Positions 1-64,000 of a DNA stretch of 64,000 nucleotides are shown here, piece by piece. The DNA lies in assembly GCF_000190635.1 (NCBI RefSeq), contig NC_015172.1, forward strand, positions 2,728,001 to 2,792,000, written 5' to 3'. Source of the DNA: Syntrophobotulus glycolicus DSM 8271. Its GTDB lineage: Bacteria > Bacillota > Desulfitobacteriia > Desulfitobacteriales > Syntrophobotulaceae. A program made the translations under genes and the position numbers. Positions within the stretch are counted from its first letter, which is position 1; each line of letters opens with the position of its first letter. Below the pieces are notes generated by a model. It had not been told where the DNA came from. It saw only the letters and a list, made by a program, of their open reading frames with translations, and searched no databases.

Positions 1-559
1 GCTGTTAAACGAATTGCATCAAATTCCTCATGTTGAAATCAAACGGCTTGGCACCAGAGTCCCCGTAACCCTGCCGGCGAGAATCACAGACCACTTGGTC
101 AACATACTGGCAAAGTATCCACCCTTATATCTGAATACTCAGTTCAACCATCCAATAGAGGTAACTTTGGAGGCTAAACAAGCCGTTGACCGGTTGATCT
201 CGGCGGGAGTCATTCTGGGTAATCAGGCTGTTCTCCTCAAAGGAATCAACAACCATCCCAATATCATGAAAAAGCTCAATCAGGAGCTTTTGAAAATAAG
301 GGTCCGTCCCTATTACATTTTTCATGCCAAAAATATTAAAGGAACAAAGCATTTCATTCCCTCTATTCAGGAGGGGCTTGCCGTGATGGAGCATCTCCGC
401 GGCTATACTTCAGGATTAGCCGTTCCTACTTATATTATCAATGCTCCCAAAGGCGGAGGGAAGATACCCCTTCTGCCCCAGTATCTCCTGTCCCTCAATG
501 AAAATAAAGCGGTTTTCCGTTCCTGGGAAGGCAATGTCGTGCATTATGAGACTCCATAA
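1..559 (+). CDS. KamA-family radical SAM aminomutase, C-terminal part
   Basis: The gene is cut by the left window edge; about 185 C-terminal residues are visible. Motifs typical of the lysine 2,3-aminomutase family are present: RLGTRVPVTLP, NTQFNHPIEVT, LGNQAVLLKGIN, IRVRPYYIFHAK, a GLAVMEHLRGYTSGLAVPT stretch and APKGGGKIPLLP. The CxxxCxxC cluster motif would lie upstream, outside the window. The protein stops at WEGNVVHYETP, so it lacks the Cys-rich C-terminal tail of clostridial lysine 2,3-aminomutase. It could be a lysine or glutamate 2,3-aminomutase or an uncharacterised KamA-like enzyme. Its 3' end overlaps the convergent next gene by 16 bp. Confidence 0.85.
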   Translation, partial: LLNELHQIPHVEIKRLGTRVPVTLPARITDHLVNILAKYPPLYLNTQFNHPIEVTLEAKQAVDRLISAGVILGNQAVLLKGINNHPNIMKKLNQELLKIRVRPYYIFHAKNIKGTKHFIPSIQEGLAVMEHLRGYTSGLAVPTYIINAPKGGGKIPLLPQYLLSLNENKAVFRSWEGNVVHYETP

Positions 560-1482
560 TTTTTGCCTTGCCAGCTGTCCCGATTTTCAAGTTCTTTTTC
601 GATCGCATTAATGACCTCCCATTTTTTCCTGGTCCACTGAGGTGCAATGACCTGTCCCAGTGGGCCATCTCCCATTAATCGGTGTATGATAACGGCCGGA
701 GGGAGGATTTCCACAATATCAGCGATCAGCTCAATATACTCCTCTAAGGTCATTAATTTGAATTCTTTTCGTTCAAAGAGCCCGGCAAGAGCCGTCCCTT
801 TTAATACGTGCAAGGAATGGAGCTTTATTCCCTGAATATCCAATTTGCTCATTTCTCTTGCCGTTGCCAGCATCTGGCTGCGGTCCTCACAGGGAAGCCC
901 TAAAATCACATGCACACAAACCCTGATGCCCCGTGCTCTCAGCTTGTGGAAAGCTTCCAGAAAACAGGCATAGTCATGTCCCCGGTTAAGCCAGGCCAAG
1001 GTGGAATCATGTATCGACTGCAGGCCCAGTTCTATCCATAAATAAGTTTTCCGGTTGATTTTTTCAAGAACATGGAGTACTTCTTCATTGATGCAGTCCG
1101 GTCTTGTGGAGACCGCTAACCCTACAACATCCTTTAGCGCCAAAGCCTCGTCATAAAGCTTTTGCAAATCATCGGGGTCGGCATATGTGCCTGTAAATGA
1201 CTGAAAGTAGGCTATATATTTTGCTTTCGGCCATTTTTTTTTGGTCCTCTCTCTGACTTCACCGAACTGTTCGGCAAGCGTCAATGCCCTGTCTCCGGCA
1301 AAATCGCCCGAACCTTTGGTACTGCAGAATATACAGCCATGTGTGCTCAGGCTCCCATCCCTGTTCGGACAGGTAAATCCTCCGTCGAAGGCTACCTTGA
1401 TGACCTTTTCACCAAAGACCTGACGCAGGTGGTGATTAAACCCATGATATCTTTTCTTGTCCCATCTTCTACATTCAGTCAT
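544..1482 (-). CDS. TIGR01212-type radical SAM protein (YhcC/YtqA-like)
   Basis: 312 aa. The N-terminal CPNRDG...GCIFCS region gives the spaced cysteine triad of this radical SAM family, followed by AYFQSFTGTYAD, VSTRPDCI and LGLQSIHD segments that match the TIGR01212 elongator-protein-3-like fold. It should bind a [4Fe-4S] cluster and SAM; the substrate of the family is not established to my knowledge. The ATG start (MTECRRWDKKRYHGFN) fits the usual N-terminus. It converges on the KamA-like gene with a short overlap, so it is a separate transcription unit. Confidence 0.85.
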   Translation of the reverse strand: MTECRRWDKKRYHGFNHHLRQVFGEKVIKVAFDGGFTCPNRDGSLSTHGCIFCSTKGSGDFAGDRALTLAEQFGEVRERTKKKWPKAKYIAYFQSFTGTYADPDDLQKLYDEALALKDVVGLAVSTRPDCINEEVLHVLEKINRKTYLWIELGLQSIHDSTLAWLNRGHDYACFLEAFHKLRARGIRVCVHVILGLPCEDRSQMLATAREMSKLDIQGIKLHSLHVLKGTALAGLFERKEFKLMTLEEYIELIADIVEILPPAVIIHRLMGDGPLGQVIAPQWTRKKWEVINAIEKELENRDSWQGKNYGVS

Positions 1483-1650
1483 AGCTGCTCCCTTTGCTCT
1501 TTGGGGGACTTTTCATTTTTCTTTGCCCGCAAAAACGATGATTTATTCATCCAAAAGATAAATATTCCCCTGATAAATTACGATAAATTATTATCGGATT
1601 TATTTTTTATTATAGCAGGAAAAAATTTTTTTGATAAATGGTGAACATTT

Positions 1651-3873
1651 ATGATCATAAACACACAGGACAGTCTTAAATTTCTGGTGGAAAATACAAA
1701 TGATGCTTATATTCTGTTCCAAACGATTGGAAGAGAAGACCGGACCATTGATTTAACGATAGTGGAAATCAGTGCGTCATTTGAAAAGATTGCCGGATAT
1801 CAGAGAGAGGAGCTTCTCCATAAAGACCTTAAAGAGCTCTTTCCGGACTCCCGCTCTGATCATCCGGACTGGGCTGAAGTATTAAAAAATACTGTCTTAC
1901 ATCATCAGCTCCTGTCTTTTGAATATTTCTCCAATCTAAATGAAACGTACTATTCTGTCATCATCATTCCCTTCACCTCAAAGCAACGGCTGGTTTATTT
2001 CCTTGATATCACTCAGACCAAAAGAAATGAATCGAAAATAACTCAAAAAAATCATGAGCTGATTCAATTGAAAAAAGAGAAAAAAGAAATTGAACTGAGT
2101 GAAAAGCGTTACAAAACTCTTGTGAACAACCTGGGGGACATCATTTACACCTGCAATCTGCGGGGGATGATTACCATGGTCAACAAAATGTTTTGCCAAT
2201 TAACAGGGAAAACCGAAAAAAAGATTCTCGGGACAAGGATAACCGATTATTTCAACCCTGAAAATACGGCAATTGCTTGGGACAGGGCAATTGCCGAGCT
2301 TATGCTGACCGGAGAGCCCGCTCATCTGGAATATCAATATTTCTTACCGGACGGGAGCTCCCGTTTTTACTACGCTACATTATCACCAATATCTGATTTG
2401 AATAAGAAGATCGTTGGTTTTATCGGTTCAAATCATGATATTACAAGTCTGAAAATCAACGAACAGAAAATGATTTCCCTGGCCTATCACGATTCTTTGA
2501 CCAAACTGCCCAACAAGACTTTGTTTTTAGACAGACTAAGAACAGCGATCTCTATCGCCGAGAGAAACAAAGTCAAAATAGGAGTTGCTTTTGTTGACCT
2601 GGATAATTTCAAAGAACTAAATGCTGTTTATGGTCATGATCACGGGGACAAACTGCTTTTTGAAGTAGCCCAAAAGCTGGTTTCCTGTGTGCGCAGTTAT
2701 GATACCGTTGCCCGGTTCGGCGAAGATAAGTTCCTGGTATTGTTTCAACATCTCATCCATGTCAATGAGCTGTTTACCGTATTTGAACGAATCAGGCTGG
2801 CCCTTTTTACCCCGTTTTCCATTGGCCGGCACTCCATCAGCCTTACGGCGAGCATTGGCATCGGAATTTATCCTGATGATGGTGTTGATGCCAATGAAAT
2901 CATCTTAAATGCCAATACCGCAATGGACAAAGCAAAAAAAATGGGCAAAAACTGCTACTATTTCTATAATGATCAATTCAAAGAGGCGCTTAACCGGCAA
3001 AATATGCTGCGGACGATGCTGATCAGCGCGATGAATAACCAGGAATTTTTATTATACTATCAGCCGCAATATGAAATTCCCACCAGAAGGCTGCGAGGAT
3101 TTGAGGCCTTGCTCAGGTGGAATAACCCCGCGTTTGGCTTGATCCTGCCGGTAGAGTTTATCAAGATCGCCGAAGAAACCAAGCAAATCATTCCGCTGGG
3201 AAAATGGGTGATCAAAAACGCGTGTGAAGTCTGTAAAATGATTAATGACAAATATGGATTGAACCTGATTGTTTCCGTGAATATCTCTCTTGTCCAGCTC
3301 CAGGAAAAAGATTTTTTCGATACGATCATGGAAACCGTCAAACATTCGGGGATAAAACCGTCAAATTTAGAACTGGACATAAAAGAAAATGTGATTATGG
3401 AAAACTTTGACTATATGGTCTCCGTATTAAAAAAATTAAAAAAGGCCGGGATCAGAATCGCACTTGATGATTTCGGCTTGAGCAACCTCTCTTTGAGCCA
3501 ATTGAAGAGACTGCCCTTAGATATGGTCAAACTGGACAAAGAATTGCTCAATTATATTGAATATCCCAATTCCCAGGGAGCGTTGACTGATTCCATCATT
3601 GACTTGATTCATCATCTGGATATTGAAATGCTGGCTGAAGGAGTGGAGAATAAAGAGCAGGTGGATTATCTGCTTAAGGGAAACTGTGACAATATTCAAG
3701 GATTCTTTTTCGCCGAACCTGTGGCCAGAGAAAAAATCGAAGAGATCATTGAAAAAGGTGTTTCTGAGAATGAAGCGCAAAGCAGAATGATTCAAAAAAT
3801 CGGTCTGACTTATGAAGAATTATTTAAACAACCCGCAAGATATCTCGGCAAAAATTGGGATATCCGACAATAA
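1651..3873 (+). CDS. PAS-PAS-GGDEF-EAL cyclic di-GMP signalling protein
   Basis: 740 aa with no clear membrane segment. Two PAS-like sensor domains (about 1-120 and 150-265) precede a GGDEF domain (about 270-435) and an EAL domain (about 455-705). The GGDEF signature is degenerate (RFGEDKF instead of GGDEF), so cyclase activity is doubtful. The EAL domain keeps EALLRW, an Asn in VNIS, an E-rich ELDIKEN, DDFG, KLDK and AEGVEN, so c-di-GMP phosphodiesterase activity is likely, with the GGDEF domain perhaps sensing GTP. Start chosen at the ATG after a run of AT-rich promoter-like DNA. It ends just before a bidirectional terminator. Confidence 0.9.
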   Translation: MIINTQDSLKFLVENTNDAYILFQTIGREDRTIDLTIVEISASFEKIAGYQREELLHKDLKELFPDSRSDHPDWAEVLKNTVLHHQLLSFEYFSNLNETYYSVIIIPFTSKQRLVYFLDITQTKRNESKITQKNHELIQLKKEKKEIELSEKRYKTLVNNLGDIIYTCNLRGMITMVNKMFCQLTGKTEKKILGTRITDYFNPENTAIAWDRAIAELMLTGEPAHLEYQYFLPDGSSRFYYATLSPISDLNKKIVGFIGSNHDITSLKINEQKMISLAYHDSLTKLPNKTLFLDRLRTAISIAERNKVKIGVAFVDLDNFKELNAVYGHDHGDKLLFEVAQKLVSCVRSYDTVARFGEDKFLVLFQHLIHVNELFTVFERIRLALFTPFSIGRHSISLTASIGIGIYPDDGVDANEIILNANTAMDKAKKMGKNCYYFYNDQFKEALNRQNMLRTMLISAMNNQEFLLYYQPQYEIPTRRLRGFEALLRWNNPAFGLILPVEFIKIAEETKQIIPLGKWVIKNACEVCKMINDKYGLNLIVSVNISLVQLQEKDFFDTIMETVKHSGIKPSNLELDIKENVIMENFDYMVSVLKKLKKAGIRIALDDFGLSNLSLSQLKRLPLDMVKLDKELLNYIEYPNSQGALTDSIIDLIHHLDIEMLAEGVENKEQVDYLLKGNCDNIQGFFFAEPVAREKIEEIIEKGVSENEAQSRMIQKIGLTYEELFKQPARYLGKNWDIRQ

Positions 3874-3896
3874 GCCGTTATCCAAGCAGACATGAA

Positions 3897-3927
3897 AAAC
3901 CGTTCCGGTTGATTTTCGGAACGGTTT
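3897..3927. terminator. Bidirectional terminator between the GGDEF-EAL gene and amt
   Basis: A perfect 10-bp inverted repeat, AAACCGTTCC and GGAACGGTTT, separated by 11 nt, lies between two convergent genes. It has flanking A and T tracts on either side, as expected for a terminator used from both strands. Confidence 0.8.
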
Positions 3928-3976
3928 GTTCATTTTACGATCTGTTTTTATTTTTCTTCCATGATCAAGCAGCCGA

Positions 3977-5230
3977 TTAAAGATTGCTGAATGAAGTGCT
4001 CAGCCCATCGATGTCAGAATAAGCGCTTTCTCCATGCTGCGTGCTGTCAAGACCTGTTTCTTGTTCAATATTTGAAGCGGCAAGGGGGGTAAAGATTCCA
4101 ACCACTTTGAGGATGATGAAAGTTGCGACTGCTGCGTATGCGTAGGTTGCCAAAGTTGCAATGAGCTGAATTTTTACCTGTTCGAAGTTTCCGGAGTAAA
4201 ACAGTCCTTCGTTGGCAACCAGCGGATTTACTGCCGCTGTACAGAAGATCCCTGTCATCAAGGCTCCGATGGTTCCGCCGATACCGTGAATACCAAAGAC
4301 ATCCAGTGCGTCATCATAGCCAAGCTTTTCCTTGAGGACAGCAACCGAGAAGTAGCATACTACACCGACGATCAGTCCCAGCACAATCGAGGCCAGAGGT
4401 GTGATGAAGGCGCAAGCCGGAGTAATACCCACCAAACCTGCTACCGCCCCGGAGATTGCACCGAGCATTGTCGCTTTACCATGATGCAGCTTTTCCGAGA
4501 TCATCCAGCCGAGAAGTCCCATGCAGGCGGCGATATGGGTGTTGGCAAAAGCCAATGCTGCAGTCCCATCCGCTGCGAGCTCACTTCCGGCATTGAATCC
4601 GAACCAACCGATCCAGAGCAGGGCCCCGCCAAGAACGACGTAAGGAATGTTATGGGGGATAGTGGGATCGTTGGCTTTATTGTAGCGTTTGCCAATGACA
4701 ATTGCCGCCACAAGTCCCGAAATCCCTGAACTGATATGAACTACAGTCCCTCCGGCAAAGTCAAGGGCACCCAGGCTTCCCAGCCATCCTCCGCCCCAGA
4801 CCCAGTGAGCGACAGGCGCATAAACCACTAAGCTCCACAGGGCGAGAATTCCCACATAAGCCGGGAAACGCAGTCTTTCAGCAGTGGCCCCTGTGGCCAG
4901 CGCCGGAGTCAGAATGGCAAACATCAACTGAAAAGCTACAAATAAAATGTGAGGGATTGTCATTTCACCTTTCGGATCCAGTCCGACATCCTTAAGTCCC
5001 AGGTAATCAAGTCCACCGATAAGTCCGTTTATATCCGTACCAAAAGCTATTGTGTAACCGATAACCACCCAGAGAATTGTTACAATTCCAAGTCCGGCAA
5101 TACTTTGCATCATTATGGACAGAACATGGCGTTTTTTTACAAGTCCTCCGTAAAAGAATGCTAATCCGGGAATCATGATAAAAACAAGTGCGGCGCTAAT
5201 GAGCATAAAAGCGGTATCCCCATTATTCAT
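3977..5230 (-). CDS. amt: Amt-family ammonium transporter
   Basis: 417 aa, about 11 membrane helices. The family signature DFAGGTVVHISSG with the first pore histidine and the later GIHGIGGTIGA with the second pore histidine are both present, as are FFYGGLVKK and WIGWFGFNAGS. It conducts ammonium/ammonia across the cytoplasmic membrane. No glnB/glnK gene lies next to it in the window, although PII partners are common neighbours. Start is an ATG preceded by GGAGGAG. A strong hairpin with a U tract lies just upstream, and promoter-region motifs are shared with glnN, so nitrogen control is likely. Confidence 0.95.
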   Translation of the reverse strand: MNNGDTAFMLISAALVFIMIPGLAFFYGGLVKKRHVLSIMMQSIAGLGIVTILWVVIGYTIAFGTDINGLIGGLDYLGLKDVGLDPKGEMTIPHILFVAFQLMFAILTPALATGATAERLRFPAYVGILALWSLVVYAPVAHWVWGGGWLGSLGALDFAGGTVVHISSGISGLVAAIVIGKRYNKANDPTIPHNIPYVVLGGALLWIGWFGFNAGSELAADGTAALAFANTHIAACMGLLGWMISEKLHHGKATMLGAISGAVAGLVGITPACAFITPLASIVLGLIVGVVCYFSVAVLKEKLGYDDALDVFGIHGIGGTIGALMTGIFCTAAVNPLVANEGLFYSGNFEQVKIQLIATLATYAYAAVATFIILKVVGIFTPLAASNIEQETGLDSTQHGESAYSDIDGLSTSFSNL

Positions 5231-5258
5231 TTTTCTCTCCTCCTTTTTTTCTCATGAC

Positions 5259-5297
5259 AAAAAAAAGCCTCAGAAAAGCGTTGCGCTTTCCGAGGCT
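5259..5297 (-). terminator. Intrinsic terminator or attenuator 30 nt upstream of amt
   Basis: On the minus strand a long stem (AGCCTCGGAAAGCG against CGCTTTTCTGAGGCT, one bulged base, loop CAA) is followed by eight T. It lies 133 bp after the end of the MEMO-AMMECR1 gene and directly before the amt ribosome binding site. It may simply end the upstream gene, but if the amt promoter lies in 5300-5430 it would be a transcription attenuator in the amt leader. Confidence 0.75.
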
Positions 5298-5382
5298 CCG
5301 TTGCCAATGTTTTAAGAATTTATCTTGTGATATTACTATATTACCCCTTTGGGTTTCTGTAAAGTGGTTTTCTAAATAAATA

Positions 5383-5426
5383 TTGTATACACAAGCTTTT
5401 TATCTTTTGTAATACAGTATACATTG
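5383..5426 (-). promoter_or_regulatory. Repeated GTATAC motifs upstream of amt
   Basis: Two GTATAC-centred motifs, TTGTATACACAA and CAGTATACATTG, lie 30 nt apart upstream of amt. The 10-mer GTATACATTG recurs exactly at 6943-6952 in front of glnN. A shared nitrogen-regulatory operator is a reasonable inference. They do not fit the GlnR/TnrA consensus TGTNAN7TNACA. Confidence 0.4.
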
Positions 5427-5429
5427 TTT

Positions 5430-6692
5430 TTACTCATGAAACCTTTCCACTTCAAATCTCCAAAGCTCGACCTCTTCTTCCGGCCAAATGCCTGCCTTCT
5501 GCCTGACTATACGGATTTGTTCCTCCACCGTTTCGATCCCTTCCAGACGCGGCAGCAATAGCCCCACTTTTCCTCCGCAGCGGATGATGACACCATAAAG
5601 CTGAGGATCAAGCTCTTCCGACCCTGTAATTTTTTGCGGGTCACTCAGTACATCTACCGATATCCGGAGCAGTTTCAGTTCATCGGGCTGCACAGGCCAG
5701 AAGCGAGGGTCCTGGGTCCCTGCCGCTATGGCATTATGCCTGATCTCCGCAGCCAGATTTTCACGGGCCGGCTGAACAGTTCCTATGCAGCCTCTGAGTT
5801 CACCATCCTTTTTCAACGTGACAAAACAGGCTTTTTTTTCTTTTAATAAAGGATCACCCGGAATATGCAGCTTATCAAAAGCCTGCGCGTGAAGATGGTG
5901 CTCCAGACATTCCCGGGCATAGCCGGCAATAGGTGCGGAACGATAAATTTCAGCCGTGAGATAGCCCACCCCAAAAGGACCTTCATAAGACAGGACCTTG
6001 GGAGAACCTTCCCGGGCGCCCAAAGCAAATAGAAGAGAGTGATACCCGCACTGCCCGGCCGCTTCCAGCATGTCTTGCGGAATACCTCTGATGATGGCCG
6101 TATCCTTCTGTATCCCTTTCACAATGATACTGTCAAATTTAGGACCGTCAGGGTGAAAACCGTAAGGACCATCTTCCTTCAGCCGGTGGGACAGATCCCC
6201 GCTGGCTAAAATCGCGCACCTGGTTTCACTGCCGCTGAAAATCTCCCCTGCCAATCTGCCCAATTCCTCTGCTTGCCGCAAGGGCATTCCAAAAACAATA
6301 ACCTTCCCTTGCCAACCGGCTTTCTTGAGAAAATACAAGGGAACAAGGGCGGCATGATCAAGCTCGGCTTTTACAGGCTGAAGGCTGCTTATTCCTTCCT
6401 GCGCCGATGCCAGCAGCATCCCGTCCACTTCAAATTCCAGTTTGACATTTCCCGCGCCAAAGCTCCCAAAGTCTCCTTTTACCGTTTCTCCTTCCAGATA
6501 AGATAATCCCTGCCGGCTTAAAGGAGCATGGGGAGATACCAGAACAACAGATTCTACTTTCAAATCAACCAGGGTCTCAGCAATTTTTTGATAAGACTCT
6601 ATTGTCGCCTGACAAGCCCTTTCCTCTCCCTTTCCGATCTCGGCAACAATCAGCGGAGGATGGGGGACAAAACCAACATAAACAAGACTCAT
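5430..6692 (-). CDS. MEMO/LigB-like plus AMMECR1 fusion (AmmeMemoRadiSam system A+B)
   Basis: 420 aa fusion. Residues about 1-250 are a MEMO/class III extradiol dioxygenase-like (LigB) domain (GFVPHPPLIV, VLVSPHAPL, ILASGDLSHRL). Residues about 255-420 are an AMMECR1 domain (LRGCIGTVQPA, DPRFWPVQPDEL, ISVDVLSDP). The family normally accompanies a radical SAM protein, together called AmmeMemoRadiSam; that third member is not in the window. The biochemical role is not established. Start at the ATG MSLVYVGFVPHPP, preceded by GGAGGG. It lies upstream of amt on the same strand, with a terminator between. Confidence 0.88.
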   Translation of the reverse strand: MSLVYVGFVPHPPLIVAEIGKGEERACQATIESYQKIAETLVDLKVESVVLVSPHAPLSRQGLSYLEGETVKGDFGSFGAGNVKLEFEVDGMLLASAQEGISSLQPVKAELDHAALVPLYFLKKAGWQGKVIVFGMPLRQAEELGRLAGEIFSGSETRCAILASGDLSHRLKEDGPYGFHPDGPKFDSIIVKGIQKDTAIIRGIPQDMLEAAGQCGYHSLLFALGAREGSPKVLSYEGPFGVGYLTAEIYRSAPIAGYARECLEHHLHAQAFDKLHIPGDPLLKEKKACFVTLKKDGELRGCIGTVQPARENLAAEIRHNAIAAGTQDPRFWPVQPDELKLLRISVDVLSDPQKITGSEELDPQLYGVIIRCGGKVGLLLPRLEGIETVEEQIRIVRQKAGIWPEEEVELWRFEVERFHE

Positions 6693-6940
6693 GCGTAATC
6701 CCTCCTAATTAAGACGATAAATCAAAACCGTTTTTTTTCGTGCAAAATACATCTTGTAAAACAAAACCTGTAATTTCAAGAAGGATATTCTAAAAACCAC
6801 GGCAGATATTAATTCATTTTCTTTTTTTCCAATGCTTTTCCTTCTTTATTTATTAAACCGGCAAAAAAAATTAAATCATCCAGTGAAAAGTATTCCATTC
6901 CCGCCAAAAACAAAGAATGTTTTTTCTATCTTTTACTATC

Positions 6941-7002
6941 CTGTATACATTGCAAAACTACTTGTATCCTATATTAAAGTATGTTAAGTTTTTAAATATA
7001 AT
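6941..7002 (+). promoter_or_regulatory. Promoter region of glnN with GTATACATTG motif
   Basis: TTAAAG at 6974-6979 and TATAAT at 6997-7002 are 17 bp apart, a plausible sigma-A promoter. CTGTATACATTG at 6941-6952 shares the 10-mer GTATACATTG with the amt upstream region. The rest of the 444-bp gap from 6693 is AT-rich with no other gene that I can support. Confidence 0.45.
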
Positions 7003-7020
7003 AAGCAAGTAAGCAATGAC

Positions 7021-7068
7021 GCTTAACTCGGTGTTTTTAGACCGCCTAGGTGGGTGTTTTTTGCTTTT
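7021..7068 (+). promoter_or_regulatory. Possible attenuator hairpin in the glnN leader
   Basis: In the predicted 5' leader, CGGT...ACCG and an overlapping CCGC/GGTGG hairpin (AGACCGCCTAGGTGGGTG) are followed by TTTTTTGCTTTTTTTGC. The overlapping pairings and the T tracts suggest a weak attenuator. The stem is short, so this is tentative. Confidence 0.3.
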
Positions 7069-7136
7069 TTTGCTTTTTTCCGGATTGTTTTCAACATTAG
7101 ATGCTTTATCTGCAATTTTTAAGGAGGATTTTAGAA

Positions 7137-9227
7137 ATGGAGATCTTTGGTTCAAATGTTTTCAATGATACCGTTATGCGGGCCAGACTGCCCAAAGCTA
7201 CCTACAAAGCCTTGAAAAAAACGATTACCCAAGGTACCGCTCTCGAAGCCAGTGTTGCTGAAACCGTTGCCAGCGCCATGAAGGACTGGGCAATTGAAAA
7301 AGGGGCTACCCATTTTACCCATTGGTTCCATCCGATGACCGGTTTGACCGCGGAAAAACACGACTCCTTTATTTCACCAACCGAGGACGGCAAAGTCATC
7401 ATGGAATTCTCCGGCAAGGAGCTGATCAAGGGGGAACCTGACGCCTCTTCTTTCCCCAGCGGCGGTATCCGCGCAACTTTTGAAGCCAGGGGCTACACAG
7501 TCTGGGATTGCACTTCACCGGCATTTTTAAAAGAAGATAAGAATGGCAGTACCATCTTGTGCATTCCAACCGCCTTCTATTCATATACCGGAGAAACACT
7601 GGACAAAAAGGCTCCTCTTTTAAAATCAATGGAAGCTGTATCCAAACAAGCCTTACGTGTGCTGAAGCTATTTGGGAATACTACGGCGACCAAAGTCATT
7701 TCCACTGTCGGACCGGAACAGGAATACTTCCTGATCGACAGAAATTTCTTTGAACAGAGAATGGATCTGGTTCTGACCGGAAGAACCCTGTTTGGGGCTA
7801 TGCCTCCCAAAGGCCAGGAAATGGAAGACCATTACTTTGGCACGATCAAGGAGCGTATCTCCTCTTTTATGAAAGAATTGAACGAAGAACTATGGAAGCT
7901 GGGGATTCTCGCGAAGACTCAGCACAATGAAGTTGCTCCCGCCCAGTTTGAAATCGCTCCAATTTTTTCGACAACCAATGTTTCCACAGACCATAATCAG
8001 CTGGTCATGGACTGTTTGAGAAAAGTCGCCCTGCGCCATGATCTGGTCTGCCTGCTCCATGAAAAACCATTTGCCGGAGTGAACGGTTCAGGAAAACACA
8101 ATAACTGGTCTTTGGGGACAGATGACGGACAAAACCTGCTTGAGCCGGGAAATAGTCCGCATGGCAACGCTCAATTCCTCACCTTCCTGTGCGCTGTGAT
8201 CGAAGCTGTCGATAACTACGCCGAACTTCTCCGGATCTCTGCCGCCAATCCCGGCAATGACCACAGGCTTGGCGCTAATGAAGCCCCTCCGGCCATTATT
8301 TCCATCTTCCTGGGTGATCAGCTGAACGATGTGATCAACCAGTTGGAAAAAGGCGGCGCTACCAGCTCCAAAGCCGGAGAAATCCTCAAGGTCGGTGTCG
8401 CCACCTTGCCGGAAATTCTCAAAGATACCACCGACCGCAACAGGACCTCTCCTTTTGCGTTCACCGGAAATAAGTTTGAGTTCCGGATGGTTCCCTCCAG
8501 CGCATCTATCGCTTGTCCGAACATGATCCTGAATACCATTGTTGCGGAATCCCTCTCTCAGATTGCCGATAAACTGGAAAAAACCAAGAATTTCAACAAG
8601 GAACTCGCTTCCCTGCTCCAGGATATCATCAAGAAACACAAACAAGTTGTCTTCAACGGCAACAACTATTCTGATGAATGGGTCGTCGAAGCTGAAAAAC
8701 GCGGACTTCCCAATATCCGTTCCATGGTTGAAGCTCTGCCTTATTATATCTCTGAAAAGAGTATCTCCCTGTTTACCAAACATGGTGTGCTGACTGAAGG
8801 GGAACTTCATGCCCGCTATGAAATCCTGCTCGAACAGTATACAAAGGTAATCAATTACGAAGCAAAAACCATGCTGGACATTGCTCAACGTTCCATTTTC
8901 CCTGTTTCTTCCAGATATGCCGCTGAACTGGCCGGCAATATTTTAAGCATCAAAGATGCCCTCGGTACAGCACCTGCCGCTGAAGAAAGCTTGCTGAAGG
9001 AACTGGTTGCGACCAACAATCTTTTCCTGGAAAAAGTTAATGCTTTGGAAAAAGCCATAAACGGTGCTGCCGAGATCGATGATGCTTATAAATTGGGTCT
9101 CTACGCACATGATACGATCTTCGCCGCCATGGCTGAACTGCGGGTTTACGGCGACAAGCTGGAAACTCTGATTGATGCTGCTCAATGGCCCTTCCCAACC
9201 TATGCGGAGATGTTGTTCCTTTTATAA
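7137..9227 (+). CDS. glnN: Type III glutamine synthetase
   Basis: 696 aa, the usual size of GSIII (about 700) rather than GSI (about 450). Diagnostic stretches are [46 protein letters not shown] and [16 protein letters not shown]. It makes glutamine from glutamate, ammonia and ATP in the cytoplasm, and with amt forms the ammonium assimilation set of this region. Start is the ATG at 7137 because AAGGAGG lies 9 nt upstream; an in-frame extension to 7101 has no such site. It ends before a strong bidirectional terminator. Confidence 0.95.
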
Positions 9228-9253
9228 TTTATTGAAAACAACTGCCAAACCAA

Positions 9254-9295
9254 CAAAAGAGGCATTATCTCCACAAAGGGATAATGCCTCTTTTG
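9254..9295. terminator. Terminator after glnN, probably bidirectional
   Basis: A perfect 16-bp inverted repeat, CAAAAGAGGCATTATC and GATAATGCCTCTTTTG, with a 10-nt loop, sits between the convergent glnN and DUF2179 genes and has A/T tracts in the stem ends. Confidence 0.88.
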
Positions 9296-9350
9296 TTCGG
9301 GACTAAAAGGTTTTTCCTTACCAAACGATCTAACCTGTTTTTCTCAGGTT

Positions 9351-9872
9351 CTACCGCATCTTGCATAACCAGAACCCTCCTTTAAACGTCTTCGGTTCAT
9401 GAAAAACCACAAAAGCATGGGGGGATTTTTCATCTATGATTGTCATCAGCTCTTTTTGCCTGTTCCTTTTCGTTAAAACATCAAGGACCAGCCTTTTCCC
9501 GTCTCTGCCGTCGCCGATCCAGGATGTGACCCCAAAACCCTGTCCCCTGATCACCTTGACCAAGGTATCGTCATCAGAGTCAATAATGACCTGAGCCGTT
9601 AAATATCCTAAAGCAAGCCTCTCTTCGATCAGGCTTCCCAGGAAAACTCCTATCCCATAACCTATACAGTAGGCAGCGATATTACATGGGCTGTTCAAGT
9701 TATTCAGAATGATTGACAGGCCCATGATATAGACAAAAATTTCTATGACGGAAAGCAGTGACGCATAAAGGCTCAGCCCCTTGATCATCAGAATAAACCT
9801 TACCGTCGTCAGGGAAACATACGTGATGTTGATTGCCATGATGATCAATACAAGCTGCCAGACTACGTTCAT
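9351..9872 (-). CDS. UPF0316/DUF2179 membrane protein (YebE-like)
   Basis: 173 aa. The N-terminal half has three hydrophobic helices (MNVVWQLVLIIMAINITYVS, a second around SLLSVIEIFVYIMG, a third around IAAYCIGYGIGVFLGS), followed by a soluble DUF2179 domain with VIRGQGFGVTSWIGDGRDGKR. The function of the family is unknown; a ligand-binding membrane regulator has been suggested for DUF2179 domains. The ATG at 9872 is chosen because AAGGTG lies 8 nt upstream; a GTG three codons earlier overlaps that site. Confidence 0.8.
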   Translation of the reverse strand: MNVVWQLVLIIMAINITYVSLTTVRFILMIKGLSLYASLLSVIEIFVYIMGLSIILNNLNSPCNIAAYCIGYGIGVFLGSLIEERLALGYLTAQVIIDSDDDTLVKVIRGQGFGVTSWIGDGRDGKRLVLDVLTKRNRQKELMTIIDEKSPHAFVVFHEPKTFKGGFWLCKMR

Positions 9873-9882
9873 TCGTATCACC

Positions 9883-10075
9883 TTATCATTTTTATTTGTT
9901 GGACCGGTATCCTCATTATTTTATTTCCAGTACCTGTTTGTTGCCTTGTTTCCAGTATATATTCCCTCGTCACACTCATTTTATCATAATCCACTCCGAT
10001 TCCAAATCTGGTGATTCCTTATGCTTATGTTTCTGATGATTCCTTGATCTTGATAAATCCATCTTGCTCCCGGAG
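9883..10075. other. Intergenic stretch with short direct repeats
   Basis: No gene is seen between the DUF2179 gene and the leader at 10111. TTTCCAGTA occurs twice about 28 bp apart near 9930-9960, upstream of the DUF2179 gene, and TGATTCCTT occurs at 10012-10020 and 10037-10045. These may be protein-binding sites, but nothing in the sequence says for what. Confidence 0.25.
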
Positions 10076-10110
10076 CTAAAATCTGTTATATTTTAATCAA
10101 TAGAATATTT

Positions 10111-10205
10111 ACCTGACAGAAAAGTATGTTCTGATCTGGAAGGAAGCGGTTTGTCCTTTTGTTCTTTTTTGCTTTCTTCCGTCAGGAAGGAAGCTTTTAG
10201 TTTTT
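10111..10205 (+). promoter_or_regulatory. Attenuator-like leader RNA of the TM1266-type gene (copy 1)
   Basis: Starts with ACCTGACAGAAAAG, then TGTTCTGATCTG, which can form a CAGAA/TTCTG hairpin. Segment A (GGAAGGAAGC, 10138-10147) is identical to segment C (10185-10194), and both pair with segment B (GCTTTCTTCC, 10171-10180, one mismatch). B:C forms a short-loop hairpin followed by TTTTAGTTTTT, a terminator shape, while A:B would be the antiterminator. The same opening motif precedes hydG at 10567. The layout is that of a riboswitch or protein-controlled attenuator; I do not recognise the class. Confidence 0.65.
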
Positions 10206-10223
10206 CTAAGAGGGTGTGATCAG

Positions 10224-10478
10224 ATGAAGAAAGTAGCCGTAATCAGTGCCATTCTGGAAGACCCGGAAAAGACCCAGCTCCAGTTTAATCATACGGTTGC
10301 CTCATTTAAAGGAATCATCAAGGGCCGTATGGGCTTGCCTATGCCCGACCAGGAAATTTCCGTCATCTTTATCGCGGTATTAGGAGAAACAGATGAAATC
10401 AACAGTCTTACCGGAAAGCTGGGTAAAATCGAGAAAGTATCAGTAAAGACTGCCATATCCAAAAAAGATTTTGATTAA
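10224..10478 (+). CDS. TM1266-type iron-only hydrogenase system putative regulator
   Basis: 84 aa. The sequence MKKVAVISAILEDPEK, with SFKGIIKGRMGLPMP and ISVIFIAVLGETDEINSLTGKLG, matches the small TM1266 family (TIGR03959), which has an ACT/NikR-C-like ferredoxin-like fold and is consistently found beside [FeFe]-hydrogenase maturation genes. A regulatory role is proposed, not shown. The RBS is GAGGGTG. It is followed by the hydG leader and gene. Confidence 0.85.
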   Translation: MKKVAVISAILEDPEKTQLQFNHTVASFKGIIKGRMGLPMPDQEISVIFIAVLGETDEINSLTGKLGKIEKVSVKTAISKKDFD

Positions 10479-10566
10479 TCTTTCCCCGCCGCGGCAGGGA
10501 AAATATCGGAAATCTCTTATTGCACCCTGATCGAGCATCACGTCTCAATAAAATCATATGTTTCGA

Positions 10567-10699
10567 ACCTGACAGAAAAGACCTGTTCTGATCTGAAAGA
10601 AGAGAAATCAACCGTTTGACTATCGACAGTTTGTATTTTTCTTTTTAAGAATACGGACTGAAAACGGATTGCTGCTTTTCTTCAGAGAAAAGCTTTTTT
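10567..10699 (+). promoter_or_regulatory. Attenuator-like leader RNA of hydG (copy 2)
   Basis: Opens with the same ACCTGACAGAAAAG and TGTTCTGATCTG as copy 1 at 10111. Downstream pairings are CCGTTT (10612-10617) with AAACGG (10662-10667), enclosing CAGT/ACTG and GTATT/AATAC, then a perfect 8-bp terminator hairpin GCTTTTCT-TCAG-AGAAAAGC (10674-10693) followed by TTTTTT. The GAAGAGAAA just after the conserved motif can pair imperfectly with the terminator 5' arm. A further palindrome, TTCTGAAATCAGAA, lies at 10724-10737 near the ribosome binding site. Confidence 0.65.
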
Positions 10700-10773
10700 A
10701 TTTCAGCTCCTTAACATAATTTTTTCTGAAATCAGAACACTATTAAAAACAAAGGCATGAGGAGGAAAACCAG

Positions 10774-12237
10774 ATGAGTACAAAAATTTTAGAAAAAGAA
10801 AGAACAAGCCCTGCCGATCCTGAAGTCGCTTTCATCAACAATGAACAAATCAATGAGGATCTGGCTCAGGCCAAGACAGCTCCCAAAGAAGAAGTTCAAA
10901 GGATCATCGCTAAAGGCAGAGCCGCTAAAGGTCTTACTCCCCAGGAAACGGCCATTTTGCTGGAAGTCACAGACCCGGAACTGAAAAAAGAGCTTTTTGC
11001 CGCTGCCCTCGAAGTGAAAGAAAAAATCTACGGAAAGAGAATCGTTATGTTTGCCCCTCTTTACCTCAGTAATTATTGCATTAATGAATGTACTTACTGC
11101 GGCTACCACCGTTCCAACAAGGAGATGCCCAGACGCAAGCTGACGATGGATGAAATCGCTGAAGAGATCAAGATTCTGGAGAAAATGGGACACAAGCGCC
11201 TGGCCCTGGAAACGGGTGAAGACCCTGTCAATTGTCCGATCGAATATGTTTTGGATGCCATTAAAGTGATCTATGAAACAAGTGAAGAGCAGGGGGAAAT
11301 CCGCCGGGTAAATGTCAATATTGCCGCGACAACGGTTGAAAATTACCGGAAATTAAGAGATGCCGGCATCGGTACCTATATTCTCTTTCAGGAAACCTAC
11401 CACCGGCCGACCTATAAAAAGCTCCATTTGAGCGGACCAAAGTCCTCCTATCACTATCATACCACCGCCTTTGACCGGGCAATGGAGGGCGGTATTGATG
11501 ATGTGGGTGCCGGTGTTCTATTCGGTCTTTACGACTACAAATTCGAGGTCCTTGCTTTACTTTATCATGCCCTTCACCTTGAAGAAAAATTTGGTGTCGG
11601 CCCTCATACTATCTCTGTTCCCAGAATCAGGCCTGCCTCAGGGATGAGTCTGGATCAATTCCCTTATCTTGTTCAAGATGAAGATTTCAAAACAGTTATT
11701 GCTATCCTGCGCCTGGCTGTGCCTTACACGGGAATTATCCTCTCGACCAGAGAAACTCCCGAATTCCGGGATGAAGCCATTAAGCTTGGGGTATCCCAGA
11801 TCAGCGCAGGCTCATGTACAGGTGTAGGGTCTTACAAAAAGGAATTTGCCGAAGAGAATTCCTGTTCCGCTGATCACAAGACAGATGCCACTGCCCAATT
11901 CCAGGTCAGCGATGAACGTACTCCTGAGGAAGTCTTGATCAACCTATGCTCCCAAGGCTATCTCCCCAGTTACTGTACAGCCTGCTACCGGACAGGCCGG
12001 ACAGGGGACAGGTTCATGCAGCTGGCCAAAACCGGAAATATTTGCAATGTCTGTCTACCTAACGCCCTGACTACTTTTCAGGAATACCTGATGGATTATG
12101 CTTCACCTCAGCTAAAGGAACTGGGTGAAAGAACAATTGAAAATTTTGTGGAAGAAATTCAGAATGATCGAATCAAAGAGCTGACAATAGGCAATCTTGA
12201 AAAGATTAAAGAAGGGCAGCGCGATTTCTTCGTCTGA
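10774..12237 (+). CDS. hydG: [FeFe]-hydrogenase H-cluster maturase HydG (radical SAM)
   Basis: 487 aa, usual length. CINECTYCG gives the CX3CX2C radical SAM cluster (C102, C106, C109). The C-terminal CTACYRTGRTGDRF...NICNVCLPNA supplies the cysteines of the auxiliary dangler-iron cluster. HydG splits tyrosine to make the CO and CN ligands and delivers an Fe(CO)2CN-cysteine synthon for the H-cluster. The start has GAGGAGG upstream. A long structured leader with a terminator precedes it, so expression is probably attenuated. aspA and hydF follow on the same strand; hydE and the hydrogenase itself are not in the window. Confidence 0.97.
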   Translation: MSTKILEKERTSPADPEVAFINNEQINEDLAQAKTAPKEEVQRIIAKGRAAKGLTPQETAILLEVTDPELKKELFAAALEVKEKIYGKRIVMFAPLYLSNYCINECTYCGYHRSNKEMPRRKLTMDEIAEEIKILEKMGHKRLALETGEDPVNCPIEYVLDAIKVIYETSEEQGEIRRVNVNIAATTVENYRKLRDAGIGTYILFQETYHRPTYKKLHLSGPKSSYHYHTTAFDRAMEGGIDDVGAGVLFGLYDYKFEVLALLYHALHLEEKFGVGPHTISVPRIRPASGMSLDQFPYLVQDEDFKTVIAILRLAVPYTGIILSTRETPEFRDEAIKLGVSQISAGSCTGVGSYKKEFAEENSCSADHKTDATAQFQVSDERTPEEVLINLCSQGYLPSYCTACYRTGRTGDRFMQLAKTGNICNVCLPNALTTFQEYLMDYASPQLKELGERTIENFVEEIQNDRIKELTIGNLEKIKEGQRDFFV

Positions 12238-12359
12238 TCCGCCCTCCTTTCAATTCAGTGATGCTCCCATGCAGCAGTCTTGATTTCCCAAACAGCGCTG
12301 AATACTCTATAATTGATATCATCAAATCAGTCTAAACACTTTGCATTGGAGGTTATTCC

Positions 12360-13763
12360 ATGCGCATCGAAAAGGATTTTTTGGGAGAAAAACAAGTACC
12401 CGAACATGCCTATTGGGGAATTCACACTCAGCGTGCTTTAGAGAACTTCCCTTTATCCGGCCATCCTGTCCACTCCAATTTGATTAAAGCTTTGGCTTTG
12501 GTTAAAGTATCGGCAGCACAGGCCAATATGGAATTAGGATACCTGGACAATGATACGGGATATGCCATCATTGAAGCCGGTTCGGAGATCGCCGCAGGTA
12601 AGCTTGCCGACCAGTTTCCCACAGATGCCCTGCAAGGAGGGGCCGGAACCTCAACCAATATGAATGTGAATGAAGTCATTGCCAACAGGGCGACTGAACT
12701 TCTGGGGGGCGGGAAAGGCCAATATCTGGTTGATCCTTTGAACCATGTCAATATGCATCAATCGACAAATGATGTCTATCCGACCGCTTTAAGGATTGCC
12801 GCCATCAAAATGCTGCTGCCTTTAAGCGAGCAGATCGCCGAGCTGCAGGATGTCCTGCAGCAGAAAGAAGCAGAATTCGCCGGTATTTTAAAACCGGGGA
12901 GGACCCAGCTACAGGATGCCGTCCCCGTGACCCTGGGCCAGGAATTCAGCGGCTGGGCCCAGGCTGTTGCCCGGGACCGCTGGCGCATCTACAAGGTTGA
13001 GGAACGGCTGCGCCAGGTCAATCTTGGCGGAACAGCCGCTGGAACAGGTATTAATGCCCCCCGTGAATATATTTTTCTGGTCATAGAGAAATTGCGCCAG
13101 AATACCGGAATAGGTTTAGCCAGAGCCGAGAGCCTGATTGATGTTACCCAAAACGCCGATGTTTTCACGGAAGTATCCGGTCTGCTTAAGGCTGCCGCGG
13201 TGAATTTGAATAAGATCGCCAATGATTTGCGCCTGCTCTCCTCCGGTCCCTTCGCCGGCTTTGCCGAAATCCGTCTTCCGGAAAAGCAGGCAGGTTCGAC
13301 AATCATGCCCGGAAAGGTTAACCCAATTATCCCGGAAGCAGTAAATCAGGTCGCTTTTCAGGTGATTGCCGCTGATCTTGCCATCACCATGGCCTGTCAA
13401 AACGGCCAGCTGGAGATCAACCAATTTCTGCCTCTCGTCACCTATAACCTTTTACAGGCCATTGATCTTCTTGGCAAGGGTGCTTCCATTCTCGCCTACA
13501 AATGCGTCAGCGGGATCACGGTCAATGAGGAAAGATGCCTTGAGCTTGTGGAGCACAGTTTGATCACAGCTCCCATTCTCATGCCTGTTCTGGGTTATGC
13601 TAAAACAGCAGAAGTGGTTAAATACGCCCGCCGGGAAAAAGTCACTGTCCGCCAGGCGGTCAAGGATCTCGGCTACCTCAGCAGTGAAGATGCCGAGAAG
13701 GTCCTGGATTATCATCTGATGGCCAGACCCGGATCAGCGGACAAACCTTTACGTGAAGAGTAA
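12360..13763 (+). CDS. aspA: Aspartate ammonia-lyase
   Basis: 467 aa. The fumarase/aspartase signature GSTIMPGKVNP is present, with GGAGTSTNMNVNEVIANRA and HVNMHQSTNDVYPTA near the N-terminus, as in aspartases rather than fumarases. It converts aspartate to fumarate and ammonia. It lies between hydG and hydF and its 3' end abuts hydF, so it is probably part of the maturation operon. Aspartase genes recur in hyd maturation clusters of anaerobes; a link to the nitrogen of the H-cluster bridging ligand is a suggestion, not proven by this sequence. RBS is GGAGG. Confidence 0.92.
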   Translation: MRIEKDFLGEKQVPEHAYWGIHTQRALENFPLSGHPVHSNLIKALALVKVSAAQANMELGYLDNDTGYAIIEAGSEIAAGKLADQFPTDALQGGAGTSTNMNVNEVIANRATELLGGGKGQYLVDPLNHVNMHQSTNDVYPTALRIAAIKMLLPLSEQIAELQDVLQQKEAEFAGILKPGRTQLQDAVPVTLGQEFSGWAQAVARDRWRIYKVEERLRQVNLGGTAAGTGINAPREYIFLVIEKLRQNTGIGLARAESLIDVTQNADVFTEVSGLLKAAAVNLNKIANDLRLLSSGPFAGFAEIRLPEKQAGSTIMPGKVNPIIPEAVNQVAFQVIAADLAITMACQNGQLEINQFLPLVTYNLLQAIDLLGKGASILAYKCVSGITVNEERCLELVEHSLITAPILMPVLGYAKTAEVVKYARREKVTVRQAVKDLGYLSSEDAEKVLDYHLMARPGSADKPLREE

Positions 13764-13791
13764 TTCATCATCAGAAATGAGGAAGATAGAC

Positions 13792-15045
13792 ATGCAGGAT
13801 ACACCCAAAGGTTCCCGTTTGCATATATCACTCTTTGGCCGCCGAAATGCCGGTAAATCAAGTTTGATCAATGCGCTCACCAATCAGGACATCGCCCTTG
13901 TTTCCGATGTGCCGGGAACAACTACCGATCCTGTTTATAAAGCAATGGAAATTCTGCCGATCGGGCCGGTCATGCTGATTGATACGGCCGGGCTGGATGA
14001 TGTAGGCTCTCTGGGAGAGCTGAGGGTCCGGAAATCACGACAGGTTTTGGACAAAACGGATGTCACTTTGCTGGTTGTGGATTCCGGTACTGGATTTGGG
14101 GATTTTGAAAAAAATATTTATGATCTTTGCGTCGAGCGGAATATTCCCGTCCTGATTATCTTTAACAAGATTGATCTCATCAATGAAGACCAAAAAAAGG
14201 CCCTGCAAAACAACCTTGAGCAAACATACGGTCTTTCTTTGCAAAATCCGCAAACATCAGCCCCTCAGGCCCTTTTTGTCAGCTCAGTCACTAAGGAAGG
14301 GATTTTGCAGCTCAAACAGAATTTAAGCAAAATCAAACCTACCGAATGGCTTGCCCCGGCAATCGTCGGGGATCTGGTGGAACCGGGTTCCATGATTGTC
14401 CTGGTCGTCCCGATTGACATGGCTGCCCCTCAAGGCCGCTTAATCCTTCCTCAGGTTCAGACCATCCGGGATATCCTCGATCATGATTGCCTGACCGTCG
14501 TCTGCAAGGAGTATGAACTAAAAAAAGCCCTGGACTCTTTAAAGGAGCCTCCGGCCCTTGTGGTCACCGATTCCCAGGCCTTTTTGAAAGTATCTGCCGA
14601 TGTTCCCCCCGAGGTTCCCCTGACATCATTCTCTATTTTAATGGCTCGTTATAAGGGGGATTTGCTTGCTCTTGCCGAGGGTGCCAAAGCTGCGGAAAGA
14701 CTCAACCCCGGAGACAAGATCCTTATTGCCGAATCCTGTACCCATCACCAGCAGCCTGATGATATCGGCAAGGTCAAAATCCCCCGCTGGCTGAGACAAA
14801 TGGTGGGAGGGGAGCTGCATATCGATTACTCCAATGGGAGCAATTACCCGCACAACCTTGACGAATATCAACTGATCATCCATTGCGGGGGCTGTATGCT
14901 TAACCGCAAGGAAATGCTGCACCGTATTAACCAGGCCCAAAATAAAAACATTCCAATCGTCAATTATGGAATGCTTATTGCCGTAGTCCATGGTATCCTG
15001 CCCAGAGCCTTAAAACCTTTGGGAATCGACTATAAATCAATATAA
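13792..15045 (+). CDS. hydF: [FeFe]-hydrogenase maturation GTPase and scaffold HydF
   Basis: 417 aa from the ATG at 13792, which has GAGGAAG 7 nt upstream; a longer frame begins inside aspA at a GTG (13753) with no good site. The N-terminal GTPase has a P-loop GRRNAGKSS, DTAGL and NKID. The C-terminal cluster domain shows CTHHQQPDD and HCGGC, the CxH...HCxxC ligands of the [4Fe-4S] cluster. HydF is the scaffold on which HydE and HydG products are assembled before transfer to the hydrogenase. It converges with the ComA-like gene and overlaps it by 16 bp. Confidence 0.96.
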   Translation: MQDTPKGSRLHISLFGRRNAGKSSLINALTNQDIALVSDVPGTTTDPVYKAMEILPIGPVMLIDTAGLDDVGSLGELRVRKSRQVLDKTDVTLLVVDSGTGFGDFEKNIYDLCVERNIPVLIIFNKIDLINEDQKKALQNNLEQTYGLSLQNPQTSAPQALFVSSVTKEGILQLKQNLSKIKPTEWLAPAIVGDLVEPGSMIVLVVPIDMAAPQGRLILPQVQTIRDILDHDCLTVVCKEYELKKALDSLKEPPALVVTDSQAFLKVSADVPPEVPLTSFSILMARYKGDLLALAEGAKAAERLNPGDKILIAESCTHHQQPDDIGKVKIPRWLRQMVGGELHIDYSNGSNYPHNLDEYQLIIHCGGCMLNRKEMLHRINQAQNKNIPIVNYGMLIAVVHGILPRALKPLGIDYKSI

Positions 15046-15710
15046 GCCCACTTTACAACAGCTTCCAGGCGTGTAGTTACTTTGAGCTTTTTCTGAATGT
15101 TTCTGATATGGAGATCCACCGTTCTTTTTTTTATTCCCAGAGCGGCTGCGATCTCTTTGTTTTGCAAGCCCTTGTTCATCAGCCTGGCAACTTCCACCTC
15201 TCTGGAGGTAAACAGCTGAAACATGGATTTATTTGCTACTAACGGGACCTTAAAATTGTTATTGTTGATTAAAGAACGCGGTGAAGTTTCCAGCCCTTCA
15301 GAAAAGACGGTTTCCCCTTCATAGACTCTAAATATAGCTTGAATCATTTCCCTGACTGAACAATCCTTGAGTAAAAATCCGGCTACCCCTTTATCCCCAT
15401 AGGTCAAAATGAAAGCGGCGGGATTTAGATCGGTCAAAATAATCACTTTCAGATGAGAATTGATTTGCTTCATCCGGCCGATGAAATCTGTCCTGGAAAG
15501 CTTTAGACTGCAGCTGTCCAGCAGCACGACATCCGGGTCGGCAGTATTCACGAATTCCAAACATTCATTTTCGTTCTTGGCTACCCCAACAACAGTAATT
15601 CTGGGCTCTACCGCCAATAAAGAGACTGTCCCTTCTGCAAATGAAGTATGATGATCTAAAATCAACACTTTAATCTGATCCGGTATCTCTTCATTTAAGG
15701 ATAAGGACAA
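15030..15710 (-). CDS. comA: ComA-like LuxR-family response regulator
   Basis: 226 aa. The receiver domain has LILDHH with the acidic pocket (D19), the phospho-acceptor D65 in DVVLLDS and the conserved Lys in FLLKDCS; a LuxR-type HTH follows (LFTSREVEVARLMNKGLQNKEIAAALGI, then KKRTVDLHIRNIQKKL). It is the last gene of the comX-comQ-comP-comA operon and is the expected target of the ComP-like kinase. The start is a TTG preceded by GGAGGGAG at good spacing. Targets are unknown; a palindrome over the comX promoter is one candidate. Confidence 0.85.
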   Translation of the reverse strand: MSLSLNEEIPDQIKVLILDHHTSFAEGTVSLLAVEPRITVVGVAKNENECLEFVNTADPDVVLLDSCSLKLSRTDFIGRMKQINSHLKVIILTDLNPAAFILTYGDKGVAGFLLKDCSVREMIQAIFRVYEGETVFSEGLETSPRSLINNNNFKVPLVANKSMFQLFTSREVEVARLMNKGLQNKEIAAALGIKKRTVDLHIRNIQKKLKVTTRLEAVVKWAYIDL

Positions 15711-15768
15711 TTTTCTCCCTCCCTCTTCGTCTTTTTGTTAATCGAGTTTTTCATTTTAAAAGTCCGAT

Positions 15769-18129
15769 TCAAATAATCGGAATACTGGCCTGGACAACTG
15801 TCCCGTTAAAGTCTTTAGCGCCTACAAGCAGTTTTCCGCCTAAATTTTCTATTCTTTCTTTCATCCCGGCGAGCCCGAAATAGCCCTCGGTCAGGATCAG
15901 GTCCTCTATTTTACTTTTCTCAAAAACCTTACCGGAATTTTTAACCATCAGCAGTATGGTGGATTCCCTGATCTCAATACAGACCGTGAGCCTAAAGACC
16001 CCGGAATGTTTAGCGGCATTCATGATCCCTTCCTGTAGGAAACGGTAAGCGGCCAATTCGACCTCCTCACCGAACCGGTCCTCTTTCGTGATGCCCACAG
16101 CTTCCAGCGAAATGACCACCAGTTCGTTTTGCATAATCTCTTCACAGAGCAGCTCAACCGCTGAAAGGAGACCTAAATTATTCAGGAATGGAGGGCGCAG
16201 CTCTCCGCAGATCAGCCGCAGATCAAAATTCAAATCCTCAACAAGTTCCTGCATTTGAGTCAGTTCATTCTGCACCTGTTCATCAGCTGTTCCCTGTTCA
16301 AGCAGGTGCTTAATCCTGCGGTTTAAATCAAGACCTAACTGTAACGGACCGTCATGGATTTCCGAAAAGATATTTTTCCTTTCGTTTTCCGTGTTTTTGA
16401 ATAAAGATTGATTTAAGGTCTGAAGCCCTTGGATTCTTTTTTCCGAAAACTGGACATTACGGGCGAACCGGCTGATTTCCTGCGATAGTTCTTCAATAAG
16501 ATACCTGACTTTAAGATGATAAGCCAACTGCCTTGCGATCAAGGTAATTTGAGGCAATTCATCTTTTTCAAACCTTATGCGGGAAAACCGATGGCCTAAA
16601 AATATCCCGCATCTGAATCCATCAGAGAGAAAGGGAACATATATCTCAGCGGGAAAATCCGGGGGCAGCAGCCTGGTTTCCGCAGTCACCATCCGGTCTT
16701 CCTGAAAATAGTTTTCGAGCAAGGTAATTTCCTCCGTTTTTGTCTGGAAGATACCTTTAGCCTTCTTTATATATTTCTTATTGTTGTCTTTAATAACGAT
16801 CAATGCGCCTTCAATAGCAAAGCTGTTGACCATTTCTTCTAAAACCTGATCGTCATGATTTAACGTCGTCAGATTTTTATTTAAGCTAAGAATTTTTGTC
16901 TCAAAATTGTTTTTTGCTTTAACAAATACATGATGGTTAAACGCTATTTTGACTAAAGACTTAATGATTATTGCACAGAACATCAGCAGAAACGTTAACG
17001 ATAATGAAGCTAAATATAATTCAAAACTCAGGTTTGAAATAACACCCAAACCAGAGAGTGCAAGTGGAACTATAATACTTGTTAATACTCCTTCAATGCT
17101 TAATGAAATCATTTTTCTGAAAAGCCTTCGACTGTCTGGCAAATACTTGTTGACAATTACATAGTACCAGGTAAAGGGTACAACAGCTATAGGTAAATAG
17201 CCTAGTCTCAATATTAAAATTCTGTCAAAATCAAAGATTATGGGAATCGCATTAAATAGTATAAACGGAAAAAGACCTACAGTTATCCCCAGAAGCAATA
17301 TACAAGCCTGATTTTTTTCCGGCCTATCATTTGGTACCTTTGTCAATTTAGCTAGATTCCATGAGACTACAAAGACTCCTAAGATTATGTTTATTAAATT
17401 TAACTTTCTTAATTCATTAAAATATTGAATCAGACCAGTAAATTGAAAGAATTCAACAATAACGATTATAAAATAAAATGTTAATAATATATAATGACCT
17501 AGACTGTTTAAATCATTTTTACGTTTAGTAAGTAAAACTGATACAAAATTGAATAACAATAGTGGTATTGTTGAAAAAAATACTGATTCCAGTTCCTTAG
17601 CAAATATTATTGCCCTGCTTGAGGCTGGAGCAATAATAACAGCTAACGCGATACACCAGTTCAACCAAAAAAAAGTGCGTGCTTCTATTGAACCAGATCG
17701 TCTCAACCATGTAATGAATCCCAAAAACCAAAAAATTAACGCTAGGATAACCCAGACACTTTCACTTAATGCTGTCCCGAAAACAGACTTTTCAGTTACT
17801 GACAGAAAGACATTTTCTGTGGACTGATCTGTTTTTTGAGCTTCTATAGAAGTAGCACCTTCTATAGTATTCCATTTCTGAACTAAACGATAATTATGTG
17901 GGTCCTCACCATCGACTTTTAAAATAATATCCCCTTTGTCGATTCCCGCTTTATACCCCTCTCCATAAGGATCACAAATATCGACAATCCACTGTCCATT
18001 ACTATTTTTTAAATCAAGACCAATATATGAATGATTAATGGCTGCAATAAAATATACTATCCCCAATAAAATAAAGACAGCACTTGCAAGATAATATATT
18101 CTTCGCTGACTAAACACTTTCTTCCACAA
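15769..18129 (-). CDS. comP: ComP-like membrane histidine kinase
   Basis: 786 aa. TM1 (about 12-32) is followed by an extracytoplasmic PDZ-like loop (SYIGLDL...YGEGYKAGIDKGDIILKVDGED, about 35-110), then a block of several membrane helices (about 125-400), a cytoplasmic linker, a HisKA_3 dimerisation helix with FSEIHDGPLQLG (phospho-acceptor H592) and a HATPase domain (FLQEGIMNAAKHSG N-box, YFGLAGMKERIENLGG). The PDZ-like loop plus many helices is the ComP architecture for a prenylated peptide signal. It overlaps the comQ stop by 20 bp, so translation is probably coupled. Confidence 0.87.
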   Translation of the reverse strand: MWKKVFSQRRIYYLASAVFILLGIVYFIAAINHSYIGLDLKNSNGQWIVDICDPYGEGYKAGIDKGDIILKVDGEDPHNYRLVQKWNTIEGATSIEAQKTDQSTENVFLSVTEKSVFGTALSESVWVILALIFWFLGFITWLRRSGSIEARTFFWLNWCIALAVIIAPASSRAIIFAKELESVFFSTIPLLLFNFVSVLLTKRKNDLNSLGHYILLTFYFIIVIVEFFQFTGLIQYFNELRKLNLINIILGVFVVSWNLAKLTKVPNDRPEKNQACILLLGITVGLFPFILFNAIPIIFDFDRILILRLGYLPIAVVPFTWYYVIVNKYLPDSRRLFRKMISLSIEGVLTSIIVPLALSGLGVISNLSFELYLASLSLTFLLMFCAIIIKSLVKIAFNHHVFVKAKNNFETKILSLNKNLTTLNHDDQVLEEMVNSFAIEGALIVIKDNNKKYIKKAKGIFQTKTEEITLLENYFQEDRMVTAETRLLPPDFPAEIYVPFLSDGFRCGIFLGHRFSRIRFEKDELPQITLIARQLAYHLKVRYLIEELSQEISRFARNVQFSEKRIQGLQTLNQSLFKNTENERKNIFSEIHDGPLQLGLDLNRRIKHLLEQGTADEQVQNELTQMQELVEDLNFDLRLICGELRPPFLNNLGLLSAVELLCEEIMQNELVVISLEAVGITKEDRFGEEVELAAYRFLQEGIMNAAKHSGVFRLTVCIEIRESTILLMVKNSGKVFEKSKIEDLILTEGYFGLAGMKERIENLGGKLLVGAKDFNGTVVQASIPII

Positions 18130-19051
18130 GTTTTATCATCTTCCTTTTACGTTTTCCAGAGGCGGGAACACTTTGAATTATTTCCAAAGATTTTTGCCGA
18201 AAAAGCTCATACATCACTGTACAATAATGAACTACTCCTTCATCAATTACAATCTTTTCAAGTAATTCCTGTACTTCTTTTTTTTTGCACTTTTCCTTTA
18301 ACAATTCATTAAAATCACGAGCTTTTTTATCTTGGAGAACCGTTTGAAGATAAATGTAAGGCAGGGTTTTCTTATTGTCTAAAAAGTCTTTTTTCTTGCT
18401 TAAATTTGTAAAATCATTTAAATCATTACTAATTTGATTCATTATTCCATAGTTAGCCCCAAACTCTTCTAGTTTCAATACAATCGATTCAGGTGCCCTG
18501 CCCATAACACCCCCAATTTTACAAGCAGCAGCAGTTAAACTTCCGGATTTTTGTCTGATTAATTCAAAATATTGATCCAATTCAATTTGTTCACTAATGC
18601 CATATAAAACTTCTTGATATTGACCGACACTTGCTCTTATCCCCATACAATTAAAGATAGAACAAATTTGTATTGCCAGGCTCCTGTCTTTGATTCGTGC
18701 AACAGATTGATATCCTAGCATCAGAAGGCAAAGAGCCAGATTTATAGCACTAGCAGTTGGGATCTTACGCCATGGCATCTCATCATTGTCCTGGTCCTGA
18801 ATATCATCAAAGATATCTGCTGCCAGGGCAATAAACTCCATGGCAATTGCCCCTGACAGCGCGATTTCAGATTTTCCGCTGACACATTCACAATTCATTA
18901 GAACCAGGTGGGCCCATTTATACGGTTCCTTCTTCTTCAACTCGGCCTCAAAAGATGAAGTTATTAATTGCAACATTTCCTGGCCTAGTCCTGCTTCTGT
19001 TAAAATATCATCAATTTCAACAGAAATAATTTCGTTATGCAAAAGTGTCAT
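18110..19051 (-). CDS. comQ: ComQ-like isoprenyl transferase (pheromone-modifying)
   Basis: 313 aa, polyprenyl synthase fold. The first Asp-rich motif is intact (AADIFDDIQDQDND) while the second is altered (SNDLNDFTNLSKKKDF), as expected for ComQ, which transfers a prenyl group to the ComX tryptophan instead of elongating chains. It starts 7 bp after the comX stop and overlaps comP, so it sits in one operon with its presumed substrate. A plain polyprenyl diphosphate synthase is unlikely given these neighbours. Confidence 0.87.
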   Translation of the reverse strand: MTLLHNEIISVEIDDILTEAGLGQEMLQLITSSFEAELKKKEPYKWAHLVLMNCECVSGKSEIALSGAIAMEFIALAADIFDDIQDQDNDEMPWRKIPTASAINLALCLLMLGYQSVARIKDRSLAIQICSIFNCMGIRASVGQYQEVLYGISEQIELDQYFELIRQKSGSLTAAACKIGGVMGRAPESIVLKLEEFGANYGIMNQISNDLNDFTNLSKKKDFLDNKKTLPYIYLQTVLQDKKARDFNELLKEKCKKKEVQELLEKIVIDEGVVHYCTVMYELFRQKSLEIIQSVPASGKRKRKMIKLVEESV

Positions 19052-19058
19052 TCTTTTT

Positions 19059-19253
19059 TTACATCCAGTCTGCCAATGGGAGTGTGTCTATTGCCAGAAC
19101 ACCTCCCGAAACCTCAGCCTTAGTAAAAACACTCCGAATAACTTCAAGTTCCTTGTCTTTTAATTCTGAAGGTCTGTCCTGATTTTGAGATAAAGAGTGC
19201 ATTGGGTTTTTAACATGCTCATGAACGAATTTTGCAATGTCCTGATAGTTCAT
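19059..19253 (-). CDS. comX: ComX-like pheromone precursor
   Basis: 64 aa. It ends in DTLPLADWM: one tryptophan, at position 63, next to the last residue. Bacillus ComX precursors are about 55-73 aa with a C-terminal peptide whose Trp is farnesylated or geranylated, usually third or fourth from the end, so the penultimate Trp here is atypical. The N-terminal half (MNYQDIAKFVHEHVKNP) resembles ComX leader regions. AAGGAGG lies 10 nt before the ATG. It is the first gene of the operon, unlike Bacillus where comQ comes first. Confidence 0.85.
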   Translation of the reverse strand: MNYQDIAKFVHEHVKNPMHSLSQNQDRPSELKDKELEVIRSVFTKAEVSGGVLAIDTLPLADWM

Positions 19254-19298
19254 TGAAGACGCCTCCTTTTTTTACAAGAAATGTTTTATGTGTGTTAT

Positions 19299-19337
19299 AT
19301 TAGACATATCTTTCCAAATTCCTTCAATGTTTGGAAA
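19299..19337 (-). promoter_or_regulatory. comX promoter with overlapping TTTCCAAA palindrome
   Basis: On the minus strand TTGAAG (19322-19327) and TCTAAT (19299-19304) are 17 bp apart. A perfect inverted repeat, TTTCCAAA (19311-19318) and TTTGGAAA (19330-19337), spaced by 11 bp, flanks the -35 hexamer. This is a likely operator for the operon, possibly for the ComA-like regulator; the Bacillus ComA box (TTGCGG-N4-CCGCAA) is not present. Confidence 0.5.
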
Positions 19338-19489
19338 AAAAATTTGGCTTTTTAATCATTAAAGTAAGTGATTTTTTAATATAAGAAAATTCATTTATCC
19401 TTTAGATTATAAAAAGAGAAGCCTCTTCCAGTTATCTTACACGAACTTTCAAGGCTCCTTGATTTTCATCTGAATCTTTTCAGTTATTG

Positions 19490-19876
19490 TTATTCGACAT
19501 AAACCTCAACCCTTGTCTTACCGTCCTCAGCATCAACTTCCACGATTTTCCCTTCGGCCCCGTCTTTAATGGCTTGAACGATTTCCTCGATATCAATCTT
19601 CTCCAGACCGGCTTCTTTGAGTTCCGGCGCAAATTTAGTCCCGATTCTCAAACCGACATCGATCAGCGATAAGGGGATGTTGACCTTGGCTTTGGTTTTA
19701 TCATTTTCGGCCTTAACATCAATTCGAAGCCATTTCATATTTTTTGTCTTTTCCGGGCTTCCGGCAGCATTTGCTCCTTTTTCCAGAGCCTCCATGAGCT
19801 CCAATCCCTCTGAAGCCGTAATCTTGCCTTCCTCAACCATTTTCAGAATCTGCATTTTTTCTTCATTGCCCGCCAT
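19490..19876 (-). CDS. SHOCT-like domain protein (YvlB N-terminal type)
   Basis: 128 aa from the ATG at 19876, which has AAGGAGGTG 7-8 nt upstream; a GTG three codons earlier is part of that site. The N-terminus KMQILKMVEEGKITASEGLELMEALE is a SHOCT-like helical module of the kind seen in YvlB/LiaX proteins. The rest (WLRIDVKAEN...KAKVNIPLSLIDVGLRIG) resembles the acidic DUF found with DUF2089 genes. Function unknown. It is the last gene of a three-gene operon with the DUF2089 protein. Confidence 0.7.
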   Translation of the reverse strand: MAGNEEKMQILKMVEEGKITASEGLELMEALEKGANAAGSPEKTKNMKWLRIDVKAENDKTKAKVNIPLSLIDVGLRIGTKFAPELKEAGLEKIDIEEIVQAIKDGAEGKIVEVDAEDGKTRVEVYVE

Positions 19877-19894
19877 TGTTATCACCTCCTTCTT

Positions 19895-20257
19895 TTAATC
19901 GCTAAGCAGCTTAAGCGCTTCTTCTTTACTGATTTCACCTTTGCTGAGCTTATCGAGAATGTCCTTGCGGTTTGCCGTTTCTTTCTGTTCCACCCTGTAG
20001 CCTAAAGCAGCGATCACTTCTTCCAGTTTATTTCGTACAGTGGGATAGGAGATATCCAGTTCCTTTTCAATTTCCTTGATATTCCCCCTGTTTTTGATGA
20101 AGATTTCAACAAAATGCTTCTGCTGCTTGCTCAGCTTGCAAAATTTACACGGCTCAAATTCCCCGCTGATCACGGTATGACAGGATTTACAGCTAAGCTC
20201 GGTCACTTGCATTTCCTTATCACAGACCGGACATTTGCCAAGAAGTTCATATTTCAA
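19895..20257 (-). CDS. DUF2089 zinc-ribbon / HTH protein
   Basis: 120 aa. Two CxxC-type knuckles (CPVCDKEM, CKSC, then CKFC) make a zinc ribbon; a helix-turn-helix-like segment (NIKEIEKELDISYPTVRNKLEEVI) and a short SHOCT-like tail (ILDKLSKGEISKEEALKLL) follow. DUF2089 proteins are predicted transcription regulators. I place the start at the TTG at 20257 because AGGAGG lies 8 nt upstream within the longer frame; an ATG at 20281 has no clear site. It shares the SHOCT-like tail with its downstream neighbour. Confidence 0.75.
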   Translation of the reverse strand: MKYELLGKCPVCDKEMQVTELSCKSCHTVISGEFEPCKFCKLSKQQKHFVEIFIKNRGNIKEIEKELDISYPTVRNKLEEVIAALGYRVEQKETANRKDILDKLSKGEISKEEALKLLSD

Positions 20258-20325
20258 TCCTTTCACCTCCTCAAAATCCATTTAAGTATTAAATCATTTC
20301 CAATTGGTTCCTTTAGCATGATATC

Positions 20326-20634
20326 CTATACGATTGAAATCCTGACTGCAATCTGTTCATCTGTTTTCTGGACATCGGCTAAAACAAAAGGTTCCATCCC
20401 AGATAATTCATGAAAAAGCAGGTCGATTGAATCCAGAATCTCAGGCAACGATTCTTCCGGAAGAGATAGCTGCCCATTACCGTCAGTTTGCTTCTGCTTC
20501 GACCATTTTGGGTTCTTCAAAGAATGTTTGACCGCAAATCGACAAATCCTTCTTAACAGGCTTATCGGTATCGCCGGAATAAATATCCTCAGCCAACCTT
20601 TCCGCACGTAAATTTTTATCTTCCTCGAACGCAT
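20326..20634 (-). CDS. Hypothetical basic protein
   Basis: About 102 aa if started at the ATG at 20634; the frame continues upstream to 20670. It begins with a basic, hydrophobic segment (KIKIYVRKGWLRIFIPAIPISLLRRICRF), possibly membrane-associated, then has an acidic C-terminal half (LPEILDSIDLLFHELSG). I recognise no family. It lies upstream of the DUF2089 and SHOCT genes with the same orientation and 68 bp spacing, so it may be co-transcribed. Confidence 0.55.
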   Translation of the reverse strand: MRSRKIKIYVRKGWLRIFIPAIPISLLRRICRFAVKHSLKNPKWSKQKQTDGNGQLSLPEESLPEILDSIDLLFHELSGMEPFVLADVQKTDEQIAVRISIV

Positions 20635-20684
20635 GCCATCACCTGCCATCAACGTAATAGGTGTTTTCACTAAACTATTTTAAT

Positions 20685-21030
20685 TAAATAATTAAATTTA
20701 TTTATTATATAATTAATTATATTAATATTTTTGCTGTTGTCAATATCATTTTTACTATTCTTGATGTTCATATTGATATTTTTAAATTATAATCCACATT
20801 TATATTAATATTTTTTATTATCATATTGACTGACTGATATTGTATGGACAGATTGGACTATTTTGCTCTATGAGCAGCATAGGTATCCACCCATTAGTAC
20901 CTACATTTTTGCCGTTTCTCGAAAGAAGAATGCCCATTGATCAAGACTTTTCAGGTTTCATCATCCAATCTTTTTCTTAAAGCGGTCAAGTCAGGTTCCA
21001 TAAAACTGATGACACGGAAATTCAGATCAT
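20685..21030. repeat. AT-rich intergenic region with repeated TATTRATATTTTT motifs
   Basis: TATATTAATATTTTT occurs at 20719-20733 and 20801-20815, with CATATTGATATTTTT at 20769-20783. Related CAATATCA (20741) and TGATATTG (20835) motifs lie in both orientations. The cluster is upstream of the minus-strand hypothetical gene and may hold multiple binding sites of one regulator. No gene is visible from here to the terminator at 21031. Confidence 0.35.
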
Positions 21031-21066
21031 AACGATACCGGGGTGTATGAGCACCCCGGTATCGTT
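21031..21066 (-). terminator. Hairpin after the nrdG-like gene
   Basis: A perfect 15-bp inverted repeat, AACGATACCGGGGTG and CACCCCGGTATCGTT, with a 6-nt loop, lies 27 bp beyond the end of the nrdG-like gene. There is no long U tract, but the stability and position support termination of the nrdR-nrdD-nrdG operon. Confidence 0.7.
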
Positions 21067-21092
21067 AATGGTTGCAATATGATATGGGATGT

Positions 21093-21761
21093 TTACAATC
21101 CTCTTGTCTCACATCCCAATTTCCTTGCCATCTCCCTTAATTCGCCATCAGAAAATCCCTCATAGGTTTTCCCGTCCAGTACTCCCCCGGGAGGTTCCCT
21201 GAACTGCTGAAGAATCCACTTTTCACCCGCTCCCAGATATTCACGGATCAACCGCAGCTCCTCCGGACTGTGCCAGACCGGTAAGACCGTGGTCCTGAAT
21301 TCGTGCTGTATCCCTGATGTCCTGAGCCAGTTTACCGTCCGGCCAACCTTTGTCCAGGCTTCCGGGCAATTTGTCAGTTGTGCATATTTTTCCGGAGCGG
21401 CTTTAATATCCAGGGCGATATAGTCTAAAAACGGAGCAATTTCCTTTAGTTTTTCCAAATTGCTGCCATTGGTATCCAGCTTCAGCTTGAATCCAAGCTC
21501 CTTGATCCCTTTAGCCAGAGTCTTGACCTCTCCGGAGAGGAGCGGTTCCCCTCCGGTCAGACATACTCCATCCAGCAGGCCTTGCCTTGTTTGCAGGAAA
21601 CTGCAGACCTCCCCGGTTGAAATCCCGGGTTTCCCTTCATTCTTTACCAGCGTGGGATTATGACAGTACCCGCACCGGAAATTGCAGCCGCTAAAAAAGA
21701 CCGTTGCCGCGATTAACCCGGGATAATCGACCAGAGAAAAGGGTTCGATATCCACCAGCAT
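21093..21761 (-). CDS. nrdG: Anaerobic ribonucleotide reductase activating protein (radical SAM)
   Basis: 222 aa. PFSLVDYPGLIAATVFFSGCNFRCGYCHNP gives the CX3CX2C cluster, followed by LTGGEPLL and DIKAAPEKY, typical of the NrdG2/TIGR02495 type of activase. It would use SAM to place the glycyl radical on NrdD. It starts 12 bp after the nrdD stop and ends before a stable hairpin. The longer NrdG2 form, rather than the short enterobacterial NrdG, is common in Clostridia. Confidence 0.92.
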   Translation of the reverse strand: MLVDIEPFSLVDYPGLIAATVFFSGCNFRCGYCHNPTLVKNEGKPGISTGEVCSFLQTRQGLLDGVCLTGGEPLLSGEVKTLAKGIKELGFKLKLDTNGSNLEKLKEIAPFLDYIALDIKAAPEKYAQLTNCPEAWTKVGRTVNWLRTSGIQHEFRTTVLPVWHSPEELRLIREYLGAGEKWILQQFREPPGGVLDGKTYEGFSDGELREMARKLGCETRGL

Positions 21762-21773
21762 TTTTCATCACCC

Positions 21774-23897
21774 TTATTTCGCTACCCCGTCGAACAGGCT
21801 TGGTGTAATTCCTGCAACAACATATCTGCGGGTTTCTTTCTTTTCTTCCTGCTTGCCGGGATTCATTGCCGAGACCGGCCGGTAAAAACCGGTCACTCTG
21901 GTCATGACCAAAGTCTCACGTCCGCAGATAGGACAATTGAAGTGCTCGCCTTTAATATATTTGTGGTCCTCACAAATGCTGAATGTCGGTGTCAAGGTAA
22001 AATAAGGCAGCTCATATTTTTCAAAAATCCTGCGCACAACAGCTTTGGCCACGGCCAGCTCATCAATGCTCTCCGCAAGGTAGCCGTGCAAAACTGTTCC
22101 GCCGGTGTAAAGAGTCTGGAGATCGTTTTGCAGCTCAACAGCTTTAAAAAGGTCACTGGTATAATTCACAGGCAGATGAGTAGAGTTTGTATAGTAAGGC
22201 TCCTCTTCTCCGGCAGTAATAATATCCGGATAATGTTTCTTATTGAGCCTGGCCAAACGGTAGCTGGTCCCTTCGGCCGGTGTGGCTTCCAGATTATAAA
22301 GGTCTCCGTCCTCTTCCTGGAACTGCTGGATTTTTCCCCGCATATATTCCAAAGTCCTCTTGGCAAAATCCTGGCCAAAGGCGGTTGTGATATTATCCGT
22401 GTCCGATGTGAAATTGCGGATAGCTTCGTTCATTCCCACGAGACCGATTGTCGAGAAATGATTGGTCCAGAACTTGCCGAACCTCTTTTTAATATCCCTC
22501 AGATAAAACTTGGTATAGGGATAGAGGCCGCTGTCGGTCAGTTTTTCCAGAATCTTGCGTTTTGTTTCCAGAGTTGACCTGCCAATCGCCATATAGTTAT
22601 CCACAAGCTCGATATATTTTTCCCAGTTCCCTTTCGCCAGATACCCGTATAAAGGCAGGTTGAGGGTAATCACACCGATGCTTCCCGTCAAAGGATTGGC
22701 GCCGAATAATCCGCCCCCGCGCTTTCTGAGCTCCCGGTTGTCCAGCCGCAGACGGCAGCACATGCTGCGGGCATCTTCCGGGTTCATATCGGAGTTAATA
22801 AAATTGGCAAAGTAGGGGATGCCATATTTGTCTGTCATCCTGAAAATAGCATTGGATACCTCACTGTTCCAGTTAAAACCTTTGGTAATGTTATAGGTAG
22901 GAATGGGAAAGCTGAAAATATTGCCGTCAGCATCTCCTTCCAGCATCACTTCACAGAAAGCCAGATTAACGATATCCATCTCCTCCTGGAAATCACGGTA
23001 AGCAACATCGAGCAAGCGGCCGTCGACAATAGCCGGTTCATCCTTAATTGCAGACTCATCTGCCCTGACATCCAGAGTAATATTAAAAAACGGGGATTGG
23101 AACCCGACCCTGGTCGGAACATTAACATTAAAAATAAATTCCTGAATCCCCTGTTTAACCTGCCCATAGTCCAGCTTATCGGCCCGGACGAAAGGCGCCA
23201 GATAAGTGTCAAAGCTTGACAGCGCCTGGGCCCCTGCCGCTTCACCCTGAAGTGTATAGACAAAGTTGACGATCTGACCAAGAGCTGAGCGGAAATGCCT
23301 GGCGGGCTTGGATGTGGTTTTGCCCTCCGCCCCGCGGAAACCCACCAAAAGAAGGTCTTTCAGATCCCACCCGACACAATAAGGGGCCAGATCTCCGGTA
23401 TCATGGTTGTGCAGGGCTCCGGTCTCATGGGCTTTGCCGACTTCCGCAGGCAGAATTGACTGCCAGAAAGCATTGGTGGCCTTACTGGTCACAAACCTGT
23501 TTAACCCCTGGACAGAAAATCCCATATTGGAATTTTCTTTGATTTCCCATGTGCCAAGCCCAAGATAATCGGAAAAGAGCTTATTATTTTCCTCTTTGGC
23601 CTTTTCCTGGTTGCGGATAATCTCATGCTGGAACCGGTAGCGGATATAAGACCGGGCAACCTTTGTGTTTCCGGTCCGCATCAGGATATCTTCCACCTTA
23701 TCCTGAATATATTCAATTGTGATCCCATCCCCACTGCTGAAATTCTCATTCAAATCGGCAACGACCCGGTCCGTAATGATTCGCGACCACTGGTCAACAT
23801 TATCTGCTCCTGTCGCAGTCAGGGCCTTTTCTACAGCCTGTTGAATCTTGCCGGAATTAAAAATTTCTTTTCTGCCATCCCTTTTGACCACATACAT
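21774..23897 (-). CDS. nrdD: Anaerobic (class III) ribonucleoside-triphosphate reductase
   Basis: 707 aa. N-terminal ATP-cone (VVKRDGRKEIFNSGKIQQAVEKAL), central NrdD barrel, zinc site near the C-terminus (CEDHKY...CPICG) and the glycyl-radical loop RVTGFYRPVSAMNPGK with the radical Gly at about residue 670. It makes dNTPs from NTPs under anoxic conditions. It is downstream of nrdR (32 bp) and upstream of the activase, so the three form one operon controlled by NrdR boxes. Confidence 0.96.
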   Translation of the reverse strand: MYVVKRDGRKEIFNSGKIQQAVEKALTATGADNVDQWSRIITDRVVADLNENFSSGDGITIEYIQDKVEDILMRTGNTKVARSYIRYRFQHEIIRNQEKAKEENNKLFSDYLGLGTWEIKENSNMGFSVQGLNRFVTSKATNAFWQSILPAEVGKAHETGALHNHDTGDLAPYCVGWDLKDLLLVGFRGAEGKTTSKPARHFRSALGQIVNFVYTLQGEAAGAQALSSFDTYLAPFVRADKLDYGQVKQGIQEFIFNVNVPTRVGFQSPFFNITLDVRADESAIKDEPAIVDGRLLDVAYRDFQEEMDIVNLAFCEVMLEGDADGNIFSFPIPTYNITKGFNWNSEVSNAIFRMTDKYGIPYFANFINSDMNPEDARSMCCRLRLDNRELRKRGGGLFGANPLTGSIGVITLNLPLYGYLAKGNWEKYIELVDNYMAIGRSTLETKRKILEKLTDSGLYPYTKFYLRDIKKRFGKFWTNHFSTIGLVGMNEAIRNFTSDTDNITTAFGQDFAKRTLEYMRGKIQQFQEEDGDLYNLEATPAEGTSYRLARLNKKHYPDIITAGEEEPYYTNSTHLPVNYTSDLFKAVELQNDLQTLYTGGTVLHGYLAESIDELAVAKAVVRRIFEKYELPYFTLTPTFSICEDHKYIKGEHFNCPICGRETLVMTRVTGFYRPVSAMNPGKQEEKKETRRYVVAGITPSLFDGVAK

Positions 23898-23929
23898 GTT
23901 TCGTGTTTCCCCCTTGCTTATGTATTATA

Positions 23930-24394
23930 TTATTTAGAGCTTTTATTTTTTACTAATTGGTCAAGCTCTTCCATGAATCTCTCAATGTCTCTGAACTGCC
24001 TGTAAACAGAGGCAAATCTGATGTAGGCAATCTCATCTATTTCAAAAAGACGGTTCATAATCGCTTCCCCGATTATATTGCTGTCCACTTCCCGTTCGTT
24101 CATATCTCGCAGTTCTCTCTCAATATCTGAGACCACATTCTCCAATTGTTCGGTGGACACCGGCCTTTTTTCACAGGCTTTGAGCAATCCGTTCATGATC
24201 TTCTGCCGGGAAAATGATTCTCTTGTCCCGCCCTTTTTGACCACGATGAGCTGAACATCCTCATATTTTTCGTACGTAGTAAAACGCCGGGAACAAACCT
24301 CACATTCCCTGCGGCGCCTGATTGCCGTTCCAGCTTCAATTTGTCTGGAGTCCAGGACTTTGGTCTCATCGCTTTGACAAAAAGGGCAACGCAT
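23930..24394 (-). CDS. nrdR: Transcriptional repressor NrdR
   Basis: 154 aa, usual length. N-terminal zinc ribbon ([17 protein letters not shown]...[12 protein letters not shown]) and an ATP-cone ([24 protein letters not shown]). NrdR senses ATP/dATP and represses ribonucleotide reductase genes. Here it leads its own target operon, nrdR-nrdD-nrdG, and two NrdR boxes lie just upstream, so it should repress itself as well. RBS is AGGAG. Confidence 0.96.
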
Positions 24395-24405
24395 CTTTGC
24401 TCTCC

Positions 24406-24453
24406 TTTCTATATGTTGTTATATAAATATAATACCACCACTACATCTAGTTG
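24406..24453 (-). promoter_or_regulatory. Tandem NrdR boxes upstream of nrdR
   Basis: TTTCTATATGTTGTTA (24406-24421) and CCACTACATCTAGTTG (24438-24453) both fit the core of the NrdR box (roughly ACACWATATATWGTGT) with a few mismatches. They start 32 bp apart, three helical turns, the usual spacing of paired NrdR boxes. They sit in the nrdR 5' region. Confidence 0.65.
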
Positions 24454-24700
24454 CAAATGGCTATTTAGATTTATTTTAAATTATTTTCCCCGCACAGAAT
24501 ACTTTAAATGATCTCATTCTTTATTTTTCTTTGTTTTTTATTTTCTCCGGAAATTTTCTAAAAATTTCATTTTTTTGTTTTTTAAAAAAAGGATTTTGGC
24601 CTGGGTTGTTAAATTTACTTACTATTAGAAAAATCTATTTTGATCACGAATAAAAAAATAGATTAACCAAAAAATAAGAAGACGAAGAAAAATCAGGAGG
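24454..24700. promoter_or_regulatory. AT-rich region upstream of adhE
   Basis: No gene. TTGTTAAATTTACTTACTA at 24605-24623 carries one good half (TTGTTAA) of a clostridial Rex site (TTGTTAANNNNTTAACAA), but the other half is poor. Rex control of adhE is common, so this is a weak candidate only. Confidence 0.3.
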
Positions 24701-24707
24701 GTTGAAA

Positions 24708-27275
24708 ATGGAAAAAACACAAAACTCCGAAATAGATAAATTAGTTGATCAGGCCTATCTTGCTTTGAATTCCTTTATGACCATGGATCAGGAGCAAATT
24801 GACCATATTGTAAAGGAAATGGCTTTAGCCGGACTTGAAAAACAGCTCTACCTGGCTAAACTCGCGGTGGAAGAAACCGGGCGCGGAATCATAGAGGACA
24901 AGGTCACCAAAAACATCTTTGCAACGGAATATATCTATCATAGTATTAAGTACATCAAGACGGTCGGGATCATCGATGAAAACGATTATGAAAATATTGC
25001 CGAAATCGCCGAACCGGTGGGGGTTATCGCCGGGATCACTCCTGTGACCAATCCCACTTCGACCACCCTATTCAAATCGATTATCGCTATGAAAACCCGT
25101 AACCCAATTATTTTCGCCTTTCATCCCAATTCCCAAAAGTGCAGCTCCGAAGCGGCGCGTATCGTCAGAGACGCGGCCGTCAAGGCCGGGGCGCCGGAAA
25201 ACTGTATTCAATGGGTGGAGAGCCCTTCGATAGAAAAAACAAACGAGCTGATGAATCATAAAAGGATTTCCCTGATCCTGGCTACCGGCGGCTCAGGTAT
25301 GGTCAGGTCGGCTTATTCCGCAGGAAAGCCCGCACTTGGGGTCGGGCCGGGAAATGTCCCCTGCTATATTGAAAAATCAGCGGACATCAAAACCTCTGTT
25401 ACCGATATTATTATTTCCAAGACTTTTGACAATGGGATGATTTGCGCTTCCGAACAATCTATTGTAGTTGATGAAGCGGTTTTCTCCGAAGTCGTCTCTT
25501 ATATGAAAGAGCTGAAGTGCCGTTTCTTAAGCAAAGAAGAAATTCAAAAGCTGGAAAAGGCAGTGATTAATCCTCAAACCGGAGGCATCAACCCGAACAT
25601 TGTCGGCCAAAGCGCCTATACCATCGCTAAAATCGCCGGTATTGACACCCCCTCCGATACCAAGATTCTGATTGCAGAGCTGCCCGGAGTGGGCCGGGAA
25701 TATCCTCTCTCAGCGGAGAAGCTGAGTCCGATCCTGTCCTTTTATAAAGCCAGGGATTCCCGCCATGGCATTGAAATCTGCGATAAAATCGTGCGTTTCG
25801 GGGGATTAGGCCATTCCGCAGTGATCCATTCCCATAATGATGATATCATCAGGGAATTTTCCTCCGTCATGAAAACGGGACGGCTGATTATCAATCAACC
25901 ATCTTCCCAGGGAGCAATCGGGGATGTCTACAATACTTACCTGCCGTCACTTACCCTCGGCTGCGGCTCATTCGGCCATAATACCACCACCTCGAATATT
26001 ACGGCTGTTAATCTGATCAATAAAAAAAGGGTAGCGAAAAGGACTGTAAATATGCAGTGGTTTAAAATCCCGGACCGGATCTATTTTGAATATGGTTCAA
26101 CCAGGTACTTGGAAAAAATGCCCGATATCACCAGAGCCATGATTATTACGGATAAGGTTATGCTCCAAAACGGATTTGTTGATAAAGTCCTTTATTATTT
26201 AAGAAAACGCCAGGATTATGTTCACAGTGAAGTATTTGCGGATGTGGAGCCTGACCCTTCTATCGAAACAGTCCAAAGAGGCCTGTCCGTAATGCGCTCT
26301 TTCCGCCCTGATGTGATTATTGCTTTAGGCGGCGGGTCTCCCATTGACGCTGCCAAAGCGATGTGGATGTTTTACGAGAATCCGGAGGTTGACTTTGAAG
26401 CATTGACCTACAAATTTATGGATATCCGCAAACGCATTTATAAGATCCCCCGGTCCGAGCAGAAAGCAAAATTTGTAGCTATTCCCACTACTTCGGGTAC
26501 AGGTTCGGAGGTTACTTCTTTTGCTGTGATCACGGACAAGGCCAAAGAGATCAAATACCCAATCGCTGATTATGAACTGACGCCTGACGTCGCGATCATT
26601 GATCCGGAATTTACGCTCAGCATACCGGCAAGCGTTACTGCCGACACCGGTCTGGACGTGTTAACCCATGCTATTGAATCCTATGTTTCCATCATGGCGT
26701 CCGATTATACAGATGCTTTGGCCGTGAAAGCCGCTCAGCTTGTTTTTAAATATCTGCCCCGGGCCTATCAGAACGGTTCGGACCGGGAGGCCAGAGAAAA
26801 GCTCCATAATGCCTCCTGTATCGCCGGAATGGCCTTCACCAATGCCTTTTTGGGGATAAATCACGCCTTGGCCCATAAACTGGGGGGCGAATTCAATATT
26901 CCTCACGGGCGGGCCAATGCGATCATGCTCCCCCATGTGATCCGCTACAACAGTCAGATCCCCAGTAAGTTTGCGATCTTTCCTAAGTACGGCTATTATG
27001 CGGCCCCCCAAAAATATGCCGAATTGGCGGAAGCTATCGGCCTTCGTTTCAGAACCCCTTCGGAAGGAGTAGAAAAGCTTGTTCAGGCTATTATAAAATT
27101 GCAGTCCGAACTTAAGATGCCTCCTTCGATATCTGCTGCCGGAGTAACCAAGGAAGCATTCGAGAAAAAAGTCGACCGTCTGGCCGAGGAAGCCTTTCAG
27201 GATCAGACAACAACCGCCAACCCACGCTTGCCCCTGATTTCCGAACTGAAAGAATTATATCTTCAAGCTTTTTAA
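24708..27275 (+). CDS. adhE: Bifunctional acetaldehyde-CoA / alcohol dehydrogenase AdhE
   Basis: 855 aa. N-terminal CoA-acylating aldehyde dehydrogenase with catalytic C246 in FDNGMICASEQS; C-terminal iron-dependent alcohol dehydrogenase with GGGSPIDAAKAMW, IPTTSGTGSEVTSF and the metal-binding DTGLDVLTHAIES...NHALAHKLGG...IPHGRANAIMLPH. It reduces acetyl-CoA to ethanol in two NADH-dependent steps, a fermentative electron sink. The ATG at 24708 follows AGGAGGGTTGAAA; a TTG two codons earlier lies inside that leader. Confidence 0.96.
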   Translation: MEKTQNSEIDKLVDQAYLALNSFMTMDQEQIDHIVKEMALAGLEKQLYLAKLAVEETGRGIIEDKVTKNIFATEYIYHSIKYIKTVGIIDENDYENIAEIAEPVGVIAGITPVTNPTSTTLFKSIIAMKTRNPIIFAFHPNSQKCSSEAARIVRDAAVKAGAPENCIQWVESPSIEKTNELMNHKRISLILATGGSGMVRSAYSAGKPALGVGPGNVPCYIEKSADIKTSVTDIIISKTFDNGMICASEQSIVVDEAVFSEVVSYMKELKCRFLSKEEIQKLEKAVINPQTGGINPNIVGQSAYTIAKIAGIDTPSDTKILIAELPGVGREYPLSAEKLSPILSFYKARDSRHGIEICDKIVRFGGLGHSAVIHSHNDDIIREFSSVMKTGRLIINQPSSQGAIGDVYNTYLPSLTLGCGSFGHNTTTSNITAVNLINKKRVAKRTVNMQWFKIPDRIYFEYGSTRYLEKMPDITRAMIITDKVMLQNGFVDKVLYYLRKRQDYVHSEVFADVEPDPSIETVQRGLSVMRSFRPDVIIALGGGSPIDAAKAMWMFYENPEVDFEALTYKFMDIRKRIYKIPRSEQKAKFVAIPTTSGTGSEVTSFAVITDKAKEIKYPIADYELTPDVAIIDPEFTLSIPASVTADTGLDVLTHAIESYVSIMASDYTDALAVKAAQLVFKYLPRAYQNGSDREAREKLHNASCIAGMAFTNAFLGINHALAHKLGGEFNIPHGRANAIMLPHVIRYNSQIPSKFAIFPKYGYYAAPQKYAELAEAIGLRFRTPSEGVEKLVQAIIKLQSELKMPPSISAAGVTKEAFEKKVDRLAEEAFQDQTTTANPRLPLISELKELYLQAF

Positions 27276-27375
27276 GAGTAAATATTGGTCAGATATGCAC
27301 ATTTTGGAAACATATGCCATATTATTTTATGTGGTGTATGTTTCTATTTATTATCCCCTTAAGGAGGTGCCCATC

Positions 27376-28146
27376 ATGAATCCTCGTTTAATTCAAGAAG
27401 CCTCAGTATTGCTGAAAAATATCGGCCCGATCATTAGCCAAGAAATATTTCCCCGCCTTACAGAGAAGTATGGTCCGGTTGTCGCAAAAAAAATCGGCCT
27501 GCCGGTAGCAAAAAAAGTAGGGCCTCCCATCGCCCGTAAAATAGGGCTTCCTATCGCCCGTAAAACCGGGCATATCCTGATGCAAAAAGCAGGTTATCCC
27601 CTGCTCAATAAAATCATCGGTCCGATATCAACGACGGGCCTTACAGAGTCTGTAGCAACACCTGACCCATCCGTTCCCGTAATTCCCGCCCCTCTCAAAA
27701 AAAGTTTTTTCAAAATTCCCAGTTTGCCATCGGTTTTGCGAAAAAAGAAAGTCCCTTCTTCCAACAATTTAAAGCCGCCTCTTCCAAGTCATCAATCTAC
27801 CAATCCAGCCCTGAATACAACCACAAAACCAGCGGTGACACCGCCCTCAAATCCTTTTGCCAACACAGGGAATAGTCCCTTTTCTAAATCTTCTCACAAT
27901 CCTTTTCTTACCCAAACCAGAAGTTCTTTTGTCAACTCGTCCGGCAATCCTTATCTTCAGTCAACGAATCATCCTTCCGTTCCTTTACCTGACAGCCCTC
28001 CTATCCATTCCTCCAATGATCCTTCTGTCGGCTTAGAGAACGACCCTGTTAATTTGCCAGACAATGCTCAATCAATTGATTACCAACCTTATTCTGTCAA
28101 TACAAATCCCTTTCACAGAGGAAACAGACAATCTTTTCCCTTCTAG
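27376..28146 (+). CDS. Octapeptide-repeat protein with low-complexity Pro/Ser/Asn tail
   Basis: 256 aa, family not recognised. The ATG at 27376 has AAGGAGGTG upstream; the open frame begins further 5' without a site. Residues about 33-80 are six 8-residue units of the type GLPIARKI / GPPIARKI, strongly cationic and amphipathic. From about residue 85 the protein is low complexity, rich in P, S, N and T, with NPF/NPY repeats (SNPFANTG, HNPFLTQ, GNPYLQS, TNPFHRG). There is no signal peptide or membrane helix. A spore-coat or membrane-surface role is possible but unsupported. It is followed by a terminator. Confidence 0.7.
   Translation: MNPRLIQEASVLLKNIGPIISQEIFPRLTEKYGPVVAKKIGLPVAKKVGPPIARKIGLPIARKTGHILMQKAGYPLLNKIIGPISTTGLTESVATPDPSVPVIPAPLKKSFFKIPSLPSVLRKKKVPSSNNLKPPLPSHQSTNPALNTTTKPAVTPPSNPFANTGNSPFSKSSHNPFLTQTRSSFVNSSGNPYLQSTNHPSVPLPDSPPIHSSNDPSVGLENDPVNLPDNAQSIDYQPYSVNTNPFHRGNRQSFPF
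27472..27615 (+). repeat. Six 24-bp tandem repeats inside the repeat protein
   Basis: Six in-frame 24-bp units encode the octapeptides GPVVAKKI, GLPVAKKV, GPPIARKI, GLPIARKT, GHILMQKA and GYPLLNKI. The middle units are closest at DNA level and the last two have diverged, so the array probably grew by duplication and then drifted. Confidence 0.75.
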
Positions 28147-28188
28147 CAACAGAAAATCACATGATTTCGTGAGGGCTTAAACGGAATC

Positions 28189-28215
28189 GAGCTATGGGAT
28201 ATTCTCCGATAGCTC
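28189..28215 (+). terminator. Terminator after the repeat-protein gene
   Basis: GAGCTAT and ATAGCTC (7 bp) flank a 13-nt loop and are followed by TTTCTT on the plus strand, between two convergent genes. Confidence 0.65.
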
Positions 28216-28234
28216 TTTCTTGTCGTCTGTTATT

Positions 28235-29380
28235 CTATTTTCGTCTGCGCCACAAAAGGTATCCTCCCCAGCCGGCTGCTCCTGTCAAGACCAAAGGCAG
28301 CAAATATCCGACCCCTACGAATACGTAATTCAGAGTGTTCCAGGCAAAGCTGATCGTTTTAATCAATGCGTTTCGAAAAGCTTTTAGCGTTGCCTGCCAT
28401 TTAACCGGCTGCCAGGGATCTTGAATTTCCGGATTAAGATCGTTTTTCTGAAGTTCAAAGGATACTTCGGCATAATTCACCTGATTATCCCAAAACTTGA
28501 TTTGTCCTTCCAGCTGCTCGATCTGCTGTCTGACATTTGCCAGCGCCCCTTCTACCTTTAAAATATCCTCAACAGATTTCGCCTGTTTGAGAATGTCCAA
28601 ATACCGTTTTTCTTCTTCCTGCCAGTGCTTTAATCTCATCTCGGTATCATGATATTCATTGGTGATATCATTACCGGAAATTTGTTTGGAAAGGATTTTC
28701 CCCCAATTGGCTATCCCGCTTTGGAATAAAGACAATTTTTCCGCAGGAATTTTTACCGTGATATGCCCGCCGGAATCATGATCACTTCCCCGGTGATATG
28801 ATTCCACTACATATCCTCCGCTCTTTTGAGCTTCGCTGCTGATCTGTTCTATCGTATCCATGATATTTTCAACCTGAAGACTGACCTGCATATTTTGAAT
28901 GATTTTCCGCGAGGAACCTGCCGTTTCCGCAGGATCAGAATTCGCTGCCGGGATGCTTTTTTGATCGTTTTGCTTTACATCTAGACCCAAATCTCCTGCA
29001 GCCTGATCCAGGGAAGCAACGTTCCTGGCTTCCCCGGCAGTCACCTGAGAAGCCTTGGGGAAGAACAATTCATTGCTACCATATCCTACAATGGCCAATA
29101 ACAGCAAGCCCATTGCAGGAAGGGCTATTTTCAAGCCGACCTTTTTAACATTGCCGAAACGGATTAACCTTTTTTCAGAAGAATCGGTTCTTTTCTCTGC
29201 TTCCTTCTTGCTACCGATACCCAGCATGTCTTTTTCCTCTTCCCGGTCCATTTTACGCATTGCCAGTTGTTTAATCCGTTCTTTTGCCTCGTCATCAACC
29301 TGGCTTTGCAAAAAAAACTTCTCTATATTTTCTTTATCCCCATCTTCTTCCCAATACAAGAACGGGTTCTTTTTAGGCAT
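28235..29380 (-). CDS. Membrane anti-sigma-like protein with DUF4349 domain
   Basis: 381 aa. A cytoplasmic acidic/helical N-terminus is followed by a membrane helix (IALPAMGLLLLAIVGYGS, about 83-105), an extracytoplasmic DUF4349 region (MQVSLQVENIMDTIEQISSE, GHITVKIPAEKLSLF, coiled coil around LRHWQ/LKVEGALANVRQQIEQLE) and a C-terminal helix (VGYLLPLVLTGAAGWGGYLLW) with a basic end. The ATG at 29380 overlaps the sigma gene stop by 8 nt, so this is most likely the cognate anti-sigma factor. DUF4349 may sense an envelope signal; that is inference. Confidence 0.8.
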   Translation of the reverse strand: MPKKNPFLYWEEDGDKENIEKFFLQSQVDDEAKERIKQLAMRKMDREEEKDMLGIGSKKEAEKRTDSSEKRLIRFGNVKKVGLKIALPAMGLLLLAIVGYGSNELFFPKASQVTAGEARNVASLDQAAGDLGLDVKQNDQKSIPAANSDPAETAGSSRKIIQNMQVSLQVENIMDTIEQISSEAQKSGGYVVESYHRGSDHDSGGHITVKIPAEKLSLFQSGIANWGKILSKQISGNDITNEYHDTEMRLKHWQEEEKRYLDILKQAKSVEDILKVEGALANVRQQIEQLEGQIKFWDNQVNYAEVSFELQKNDLNPEIQDPWQPVKWQATLKAFRNALIKTISFAWNTLNYVFVGVGYLLPLVLTGAAGWGGYLLWRRRK

Positions 29381-29870
29381 TTTTACCACCCCCGGTCGCT
29401 CCCAGATAAAGCTTGCGAAAGCTTTTCTTAGCCCTGTAAAGAATGCTGTCCACTGCGGTTGAGGAAATTCCCAGAATTCTTCCTGCTTCCACCGCACTAA
29501 AGCCTTCGGCAAGGCGAAGTTGGATCACTGCTGCCTGCTGCGGTGTCATTCCGGCCAAAACTTGACTGATGCTTAACATATTGAGCCAATGATCACTATG
29601 TCCGTCATCCGATGCATTGGAACCCTCCAAAGGGATTACGGATGGCATCCGTTTAAGGTGACGGTAGTAATCTGCGATTTGATGATAGGCAATGCTTAAT
29701 GCCCAGGTTTTAAGAGAGCTTTGCCCTTTAAATTTGGGCCAGGCCCGCCACACCTTGACAATGATTTCCGCCGTCTGGTCCTCTACCTCACAACTGGGCA
29801 CCCGTACCGCCACAAACCGGTAGATCACGGGGAGAAGTTCCTCGTATATTTCAGTAAAGGCTGCATCCAT
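29373..29870 (-). CDS. ECF-type RNA polymerase sigma factor
   Basis: About 165 aa. Sigma region 2 (YEELLPVIYRFVAVRV...TAEIIVKVWRAWPKF...LKTWALSIAYHQIADYYR) and region 4 (MTPQQAAVIQLRLAEGFSAVEAGRILGISSTAVDSILYRAKKSF) are clear. I used the ATG at 29870; the frame extends to 29900, and AGGAGG lies within that extension, so a TTG start slightly upstream is also possible. It is translationally overlapped with the DUF4349 anti-sigma gene. Confidence 0.85.
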   Translation of the reverse strand: MDAAFTEIYEELLPVIYRFVAVRVPSCEVEDQTAEIIVKVWRAWPKFKGQSSLKTWALSIAYHQIADYYRHLKRMPSVIPLEGSNASDDGHSDHWLNMLSISQVLAGMTPQQAAVIQLRLAEGFSAVEAGRILGISSTAVDSILYRAKKSFRKLYLGATGGGKNA

Positions 29871-30042
29871 CTCCAAAATGATCAACAGCCTCCTTCCCAT
29901 TTATGGATTTGTTCTATGATATTTAGACGTTAGCTCATCTTGATTTCTGACGTTGATTTTTTACCTATGTTATCGAATATTATATCAGGGAAGATAGCCG
30001 TAAATATGATTTCCTACGAGGAGAAAAACCGTTTTCTATAAT

Positions 30043-30076
30043 AAAGACCATGTTCAAAAAGTAGAACATGGTCTTT
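30043..30076. terminator. Strong terminator between the sigma gene promoter and pdxS
   Basis: A perfect 13-bp inverted repeat, AAAGACCATGTTC and GAACATGGTCTTT, with an 8-nt loop. It lies downstream of pdxS on the minus strand, with A/T ends. The remaining 29871-30150 stretch contains no gene that I can support. Confidence 0.7.
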
Positions 30077-30150
30077 CGATGAGTCACTATATCACATTTT
30101 TCAAACAGATCATTACATCGGAAAAGATAAGGTGTCAGAGCAATTTAACC

Positions 30151-31035
30151 TTACCAGCCTCTCTCCTGCATCCGTTCATTCTGAGCAATAGCGGATATCT
30201 CCAAGCCGGGCATTGCTTCTCCCAGGTCTCGGGAAACTTCGGCCAGCAATTTGGGATCATTGTAATTGGTTGTTGCCAGGACGATAGCTTTGGCTCTGGC
30301 CTGAGGATCAGCTGATTTGAAGATGCCTGACCCCACAAATACTCCATCTACCCCGAGCTGCATCATCAATGCCGCATCTGCCGGAGTGGCAATCCCGCCC
30401 GCAGCGAAGTTGACCACAGGTAACCGGCCGTTTTCAGCGACATCGACAACAAGATCGTAAGGCGCCCCCATTTCCTTGGCCGCTGTCATCAGTTCTTCCT
30501 TGGGCAAGGCGGCCAGCTTTCTGATTTCACCCGAAACGGTACGCATATGTCTGACCGCTTCCACGACATTGCCTGTTCCCGGTTCTCCCTTTGTCCTGAT
30601 CATCGCCGCCCCTTCACCGATTCGGCGCAATGCCTCACCCAGATTTCGGGCTCCGCAGACAAAAGGCACTTCATAGTTAAATTTATTGATATGAAACAGA
30701 TCATCGGCCGGTGTCAAGACTTCGCTCTCATCAATATAGTCTACCCCAAGCGATTCCAGAATCTGTGCTTCGACAAAATGCCCTATTCTGGCTTTAGCCA
30801 TAACCGGGATGGTAACCACTTCCATGATTTTTTGAATAATTGTCGGATCAGCCATCCGGGCAACCCCGCCGGCAGCACGGATGTCCGCCGGGACCCGTTC
30901 CAGAGCCATTACTGCACAAGCACCTGCTTCTTCGGCGATTTTTGCCTGTTCAGGTGTTGTGACATCCATGATCACACCACCCTTAAGCATCTCAGCCAAA
31001 CCTGTCTTCAGTTTCCATGTCCCTGTTACGCTCAT
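30151..31035 (-). CDS. pdxS: Pyridoxal 5'-phosphate synthase lyase subunit PdxS
   Basis: 294 aa, SNZ/PdxS TIM barrel. Motifs: [66 protein letters not shown] and [21 protein letters not shown]. It makes PLP from ribose 5-phosphate, glyceraldehyde 3-phosphate and ammonia from PdxT. No pdxT is next to it. The ATG at 31035 follows GGAGGAG; the TTG further up is part of that site. It lies just downstream of two genes for PLP-dependent cysteine synthases on the same strand. Confidence 0.95.
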
Positions 31036-31092
31036 ACTCTCCTCCAACTGTGCTTATGCCGTTTATTAATGTTTATTCGGAACGCAGTGATC

Positions 31093-32022
31093 TTAAAGCT
31101 CTTGAAATAATGCTGTGCTTAAATATCTTTCACCGGTATCAGGCAGGACAACCACAATTAGCTTTCCTTCATTTTCAGGGCGTTTCGCCAGCTCTAAAGC
31201 CGCAAAAGCCGCCGCACCCGAGGATATTCCGACCAAGATGCCTTCTTCTTTGGCAATCTTTCTCCCTGTTTCAAGGGCCTGATCGTTGGTGACTTTAATA
31301 ATCTCATCAACGATTTTGCCGTTAAATACTTGGGGCACAAATCCCGCTCCAATGCCCTGAATTTTATGCGGACCTGGATTCCCGCCTGAGAGAACCGGGG
31401 AATCAGCGGGCTCAACCGCGATGGCTTTGACATTGGGATTACGCTGCTTGAACACTTCTCCCAGGCCGGTTATTGTGCCGCCTGTCCCAACCCCGCCGAC
31501 CACGATATCCACTTTGCCGTCCGTATCGGCCCAAATTTCTTCGGCAGTTGTCTGGCGATGAATAGCAGGGTTTGCCGGGTTCTCAAATTGCTGGGGAATA
31601 AAAGAATTTGGGGTTTGTTCCGCCAGCTCCAAAGCTTTCTTGATTGCGCCTTTCATTCCTTCCGCCCCTGGGGTCAGCACCAATTCCGCCCCATAGGCTT
31701 TTAACAGGTTGCGCCGTTCAATACTCATGGTATCGGGCATGGTCAGAATCAATTTATATCCTCTGGCTGCCGAAACAAAAGCCAGACCAATACCTGTGTT
31801 CCCACTTGTGGGTTCAATAATTGTCGTATCTTGATTAATTAAGCCTTTTTCTTCAGCATCTTTGATCATGTTAAGCGCTATTCTATCTTTTACACTTCCG
31901 CCCGGATTAAAAGACTCTAGTTTTACCAGAACATCAGCCTTTAATCCCTTAGTCAGCTTTTTCAATTTCACTAAGGGAGTCCCGCCAATCAAATCAGTGA
32001 TGTTTTCATAGATTTTTCCCAT
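31093..32022 (-). CDS. cysK: Cysteine synthase A, paralogue 1
   Basis: 309 aa. PLP lysine in [23 protein letters not shown] phosphate loop partner, [14 protein letters not shown] and the C-terminal [18 protein letters not shown]...[13 protein letters not shown]. It forms cysteine from O-acetylserine and sulfide. A 17-bp near-perfect inverted repeat lies over the promoter region. It is 57 bp upstream of pdxS on the same strand. Two further cysK paralogues are present in the window; no cysE is seen. Confidence 0.93.
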
Positions 32023-32042
32023 TGTTAAAATCCCCTTTCCAA

Positions 32043-32083
32043 ATATACATAATACCTATGTATTTTATAGGCATTATGTATAT
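32043..32083 (-). promoter_or_regulatory. Long inverted repeat at the cysK-1 promoter
   Basis: ATATACATAATACCTAT (32043-32059) and ATAGGCATTATGTATAT (32067-32083) pair with a single mismatch around a 7-nt centre. It overlaps TATAAA/TATAAT-like hexamers on the minus strand, 20-60 bp before the start codon. An operator for a sulfur-responsive repressor (CymR/IscR-like Rrf2 protein) is a reasonable guess. Confidence 0.5.
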
Positions 32084-32142
32084 TATATTATTAAAATTTT
32101 CCCAAATTGTCAAGTCTTATTCATCATTTACAAAATTATTGT

Positions 32143-33072
32143 CTAGTCCTCTTGAAACAGAGGTGTGCTTAAATACCTTTCACCGGTATCAGGCAGGACG
32201 GCCACGATTAATTTGCCTTTGTTCTCCGGACGTTTCGCAATCTGCAGAGCGGCAAAAGCAGCGGCGCCAGAAGAAATGCCCACTAATACTCCCTCTTCCC
32301 GGGCTAAACGCCTGGCAGTTTCAAAAGCTTCTTCGTTTTTGACCTTGAAAATCTCGTCAACTACTTCTGTATTCAGGACATCGGGAACGAACCCGGCTCC
32401 AATCCCCTGAATTTTATGGGGGCCGGGCTGGCCGCCGGAAAGTACGGGCGAATCGAAAGGTTCAACCGCAACCACTTTAACATCCTGTTTGCGTTTTTTG
32501 ATTACTTCACCCGCCCCGGTAATTGTTCCCCCTGTACCTACACCGCCAACCAAAATATCCACCTTGCCGCCGGTATCTTCCCAGATTTCTTCACCGGTCG
32601 TCGCCCTGTGGATCTCCGGGTTTGCGGGATTTTTAAATTGCTGGGGAATAAATGAGTTGGGGATCTGAGCGGCAAGCTCCTCAGCCTTGCGAATAGCGCC
32701 CTTCATCCCTTCGCTCCCCGGAGTCAGCACAAGCTCAGCGCCATAGGCCTTCAACAGGTTGCGCCGTTCAATACTCATGGTTTCAGGCATCGTCAAAATT
32801 AAACGGTATTTTTTTGCTGCCGAAACAAAAGCCAGAGCAATACCGGTATTGCCGCTTGTCGGCTCAATAATCACTGTGTCCGATTTAATCAGGCCTCTCT
32901 CCTCGGCATCTTTAATCATACTAAAACTGATGCGGTCCTTGACACTTCCTCCAGGGTTAAAAGATTCGAGCTTGACCACTACCTCTGCCTCCAATCCTTC
33001 AGCTACGGAATTCAGTCTCAGCAGAGGTGTTTTTCCAATCAGATCAGTCAAGTTGTTGGCAATTCTCGTCAT
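32143..33072 (-). CDS. cysK: Cysteine synthase A, paralogue 2
   Basis: 309 aa from the ATG at 33072, which has GGAGG upstream; the open frame runs to 33129 without a site. It shares with paralogue 1 the [15 protein letters not shown] site, [33 protein letters not shown] and [14 protein letters not shown]. It is separated from paralogue 1 by about 120 bp that contain the latter's own promoter-like region. It probably arose by tandem duplication. Role as for CysK; the reason for keeping two adjacent copies is unknown. Confidence 0.92.
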
Positions 33073-33191
33073 TTTATCAATCCTCCATAGTAGAATTATA
33101 TCAAAACAAAAAGACCGATTTCCGCTCATAAAGAACCAGAAATCAGCCTCAAGTTTTCAAGTTAGCTAATCCACACTATATATATAGATTT

Positions 33192-33211
33192 TATGTAATT
33201 TATATTACATA
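33192..33211 (-). promoter_or_regulatory. Palindrome upstream of cysK-2
   Basis: TATGTAAT-N4-ATTACATA is a perfect 8-bp inverted repeat about 120 bp upstream of the cysK-2 start, in an AT-rich 203-bp gap. Its TATGTA core resembles the arms of the larger repeat before cysK-1, so both could bind one regulator. Confidence 0.45.
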
Positions 33212-33275
33212 TTTTACTTTGAGGACAGGTTGTTTGTCAATACCATTTAAAAACTCTCTCTGCTTATTTCCGCGA

Positions 33276-34538
33276 TCATTCTTTATTTTTTGTTTCCGTT
33301 AATTTAGATTTTATCATTTTTCTTTTAGAAGTAAACACGCGGACACTATATAAAATAAGAATCATCACGCCACATGCCGCAAAGCCGTTTTTAGGGCCAT
33401 AATATTGGGTCACAATCCCCGCGAAAATATTCCCGATAGCCAATGACCCGCCATTGACTAATGAATATACGCTCATTGCCCTGCCGCGGTATTTATGGGC
33501 GGTATTAATCTGAATAACCGAATTTGCTAAGGAGGTGAAGGTGACAAAGAAAAAACCTATGGCCCCAAAGCAAAGTATTGTGAATATCTTGCTGTTTTGA
33601 AGGTCTATCATGATCAGTAACAGAGAAATCATCAAGGGCACAGCTCGAAGCAAAACCTTATTCGGCTCACTCCCGCTGATTGTCGCCACAAAGATCGCTC
33701 CGATAAATGAGCCTACCCCGATAAAAGACATCAAGATACCAAATCCGGTTTCTTGCTGATGCAAGACCTGTTGGGCATAAACAGGCAGCAGCACATTAAA
33801 ATTAAAAGCGAAAGTCCCAATGATCGCTGCGGCCAGCAGGGTATCGGAAAGTATTTTTTGCTTAAAAATATATTGAAGTCCTTCCTTAATCTCCGAGAAA
33901 ACAGTTCCCCTGATCTCCGTGTCAATCTGAATCACCTTTGGTTCAATAAAAAACAAGCTGACCAAGACAGCCGCAAAACTCAGGGAATTGGCAAAAAAAC
34001 AGAAGGCTATACCGGCGTAGCCCATAACGATACCCGCCAGGGCAGGCGCAATAATTCTCGCTAAATTAAATATGGAAGAATTCAGAGCAATGGCATTGAT
34101 CAGATCTTTTTTCTCTACAAGCTCAATGAGAAATGCCTGACGGGCCGGAATGTCCAGCGTATTCACCAGCCCTAAAGCTGCCGCCATAACAAGAATATGC
34201 CAATATTGTACCAAATCTGTCCAAACAAGAACGGCCAGAATACTTGTAATCAGGAGGGCTGCTGTCTGAGTCATTATGATCATTTTTTTTCTGGAAAACC
34301 GGTCAATTAAGGTTCCGGCAAATAAAGAAAACAGTAATACAGGAGCAAATTGGAGGGTACCAACCAGACTGAGCAAAAGAGGGGATTTTGTCAACATATA
34401 CGCCAGCCAAGGCTGCGCTATATTTTGCATCCAGGTACCCATTTGAGAGATACACAAGCCAGTCCAATAAATCCTGAATTGTCTATTTTTTAAGGCTGTA
34501 AACGGATTGTTAAAATTTTCTCTGGTCGGTAAAATCAT
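33276..34538 (-). CDS. MFS transporter, EntS/MFS_3-like exporter
   Basis: 420 aa, 12 predicted membrane helices. N-terminal NRQFRIYWTGLCISQMGTWMQNIAQPWL and LFAGTLIDRFSRKKMIIMTQ fit the MFS_3 family of drug or siderophore exporters. Substrate unknown. It follows the Eis-like acetyltransferase gene by 13 bp and is probably co-transcribed with it. Confidence 0.85.
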   Translation of the reverse strand: MILPTRENFNNPFTALKNRQFRIYWTGLCISQMGTWMQNIAQPWLAYMLTKSPLLLSLVGTLQFAPVLLFSLFAGTLIDRFSRKKMIIMTQTAALLITSILAVLVWTDLVQYWHILVMAAALGLVNTLDIPARQAFLIELVEKKDLINAIALNSSIFNLARIIAPALAGIVMGYAGIAFCFFANSLSFAAVLVSLFFIEPKVIQIDTEIRGTVFSEIKEGLQYIFKQKILSDTLLAAAIIGTFAFNFNVLLPVYAQQVLHQQETGFGILMSFIGVGSFIGAIFVATISGSEPNKVLLRAVPLMISLLLIMIDLQNSKIFTILCFGAIGFFFVTFTSLANSVIQINTAHKYRGRAMSVYSLVNGGSLAIGNIFAGIVTQYYGPKNGFAACGVMILILYSVRVFTSKRKMIKSKLTETKNKE

Positions 34539-34551
34539 GTGCAGCTATCCT

Positions 34552-35730
34552 TCAGTATATTTCAGACATCCAGGGACGCGGCCCGGCAAAAATCATCGCC
34601 GCCAGGCCCATATCTTCTTCTGGCGCCTCAAATAATCCGGTCAGGCGCAGTTCATAAGGTGTCTGAAAACCTGTATAAAGAGCAGCCAATTCACGGATGC
34701 CTAAGTTGATGCGGCCCTCACCGCCCGGCTCAACCTGTAATTTGCCATTTTGAAGGCGCAGGATAAAACATCCATTATTCCAGGGTAATATCTCATCCGT
34801 TATGCATAAGTGAAGTTCCCCCTGGAGTCCCGAGGCGTAACCCCGGGTCTCCAACGCTGTTTTCACATGGATGATCCGCGTCATCCAGTCTGATTTCCCG
34901 GTAATTTTCACCTTTTGCTCCGGGAGAAGATACACAAGCGGATCAAATGGTCCCCCTGCCCACTCCACTCTGGGAATCATCGTCCGGTGATCCGCGAAAA
35001 AAGTAAGCAAACGGCGGCCCGCATTCCTCGTCAATACGCAATAGTCCAGGATAAGCATTGGCTCCTGCATTCTCTGGCCGCTCTGGGCAAATAGGACGTA
35101 TCCTTCTATTCGATTGCCGCATTTGATTAAATATTTATGAATCAGCTGACCTTTTTGTTCCAACCTTCTTCGCCAGATCACCGGGTGCCTTTCCAATAAA
35201 CCCGCGGACTGCCGGGCTTGTGCCGCAAAAGCATCAAAAATAGCCTGTTCATCCCCCTGTTCAGCCGGCACCATATCCAGAGAACGGTCGGCAACATCAA
35301 TCACATCGGTATGCAGCTCGTATGAGATCCGGGAGCCTGAACGTCCGTAGCCTACACTGCGGTACAAGCGCAAGGTAGCCGGATATAATCCGGAAATCGG
35401 GTATTGCCGCTCATGCAATTCGCGGAGCAAGTTTACCAGAAGGGCTTTGGCTGCGCCCTTCCCCCGGTATTCCGGGGCAACGCCTACATGAGTGATGCCG
35501 GCCATTGGCACCTTTGTGCCGCCAAACCATTGCGCCATGGGGTAGATGCCTAAGCCGGCAACGATCCGCTTCCCGTCTTTCATGCAACGAAAGTTTTCCA
35601 AACCGATCCCTGAAAATGTCATTTGAATCCGTTCCTCTGGAATATGCAGTGATTGTGAAATGATCGACATCAGGGTATCTTTCTCCGTTTTCCGTACCGG
35701 TCCATAAGTAAATTTATCGTTGAACATCAC
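34552..35730 (-). CDS. Eis-like GNAT N-acetyltransferase with SCP2-like C-terminal domain
   Basis: 392 aa. N-terminal GNAT domain (ITHVGVAPEYRGKGAAKALLVNLLREL, YPATLRLYRSVGYGRSG), a second degenerate GNAT-like middle domain and a C-terminal sterol-carrier-like region (GELHLCITDEILPWNNGCFIL...GRINLGIRELAALYTG). This is the Eis architecture, which in other bacteria acetylates amines such as aminoglycosides or lysines; the substrate here is unknown. GTG start at 35730, with AGGAG 8 nt upstream; an ATG follows immediately. It lies between a nitroreductase and an MFS exporter gene. Confidence 0.85.
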   Translation of the reverse strand: MMFNDKFTYGPVRKTEKDTLMSIISQSLHIPEERIQMTFSGIGLENFRCMKDGKRIVAGLGIYPMAQWFGGTKVPMAGITHVGVAPEYRGKGAAKALLVNLLRELHERQYPISGLYPATLRLYRSVGYGRSGSRISYELHTDVIDVADRSLDMVPAEQGDEQAIFDAFAAQARQSAGLLERHPVIWRRRLEQKGQLIHKYLIKCGNRIEGYVLFAQSGQRMQEPMLILDYCVLTRNAGRRLLTFFADHRTMIPRVEWAGGPFDPLVYLLPEQKVKITGKSDWMTRIIHVKTALETRGYASGLQGELHLCITDEILPWNNGCFILRLQNGKLQVEPGGEGRINLGIRELAALYTGFQTPYELRLTGLFEAPEEDMGLAAMIFAGPRPWMSEIY

Positions 35731-35802
35731 TCAAATTGCTCCTTTCTGCCATTTTAAGCGCAAACATGCTCTTTTGTTTTCTTTCCGGACAAAGATCGTT
35801 TA

Positions 35803-36372
35803 TCAATTTAATAGAATGTCTTGCAGTTTCCTCTTTGGTACGTGATGAACTGCTTTTTCATCCCGCCAATATTTTATGTTTTTAGAATCTGTTGCTTCCT
35901 CTAAGACCACAATTTCTTTCGGTTTTCCCAAGGCTATGGCTAAAATTATTTCATACCTGTCAGGAATCTTCAGAGCGTTTCTCAAGCCAACTCTATCGAC
36001 GGAACCGAACATACAGCCTCCCAGGCCTTTTTCGCAGGCTCCTAAAAGAATACTTTGGCAGGCAATCCCGTGGTCCCAGAAATAGTTGCTGCTGATCTCT
36101 TTATCGGCTACCATGATCACGTATGCGGAAGGCCTTTCCCCTTCAACCGGCCCATCCCAGTCTGTGAAATACCCTGCCCATTTCAAATAGGGAAATATCA
36201 GATCATTTTTATCCTGATCACAGGAAAGGATATATTTCAGCGGTTGCAGATTGCCGCCCGAGGAAGAAAGACGGGCCAGCTCAATCAACTCCTCTAAGAT
36301 TTCCCTGCTAATCTTTGCATCCTGATCAAATCTTCGAAACGTCCGATTTCTGGCGATAAGATCCTTAATCAT
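35803..36372 (-). CDS. Nitroreductase-family flavoprotein
   Basis: 189 aa. The N-terminal IARNRTFRRFDQDAKISREILEELIELARLSSSGGNLQPLKYI and the C-terminal FGSVDRVGLRNALKIPDRYEIILAIALGKP are typical of FMN-dependent nitroreductases. Function beyond reduction of nitro or flavin-type substrates is unknown. AAGGAGG precedes the ATG. Its leader, about 70-150 nt upstream, contains the recurring TTGACCGG...GGAGACT terminator element, and it may head an operon with the Eis-like and MFS genes. Confidence 0.85.
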   Translation of the reverse strand: MIKDLIARNRTFRRFDQDAKISREILEELIELARLSSSGGNLQPLKYILSCDQDKNDLIFPYLKWAGYFTDWDGPVEGERPSAYVIMVADKEISSNYFWDHGIACQSILLGACEKGLGGCMFGSVDRVGLRNALKIPDRYEIILAIALGKPKEIVVLEEATDSKNIKYWRDEKAVHHVPKRKLQDILLN

Positions 36373-36443
36373 CGGCCAAGTCCTCCTTTTTGTTCGTGTT
36401 TTTCATGACGCTTTGTTTAACATTATCTCTCAATAAACAGGCA

Positions 36444-36519
36444 TAAAAAAAGACCAGACTATCTTTAAACACAAAAATAGCTAGTCTCCTGTTTATCCGG
36501 TCAACTGTCAAAAGAATGT
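36444..36519 (-). promoter_or_regulatory. Leader element copy b, before the nitroreductase gene
   Basis: Minus strand: CATTCTTTTGACAGTTGACCGG, then ATAAACAGGAGACT (adjacent), leading into a stem AGACTAGCTAT / ATAGTCTGGTCT with TTTTTTT. The GTTGACCGG and GGAGACT blocks match copies a (36682) and c (43946). It is a terminator preceded by a conserved small hairpin, placed between the promoter area and the ribosome binding site. Confidence 0.6.
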
Positions 36520-36622
36520 CCTGATTAAGATGATGCGGTCTTAACCCACTATAATATAAATATTATACCACACCAGGCCTGGGCAGTATAGGGGACTTCT
36601 CTCCCTATGTCATGATGGAAAT

Positions 36623-36654
36623 GGGTTGAAATCAACCCGGTCAGTAGATATAAT
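36623..36654 (+). promoter_or_regulatory. Promoter with operator-like palindrome before the PK-C-like gene
   Basis: TTGAAA (36626-36631) and TATAAT (36649-36654) are 17 bp apart, an excellent sigma-A promoter. A perfect 7-bp palindrome, GGGTTGA-AA-TCAACCC (36623-36638), covers the -35 hexamer and looks like a repressor site. Confidence 0.65.
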
Positions 36655-36681
36655 GACAATAACAGAAGAAGAATCATTCTT

Positions 36682-36744
36682 CAACGGTTGACTGGGAAAC
36701 CGGAGGCTGCGGGGTCTTTCATTTAGACCGCCCAGCCTTTTTTT
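36682..36744 (+). promoter_or_regulatory. Leader element copy a, before the PK-C-like gene
   Basis: CGGTTGACTGGGAAACCGG and then AGGCT run into a terminator stem (GGCTG...CAGCC with an inner GGTCT/AGACC) followed by seven T at 36738-36744. The transcript should start near 36661, with a GAAGAA/TTCTTC hairpin in between. It shares GTTGAC-YGG and GGAG-R-CT with copies b and c. Confidence 0.6.
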
Positions 36745-36784
36745 ATGAGATTTTAAGAAATTTATGATTATGGGGTGTTATTTT

Positions 36785-37351
36785 ATGGAAAAAAAGGTTG
36801 TGTACTTTGAAACCATCAGTGCTGATAATACGGAGATTACTTTTTCTCTGGTCAAAGACGCATTAAAAGAGACCGGGATCAAAAAAATCGTCCTGGCCTC
36901 AACTACGGGCGCGACTGCCCTGAAAGCCGCGGAGTACTTTCGCGGTCAGGATGTTCAACTCATCGTCATTCCGCACCAGTACGATTTTAAAAGACCGCAG
37001 AATCCCTTTTCGCAGGAACGGGTTAAAACGCTTCAAGAAGCCGGCCATCAGGTGCATTTTGGCACCATGCTTTTCCACACCAATGAGTTGTACGGATCTA
37101 CGGCTCCGACAATCATTGCCAACCTGCTGCGCTCTTTCAGCCAGGGGGTAAAGGTGGGCTTTGAAATCGTTCTTATGGCTGCGGATGCCGGTCTGGCCGT
37201 TCCAGGAGAGAAAGTTATTGCGATAGCAGGGACGGCACGCGGATCGGATACCGCTCTGATTATGCAGGCGGCTTCTTCCCAGAACCCCAGCAGGCTTCGC
37301 GTCAATGAGATCATCTGCAAACCGCTCAATCCATTAAACACAGAGAAATAA
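36785..37351 (+). CDS. Pyruvate kinase C-terminal-domain-like protein
   Basis: 188 aa. Resembles the alpha/beta C-terminal domain of pyruvate kinase found alone (KIVLASTTGATALKAAEYF, VIPHQYDFKRP, GVKVGFEIVLMAADAGL, VIAIAGTARGSDTALIM). Stand-alone proteins of this type are of unknown function. The catalytic barrel of pyruvate kinase is absent. The ATG at 36785 follows GGGGTG; a more upstream ATG at 36764 lacks a site. It has its own good promoter, an operator-like palindrome and a terminator-bearing leader, so it is tightly regulated. Confidence 0.7.
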   Translation: MEKKVVYFETISADNTEITFSLVKDALKETGIKKIVLASTTGATALKAAEYFRGQDVQLIVIPHQYDFKRPQNPFSQERVKTLQEAGHQVHFGTMLFHTNELYGSTAPTIIANLLRSFSQGVKVGFEIVLMAADAGLAVPGEKVIAIAGTARGSDTALIMQAASSQNPSRLRVNEIICKPLNPLNTEK

Positions 37352-37381
37352 AGCCCTTGTTTTCCAAATTACCACTTTGTT

Positions 37382-37954
37382 TTACCGCTTCATTGCCTCT
37401 ACTAATCTTGTTTCATCTATTTGATGAATGGAGCAGGGAAATAAAGGGTAAGCTTCATGGGTATTCAAGTGCATTTCCCACCATTGGACATCAATCCATT
37501 TTCCAAATTTGTACCCCACTTTAGAAGATATTCCGATTGGTTTAAACCCGAAATACTCATGCAGCGCCGTGCTGGCCTGGTTGGGCAGCGCAATGATTGC
37601 ATAAGCATTACAAAACCCTTGTAATTTAAGCAGTTTAAAAAATGGTGAATATAAGGATTTGCCTATCCCTCTCCCCACCCGATCTGCTTTTACATAGATG
37701 GAGACATCGACTGCCCAGGAATAAGCGGACCGTTCATGGTGGGACGAGGCATAGGCATACCCTAAGATTTCTCCTTCTTGTTCATAGACAAGCCAGAGGT
37801 GTTTGTCCATAACCTGACGGATTCTCATTTCCATCTCCGCTGCAGAAGGTCCCGCCGTTTCAAATGAGATCACCGTGTTCTCGACGTATGGGGAATAGAT
37901 CTGCCGGATTTGTTCCGCATCTTTTGTTGAAGCCAACCGTATGCGCGAGGTCAT
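37382..37954 (-). CDS. GNAT acetyltransferase, phosphinothricin/methionine-sulfoximine type
   Basis: 190 aa from the ATG at 37954, with GGAGGGAG upstream; the open frame extends further without a site. RLASTKDAEQIRQIYSPYVENTVISFE, the GYAYASSHHERSAYSWAVDVSIYV segment, GRGIGKSLYSPFFKLLK and ALPNQASTALHEYFGFKPIG are characteristic of the Pat/MnaT branch of GNATs that N-acetylate small amino-acid-like toxins. The C-terminus has an unusual tail (WWEMHLNTHEAYPLF onward). It converges with the PK-C-like gene. Confidence 0.82.
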   Translation of the reverse strand: MTSRIRLASTKDAEQIRQIYSPYVENTVISFETAGPSAAEMEMRIRQVMDKHLWLVYEQEGEILGYAYASSHHERSAYSWAVDVSIYVKADRVGRGIGKSLYSPFFKLLKLQGFCNAYAIIALPNQASTALHEYFGFKPIGISSKVGYKFGKWIDVQWWEMHLNTHEAYPLFPCSIHQIDETRLVEAMKR

Positions 37955-38047
37955 TCTTTCTCCCTCCAACCAGTTATTTTTACCGGTAAAGATTTGACAC
38001 CGTTCTCTTTTCTTCCGCTGCACCTTTTGATGATGGCTGCAAGCACT

Positions 38048-39319
38048 TTATCTGCGAATTAAAATTACGATACCTGAGGCCATCAGACAAAGCAGGCCTG
38101 CCGAAATAAATGCCCAATGATAGCTTCCGGCAATCGTATGCAACGCTCCCGCATAAAAAGCTGCCGCAGCTGAACCAACCTGATGAATCGCCATCATCCA
38201 GCCAAAAATGACTATGCCTTGTCTGCCAAAAATATTTGCAGCGAGGCGTACTGTCGACGGCAGGGTGGCACTCCAGTCCAAACCATAAAAAACAATAAAA
38301 AACACAATGCTCAGGTGATTGGCTTCTAATGTGAAAGGCAGTAAGACCAGAGACACTCCCCGGAGAATATAATACCAGAATAATAACCAGCGGTTATCCA
38401 ATCTATCGGATAGCCATCCGGCAAACGTTACCCCGAAGATGTTAAAGACTCCCGCGACCGACAGCATACCGGCTGCGTAAATCTCCGTTATCCCATGATC
38501 TATACAAGCAGCAATGAAATGTGTTCCAATCAGTCCGCTCGTCGTGGCACCGCAGACAAAAAAACTGGCTGACAACAACCAGAACTCTTTGGAATATACG
38601 GCTGTCTTTAAGCCTTTCAATACAACCAGAAAAGGATTTCCTTTGGTCATTGAGTTTGCAAGATCCGCCGTCTCGGAAGCGCCATAAGGCAAAAGCCCGA
38701 TATCTCCGGGATTATTGCGCATAACGATGATGACCAGAACCATAACGGCCAAAGCCGCCCCGGATAATAACCAAACGACAACTTGCCAGCTGAAGGATTG
38801 CAGCAGCTTGGAAAATAAGGGAAGGAAGATCAGTTGGCCGGTCGCCCCGGCAGCACTAAAAATTCCCAGAATCAGGCCGCGGTGTTTGTCAAACCACTTC
38901 TGAGCGATCACTGTCCCCAATACTGTCGCTAAAAACCCTGTCCCTATCCCGACGACGATTCCCCAGAGCAACACCATTTGCCAGGGAGCTTTGACCCAGG
39001 CGGTCAAACTTGTTCCTGCCGATAAAAGAAGCAGCGCCAACGCAACGACACGTCTTGTCCCGTACAATTCCATCAATGCCGCGGCAAAAGGCCCGCAAAA
39101 ACCGTACAGCAGAAGGTTAATCGCTACAGCGAGACTGATTTCAGCCCGGCTCCAACCAAAGTAAACCTGAAACGGAACCATAAGCACACTGGGCGTTGAA
39201 CGAATTCCCGCAGCCAGCACTAATGTGAAAAAGGTTGTTAGTACGATCAGCCAGTGATAGGGGAAAAAAGAAATCTGCTTGTTAAAAAAGCCGGTTTTTT
39301 TCTGATTCAAGTGAAACAT
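38048..39319 (-). CDS. MFS transporter, monocarboxylate/OFA-like
   Basis: 423 aa, 12 predicted helices, with FQVYFGWSRAEISLAVAINLLLYGFCGPFAAALMELYGTRRVV, GTVIAQKWFDKHRGLILGIFSAAGATGQ and HFIAACIDHGITEIYAAGMLSVAG. These segments match the oxalate/formate-antiporter-like (OFA/MCT) MFS group. Substrate unknown. It follows the short GNAT gene (39419) and precedes the Pat-like gene, all on the minus strand. Confidence 0.85.
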   Translation of the reverse strand: MFHLNQKKTGFFNKQISFFPYHWLIVLTTFFTLVLAAGIRSTPSVLMVPFQVYFGWSRAEISLAVAINLLLYGFCGPFAAALMELYGTRRVVALALLLLSAGTSLTAWVKAPWQMVLLWGIVVGIGTGFLATVLGTVIAQKWFDKHRGLILGIFSAAGATGQLIFLPLFSKLLQSFSWQVVVWLLSGAALAVMVLVIIVMRNNPGDIGLLPYGASETADLANSMTKGNPFLVVLKGLKTAVYSKEFWLLSASFFVCGATTSGLIGTHFIAACIDHGITEIYAAGMLSVAGVFNIFGVTFAGWLSDRLDNRWLLFWYYILRGVSLVLLPFTLEANHLSIVFFIVFYGLDWSATLPSTVRLAANIFGRQGIVIFGWMMAIHQVGSAAAAFYAGALHTIAGSYHWAFISAGLLCLMASGIVILIRR

Positions 39320-39418
39320 GTATCCTCCAATTTTTCATTGTCCAAGCCTGTTCAAAGACCTGTTGGGCATAAAAAAAAGACCAAACCGCATTTACATAGA
39401 TAGTACATGGAATTTACA

Positions 39419-39865
39419 TTATGCACGAAAGAATACCAATTTCAGGGCATGAGCCTCATATCCATTATATTGACCTGTGAACTCTTCAACAACTTTAAAC
39501 CCTTCACTATAATATAATCTTTTAGCCGGCTCATTATATTTGGCAACATTTAGATATGCCGTCTCTCCTACATCAGTCAATATCCAATTCAGTAATCTTC
39601 TACCGATTCCTTGCCTATAGTATTGGGGGGCAACAAATAGCCAAGAGATCAAGGTATTATGATATCCTGCAAATCCAACAACCCTGCCGTCTTCTTCCGC
39701 AACAAATATTTTACTTTCATGAAAGGATCTGATCAGTTCTTTATCCGCCTTCAACGGCCTAATTGCTTTTAAATCACATGAGCCACGCATTTCATCGGGT
39801 TTTGCTCTGTCGAAGACATGGCATACTTCTTCCCAGTCTTTCTCTGTGTAAGCCCTTATCACCAT
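39419..39865 (-). CDS. GNAT N-acetyltransferase
   Basis: 148 aa. Single GNAT domain: IRAYTEKDWEEVCHVFD, FVAEEDGRVVGFAGYH, LFVAPQYYRQGIGRRLLNWIL and YNEPAKRLYYSEGFKVVEEF. Substrate unknown. The ATG at 39865 follows GGGAGAG; an upstream GTG in the open frame is less likely. It lies downstream of cysK-3 with a 137-bp gap that holds nothing recognisable. Confidence 0.8.
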   Translation of the reverse strand: MVIRAYTEKDWEEVCHVFDRAKPDEMRGSCDLKAIRPLKADKELIRSFHESKIFVAEEDGRVVGFAGYHNTLISWLFVAPQYYRQGIGRRLLNWILTDVGETAYLNVAKYNEPAKRLYYSEGFKVVEEFTGQYNGYEAHALKLVFFRA

Positions 39866-40002
39866 TGGCTGCTCTCCCACGTTAAGAATCCCAAAATAAA
39901 AATGGAAAAAATCATGTCAGATTAGTTTCTCACAACAAATGAGCCGAAGAACATATTCGGAAATTGGTCATTGGCTATCAGAAGCCGAAAGATTTTCTAG
40001 AT

Positions 40003-40965
40003 TCAGCGCCAGTATCTGCTTTTTTCGTCCGGCAGGTTTTGAAAAAGAACGGTTGACAGGTATCTTTCCCCGGTATCGGGGAGTAAGGCGACAATCGTTT
40101 TACCGGCATTCTCCGGCCGTTTGGCAAGCTGAGCCGCCGCAAAGGCAGCGGCGCCCGAAGAGATGCCCACGAGCAGTCCCTCTGTTCTGGCCAGCACCCG
40201 TGAAGTATCAACCGCTTCTTCATTTTTCACTTTAAAAATCTCATCGACAACCTCATACTTAAATACCTTAGGCACAAAGCCCGCTCCGATGCCCTGGATC
40301 TGGTGCGGCCCCGGACTGCCCCCTGACAAAACAGGCGAGTCATTGGGCTCGACCGCCACAACCTTGACCTCCGGTTTCCTCGCTTTCAGGACTTCTCCCA
40401 CTCCTGTAATGGTTCCTCCCGTACCGACACCGGCCACGAAGATGTCTACCTTGCCTCCGGTGTCCCTCCAGATTTCCTCAGCAGTCGTCTCTCGGTGCAC
40501 CGCCGGATTGGCGGGATTGTTAAACTGCTGCAAAATCACAGAGTCAGCAATCTGAGCGGAGAGTTCTTCCGCCTTGCGGATCGCTCCCTTCATCCCTTCC
40601 GCACCGGGTGTCAGGACCAGCTCCGCCCCCAGAGCTTTCAGCAGGGTCCGCCGTTCCAGGCTCATGGTTTCCGGCATGGTCAGGATGATCCGGTAGCCTT
40701 TCGCGGCTGCCACAAAAGCCAGACCGACACCGGTATTGCCGCTGGTCGGTTCAATGATCACCGATTCTTTTTTCAGGAGGCCTTTCTTTTCGGCATCCAC
40801 GACCATGGAATTGGCAATCCTGTCTTTGACACTGCCCAGAGGATTATAATATTCCAGCTTCAACAGCAGTTCCCCGCTTAATTTTGCCAGTTTGGCAAAG
40901 GAATTCGGTCGAAACAGCGGAGTGTCACCGATCAGTTCCGTCAAATTATTTACAATTTCCGACAT
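40003..40965 (-). CDS. cysK: Cysteine synthase, paralogue 3, in the nitrogenase-like operon
   Basis: 320 aa. PLP site [11 protein letters not shown] (Leu in place of the usual Gly of NPGGSVKDR), [32 protein letters not shown] and [15 protein letters not shown], plus a 10-residue C-terminal extension beyond the other two paralogues. It begins 52 bp after the D-like nitrogenase-like gene with no terminator between, so it should be co-transcribed. This suggests it captures sulfide or a thiol made by that enzyme, which is inference. Confidence 0.92.
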
Positions 40966-41017
40966 AGAGATTACTCCTTCTATAACTTGATTTACCCTGT
41001 GCTATCATTATCCTGAT

Positions 41018-42547
41018 TTAAGCCTGAACCTCCTTGATGTTGTCAAAGGGATTGGTTTCATACCATTCCGGCCGGAACGGCAAGGCGACATTGGCAGCTA
41101 TTTTTCTGGCAAAGGTTGTATTCTGGAATTTTCGCGCCGCCTTCCGGGCCAGTTCGTAGGCTCCCGAATAGCCCATATAATTAAAGGTCTGGCCGAAAAG
41201 AGGGATATTGGGTATGCCCAGCTTGGTCACCCAGCCATTGGCCCCTGTATGCCCGACATAGAGGTCCGGTTTAAGCCTGTTCAGGATCACCATTTCCTCC
41301 GCCGGCTGCCCCGGGGCAACATCAATGACGGCCTGCTGATCCGAAATCTCATCAATCAGGGGTACGGCAAAACGGTCAAAGTTATGCGGTTTCAAACCCA
41401 GGACATTCATCCCAAGAGACTGGTAAAACTCGGCGGTTGTAAAAATACGCATTTCTCCTCCGCCCACAAATACCCTCTTGCCTTTCAGCACTTTTTTGAA
41501 CGGCTCCAGGGCCTCTTCCAGTTGGGCCGTCTCTATGGCGATCAGTCTCTCCACCTCATCTTCCAGTTTGAAGAATTTCCCGATTTCCCGCAGCCATTGA
41601 TTTGTGCTCTTGATCCCTATCGGTAAGGTATCGATGACATACCCGGTACCAAAGCGCTCTTTCAGATGACCGACAAGGTAATCATCATGGGTGGCGCAGA
41701 TGCTGACATTCAGGGCGGCCTCACCAAAGCGCGAAATTTCCTCCACACTGGAAAACAAAGGCATTACCCGCACATTTAAATCAAGCGCCTTAAGCAGCCT
41801 GGACAGTTCCACCTCGTCGCCATAGCTCGTGGAACCGACATTTAACAAATTTACTGTCCTGCTGTTCAAATACTTTTCAGCCGCGTCGCCAACATCATCC
41901 GGAATCGTCCTGTCGTATCTCGGGACTGGATCAACCAGTTTTTTTAAGACACCGTGATAGGCAGAGTCATAACCGGTGGCGACAAACTTGCTTTTAAAGC
42001 CTTCACAGTGCACAGGCACCACCCGGGCTGAGAGCTGCCTGTCAAGCTCATCCAGCAAAGAGTCGATATCGTCGCCGATAATGCCGGGCACACAGCTGTT
42101 GGCAATGATAATGGCATCGGGGCGGTATTCCTGTTCCGCATAGAGAACCGCCTTGCGCAGCTTCTCAATACCTCCGGAAATCACATCATTTTCATCCAGG
42201 TTGGTATGCAGCCAAATATTGTCTGTTTTGGGTTTCTGCTTCTGACCGCGCATGGTTTTTCTGGTGCCGGCAAAGCTGAGACTGGTTGAGCCGCAGCCAA
42301 GCGGAGCGTGAATGATGATCACAACATTCTGAAAGGTTGCGACGATCCCTAAAGCCAGGGTGAGCTGACAGCCGCCCCCCTGGGCGAATTTCCTGCTGTT
42401 GAACTTAGTACAGCTGTTTCCCATCCCTTTTTTAAGACTCCGGCAGGAACCGCCGAAGGCGTTACATGCTTCGATCCGTTCTTCCCTGGTCGGCGCAGCC
42501 TCTGCTCCTAAATAATGATAGGTGAGGTTCTCCGTTAATTTAGACAT
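41018..42547 (-). CDS. Nitrogenase-like component 1, alpha (NifD/NifE-like) subunit
   Basis: 509 aa, oxidoreductase/nitrogenase component 1 family. P-cluster-type cysteines are at C60 (AQGGGCQLTLALG), C85 (HAPLGCGSTSLS) and C152 (IIIANSCVPGIIGDD). The segment ALNVSICATHDDYLVGHLKERFG aligns by eye with the NifD stretch that carries the cofactor ligand Cys275, so that cysteine seems conserved. The NifD cofactor histidine (His442) region reads PLFGQTFNYMGYSG, with no His. Three extra cysteines (C28, C35, C46) lie near the N-terminus. It lies between the K-like gene and cysK-3. RBS GGAGGG. Confidence 0.85.
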   Translation of the reverse strand: MSKLTENLTYHYLGAEAAPTREERIEACNAFGGSCRSLKKGMGNSCTKFNSRKFAQGGGCQLTLALGIVATFQNVVIIIHAPLGCGSTSLSFAGTRKTMRGQKQKPKTDNIWLHTNLDENDVISGGIEKLRKAVLYAEQEYRPDAIIIANSCVPGIIGDDIDSLLDELDRQLSARVVPVHCEGFKSKFVATGYDSAYHGVLKKLVDPVPRYDRTIPDDVGDAAEKYLNSRTVNLLNVGSTSYGDEVELSRLLKALDLNVRVMPLFSSVEEISRFGEAALNVSICATHDDYLVGHLKERFGTGYVIDTLPIGIKSTNQWLREIGKFFKLEDEVERLIAIETAQLEEALEPFKKVLKGKRVFVGGGEMRIFTTAEFYQSLGMNVLGLKPHNFDRFAVPLIDEISDQQAVIDVAPGQPAEEMVILNRLKPDLYVGHTGANGWVTKLGIPNIPLFGQTFNYMGYSGAYELARKAARKFQNTTFARKIAANVALPFRPEWYETNPFDNIKEVQA

Positions 42548-42565
42548 GCTTATACCCTCCTTCGA

Positions 42566-43909
42566 TTAACGATCACTGACGAGCGCTGAAAAGATATCTT
42601 CAGCGAGTGTTAAACCGCCTTGGTAGCCGGTATACCCTCTGTCCAGAACCAGCCTGTTGGTAACCGGAAATGCGACCGACAGAAAATTGGCTCCGATTTT
42701 TTCCGCCGCGGTGGCTTCAAGGCTGCTGCCGACAACAAAGACCGGGCTGAGCGCATTCTCATATTTGTCATTATGATTGTATTGCCAGCTGTGCCGGATA
42801 TGGTTGAGAAGCTGCCCCGTCTGCGGTTCAAAGACGACCTTGGGTTTGGTTTCAGAGGTCAGCTGATTGAATTTCGATTCATATTTCTTTTTGCTGAGAT
42901 CATCATGATCCTGGTCGTTGATCACAACCAGATGCGGAATCCAGCCCAGATCATCGGCCAGGAAGCTTGTCAGCGGAAAGGCATAGCTGCTGTCGGCCGC
43001 GACTATGGCATATCTCTGGAAATCGAGATCACTGTAGCTGTCCAGAATTCTTTCCAGGTAGCTGTAATAATACTTTTTTTCCTCCGCGATCAGGGCCTTG
43101 ACAGCAGACTGCTCAAGTCCCAGCAGGGAGGTGATCTTGTGCAGAAAAGCATCCGTCCTCGTTTCCCCGATAGGGAGATCAGCCGTAATGTAGGGGATAT
43201 GATGTTTTTCTTCAAAAACCTTAGCGGTCTCAATCCCGTAATTTTCTGAAAAAACAATCGTCAGACCGGCATTTCCGTAATTTTTGATTTTCTCAATGGT
43301 TTCCCCGTCGCCGAAAAAGGTGTTGACCTGAACCCCCAGCAGGTTCAGCAGCCTTTTGATTCCCTTGATATTGCCTCGAAAAAAAACATCCTGCCCCGGG
43401 ACAATGCCCAAAATATTGACTGTTTTTTGGTCTTTCTCCTCTTTCTTTTCAACCAATTCCGCCGCGAGCGTACTCAGGACCGCATCATATCCTTTAAAAC
43501 TGTTGCCCAAGAAGCCCGGCGTGCTTGCCGCCAGCACAATATCCCTGCCCTCCCGGAACCGGCGCGTCACCCCAAGGACATCATCGCCGATGATTTCAAC
43601 TTGGCATCCGGTCACCACAAAATAAAGGTCGCCGTCTATGACTTTGATGGTGCTGGAAATTTGTTCCTCCAGGCGTTTTTCACCGCCGAAAACAATATCA
43701 TTTTCCACGACATTGGAGGTAGGTGTCATTGTTCCCCCGCAATACCCCGCTCCCTTGTAGCCTCCGGCCATGTTATACGTATTGGACAGCATACCTGCGC
43801 ATCCTCCGGACGCATGTACAATCGGCACGGTCCTATGCAATGCCGATAAGGTCACAATGGCCCCGCCGAGAGCACAGGTGAATTTTGCACGGTCAATAAA
43901 ATTTGCCAC
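42566..43909 (-). CDS. Nitrogenase-like component 1, beta (NifK/NifN-like) subunit
   Basis: 447 aa, nearer NifN than NifK in length. Cysteines at C12 (FTCALGGA), C37 (HASGGCAGM) and C102 (VTGCQVEIIGDD) match the three P-cluster ligands of the beta subunit; C57 is extra. First gene of the operon with the alpha-like subunit (18 bp) and cysK-3. GTG start with GGAGG 7 nt upstream. No NifH-like reductase, nifB or other nif genes occur in the window, so the electron donor must be encoded elsewhere. Best guess: a nitrogenase-like enzyme of sulfur metabolism, not a dinitrogenase. Confidence 0.85.
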   Translation of the reverse strand: MANFIDRAKFTCALGGAIVTLSALHRTVPIVHASGGCAGMLSNTYNMAGGYKGAGYCGGTMTPTSNVVENDIVFGGEKRLEEQISSTIKVIDGDLYFVVTGCQVEIIGDDVLGVTRRFREGRDIVLAASTPGFLGNSFKGYDAVLSTLAAELVEKKEEKDQKTVNILGIVPGQDVFFRGNIKGIKRLLNLLGVQVNTFFGDGETIEKIKNYGNAGLTIVFSENYGIETAKVFEEKHHIPYITADLPIGETRTDAFLHKITSLLGLEQSAVKALIAEEKKYYYSYLERILDSYSDLDFQRYAIVAADSSYAFPLTSFLADDLGWIPHLVVINDQDHDDLSKKKYESKFNQLTSETKPKVVFEPQTGQLLNHIRHSWQYNHNDKYENALSPVFVVGSSLEATAAEKIGANFLSVAFPVTNRLVLDRGYTGYQGGLTLAEDIFSALVSDR

Positions 43910-43945
43910 TTAATCGCCTCCCAACATTATAATATCTGACTAAAT

Positions 43946-44014
43946 AAAGGAAGAGGCCAGGCAAACATCCTCGAAAGGTTTGTTTACTTAGCCTCCAGTT
44001 CTCCGGTCAAGCAT
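43946..44014 (-). promoter_or_regulatory. Leader element copy c, before the nitrogenase-like operon
   Basis: Minus strand: GCTTGACCGGAGAACTGGAG then GCT, running into a long stem (GAGGCTAAGTAAACA against TGTTTGCCTGGCCTC) followed by TTCCTTT. TTGACCGG and GGAGGCT match copies a and b. It lies within the predicted transcript between a near-consensus promoter and the GTG start, so it can terminate before the operon. Confidence 0.6.
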
Positions 44015-44038
44015 TAAATCCACTATTTCCATGTACTT

Positions 44039-44068
44039 AATATACTTTCAATTCTATGTTCTTGTCAA
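44039..44068 (-). promoter_or_regulatory. Promoter of the nitrogenase-like operon
   Basis: Minus strand TTGACA (44063-44068) and TATATT (44039-44044) with an 18-bp spacer. The start site would lie about 20 nt before leader element c. The rest of the gap to 44228 is unremarkable. Confidence 0.6.
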
Positions 44069-44228
44069 GAATTATTTAAATGTTTAAATCTATCATCTTC
44101 TAAGGTTTTATCATAACCAACTCTCAGTCTCCTTTGTCAGAGAATCTTTATCCCGCCCCAGAGAGGGTTCAATGTGCGCGGCGGAGAATCTTGCACTCTA
44201 AGAAATATTTAACGAAGGAGAAATCGTC

Positions 44229-44795
44229 ATGTTCCCTTTAGTAATATTGGCCATAGAAAATGATGATGACAGAGAATACATCACAGAGCTATATGTACAG
44301 TATTATTCCATCATGAAAAAGACAGCTTATCAGATTTTACGGAATTACGACATTGTCGATGACCTGATAAACGAGGCCTTTTTAAAACTGATCGAAAAAA
44401 TTTCAACTTTAAGGGCATTGGAGTGTTGCAAAAGGACCTCTTACATCGTCTATACGATCAGAAACATTTCAATCGACTACATTAAGCACCGTACTGTTGA
44501 GACAAAAATGGTATTTATGGGTATGGAGGATGACCTGATGGATTCAATTCCTGACACGGCCAATACACCGGAAGAAATTTCCGCGGCCAAAGAAACCTAT
44601 GAAGAATTGGGAGCGGCAATCGAAACATTATCAGAAAGGGACAGGGACTTACTGTACTGTAAATACAATCTTGAGCTGAAAGAAAAAGAAATAGCGGAGG
44701 TCATGAATATACCGGTAAATAACATACGCCAATACTTGGTGCGGGCCAGACGCAGAGCATTAAAAACGCTTAATGAAAGGGGGCTGCAAAAATGA
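44229..44795 (+). CDS. ECF-like sigma factor (envelope island, left)
   Basis: 188 aa. Region 2 (LYVQYYSIMKKTAYQILRNYDIVDDLINEAFLKLIEKI...YIVYTIRNISIDYIKHR) and region 4 (LSERDRDLLYCKYNLELKEKEIAEVMNIPVNNIRQYLVRARRRA) are clear. RBS GAAGGAG. It overlaps the next gene by ATGA, the pattern of a sigma/anti-sigma pair, and has a relative at 52829-53401 facing it. Confidence 0.88.
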   Translation: MFPLVILAIENDDDREYITELYVQYYSIMKKTAYQILRNYDIVDDLINEAFLKLIEKISTLRALECCKRTSYIVYTIRNISIDYIKHRTVETKMVFMGMEDDLMDSIPDTANTPEEISAAKETYEELGAAIETLSERDRDLLYCKYNLELKEKEIAEVMNIPVNNIRQYLVRARRRALKTLNERGLQK

Positions 44796-45562
44796 CTGTC
44801 AGCCATAATCCTATGGACAAAAATCAACTTCTCGAAGAGCTTGCAGAAATACAGATAAAGCTCGCAATGACAAGCTATGCTGAACGCGACGGACAACGGC
44901 TTCTTCAGGAAAACGAAGAACTGAGGAAAGATCCGTTCTATCAGCCTACAGTTGAAGCAAAACGTAAATTTAAGAGGATGATCAATCAGCACTATTACAA
45001 GCAAAAAGCAAAAAATATACTGCAGATATTCTCTAGAAACTTAAATAAGACAGCAGTGGTTTTTTCACTTTTGATCGTCTTGCTCTTGACCTCTGCCTTT
45101 ACCGTCCAGGCTGTGAGGATAAAAGTATTGAACTTATTTATCAGTATGGAAGACAAGTATACGGAAATACGGCTTGAAGACAAAGGGACTATTGTCGGAA
45201 ATGATCTGCTCATCAACTGGGAGAATGCTTATGCACCCGCCGTTATTCCAGAGGGTTACTCAATCAGCAACCTGACAAATCACCAAAACCTCAAATCAAT
45301 TGAGTATACAAGCAAAAACGGAGGAATTATTCTGTTTCAGCAAATCGATAAGAATGGAAGCACAAATGTGGATACGGAGAATGCAGAAAAAGTGGAAAAG
45401 GTGACTGTCCAAGGAAGAGAAGGGCTTTTAGTGAATAAAGAAGGCCTGATTACTGTGATCTGGTCTAATGATTCCTATGGATTCATTTTACATGCACAGA
45501 CTGCTGATTTGGGGAATAAGGATGTTTTTCAAATAGCCGAAAGCGTTACTTGGGTAAAATAA
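44792..45562 (+). CDS. DUF4367-type membrane anti-sigma protein (left)
   Basis: 256 aa. Cytoplasmic helical N-terminus (about 1-88), one membrane helix (TAVVFSLLIVLLLTSAFTVQ), then VRIKVLNLFISMEDKYTEIRLED and an extracytoplasmic DUF4367-like domain (VIPEGYSISNLTNHQ, IEYTSKNGGIILFQQ, NKEGLITVIWSNDSYGF). The same design, with recognisable identity around the helix, is seen at 52087-52836. Likely anti-sigma for the overlapping sigma gene. Confidence 0.82.
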   Translation: MTVSHNPMDKNQLLEELAEIQIKLAMTSYAERDGQRLLQENEELRKDPFYQPTVEAKRKFKRMINQHYYKQKAKNILQIFSRNLNKTAVVFSLLIVLLLTSAFTVQAVRIKVLNLFISMEDKYTEIRLEDKGTIVGNDLLINWENAYAPAVIPEGYSISNLTNHQNLKSIEYTSKNGGIILFQQIDKNGSTNVDTENAEKVEKVTVQGREGLLVNKEGLITVIWSNDSYGFILHAQTADLGNKDVFQIAESVTWVK

Positions 45563-45653
45563 ATTTTTATTAGGGTGTTGCAAAATCCATTTTCAATCGT
45601 TTGTATAAATGAGAAGAAAATTTTTCCAAATAAAATTGGGGAGGGTTTTATTG

Positions 45654-46088
45654 ATGAAGGGAAAAAAGATTGCCGTAGCAACACTGTTAGTCATGTTAAC
45701 GACAGGCACACCAGTTTATGCCGAAACCAATGCTTCTATTAGTGCCAGAACTGGACAAATTACTCCATACTATGCATATCTCTCTAGAATTGGAGCAGGT
45801 CTTTCGATAGAAGGGAACGGATATGCTATTTGTTCAGGGGATATCGTTCTATTTAAAAATTATGATTCAGAAATAACACTTACTCTGCAGCGTTCTAAAA
45901 ATGGCGTTAGTTGGTCCAATGTCACGTCATGGTCAAAATCTTTTTCGGGCATTGGTTCCCACAGTTTGGAAAAGGGCTATTATGTCAGTCCAGGTTATAC
46001 TTATCGCATCTTGAATACATCTAAAATTAAAAGCGGCTCCACAATTTTAGAAACCGCTACCTGCTATTCGTCCATAAAAAAATATTAA
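45654..46088 (+). CDS. Small secreted protein
   Basis: 144 aa. Signal peptide MKGKKIAVATLLVMLTTGTPVYA, probable cleavage after VYA. The mature part is Ser/Tyr-rich with two cysteines (AICSG and ATCYS) that could form a disulfide, and beta-rich segments (ITLTLQRSKNGVSW, SHSLEKGYYVSPGYTYRI). I do not recognise the family with certainty. ATG at 45654 with GGGAGGG upstream; the longer frame lacks a site. It lies downstream of the sigma/anti-sigma pair and may be a target. Confidence 0.7.
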   Translation: MKGKKIAVATLLVMLTTGTPVYAETNASISARTGQITPYYAYLSRIGAGLSIEGNGYAICSGDIVLFKNYDSEITLTLQRSKNGVSWSNVTSWSKSFSGIGSHSLEKGYYVSPGYTYRILNTSKIKSGSTILETATCYSSIKKY

Positions 46089-46138
46089 TCGTTTGTAAGC
46101 AGAAACAGATATTTGAATACAACATTCAAATATAAGCA

Positions 46139-46183
46139 CCTTCAGATCAAGCAGTACCCGCTAAGTAACATTTGATCTGAAGG
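46139..46183. terminator. Inverted repeat after the small secreted protein gene
   Basis: CCTTCAGATCAA (46139-46150) and TTGATCTGAAGG (46172-46183) are a perfect 12-bp inverted repeat with a 21-nt loop and no U tract. It may be a terminator or processing site; the right arm is also the start of the repeated element at 46173. Confidence 0.4.
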
Positions 46184-46235
46184 CCGTGCCCCTACACAAA
46201 ATGGTAGGTAATTTTATATTACCACTTGGGGGATA
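46173..46235 (+). repeat. Repeated intergenic element, copy 1
   Basis: TGATCTGAA, GTG, then a small hairpin CCTAC-ACAAAATG-GTAGG followed by TA, a short AT stretch and a G-rich GGGGGATA. The same order appears at 48350-48412 with CCTG...CAGG in the hairpin (an A-U to G-C compensatory change) and an identical ACAAAATGG loop. It precedes the first C39-like gene. Confidence 0.5.
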
Positions 46236-46328
46236 TTTGTGAAGGGAGAAAATTAAAGGAGAGGGAATTATTTTTTCTTATCCCATTATCTAAGAAAGAC
46301 ATGAAACAAAAATTGAGGAGGTTTACTG

Positions 46329-47090
46329 ATGAATTACAAAAATAAAATTAAAGCGTTTGCTTCCATAGTCACCATTTGCACTTTAGTTTTGGGAGGTAAT
46401 GTCTATGCGGCAAATGTATGGGATGGTCTCAATGAAGCGTATACGAAACCCACCATTGGGCAGCAGAAAGCAGCCGAAGAAAAATCAAAATTAGCCGATG
46501 AATATTTAAAACAAAAGATCGAAAAGGCCAAAAAAAATTCTGCTGATGTCGGAATAACTGCCACGGGAGGATCAAAAACCAACAGAGTCGGAACTTACAG
46601 GCAATCCAAAGGGTATACCTGCGGGCCGGCTTCAGCACGTAACCTTATCAGAGGGTATAATCTAGCCAATGGTGGATCTACCCCATCGGAAGACACTTTG
46701 ATAGCAGCCTTGGGGACAAAATCCGACGGAACGGGATTCGATGCCACAAAGTGGCAGAACACTTTAAACCAATATGCCTCGGGCAATAATTACACCTTGC
46801 AGCAGGGAACCTCGAGCGGCTGGAATAACAGTGTCAGGGCCAAAGTCATTTATACCATTGATAAAACAAACAATTACAATGTAATCGCCGATTTATACCA
46901 TGGTTCAACTTCTACACCCGTTAATCCTGTTTATGCCAGCGGAGCAAAACACTATATCTGCGTTTATGGTTATAATGACTCAACTCAAAAATATAACATT
47001 GTAGATTCCTATTCCCAAGCCCCTCTGCAGTATCAAACAAGCTATACAAATTTGGCTAACTCTACACAACAAAGAGGTATTGTATGGTAA
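46329..47090 (+). CDS. Secreted C39-like (papain-fold) peptidase
   Basis: 253 aa. Signal peptide ending near LGGNVYA, then a charged helical linker (about 50-75) and a C39_2-like domain with catalytic Cys in GYTCGPASARNL, His in GAKHYICVYGY and Asp in YNIVDSYSQ. No transporter domain is attached, so it acts outside the membrane, on an unknown substrate. GAGGAGG precedes the ATG. Its stop overlaps the next lipoprotein gene by 7 nt. Confidence 0.82.
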   Translation: MNYKNKIKAFASIVTICTLVLGGNVYAANVWDGLNEAYTKPTIGQQKAAEEKSKLADEYLKQKIEKAKKNSADVGITATGGSKTNRVGTYRQSKGYTCGPASARNLIRGYNLANGGSTPSEDTLIAALGTKSDGTGFDATKWQNTLNQYASGNNYTLQQGTSSGWNNSVRAKVIYTIDKTNNYNVIADLYHGSTSTPVNPVYASGAKHYICVYGYNDSTQKYNIVDSYSQAPLQYQTSYTNLANSTQQRGIVW

Positions 47091-48352
47091 AGAACTCTGC
47101 TGAACAAGCAGGAAGGAGATCGACGTTTACGTTGATCTTCTTCCTGACCTTTCTTATCCTGAATTTAACTGGCTGTAACAGCGTGCCGGCAGCCAGGAAT
47201 GCAACGCCAGCTGAAAAAGAATCTTGGACAGTCGTGGAAGGGGAACAGGGTGCCGTACAAAAAGCCACTAGACAGGATAGTGATATCTTCGCCGTTCCCG
47301 CTCAGACTTTTATCAAGTCCAAATTATCCGACCATCTCTTGCTGGCCGTTAAATCCGATCTCAAGGACATTTACACCTATGATGTTGAAAAGCAATCCCT
47401 GACCAAGTTCTTAGCCGTTAAAAACAGTGACAAATTTATCAAAAAGATCGTCAGCAATACGGAATGGATCGTCTGGCTGGAAACGGAAGACTTGGTCCTG
47501 GATACAGGCAATAAGTCCTTCCAGTGGCAGATGGTAGGCCACAATGTCCGCAACGGCGAAGAGATCATTCTCGACCAAAGCTCCTTCCGGTCTAATGACT
47601 ACGATATTCCTTTACCTGTGAACTATACTCCAGATGACATGGCGATTTCCAAAGAAAACAAAGTGGTTTACTGCCGGACAGACATCGAAGACTCCAAAAT
47701 AATCAGCGAAGTCATCCTCTATGATTTAAATGCCAAGAGTAAAAGCGTTATTGTCAAAGCCGGCGATGTTCATGACGAACTGATTGCTACCTGCGGGATC
47801 TACGGTGATTCGATCGTCTGGAACAAGTTTTATGGGCCGGACGGCACGGAACAAAGACTTACCTGGACTCTATACAGCGATCTCTACCTGTACAATCTTA
47901 GAACGCAAAAAACAGAGCGTTTGACAGTCAATGATTATTACTATGACCCCTGCCTGTATGAAAACAGAATGGCCGCTATCCATATTCCGCTGAAAGAAGA
48001 GGGTATGGATGCCTGTAATACGGAGATCGTCATGGCGAATCTGGAGGATAAGACAATCAAGACCGTTGTAGATGAGAACTCTCCCTGTTATGACGTAGTA
48101 GAAAATCAAATGGTCAGGCATCAACCGAGAATAAACAACCGGTATATCAGTTGGTATAATAATGCAGGCAGCGGCAGGTTTATTTTCGATTACCAAAAGA
48201 ATCAATTTCTCGAAGTCTATGACGGCGCTACCGATACCCCAGACAATACCATGACCATCTGGGAAATGTTTGACAATTACGTAATGATGTATATTAACAA
48301 TGATGACAAGGAGAAAAGCAAAACGTTAATGATTGATATGCGTGAGATCTGA
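47084..48352 (+). CDS. Beta-propeller-like lipoprotein
   Basis: 422 aa. N-terminal membrane segment with lipobox LTGC. The rest has repeated strand blocks typical of TolB/WD-like propellers (DLKDIYTYDVEKQSLTKFLAV, WIVWLETEDLVLD, VILYDLNAKSKSVIV, DLYLYNLRTQKTERLTV, RYISWYNNAGSGRFIFD). Function unknown. It overlaps the C39-like peptidase gene, so the two may work together at the cell surface. The TGA stop is also the start of repeated element copy 2. Confidence 0.8.
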   Translation: MVKNSAEQAGRRSTFTLIFFLTFLILNLTGCNSVPAARNATPAEKESWTVVEGEQGAVQKATRQDSDIFAVPAQTFIKSKLSDHLLLAVKSDLKDIYTYDVEKQSLTKFLAVKNSDKFIKKIVSNTEWIVWLETEDLVLDTGNKSFQWQMVGHNVRNGEEIILDQSSFRSNDYDIPLPVNYTPDDMAISKENKVVYCRTDIEDSKIISEVILYDLNAKSKSVIVKAGDVHDELIATCGIYGDSIVWNKFYGPDGTEQRLTWTLYSDLYLYNLRTQKTERLTVNDYYYDPCLYENRMAAIHIPLKEEGMDACNTEIVMANLEDKTIKTVVDENSPCYDVVENQMVRHQPRINNRYISWYNNAGSGRFIFDYQKNQFLEVYDGATDTPDNTMTIWEMFDNYVMMYINNDDKEKSKTLMIDMREI

Positions 48353-48412
48353 TCTGAAAAGTGTGTTCCTGAACAAAATGGCAGGTACAATAAAACAAAA
48401 CCCTGTGGGATA
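48350..48412 (+). repeat. Repeated intergenic element, copy 2
   Basis: TGATCTGAA, GTG, then CCTG-AACAAAATGG-CAGG, TA, an AT/A-rich stretch and GTGGGATA. It parallels copy 1 at 46173-46235. It lies between the lipoprotein gene and the broken VanZ gene and overlaps the lipoprotein stop codon. Confidence 0.5.
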
Positions 48413-48465
48413 GATAAAAATACATCCGGCCAGACTGAAGATTTCTGCGAGAGAGAAAAAAGTTT

Positions 48466-48972
48466 ATGAAAAGAAACATTGTAAAATATTTATTTTTAGC
48501 GTATGTTATTCTGGTCGTCGTCATTACGCTATTTCTTATTGTTCCTGTTTTTGTTATCAACTCAGGATCTATCTCCTATAATCTTACACCTTTTTCTTTT
48601 TTCATTAACGACGGATTTAACTCGGTCAAATCTATTTTTTTATCGGTATTAGACATCAACGATTAATTTTTGTTATAACTTTTAAAGGCTTTTTTTATAA
48701 TATCCTTGTTTTGTCCATTGGGTTTCTTATTGCCGGCGTTAGACCGGAAATATAGCTCGCTAAAAAGAACGATAGCCATTAGTTTTCTATTCTCCTTATG
48801 TATTGAAACCTTACAGTTGCTCATCATGGTGGTGACACCGACATCATGGAGAGTTTTTGATGTTGACGATATTATAGCAAATACACTCGGGGGAATAACC
48901 GGGCTTTTCTTCTACAACAGACTTCTCTCTTTATTCTTGATTAATTGCGTTGGAAAAGGACGGCACAAATGA
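48466..48972 (+). pseudogene. VanZ-like membrane protein, interrupted by stop codons
   Basis: The first part (MKRNIVKYLFLAYVILVVVI... to VLDIND, 48466-48666) and the second part (LFCPLGFLLPALDRKY... FDVDDIIANTLGGITGLFFYN, to 48972) are in the same frame and together resemble one VanZ protein, whose family motif PLGFLLPL and the RVFDVDDIIANTLG box are present. Two in-frame TAA codons (48664 and about 48676) split it before the conserved PLGF. Either two nonsense mutations or a sequencing error caused this. VanZ proteins are membrane proteins linked to glycopeptide resistance in some species. Confidence 0.7.
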
Positions 48973-49622
48973 ACTATCCAAAGAAAATAAATGTATTGAC
49001 CAAAATAATGCTGATTTTGTTTCTGCTCATGATCGGGTTCAATACCGCACTTCAATTCTTCTTAACAATAAAGGGAACGGGCATATCCATTTTAGACATA
49101 TACGCCCAATCCCTGCCCCAAAAAGATACCAAAGAAATAGAATACACTGATACCTATTTCGTGGAAACGAAGAGCTATTTTGAAAAACAGGAAAGAGGAC
49201 AATGCGCCGGTTTCTCGTCTGCTTATGTTCTGAGAACCTTTGGGGAAGAAATAAGCGGACGGGAAAATTACCGGCAGCTTAATCATAAGTTTTCCAATGG
49301 TTATGTAATGCCGCAAGCACTTATAGAGATTTTTAATCAATACGGCCATCATGCAGAAATGCTGCACGGCGATTTGAAACACCTGAAAACAAGACTAAAC
49401 GAAGGAAATCCGATTATTGTTCTGATTGGGCATTTTACCAGCTGGCAGCACTATGTAACAGTTGTCGGATATGATGAAGAAAATATTTTTCTCTATGATT
49501 CCAACATGGATACAGATCATACCAATGGATATAACAGAACAATGACGAATACGGAGTTTTTATCTCAGTGGGAAAATGAAATCCCGTTGTTTGAACAAAT
49601 TTATTTTGTTGTTTCAGAGTAA
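48969..49622 (+). CDS. Membrane-anchored C39-like (papain-fold) peptidase
   Basis: 217 aa. N-terminal membrane anchor (KIMLILFLLMIGFNTALQFFL), then a C39_2-like domain with Cys in RGQCAGFSSAYVLR, His in SWQHYVTVVGYDEE and Asp in IFLYDSNMD. It is not closely similar to the peptidase at 46329, but has the same catalytic set. The ATG overlaps the VanZ stop. Role unknown; context suggests envelope or exported-peptide processing. Confidence 0.8.
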   Translation: MNYPKKINVLTKIMLILFLLMIGFNTALQFFLTIKGTGISILDIYAQSLPQKDTKEIEYTDTYFVETKSYFEKQERGQCAGFSSAYVLRTFGEEISGRENYRQLNHKFSNGYVMPQALIEIFNQYGHHAEMLHGDLKHLKTRLNEGNPIIVLIGHFTSWQHYVTVVGYDEENIFLYDSNMDTDHTNGYNRTMTNTEFLSQWENEIPLFEQIYFVVSE

Positions 49623-49737
49623 GTTAAGAAACCAAAACTGCTTCGTTGATCGGTTGACTCTCTCCCATCAATCAAGGCACTGTCTTTTCTTGCGGTTAAT
49701 GTTAGACAAATGATTGTAAATCATATTTGACGGTCGG

Positions 49738-50778
49738 TTAATTTAAATTGAAGGTATATAACTGGTGCTGGCTTTCACCGCCTTTAAGGAGTGTTGCCAG
49801 AAAAACGCTGTTTTGATCGGGTGAAAACCCAGCCGAAACAATAAGCTCGGTTGAGTTATGGATAACATGTCGCTGATCGGTTAAGTAATCATAGCAGATC
49901 AGCTTTTCCTCTTTCGATTCATTCTCCTTTACAGCATAGACAATTTGCTGATCCGAGATATCCATCAAGGTAACGTTTCCATTCTCTGAAATAAATTTAG
50001 GTTCTTTTTCCCCCGTACTGCTGATGAGTGCAAACGTATCTTTACGCTCGCCGAGGATATGGATAAGAATATCCGTATTATTCGGGAGAAAACGGCAATA
50101 CAGCAAATCAACCCATCCATCCGGGTACTGGAAGTCTTTCCCTCCGGTCAATGTTTGTTTTTTCATGGAATCTCTGTCTATCATACAAATATCGCTGCGG
50201 CCATTGGCAATATACAGTAACTTAGCATTGTCTTTGGACCAGGATAGGCTGGCGTATTGAGAAGACGTATCAATTTTTTTGCTCTCTTTCAATTGATTAT
50301 TCGCGATATAAAGGCCATCTTTCCGTACTCCCGCTAAATATCCCATATCCGATGAATAACGTATGAAGTTATCTTCCGCTTTTTTTCTATACTCATCAAC
50401 CAGAGACAAACCGGCTCTGTCATAGAAAAAAGCCCTTTCCCAATTCTGATAGCCAATGATTTTATCATTAATTAAAATTTGATCTTCATAACCTGTAGAA
50501 AATTGACCTTCATACAAAACTTTGCTGTTTTTTGTGTCTAAGTTGTAAGAAATGATTTTCGAATGCTCATTTTCTTTATTATCGCCAAAAACAAGTAAAA
50601 CATTGGTGTCATCATACCATAAGCTTTTAGCCATGGTGAACGATTGTCCAGGGTCAAAAGATATTTTTTTCTCTTTGAAATTCGCCTTATTTTTCCCTTC
50701 CATTTCTGCTTGATTTCCGCAAGCAGTTAAACCAAAAATCAGAAAAATTGCCATAAAGCAAACGTATATTTTTTTCAT
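49738..50778 (-). CDS. Beta-propeller-like lipoprotein (intact paralogue)
   Basis: 346 aa. Lipobox LTAC after a short signal; then TolB-like strand blocks (SLWYDDTNVLLVFGDNKENEHSKIISYNL, ASLSWSKDNAKLLYIANGRSDI, ELIVSAGFSPDQNSVFLATLLKGGE). Function unknown. A closely similar, frameshifted copy follows upstream at 50916-51957. Both are downstream of the right-hand sigma/anti-sigma pair on the minus strand, and both have an ATTTGAGT-containing upstream motif. Confidence 0.8.
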   Translation of the reverse strand: MKKIYVCFMAIFLIFGLTACGNQAEMEGKNKANFKEKKISFDPGQSFTMAKSLWYDDTNVLLVFGDNKENEHSKIISYNLDTKNSKVLYEGQFSTGYEDQILINDKIIGYQNWERAFFYDRAGLSLVDEYRKKAEDNFIRYSSDMGYLAGVRKDGLYIANNQLKESKKIDTSSQYASLSWSKDNAKLLYIANGRSDICMIDRDSMKKQTLTGGKDFQYPDGWVDLLYCRFLPNNTDILIHILGERKDTFALISSTGEKEPKFISENGNVTLMDISDQQIVYAVKENESKEEKLICYDYLTDQRHVIHNSTELIVSAGFSPDQNSVFLATLLKGGESQHQLYTFNLN

Positions 50779-50915
50779 TACATCCCTCTCGAATCATGTT
50801 TTTTACGCTTATGTCTTACTTCCCCTCATTGTATACTCAAATAATAGAAAAAAGGAGGGATGATTCCTTAAATTTTTATTAATTTTTTCTAAATTCCAGA
50901 CCGAAATACGGGAGG

Positions 50916-51957
50916 TTAATTTAAATTGAAGGTATATAACTGCTCGCTTTCACCGCCTTTAAGGAGTGTTGCCAGAAAAACGCTGTTTTCATCGGGTGAA
51001 AACCCAGCCGAAACAATAAGCTCGGTTGAGTTATGGATAACATGTCGTTGATCGGCTAAATAATCATAGCAGATCAGCTTTTCCTCTTTCGATTCATTTT
51101 CATTTACAGCATAGACAATTAGATGGTCGGAGATACCCCCCCATGTCGTTATACTGCCATTTTCCGGAAATAATTTAGGCTTTTTGGCTCCTGTGCTGTC
51201 AATTATCGCAATCGAATCATTATTCTCACCCAGAATATGCACAAAAATATCGGTATTGTTCGGCAGGAAGTAGCACCACATTAACTCGACCCATCCATCA
51301 GGGCACTGGAAGTCCTTCCCTCCGGTCAATGTTTGTTTTTGCAGGGAATCTCTGTCTATAATATTAATATTGCTGCCACTATTTGAAATATACACTAACT
51401 TAGCATTGTCTTTGGACCAGGATAGGCTGCTGTATTGAGAGGAAGTATCAATCTTTTTACTCTCTTTTAATTGATTATTCGAGATATAAAGGTCATCTTT
51501 CCGTACTTCGGCCAAATATTCCATGTCCGATGAGTAGCGTATGAAGTCAACTTCGGATTTTTTTGTATAGTTATCGGTCAGAGACAAACTGGCTCTGTCA
51601 TAGAAAAAAGCTTTTTTCCAATTTTGATAGCCAATTGTTTTCATTAACTAAAAGGTGATCTTCAGATCCTGTAAGCAACTGACCTTCAAACAAAACCTTG
51701 CTGTTTTTTGTCTCTAAATTGTAAGAAATGATTTTTGAATGCTCATTTTCTTTATTATCGCCAAAAACAAGTAAAACATTGGTGTCATCATACCATAAGC
51801 TTTTAGCCATGGTGAACGATTGTCCAGGGTCAAAAGATATCTTTAGGTCCGTATTCCCGTTTTCTTTTGTGTTGCTATTAACTACCTTTTCATTTCCACA
51901 GGCAGTTAAACCAAAAGCCAAAAGGATTATAATAAAACAACGATATATTTTTTTCAT
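50916..51957 (-). pseudogene. Beta-propeller-like lipoprotein, frameshifted duplicate
   Basis: Starts MKKIYRCFIIILLAFGLTAC (lipobox) at 51957 and is read through ...EGQLLTGSEDHLLVNE, after which the frame shifts; the rest (TIGYQNWKKAFFYDRASLSL... to the shared C-terminus) continues in another frame from about 51645. Compared with the intact copy, two bases seem missing near 51640-51650 (GTTAATGAAAACAATTGG). The two copies are nearly identical at DNA level over long stretches, so duplication was recent. Confidence 0.8.
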
Positions 51958-52086
51958 TTCATACTTCCTTTGCTGAATTGATTTAATAATTATCAAACCC
52001 CAAATCTCACCTCCCTTCGTTTATCCCTTCACTCAAATAAACGAAAAAAGGCGACTATTGTTACACTTAGCATGGGAAATTTTTCA

Positions 52087-52836
52087 TTATTTTTTCTTAA
52101 TACTTTCAGCCATCTTAATCATTTCCGCCTTATCCGCTTCTCCTATCAGGGAAAGCAGATAGTCTTCCTTCCAGACAATACTCACAATCCCTTGTTTTTC
52201 GGATAAAAGTGCATTACTACTATGAATCATGATAGTTTGGACAGTTGCACCTTCTGTATCTATTCTCAGGTCTGTATTGCCGCTAAAATATTGATTGAAT
52301 TCAATAGTATGTCCTTTCTCATTTTTATAGTTAATCGTGCTCACCAGATCGCTTTCTTCAATTTCATCAATTGTAAAACCGGAGGGAACATCATTGGGAA
52401 CATATCCGTTCCAATCCTGCGGTATGTGCGTGTCAGTTTGTTTTAATCGGTCGTTATTCTCATCCTCCGTCTGAATGCTGGTATATTGATTTTGGATATC
52501 GAGAATGATATTTAACGCTTTCACTCTGAAGGCCTGAACACTGGCCACCACGATTGTGAAGCTTCCTAATAAGACCAAAAGAAAAATCGCTGCTTTGGGT
52601 ACAGACCGGACAATTGTTTTTCTTATTTTGTCCCATCTTTCTTTTCTCTCACAGCAGGCAATGATCTTTTTCATTTTCCGGTTAAATTCGGGCGGAAGGG
52701 TAAATTCGGAATCTGCATCATCTTCAGCCGGATATTCGGCCAATATGTTAGCAGCATGACAGGCTGCGGCATATTCGTAAAGCGCTTCCAGCATTTTTTC
52801 TTCGGCTTCAGCTTTCGCCGTTTCCTTTTCATCCAC
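52087..52836 (-). CDS. DUF4367-type membrane anti-sigma protein (right)
   Basis: 249 aa. Acidic cytoplasmic N-terminus, a membrane helix (AAIFLLVLLGSFTIVVASVQ), then FRVKALNIILDIQNQYTSIQTED, parallel to VRIKVLNLFISMEDKYTEIRLED of the left-hand paralogue, and a DUF4367-like extracytoplasmic domain (DVPSGFTIDEIEES, INYKNEKGHTIEFNQYF). It overlaps the sigma gene by 8 nt. Confidence 0.85.
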   Translation of the reverse strand: MDEKETAKAEAEEKMLEALYEYAAACHAANILAEYPAEDDADSEFTLPPEFNRKMKKIIACCERKERWDKIRKTIVRSVPKAAIFLLVLLGSFTIVVASVQAFRVKALNIILDIQNQYTSIQTEDENNDRLKQTDTHIPQDWNGYVPNDVPSGFTIDEIEESDLVSTINYKNEKGHTIEFNQYFSGNTDLRIDTEGATVQTIMIHSSNALLSEKQGIVSIVWKEDYLLSLIGEADKAEMIKMAESIKKK

Positions 52837-53401
52837 GGTTTGTTCCCCCCTCTTCCTGGGCTAATAATTTATTCAAGCTTTTTCTGGCCCGGTGAAGGCG
52901 GGTCCTGGTATTCTCCGGGGTAAGATTTAAAAGCCGGGAGATTTCCTCGTTGGTATACTGATAGGAGTATTTCAGAGAAAGAATGTCGGCATAGGGCGGG
53001 TACAGTTTCTTCATTTTCTCTGCTACTCCGGTCAAAATTTCATTCCTGATTAAAATCTCTTCCACACTTGGTCCGGGGTCCGATAAATCTTCTTCAGGTG
53101 TTTCCGTCAAAATACCGGACTGTTTTTTTCGTTGACGGTAAATATCGATCGCAGTGTTTCTAACAATGATAACGAATAAGACCCTTATTTTGTTACAGTC
53201 AATGTTGAAGATCTTATCAACATGATTCAAAATATTGATAAAGGCTTCCTGAACAGCGTCCTGAGCCAGATGTTCATCATTTAAAATTCTCTTTGCCACC
53301 TTATACATCAAGGAAACATGTTCTTGATACAAAGCTTCCAGCCTGCTGCGGTCTTCTTTATTTTGGATGGCAGCAAAAATAATCAACATACACTTTTTCA
53401 C
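52829..53401 (-). CDS. ECF-like sigma factor (envelope island, right)
   Basis: 190 aa. Region 2 (LYQEHVSLMYKVAKRILNDEHLAQDAVQEAFINILNHV...VLFVIIVRNTAIDIYRQRKKQ) and region 4 (MKKLYPPYADILSLKYSYQYTNEEISRLLNLTPENTRTRLHRARKSL). It probably controls itself and the lipoprotein genes downstream. It points toward the left-hand sigma pair, so the island is bounded by two converging regulatory modules. Confidence 0.88.
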   Translation of the reverse strand: MKKCMLIIFAAIQNKEDRSRLEALYQEHVSLMYKVAKRILNDEHLAQDAVQEAFINILNHVDKIFNIDCNKIRVLFVIIVRNTAIDIYRQRKKQSGILTETPEEDLSDPGPSVEEILIRNEILTGVAEKMKKLYPPYADILSLKYSYQYTNEEISRLLNLTPENTRTRLHRARKSLNKLLAQEEGGTNRG

Positions 53402-53624
53402 TCTTTCATATTAAAATATGACATTTTATTTATTTCTTCCTGAATTCTTTTTTGGGCAAGTTATTAACCTATTGCCCGGTAAAAAAGAAAAATTTTAGGA
53501 TTTTTAGATAATTATAGCATATCCTGCTTTTTACAGCTTCCAGCTTGAAAAAGAATTGTTGCTGTAATATGTGTTGCAAAAAGTAATCAATGTTGTCTAT
53601 ATAGTATTGATTTAGCCGAAAAAA

Positions 53625-53659
53625 GGGAGCGTAACGAAACTTCGTTTCGCCACGCTCCC
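53625..53659 (-). terminator. Terminator of the methyltransferase/ABC operon
   Basis: GGGAGCGT and ACGCTCCC with an inner CGAAAC/GTTTCG stem, loop TTC, followed on the minus strand by CTTTTTT. The remaining 53402-53795 stretch has no gene that I can support. Confidence 0.85.
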
Positions 53660-53795
53660 TGGGCTGATTTTAGTTACCGTCCTGTCTGTCTCGAGTAATC
53701 TAGAAGGGAAAAATAGATCTTTGCGGTTAGGTAAGATTATATTTATTTTCTATTGATGAGTAATAGTCGTAACTGTCGCTTTCCATATTGGTTGT

Positions 53796-54602
53796 TTACC
53801 TGGCGGTCTGGATGGTATTGCCTAAAGTGAAAACGGCCAGCCGGTTGTTAAAATTCCGGATGACGGGAACGGAAGCGAACAACCTGCCCCTGAAAGAGTG
53901 TTTTTTCATTTCGCAGTTGAAACTCTTTTCTTCAACAAGCTTCAGGCCGGTGCAGAGTTTTTCGACTTCCTTTCCCGACTTCACGCCCCATTGAAAGGTT
54001 GCCTGCGTGCTTTTGACCGTATCGTGCATCCTGCTGCTTTTTGCTGAAAAGGGTGGCATCAGCTCCGCCAGCAGAATGACGTCGGCAAAATTGTCCCGGA
54101 TAATCTGTAAAAGCTGACTGACTGCTTCTTCAGTAAAATACATGAGTACACCTTCAATCACGATGATGGTTTTCCCGTCTTTGTTGATCTCCCGGGGCCA
54201 GGAGGGATCCAACGCCGATTTGGCAATCAGATGCACTCTCTCCTGTTTGGGGAAAAATTTCCTGCGGGCGGAGATCACTTCGGGAAAGTCCAAATCATAC
54301 CAGGTCAGCCTCCCGTTATCTACCCTGGAGAACCGGGCATCAAAACCGCAGCCGATGGAAATGCAAACGGCCTGGGGGTATTTTTTTAAATAGTGCTTGA
54401 TGGCTTCGTCAAACAGAATGGTCCTGGCCACAACGCCCTCGTGACTCATAAATTTATCATATTTGGCAGTGTCCATGTTCAGTTTCTCCATGATCTCTAC
54501 AGCCTTGAAATCACGGATCCTGGGTTGGGGCCGTTTGGTTTCGCTGGCCTTGATGGTCAAAGGAATGAGCAGGGTCTCCTGCACTCCGTCCAAAGAAATC
54601 AT
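53796..54602 (-). CDS. SAM-dependent O-methyltransferase, LCMT/PPM family
   Basis: 268 aa. SLDGVQETLLIPL near the N-terminus, CISIGCGFDARFSRVD (SAM-binding loop), TWYDLDFPEVISARRKFFP and IIVIEGVLMYF are typical of the leucine carboxyl methyltransferase-like PPM family, often found in specialised-metabolite clusters. It likely methylates a carboxyl group; the substrate is unknown. It follows the ABC exporter pair by 31 bp in the same GC-richer block and precedes a terminator. Confidence 0.82.
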   Translation of the reverse strand: MISLDGVQETLLIPLTIKASETKRPQPRIRDFKAVEIMEKLNMDTAKYDKFMSHEGVVARTILFDEAIKHYLKKYPQAVCISIGCGFDARFSRVDNGRLTWYDLDFPEVISARRKFFPKQERVHLIAKSALDPSWPREINKDGKTIIVIEGVLMYFTEEAVSQLLQIIRDNFADVILLAELMPPFSAKSSRMHDTVKSTQATFQWGVKSGKEVEKLCTGLKLVEEKSFNCEMKKHSFRGRLFASVPVIRNFNNRLAVFTLGNTIQTAR

Positions 54603-54633
54603 TTACACCTTCCTCCTCTCTTATCATCCGTCG

Positions 54634-56388
54634 TCACCCGGCGGCCCGGGCGTTCCCATCCAGCTTCCAGCCGATGGATTTTTCCCGCATCCCGATGAAG
54701 TCGGCGTACATCCCGCCTTCCGCCATCAGCTGCTCATGTGTTCCCCTCTGAATGATTTTCCCGCCGTCCAGCACCAGGATCTGATCGGCATGCCGCACGG
54801 TTTTCAGCCTATGAGCGATCATAATCACGGTCTTGCTGCGGGTCAGCTCGGCAATGGCCGCCTGCAATTGATTTTCATTTTCCGGGTCCACATTGGCGGT
54901 CGCTTCATCCAGGATAATAATCGGAGCGTCCTTCAGGATAGCCCGGGCGATAGCGATACGCTGCTTTTCACCGCCAGAGATGGTGGCCCCGCCTTCGCCG
55001 ATTACAGTGTCATAGCCGTCCGGCAAAAGCATGATAAAGTCGTCGCAGCAGGCTTTTTGAGCCGCAGCACGGATTTCTGCCAGACCGGCGCCAGGTTTGC
55101 CGAATTTGATGTTGTTGGCGATGGTGTCGTTAAAAAGATAGACGTTCTGGAACACCATGCTGAAGTTTTGCAGCAGACTGTCCAGCGTATAATCCCGCAC
55201 ATCCCTGCCGCCCAGAGTGATGCTGCCGCGGTCCACATCCCAGAAGCGGGCCATCAGGTTGCACAAGGTTGTTTTGCCCCCGCCGGAGGGGCCGATGACG
55301 GCTGTCGTGGTGCCGGCCGGGATGACAAAGCTCACATCGTCGATGATTTTGCGCTCGCCGTAGGAGAAGCTGACCCCGCTGCCCTCAATGCCCCAGCCGG
55401 TTGGAACGATGTGCTTCCCCCTTTCATCCATGAGCGGGGTCCGGCGGATTTCCTCCACCCTGTCCATGGACAGGTCAATGACCCGGAGCAAAGCGGACAT
55501 GCTGCCCGCTGTTTCCAGCTGGCTGTAAATGATGAAGGAAGAAACCACAACCAGCAGGCAGACCGAGAGTTCCATCGCCCCTGCCAGATAAAGCCAGACA
55601 GCGGCGGCGACCAGTACCACACTCATCCCTTTGAGGATCAGGCTCTGTAAAAACATAAACGGAATAAAAGCGATCTCCAGACCCACGTTTTGTTTCTCGC
55701 ACTCGTCAATGGCCCGGTCCATGGTCTTATGGGCATTATCCGCCAGGTTAAACGCGCGCACCACGCTCATCCCCTGGGCATATTCCAGTACGGCCCCCAC
55801 CAGTGAGGCCTGAGCCGCCACCCGGGCGGGAGATACCCGGCGCGATTTCTTCTGCATCAGGGCATTGACACCGATAAAGAGCAGGATGCCTGCCACCACG
55901 ATGAACCCGATCCGCCAGTCAAAGAAAATCAGCATCAGGGTAACCACCGCGGCGTAGATATAGCCGTGCACGGTTTTATCCATAACGCGAGGGGCGATGT
56001 CCTGCAGATCTTCCATGGTAGAAGTGACGGCTGCCGTGATGGTCCCCAGGCTGTTGTCATTGAAATAACCCATGGGCATGTATTTCATCCGGTCGCCGAT
56101 TTCCGTCCGCTTGTCGGCACACAGGTAAAAACTGCCCTCCGCTTCCGCCATGGTGGATCTGTGCCGGGTCCAAATACAACCCAGCATGCTCACCAGCATG
56201 ATGCCGAAAGAGCTCCAGGCTGTAGCGGAGCTCACCTGTCCCTCGACCAGGGCCTTAAGGACGACAAAAATGGCCAAAATCTGCATGGCATGAAAGATGG
56301 AATGAATAAAGGCAAAGACGATCCCCAGCTGCATCCTGCCCCGGCGCGGGCCGGCAAATTGAAAAAACTTGCGAATGACTCCCAACAT
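54634..56388 (-). CDS. ABC exporter half-transporter B (TMD-NBD)
   Basis: 584 aa from the ATG at 56388 with AAAGGAGGG upstream. N-terminal six-helix TMD, C-terminal ATPase with GPSGGGKTT (Walker A), ISGGEKQRIAIARA (signature) and IIILDEATANVD (Walker B). It pairs with the half-transporter at 56454-58196, resembling YbtPQ/IrtAB-type heterodimers. GC is clearly higher than in the flanking genes, which suggests recent transfer. Substrate unknown. Confidence 0.88.
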   Translation of the reverse strand: MLGVIRKFFQFAGPRRGRMQLGIVFAFIHSIFHAMQILAIFVVLKALVEGQVSSATAWSSFGIMLVSMLGCIWTRHRSTMAEAEGSFYLCADKRTEIGDRMKYMPMGYFNDNSLGTITAAVTSTMEDLQDIAPRVMDKTVHGYIYAAVVTLMLIFFDWRIGFIVVAGILLFIGVNALMQKKSRRVSPARVAAQASLVGAVLEYAQGMSVVRAFNLADNAHKTMDRAIDECEKQNVGLEIAFIPFMFLQSLILKGMSVVLVAAAVWLYLAGAMELSVCLLVVVSSFIIYSQLETAGSMSALLRVIDLSMDRVEEIRRTPLMDERGKHIVPTGWGIEGSGVSFSYGERKIIDDVSFVIPAGTTTAVIGPSGGGKTTLCNLMARFWDVDRGSITLGGRDVRDYTLDSLLQNFSMVFQNVYLFNDTIANNIKFGKPGAGLAEIRAAAQKACCDDFIMLLPDGYDTVIGEGGATISGGEKQRIAIARAILKDAPIIILDEATANVDPENENQLQAAIAELTRSKTVIMIAHRLKTVRHADQILVLDGGKIIQRGTHEQLMAEGGMYADFIGMREKSIGWKLDGNARAAG

Positions 56389-56453
56389 GATATTCCCTCC
56401 TTTTGCCGCTCCTTGCCATCCATGGCAGCGCGGCATTTGTCCCTCCTTGAACT

Positions 56454-58196
56454 TTAGGCCACGTCTTTGGCACTGATATGCGCCTGCCACATCTCCTGAT
56501 AAAGCGGGCAGTCTGCCAGCAGTTCTTCATGCCGGGCGCAGGCGGCCACCCTGCCCCGGTCAATGACCGCGATCTGGTCGGAATTGGTGATGGTGGAGAG
56601 GCGGTGGGCAATGACGATCAGGGTCTTTCCCGCCACCAGCCTGGCGACGGCAGCCTGAATCACCGCCTCATTTTCCGGGTCGGTATAGGCCGTAGCTTCA
56701 TCCAGAATAACAACGGGAGCATTCTTCAGCATGGCCCGGGCAATGGCAATCCGCTGGCGCTCCCCACCGGAAAGATGCCCGCCGGTGCCGCCCGCAACCG
56801 TATCATACCCATGCTCCAGCCCCATGATAAAATCGTGGCAGCCGGAGGACCTGGCGGCGGCCCTGACTTCCTCGTCCGTGGCGGAAGGGCGGCCCAGGCG
56901 CAGGTTTTCCAGTACGGACAGGTCGAAGAGGTAGTTGTCCTGGGCCACATAAGCAATCAAGTCCATCAGCTGTCCGGCAGGGATATTTTTGACGTCTGTC
57001 CCGCCTATGGCAACAGAGCCTCCACTCACGTCCCAGAAGGAGGCGATCAGCTTGGCAATGGTACTTTTACCGCCGCCGGAGGGACCGACCAGGGCGGTTA
57101 CCGAACCGGCAGGGATATTCAGGTTCACCCCATGCAGGACTTCCGTGCCGTCATAGCCGAAGAAAACTTCTTTCAGGGCAATATCCGTCCCCTGCAGGGA
57201 AGCCCGGGTGGCGGGACGGATTTGCTCCGGCTCATCCAGGACTGCGCCGATATCGTCCATGACGGTACCGATTTTGGCAATATCGTCAGTGTAATACATG
57301 GCGGACAAAAGCGGCGCCATAATCCCCAGCGCCAGGATCACGATGGTAATAAAGGTCGGGGCGGGCAGGCTGCCGTTCAGATAGAAAATACAACCGATGG
57401 GCAGGACGCCGATAAGGACCGCGGGCCAAATGCCCAAGCCCATGGCAAAATAGGCCTGGCACTGGCGCATCCAGTCCAGACCGTAATTGGCGTTGGCCCT
57501 GACCGCATCGGCAAACTTTTGATAAGAAGTCGCGGATTGTCCGAAGGCCTTGATCACTTCGATGCCGCCCACATATTCCACCGCGGTGGCGTTCATGTGC
57601 TTGCCCACCGCCATATATTCCCCGAATTTTTTCTCATAGTCCTTCATCATGCCCATATAGCACAGGGCACCGATAGGCAGAGTGATTAAAGAAATCAGCG
57701 CCATGCGCCAGTCCAGCACAAACAGATAAAGAATAATGGCGAAAGGAACCAGCAGGTTGGAAGTCATTTCCGGAAGCACATGGGCCAGAGTGGGCTCGAT
57801 GCTGTCCACTTTTTCCACCATAGTGTTTTTGATTTTGCCTGATGGCGTATTCAGCACATAACCCATGGGCACCCGGGTCAGCTTGGCGGCAATCCGCCGT
57901 CTGACCTCGGAAATCACGGCAAAGGTCGCCTTGTGGGAGAGGGCAGTCGAGAGGTTGTGCAGCAGCACCCTGCCCAGAAACCCCAGGGCCGCCACAGCGC
58001 ACCACAGCAGGAAATAGGAAAAATCCCGTTCTCCCGCGATGAGCCGGATAACAATGCGGGATACCGCAAAATAGGGAATCAGGCCGCAGGCTACGCCCAG
58101 CACGGCGAGGACGACCGCGGCGATATAATTTCCCTTGTGCGGTTCGGCAAATTCCGCCAAACGTGCCAGCCCTTTTTTCTTTTTCGGTTTCTCCAT
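56454..58196 (-). CDS. ABC exporter half-transporter A (TMD-NBD)
   Basis: 580 aa from the ATG at 58196 with AAAGGAG upstream. Basic N-terminus (MEKPKKKKGLARLAEFAEPHKG), TMD, and an ATPase with GPSGGGKST, LSGGERQRIAIARA and VVILDEATAYTD. Forms the heterodimer with the next gene. It belongs to the GC-rich block downstream of the TetR gene, which likely controls it. Confidence 0.88.
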   Translation of the reverse strand: MEKPKKKKGLARLAEFAEPHKGNYIAAVVLAVLGVACGLIPYFAVSRIVIRLIAGERDFSYFLLWCAVAALGFLGRVLLHNLSTALSHKATFAVISEVRRRIAAKLTRVPMGYVLNTPSGKIKNTMVEKVDSIEPTLAHVLPEMTSNLLVPFAIILYLFVLDWRMALISLITLPIGALCYMGMMKDYEKKFGEYMAVGKHMNATAVEYVGGIEVIKAFGQSATSYQKFADAVRANANYGLDWMRQCQAYFAMGLGIWPAVLIGVLPIGCIFYLNGSLPAPTFITIVILALGIMAPLLSAMYYTDDIAKIGTVMDDIGAVLDEPEQIRPATRASLQGTDIALKEVFFGYDGTEVLHGVNLNIPAGSVTALVGPSGGGKSTIAKLIASFWDVSGGSVAIGGTDVKNIPAGQLMDLIAYVAQDNYLFDLSVLENLRLGRPSATDEEVRAAARSSGCHDFIMGLEHGYDTVAGGTGGHLSGGERQRIAIARAMLKNAPVVILDEATAYTDPENEAVIQAAVARLVAGKTLIVIAHRLSTITNSDQIAVIDRGRVAACARHEELLADCPLYQEMWQAHISAKDVA

Positions 58197-58307
58197 GGAT
58201 AACACTCCTTTCATTTGCGTAAATAAATGACTGATCCCTGAATAAGTGATTGAATTGTTGTGATCTTGGTTTTTGATTTTTGAAGAAACTGAATCTGAAC
58301 GGCCCCT

Positions 58308-58323
58308 GTTAGAAATGTCTAAC
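58308..58323. promoter_or_regulatory. Palindrome between tetR and the ABC genes
   Basis: GTTAGA-AATG-TCTAAC is a 6-bp inverted repeat with a 4-nt spacer, in the 153-bp gap between the TetR gene and the first ABC gene. It is different in sequence from the tandem operator at 58980, so it may bind something else, or be coincidental. Confidence 0.35.
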
Positions 58324-58349
58324 TTTAGGAGGAAAAATTTTTACCGCTG

Positions 58350-58958
58350 TTAAAGCCCCAAAATTTGAAACCAGCCGGCCGTGTAGAATTCCTTCAGACC
58401 GTTGAGATACCCCGCAGCCTTTTCTTTAGGCATATCGTGGACCACAATTTCAAACAACCCGGAAAAAAACGAATTCACCAGAATATGAATCAGCGGCTCC
58501 TCTACCTCGCGCACCTGCTTCCCTTCCCGGCGCATAACCTCGACAAAGCGGAAGGTAGACTGCATTTCAATCTCGACCATCTGATCCAGGAAGGCGTTAT
58601 AATCCGGGCCGGCTGAACGGCAAATCAAAAGCTTGAACGCATCGTAATGACGGTAGATATGCTCCATCATCCAGTCCATCCCTTCATGGGAGGTTTGAAT
58701 CATTTCCGCCTCCTGCCTTTGGGGCGGAAGGGCGGCGAATCCCTCCTGGATGGCGGCAAACTGATCCAGTATTTCCCGGGCAGGCCCAGATACCAGGGCG
58801 TCAAACAGAGCTTTTTTATCGGGAAAATAACCGTAAATCGCGCCGGTCGTCACCCCAGCGGCTTTGGCGATCGCCCGCAGGGAAGCCCCTTCAAACCCTT
58901 TTTCCAAAAATTCGTCCCGTCCGCACTCCAGGATATTTTGCCGAGTATCTTCAGCCAT
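58350..58958 (-). CDS. TetR-family transcriptional regulator
   Basis: 202 aa. N-terminal HTH (RQNILECGRDEFLEKGFEGASLRAIAKAAGVTTGAIYGYFPDKKALFDALV) is a clear TetR domain; the C-terminal ligand-binding part is divergent. Likely represses the downstream ABC exporter/methyltransferase genes. Two tandem palindromes lie immediately upstream of the gene (58980-59005), so autorepression is likely. Confidence 0.92.
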   Translation of the reverse strand: MAEDTRQNILECGRDEFLEKGFEGASLRAIAKAAGVTTGAIYGYFPDKKALFDALVSGPAREILDQFAAIQEGFAALPPQRQEAEMIQTSHEGMDWMMEHIYRHYDAFKLLICRSAGPDYNAFLDQMVEIEMQSTFRFVEVMRREGKQVREVEEPLIHILVNSFFSGLFEIVVHDMPKEKAAGYLNGLKEFYTAGWFQILGL

Positions 58959-58979
58959 TTTATTCTGTCCTCCAAAAAT

Positions 58980-59005
58980 ATAACAGCGTTATATAACAAT
59001 GTTAT
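58980..59005 (-). promoter_or_regulatory. Two abutting TetR-type operators
   Basis: ATAACAGCGTTAT (58980-58992) and ATAACAATGTTAT (58993-59005) are two 13-bp ATAAC-N3-GTTAT palindromes joined end to end, 22 bp before the tetR start. This is the expected layout for a TetR repressor that binds as two dimers. Confidence 0.75.
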
Positions 59006-59069
59006 CTTAGCGCTGTGCTTTTATTTTGTCAAGAACTATTATTGGAAGGCCGATGTAACGTTTATGCTT

Positions 59070-59288
59070 TCAATTTTTCCCTGCACTTCTTCTCCCCTGA
59101 TAAATCAAGTTGAGCAAAGTAAACATTACAATCGCAAGAATCATAAAATATTGATGGTCTGTATCCATAGAAAAAGCAAATACAGGGAATGTTTCCACGA
59201 CCAGGAGTGAGCGAAAAGCCTTATCCCTCAAATTTTCAAGAAAAGTCTTTTGAATAAAATGAACTAACACCAATGGGGACATGATCAT
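59070..59288 (-). CDS. Doubtful small ORF with a membrane helix
   Basis: 72 aa, MIMSPLVLVHFIQKTFLENLRDKAFR..., with a hydrophobic stretch ILAIVMFTLLNLIYQ near the C-terminus. No family is recognised, there is no convincing ribosome binding site, and it lies at the junction between the GC-rich block and the next operon. It may be a gene remnant or chance. I list it because the 340-bp gap otherwise holds only the TetR operators. Confidence 0.25.
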   Translation of the reverse strand: MIMSPLVLVHFIQKTFLENLRDKAFRSLLVVETFPVFAFSMDTDHQYFMILAIVMFTLLNLIYQGRRSAGKN

Positions 59289-59298
59289 CTTTGAGCAA

Positions 59299-60318
59299 CT
59301 AACTCCGGCTGAAATCGGGCAAAATTTGAGAACAGATTTGATTTAACCATTCCTTTTCATTCAGATCATTGCTGAGCAGACCCATAGCTTTCTGCTGTTT
59401 CAAGTAAGTGGAGATATTCTCCTTGGCATTCCTGACCCCGGGCATCCACATATAATCTTCGGCAGTCTGCACAATCTGATTGGCATCGCCCTCAACATAT
59501 TTTTTCTCCCTTACCAGCTCTAATGCCTCGCTCTGATTTTCAGACATCCATTGGGCCCCTTTAAGCCAGGCCCGAATCAAAGCAAAGGCCTGCTCAGGCC
59601 GTTCATTCAGGAAACCGCCTTCCAGCCCGACAAAGCTGGCATAGAAATGCCGGTAGGCGCCTAAGCTTTGATCATTAGTTTCGCTTGAACTGCCGAACAA
59701 TACCCGCAGGTCCTTATTTTCTTCTGCTGTTTCCGGATCTGCCTGCTCAGGGATACTGATTGCATCCACTTCTCCTTTGAATAAAGCGTCTTCCAACTGA
59801 TCACTGCTGTAAATTTTCCACTGAATATCTTTTTTCAGGTCCAAGCCCGCACTTTCTAATACAGAGGATCCAATCACCATCCCTGCGTTGCCCTCGGCAT
59901 CTGTTCCGATCGTCTTTCCCTTTAAATCTTTTACTGAAGTCAAGCCTGATTTGGCGGCTGAAACAATCTGGACGCATTCGCTGTGCAAGCCCGCCGCGAG
60001 CTTAAGATCAAGCCCTTGCTCCAAAGCCTTGAATATTCTGTAATCACAGGTTAGACCGTGAATTTCCCGCCGGGACAACTGCTGTATTGAAGAGGGGAAA
60101 TCCGCTTTGACCAATTCCACCTCAAGCCCGCTCTCCTTAAAATACCCGTTTTCAGCCGCAACGAACAGAGGAGCCTCATAGACCTCTCCCTGGTAAGCGA
60201 TCCTGATTTTTTGCCCCGACTCACCGGCTTTCGGAACATTGCACCCGCTCACGAGAAGCATTCCTGCAATCAGGAGAAAGCCGATCAGGAATAACCTGGA
60301 ATTTTCCAAAAACTTCAA
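59299..60318 (-). CDS. ABC transporter substrate-binding lipoprotein, SsuA/NMT1-like
   Basis: 339 aa. Signal with lipobox LVSGC; then IRIAYQGEVYEAPLFVAAENGYFKESGLEVELVKADF and SVKDLKGKTIGTDAEGNAGMVI, typical of the nitrate/sulfonate/taurine (NMT1) binding-protein group. It would present an organic ligand, plausibly an organosulfur compound, to the adjacent permeases. It is the last gene of the transporter run. Confidence 0.85.
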   Translation of the reverse strand: MKFLENSRLFLIGFLLIAGMLLVSGCNVPKAGESGQKIRIAYQGEVYEAPLFVAAENGYFKESGLEVELVKADFPSSIQQLSRREIHGLTCDYRIFKALEQGLDLKLAAGLHSECVQIVSAAKSGLTSVKDLKGKTIGTDAEGNAGMVIGSSVLESAGLDLKKDIQWKIYSSDQLEDALFKGEVDAISIPEQADPETAEENKDLRVLFGSSSETNDQSLGAYRHFYASFVGLEGGFLNERPEQAFALIRAWLKGAQWMSENQSEALELVREKKYVEGDANQIVQTAEDYMWMPGVRNAKENISTYLKQQKAMGLLSNDLNEKEWLNQICSQILPDFSRS

Positions 60319-60351
60319 AGCGCTCCACCTCTCATAAGGTCGTTCATTGTC

Positions 60352-61131
60352 TTAGTATTCACTGTTCAAAAATTCTTCAAATCCAACCCTGATGATCTTT
60401 TTTTCCGCCAAGCCCATCAGAAGGTCTACCCCCAGGCCTAACAGGGCAATCACAGTTGCTGAAGCAAATATCCTCAAGATGTCGTAATTCTCCTGGCTGT
60501 TGAGGATCAGCCAGCCCAGACCCGAACTGCTGCCCATCATTTCCGCGGCAATCAGCATGAAAAAGGAATAACCCGCACTGAGCCTCAGACCCACGAATAT
60601 GGCCGGTCCGGCGCTGGGCAGCACGATTTTATAAAAAAGACTCAGTCTGTTTAACCCAAATCCCCTTGCTGCTTTTAACAGGTAAGGGTTAGTATTCTGG
60701 ATGCCTGAGATCGTACTGAAAATGATCGGCCAGATACATACCCAGGCAATAATGCTTACTTTGGTGGCTTCTCCTATACCCAGAAATAACATGATGAGAT
60801 GAAAAAGAATAAAAGGATTGGTCTGGGAAAAAAACTCCAGTAAGGGACCCAAAGCAAGCTGCAGCCTTTTAAACCATCCCCCCAGCAGGAAGCCGAGCGG
60901 AATCCCAATCACCATAGCAATAAGAAAACCAAGGAAAGCCCGGAAGATACTGATCTCCATATGCTTGAGCAAGACCCCGTCCATCAGCATCTCCCAGGTT
61001 TTTCCCAGAACCTTTGTCACCGGCGGGATAAAAAGGGGATTAACCAGTTTTAATCTGCTGACCGTTTCCCAGACCAACAAGAATACCGCGATGGAAATGT
61101 ATTTAGAAAAAGGCGCCGTTATACGCTTCAT
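60352..61131 (-). CDS. SsuC/TauC-type ABC permease
   Basis: 259 aa from the ATG at 61131, preceded by GGGAGAG; an alternative ATG at 61188 just after the upstream stop is possible. About six helices; EFFSQTNPFILFHLIMLFLGIGEATKVSIIAWVCIWPIIFSTISGIQ is the EAA-type loop of BPD-type permeases of the sulfonate group. It forms the channel with the neighbouring binding proteins. No ATPase gene is seen. Confidence 0.85.
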   Translation of the reverse strand: MKRITAPFSKYISIAVFLLVWETVSRLKLVNPLFIPPVTKVLGKTWEMLMDGVLLKHMEISIFRAFLGFLIAMVIGIPLGFLLGGWFKRLQLALGPLLEFFSQTNPFILFHLIMLFLGIGEATKVSIIAWVCIWPIIFSTISGIQNTNPYLLKAARGFGLNRLSLFYKIVLPSAGPAIFVGLRLSAGYSFFMLIAAEMMGSSSGLGWLILNSQENYDILRIFASATVIALLGLGVDLLMGLAEKKIIRVGFEEFLNSEY

Positions 61132-61189
61132 CTCTTTTCTCTCCCTTGCACCCGGTTGGTTATCCCTAAATCTGTCCGGAGCATTCATT

Positions 61190-62152
61190 TTAAAAGCTGC
61201 TCCCGCCCCGGTACATTTGCAAATGATCATGATTCTCCACGGAGTTCAGCTCGTCATTAGCTTTTTTAACCTGTTGGGCACCAACCGCCAAAACAGCCAG
61301 AACAGCCAGGACCAGTACGGTCGTTTGCATTCTGTTCAAGTGCTTGGGCTTTTTTGTTCCTATATTCAGGTGGAAAACATCATAGGCTTCTTTCCAAAAA
61401 AACACCCTGTTCTGCAGAAAATATAAACATCTGTTTAAGATTACCCCCAGAATTACAATACATAAAGATGCCGCATAAATCCTGGGAATATGGTAGTTCA
61501 TGGCCGAATTGTGCATCAGCCAGCCCAGCCCCGCACTCGCCCCGATCATTTCCGCGGCGATCAGCATAAAAAAGGACATTTCCACACCGACCCTGATCCC
61601 GCTAAAAACCGAAGGGGCCGCCGCAGGAAGGAGGACTTTGATCAACAGCTCCTTCCTGGAGGCATTCATGGCCGCAGCAGTCTTGATCAGAACCGGATCG
61701 ACGGTTTTGACCCCATTAAGAGTATGGAACAGGACAGGCCATACACAAACCCAGGCAATTACGGCAATCTTGGCACTTTCACCGATCCCGAAGAAAAGGA
61801 TAAAAACAGGCATCAGAGAAAAAGGATTAACCTGGCCCAGCAGCCTGAATAACGGATTCAGAGCTTCCCTCAGGGATGGGAACCATCTTCCCAGTATAAA
61901 TCCCAAAGGGAGGGCAATCAAAGTCCCCGCGATTAATCCGTTAAGGGTCCTCCAAAGGCTGACCATGATATGGGTAAACAATCCTCCCTTAACCCAAAGT
62001 TCCCCCACACTTTGCAATACAACCGAAAGGGACGGGACAAATTGTTGATCAAGCCAGCCGAGAGAAGGGGCAATCTGCCAAAGGAGCAGAAAAATTGCCA
62101 TCCCAATATATTTATTGAACAGAAAACCTATTTTCTTTTTTGTCAGCTCCAT
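61190..62152 (-). CDS. SsuC/TauC-type ABC permease with extra C-terminal helix
   Basis: 320 aa from the ATG at 62152. The permease core (KKKIGFLFNKYIGMAIFLLLWQIAPSLG, GQVNPFSLMPVFILFFGIGESAKIAVIAWVCVWPVLFHTLNGVKTVDP, the SAGLGWLMHNSAMN segment) is followed by about 60 extra residues with a seventh helix (TTVLVLAVLAVLAVGAQQVKK) and a hydrophilic end. Such a tail is unusual for this family. Downstream gene follows with a near-overlap. Confidence 0.85.
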   Translation of the reverse strand: MELTKKKIGFLFNKYIGMAIFLLLWQIAPSLGWLDQQFVPSLSVVLQSVGELWVKGGLFTHIMVSLWRTLNGLIAGTLIALPLGFILGRWFPSLREALNPLFRLLGQVNPFSLMPVFILFFGIGESAKIAVIAWVCVWPVLFHTLNGVKTVDPVLIKTAAAMNASRKELLIKVLLPAAAPSVFSGIRVGVEMSFFMLIAAEMIGASAGLGWLMHNSAMNYHIPRIYAASLCIVILGVILNRCLYFLQNRVFFWKEAYDVFHLNIGTKKPKHLNRMQTTVLVLAVLAVLAVGAQQVKKANDELNSVENHDHLQMYRGGSSF

Positions 62153-62255
62153 GAAATAACCGCCTTTGCCCGCCAAAAGAGAGGATCGGAGGCTCCCGAA
62201 AAATCGGGTTTATCACACTCCCTTTTGCCCATTGCCGTGATGCCATTTAAACTCA

Positions 62256-63344
62256 TTACTTTTTCGTTTCGTTGCCATACTGTTCAAAAACATGAACCAC
62301 CAGGTCACTGGCTTTTACCTTGCCTACAGGAATGACTTTATTGTCTTCCAACTGTTTAATCCAAGGAATGAGATCATTTTCATCGATCGTTGTATCGTCC
62401 GCATACCAGTGATTACCGGTTACAGGAATTCCAATGGCATCCGAGACCCACTGGGCCACCTGATCGGGATGTTCATCGGCATATTTCTGGCCCTTGCTGA
62501 TGGCCCTGACAAAGCGTTTTACCGTATCAGGATTTTGATTAATAAAATCTTCGGTGAAATAATAGGCGGTCAGTCCGGCCAGCGATCCCAGCCCTGTTTC
62601 AAAAGAATCGGCAATCCTTATCGCCCCGGCATCCTCCATGCCCTTATAGAATGGGGGATGGACAGGCGAGACATCGACCAGTCCCTGTTTCAGGGCTTGA
62701 ATAGCCTGGATATCCGGCATCGTCACCCACTCGATTTTATCTTTTGGAATGCCGTATTTATCAAACAGAGTGTTGGTCAGGAAGTCCGTGCAAGTATTTG
62801 TGGTGATGATGGAAAACTTAATCTTGCCCGGGAAATTTTTCAGGTCGGCGATACTTTTGATTTCCGGGTGTTTGGTCGGATTCACAAAAAACCACATGTG
62901 GCGGAATTTCGGGTCAACACTCTCATCAGGTTCAATAATTCCCCTGCTGACCCCTTTCAGCTTGGCTCCCCCTGCCACCGCAACGGCCAGCTGATTCGGA
63001 TGGACCGAAGCGACATCATTGTTGCCGTTGATGATAGACGGAATCTGCTGGTTTGGCTGCAATTCACCGGTAAATACCAGTTTAATCCCTTCTTCTTTAA
63101 AATAGCCCAGCTTATCAGTCACCAGCCAGGGAGCAAGCGAACAATCCTTCCTGGTCCAGGTCTTGAGGACCGTTAACCCTTCATCATTTCCCGCTGCCGC
63201 CTGACCGCCGCCGACAGTAGCCGTGACTTCAGACGGAGTCTGTTCGATCGTCCTCCCTCTGTAGGCCCCTATGGCGATACCTGCAATAACTACCAAAGAA
63301 ACCGCTATAATTGCAATCGTTTTCCCTTTTTTTTCGAGCGACAT
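62256..63344 (-). CDS. ABC transporter substrate-binding protein, SsuA/NMT1-like, N-terminally anchored
   Basis: 362 aa from the ATG at 63344, with GGGGGT upstream; the open frame starts further out. It has an N-terminal membrane anchor (TIAIIAVSLVVIAGIAIGAYR) but no lipobox, then LAPWLVTDKLGYFKEEGIKLVFTGELQPNQQIPSIINGNNDVASVHPNQLAVAVAGG. Typical NMT1 fold. Substrate unknown; nitrate, sulfonate and taurine are the family's usual range. Confidence 0.85.
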   Translation of the reverse strand: MSLEKKGKTIAIIAVSLVVIAGIAIGAYRGRTIEQTPSEVTATVGGGQAAAGNDEGLTVLKTWTRKDCSLAPWLVTDKLGYFKEEGIKLVFTGELQPNQQIPSIINGNNDVASVHPNQLAVAVAGGAKLKGVSRGIIEPDESVDPKFRHMWFFVNPTKHPEIKSIADLKNFPGKIKFSIITTNTCTDFLTNTLFDKYGIPKDKIEWVTMPDIQAIQALKQGLVDVSPVHPPFYKGMEDAGAIRIADSFETGLGSLAGLTAYYFTEDFINQNPDTVKRFVRAISKGQKYADEHPDQVAQWVSDAIGIPVTGNHWYADDTTIDENDLIPWIKQLEDNKVIPVGKVKASDLVVHVFEQYGNETKK

Positions 63345-63504
63345 CAATGTTACCCCCTTTAATGGTTTTATCTTTATCTTTTTCTTTCTCTGCAAATCGG
63401 TGCCCTGTTTACTCTATTCCCGATAGTTGATCTTAGTTTTCATCCCGTAATCCCCCTTCCCATTGATCATCATCAAAATCTTCAATCGGTTATTTTCGTT
63501 TCTT

Positions 63505-64000
63505 TTAAAAAGAAACAGAATCTTTCCACTTGACGATTTTTCTCTCCAGAAGTCTGAACAATCCGTTAATAACTAAGCCAAGCAAGGATATAACCACCGT
63601 AGCCGCATAAAGTACGGGGATCTGGTAATTGGTCTGGGCATTCCAGACCAGCCAGCCTAAGCCTCTGCTGGCCCCGATCATTTCAGCGGCGATCAGCATG
63701 AAGAAAGCTATTCCGGAGCTCATCTTAATTCCTGTGAAAATATAGGGAAGGGAAGATGGGAAAACTACTTTACGAAATATGGTCAGCCTCTTGGCACCCA
63801 TTGACTTGGAAGACTTGATCAGGAGCGGGTCAACCTCTCTAACCCCAGTAATGGTATTGAAAAGAATAGGCCAGAGGGATACCCAGAAAATCATCGTCAC
63901 CTTAGAAACCTCACCTATTCCCAGAATAAGAATAAATATGGGGAAGAGTGAGAAAGGATTAAACTGCCCCAAAAAGAACAGGACCGGCTTGACAATTCTT
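63505..64000 (-). CDS. SsuC/TauC-type ABC permease, N-terminus outside the window
   Basis: The visible C-terminal part (KPVLFFLGQFNPFSLFPIFILILGIGEVSKVTMIFWVSLWPILFNTITGVREVDPLLIKS, then SRGLGWLVWNAQTNY) continues beyond the right window edge. It is a close relative of the two permeases at 60352 and 61190. Its relation to the binding protein at 62256 (160 bp downstream) suggests they form one system. Confidence 0.85.
   Translation of the reverse strand, partial: RIVKPVLFFLGQFNPFSLFPIFILILGIGEVSKVTMIFWVSLWPILFNTITGVREVDPLLIKSSKSMGAKRLTIFRKVVFPSSLPYIFTGIKMSSGIAFFMLIAAEMIGASRGLGWLVWNAQTNYQIPVLYAATVVISLLGLVINGLFRLLERKIVKWKDSVSF

Follow-up and report, generated by a model that had tools for sequence, protein, structure and literature searches.

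A hairpin element that occurs twice in the window (the whole 64,000-nt stretch of the Syntrophobotulus glycolicus DSM 8271 genome that was analyzed) recurs in the leaders of hydrogenase maturation genes of many relatives, and we consider it fairly likely that it represents a new cis-regulatory RNA family that controls [FeFe]-hydrogenase maturation genes through the protein TM1266. A further proposal, which we hold at slightly better than even, is that TM1266 is the first member of a new class of attenuation proteins that bind RNA, in which a NikR/ACT-type sensing domain would read a symmetric hairpin and couple H-cluster assembly to a metabolite. TM1266 has long been labeled a putative regulator of [FeFe]-hydrogenase systems, and its structure has been solved; to our knowledge, no DNA-binding domain, target or ligand was known for it before. 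The element offers TM1266 a candidate target and a candidate regulon of hydG, hydE, hydF, TM1266 and a few transporters, the latter being leads to the missing signal, and it suggests a way in which H-cluster assembly may be adjusted in anaerobes.

Two hairpin leaders in the S. glycolicus window

The initial annotation had noticed two motifs that occur together in front of both a TM1266-type gene and hydG, each pair leading into a terminator hairpin. The window search agreed with this, as ACCTGACAGAAAAG was found at 10111 and 10567 only and TGTTCTGATCTG at 10127 and 10584 only, with no occurrence of either on the opposite strand, and the hairpins follow at 10171-10194 and 10674-10693. Across the 3.41 Mb genome the combined pattern matched twice; in 24 related genomes of the family it had no match when mismatches were disallowed. 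Both copies reach beyond the stretches first noticed, and the two motifs are explained by being the two strands of one hairpin. Copy 1 of this element (10112..10143, plus strand), in the TM1266 leader, forms the two-fold symmetric hairpin CCU-GA-CAGA-AA-AG...CU-GA-UCUG-GA-AGG and is the proposed anti-antiterminator and putative effector site, while copy 2 (10568..10600, plus strand; CCU-GA-CAGA-AA-AGA...UCU-GA-UCUG-AA-AGA) lies between TM1266 and hydG and is proposed to control hydG. In the window search with the final covariance model R3, copy 1, itself a training sequence, scored 44.0 bits (E 1.3e-9) and copy 2 scored 42.5 bits (E 3.3e-9); the model search found no third element at significant score in the S. 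glycolicus genome.

The TM1266 gene (10224..10478, plus strand) encodes an 84-aa NikR regulatory-domain/ACT-like protein, whose family membership is given by TIGR03959 (95 bits, cut-off 60.8) and PF21699 (84.6, cut-off 27). It is followed on the same strand by hydG for the H-cluster radical SAM maturase (10774..12237; TIGR03955, 658 bits), by an aspartate ammonia-lyase-like gene of the same gene run (12360..13763; NF008909, 650 bits), and by hydF for the H-cluster maturation GTPase (13753..15045; TIGR03918, 581 bits). hydE lies apart from this locus in the same genome (3116000-3117010, minus strand), and the divergent gene 5′ of copy 1 (9351-9881, minus strand) encodes a DUF5698/DUF2179 protein. 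An aspartate ammonia-lyase-like gene between hydG and hydF, as in the window, is also present in Pelobacter carbinolicus (PMC3543383), and a similar gene occurs in locus L170 of genome G349 in the order TM1266-aspA-hydF; the enzyme might supply ammonia for the azadithiolate ligand.

In the copy 1 leader, segment A (GGAAGGAAGC, 10138..10147, plus strand) is the 3′ side of the element and the 5′ strand of the antiterminator, segment B (GCTTTCTTCC, 10171..10180, plus strand) is the shared strand, and segment C (10185..10194, plus strand) is the 3′ arm of the terminator-like hairpin (10171-10194, plus strand), with a T-run from 10195. A was complementary to B with a duplex energy of -17.2 kcal/mol, and the switch that had been read here held, A and C being the identical 10-mer, both able to pair with B. 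For the transcript up to 10186 the antiterminator was favored (-24.3 vs. -13.3 for the hairpin), while for the full leader the terminator (OFF) state was slightly better than the ON state (-28.5 vs. -27.1). In copy 2, the 3′ side of the element (10588-10599) can form a duplex of -10.4 kcal/mol with the 5′ arm of the terminator (10672-10682), the terminator hairpin itself spanning 10674..10693 on the plus strand with a T-run from 10694. Three terminator-like sites were observed vs. 0.5 expected from shuffles.

In most leaders, the 3′ side of the element could likewise pair with the 5′ arm of the terminator behind it. Duplex energies of the 3′ side were -11.3 kcal/mol with the own terminator arm, -8.7 with a swapped and -7.1 with a shuffled one, a comparison that is conservative because the terminator finder picked the wrong hairpin in some rows (e.g., w2). 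In a second layout, the RARGG side of the element lies at or next to the Shine-Dalgarno sequence of hydG (G218, G282, G436, L309 and L322, and the Thermoanaerobacter-type loci L402-L405, L411 and L412) or of an ECF gene (G102 and G145). In both layouts alike, a stabilized hairpin is predicted from the sequences to turn the gene OFF, because the 3′ side would no longer compete for the terminator arm or, where it overlaps the Shine-Dalgarno sequence, would hide that site.

A covarying element upstream of hydrogenase maturation genes

Covariance models were adopted because the exact-repeat pattern matched this genome alone. The TM1266 leaders of relatives have a core in common, with letters that change between them. 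The model R1 was built on 15 sequences and was searched against 74 genomes of the order; R2 and then R3 broadened the set. The resulting consensus, CCU-GA-N4-RA-(GG..CY)-GA-N4'-RA-RGG, is a single hairpin made of two mutually paired half-sites CUGA-N4-RARG with pseudo-two-fold symmetry, in which two 2x2 GA/RA internal loops flank a covarying 4-bp stem. When equivalent positions of the two strands were compared, eight of nine pairs agreed in their most frequent residue or residue class (C/C, U/U, G/G, A/A, R/R, A/A, R/R, G/G). The unpaired purines are conserved, and some leaders carry tandem pairs of hairpins. A kink-turn was considered for the tandem GA pairs and did not fit, both loops being 2x2 without a 3-nt bulge.

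In the 34-sequence alignment, 95.0% of the pair cells were standard vs. 71.2% in shuffles, and double changes amounted to 78 cells vs. 22.9 in shuffles, occurring at 8 of the 10 base pairs, with none of 500 shuffles as high; the covarying pairs that the initial annotation had suggested looking for were indeed found. When the partner strand was slid by 1-3 columns as a control, pairing fell to 34-51%. A strict text pattern of the hairpin matched 34 of 110 TM1266 upstream regions, compared with 3 on the reverse strand and a mean of 2.8 in shuffles.

Model E-values are rough throughout. The new R1 matches up to E 0.05 whose loci were read (L066-L068, L070-L075, L077-L079; L076 aside) all stood in front of TM1266. 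With R3, 398 genomes of the phylum were searched, and 45 matches at E<=0.001 were obtained in 40 genomes. All 45, assigned from each locus or its coordinates (the second copies of G313 and G265 to hydG via coordinates and sister species, not translation), were upstream of TM1266 (27), hydG (11), hydE (5), an ECF-S component (1) or a FecCD permease (1); among the 398 genomes, no match at this threshold fell outside these gene classes. Weaker hits at E 0.002-0.05 (L286, L289-L291, L293, L296-L298, G286) appeared chance-like on reading and were mostly intragenic. The layout of copy 2, TM1266-element-hydG, was also found in G241, G141, G096, G440 and L358, and G009 and G001 have a second copy immediately 3′ of TM1266.

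Eighty named TM1266 loci, none of them used in training, were then searched as an independent set; Clostridium, Romboutsia, Geosporobacter, Fervidicella, Caloranaerobacter, Halanaerobiales and one Syntrophales genome are represented among them. There were 40 matches at E<=1, every one on the TM1266 strand. Of the 27 with E<=0.01, 22 lay no more than 500 nt upstream of TM1266 (P 4.8e-26). Other matches of this set precede hydG (L309, L322, L358), hydF (L363, L375) or an ECF substrate-binding component of PF12822 (L378). These results indicated that the element is an RNA family of its own as modeled by R3, its hairpin supported by covariation and its link to TM1266 and hyd genes consistent at E<=0.001 in many relatives.

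Several neighborhoods of the element or of TM1266 were recorded besides. Genes for a family of small substrate-binding ECF components (PF12822, without an NCBIfam name) are repeatedly located 3′ of the element or of TM1266 (L152 4548-5108, L154 3437-3931, L155 3257-3784, and L378), and their substrate may be the signal. In L158 (G407), a genome with no HydG, the element and TM1266 head a cluster of FecCD-type ABC transporter, NifH-like and NifD/E-like genes, which suggests that TM1266 regulates more than hydrogenase maturation. Ssu/taurine-type ABC transporter genes adjoin TM1266 or hydE/hydF in L167 (8264-9262), L287 and L319, and upstream of one of them there is a weak match to the element (E 0.028). 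An open frame of about 100 aa lies between hydG and hydE in L157 (7945-8244; no Pfam match) and L160 (7312-7620), and L148 carries a TwoAYGGAY RNA of Rfam (1841-1906; 46 bits, above the gathering score) about 120 nt behind its TM1266 gene.

TM1266 as the candidate effector

TM1266 was present in 39 of the 40 element genomes vs. 209 of all 398, a co-occurrence that is weak evidence by itself because most elements precede TM1266. The exception, G339, is a 94% complete draft in which TM1266 was undetected, although two congeneric species possess the gene. Among HydG genomes, the element occurred in 36 of 182 with TM1266 and in 0 of 30 without it (P 0.0024), and when elements adjoining TM1266 were left aside, in 10 of 182 vs. 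0 of 30 (P 0.21), these counts ignoring phylogeny. Further, hydG genes far from TM1266 were compared, 20 loci per group, chosen from listed coordinates and not at random. An element just upstream of hydG was found in 14 of 20 loci of TM1266-containing genomes (E<0.004) vs. 0 of 20 in genomes lacking TM1266 (best E 1.5), with a Fisher P of 1.7e-6, and by families, which were counted by hand, in 3 of 6 vs. 0 of 15 (P 0.015). Many TM1266-containing genomes had no detected element, which may reflect additional roles of TM1266 or additional forms of the element. In the Thermoanaerobacter-like loci L126 and L132-L134, TM1266 follows a DivIVA-like, coiled-coil frame, is distant from the hyd genes and lacks its own element, and hydG elsewhere carries one.

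A rival reading is a riboswitch, in which the hairpin itself would bind a small ligand or metal (e.g., SAM, iron, an amino acid or a precursor of the H-cluster), TM1266 being merely a regulated gene or a helper. In its favor are the strong covariation, the conserved unpaired purines, the transporters among the regulated or neighboring genes (ECF-S, FecCD, Ssu-type ABC) and a hairpin size similar to that of the smallest riboswitches; however, the confinement of the remote-hydG elements to TM1266-containing genomes argues against it, as does the great variation in the 4-bp stem and the loop length beside a conserved part with two-fold symmetry, which is expected for a symmetric protein. We regard a riboswitch as rather unlikely. 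Of the triggers that the initial annotation had listed, the comparative evidence favors the TM1266 protein over a free-standing riboswitch, and the effector is probably TM1266.

Alternatively, another protein, such as a general RNA-binding protein co-inherited with TM1266, might bind the element. The TM1266 family has no known RNA binding, and basic charge, sought as support for it, was not found: the window protein is near neutral (+0.2), and the TM1266 proteins of element-containing genomes were no more basic than those of the others. Nevertheless, TM1266 is the gene most often directly 3′ of the element (27/45), as expected for autoregulation, and the same link was seen for no other gene in the loci read, which makes a different protein improbable. 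A last alternative, without any dedicated regulation, is that chance repeats lie beside ordinary terminators or that a segment was duplicated within a single genome. This would account for an exact 14-mer plus 12-mer repeat restricted to this genome and is refuted, as far as the comparative data reach, by covarying relatives in dozens of genera before the same genes on the same strand, leaving this reading hardly credible.

The AlphaFold model of TM1266 (pLDDT 97.6) matched the T. maritima TM1266 structure (2nzc, Z 15.6), the regulatory (C-terminal) domains of NikR (Z 12-14) and, next, ACT domains. As modeled, TM1266 is the NikR regulatory-domain fold without the DNA-binding part, and the symmetric hairpin would fit a protein related to a symmetric repressor. 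In the mechanism that we favor, TM1266, alone or with a ligand, would bind and stabilize the hairpin, which would free the terminator arm or hide the ribosome site and stop expression; when unbound, the 3′ strand would pair with the terminator arm and transcription would read through. In the window, TM1266 would repress its own gene via copy 1, and hydG with the genes that follow via copy 2, the ligand presumably signaling iron, amino-acid substrate or H-cluster supply.

Comparison with known regulatory systems

The initial annotation did not recognize a known riboswitch class here. Consistently, none of the 4227 families of Rfam 15 matched in the window, and over the element in the leaders of relatives no Rfam covariance model matched at gathering score or even at permissive E-values, by which a known riboswitch or leader was rejected. 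The literature search, which covered few subscription papers, found no report of the element RNA or of a TM1266 function, so a published description elsewhere is possible. On these two grounds we call the element an apparently new RNA of a known mechanistic kind, with TM1266 as a probable new RNA-binding protein family. With the riboswitches and leaders of Rfam it shares a structured leader, covariation, and a switch at a terminator or Shine-Dalgarno sequence.

The PyrR attenuators of the Bacillus pyr operon are a parallel, in which the regulator gene comes first, the attenuators are repeated within the operon, and the bound hairpin, with the binding site ARUCCAGAGAGGYU, favors termination (PMC7430163). 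Similarly, a small protein gene comes first in the gene run of the window, with one putative attenuator ahead of it and another farther along, between later genes, and the order of putative anti-antiterminator, antiterminator and terminator is repeated in the operon, as read from the two copies, segments A, B and C and the duplex energies. A conserved hairpin with a purine-rich internal loop would act as the anti-antiterminator, and binding would, by analogy, favor termination. The PyrR site itself is not resembled in sequence or structure, the consensus here being CCUGA-N4-RA..CUGA-N4-RARGG; moreover, the element is two-fold symmetric, lies also over Shine-Dalgarno sites and precedes TM1266 and hyd genes instead of pyr genes, and TM1266 is NikR-domain/ACT-like and not a phosphoribosyltransferase.

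With the nickel-responsive repressor NikR, TM1266 shares the fold of the C-terminal regulatory domain, but it is without the ribbon-helix-helix DNA-binding domain, and its proposed target is RNA. If direct binding is true, one more fold would join the few attenuation proteins, and TM1266 on its two-fold symmetric RNA hairpin may be likened to symmetric repressors on palindromic DNA.
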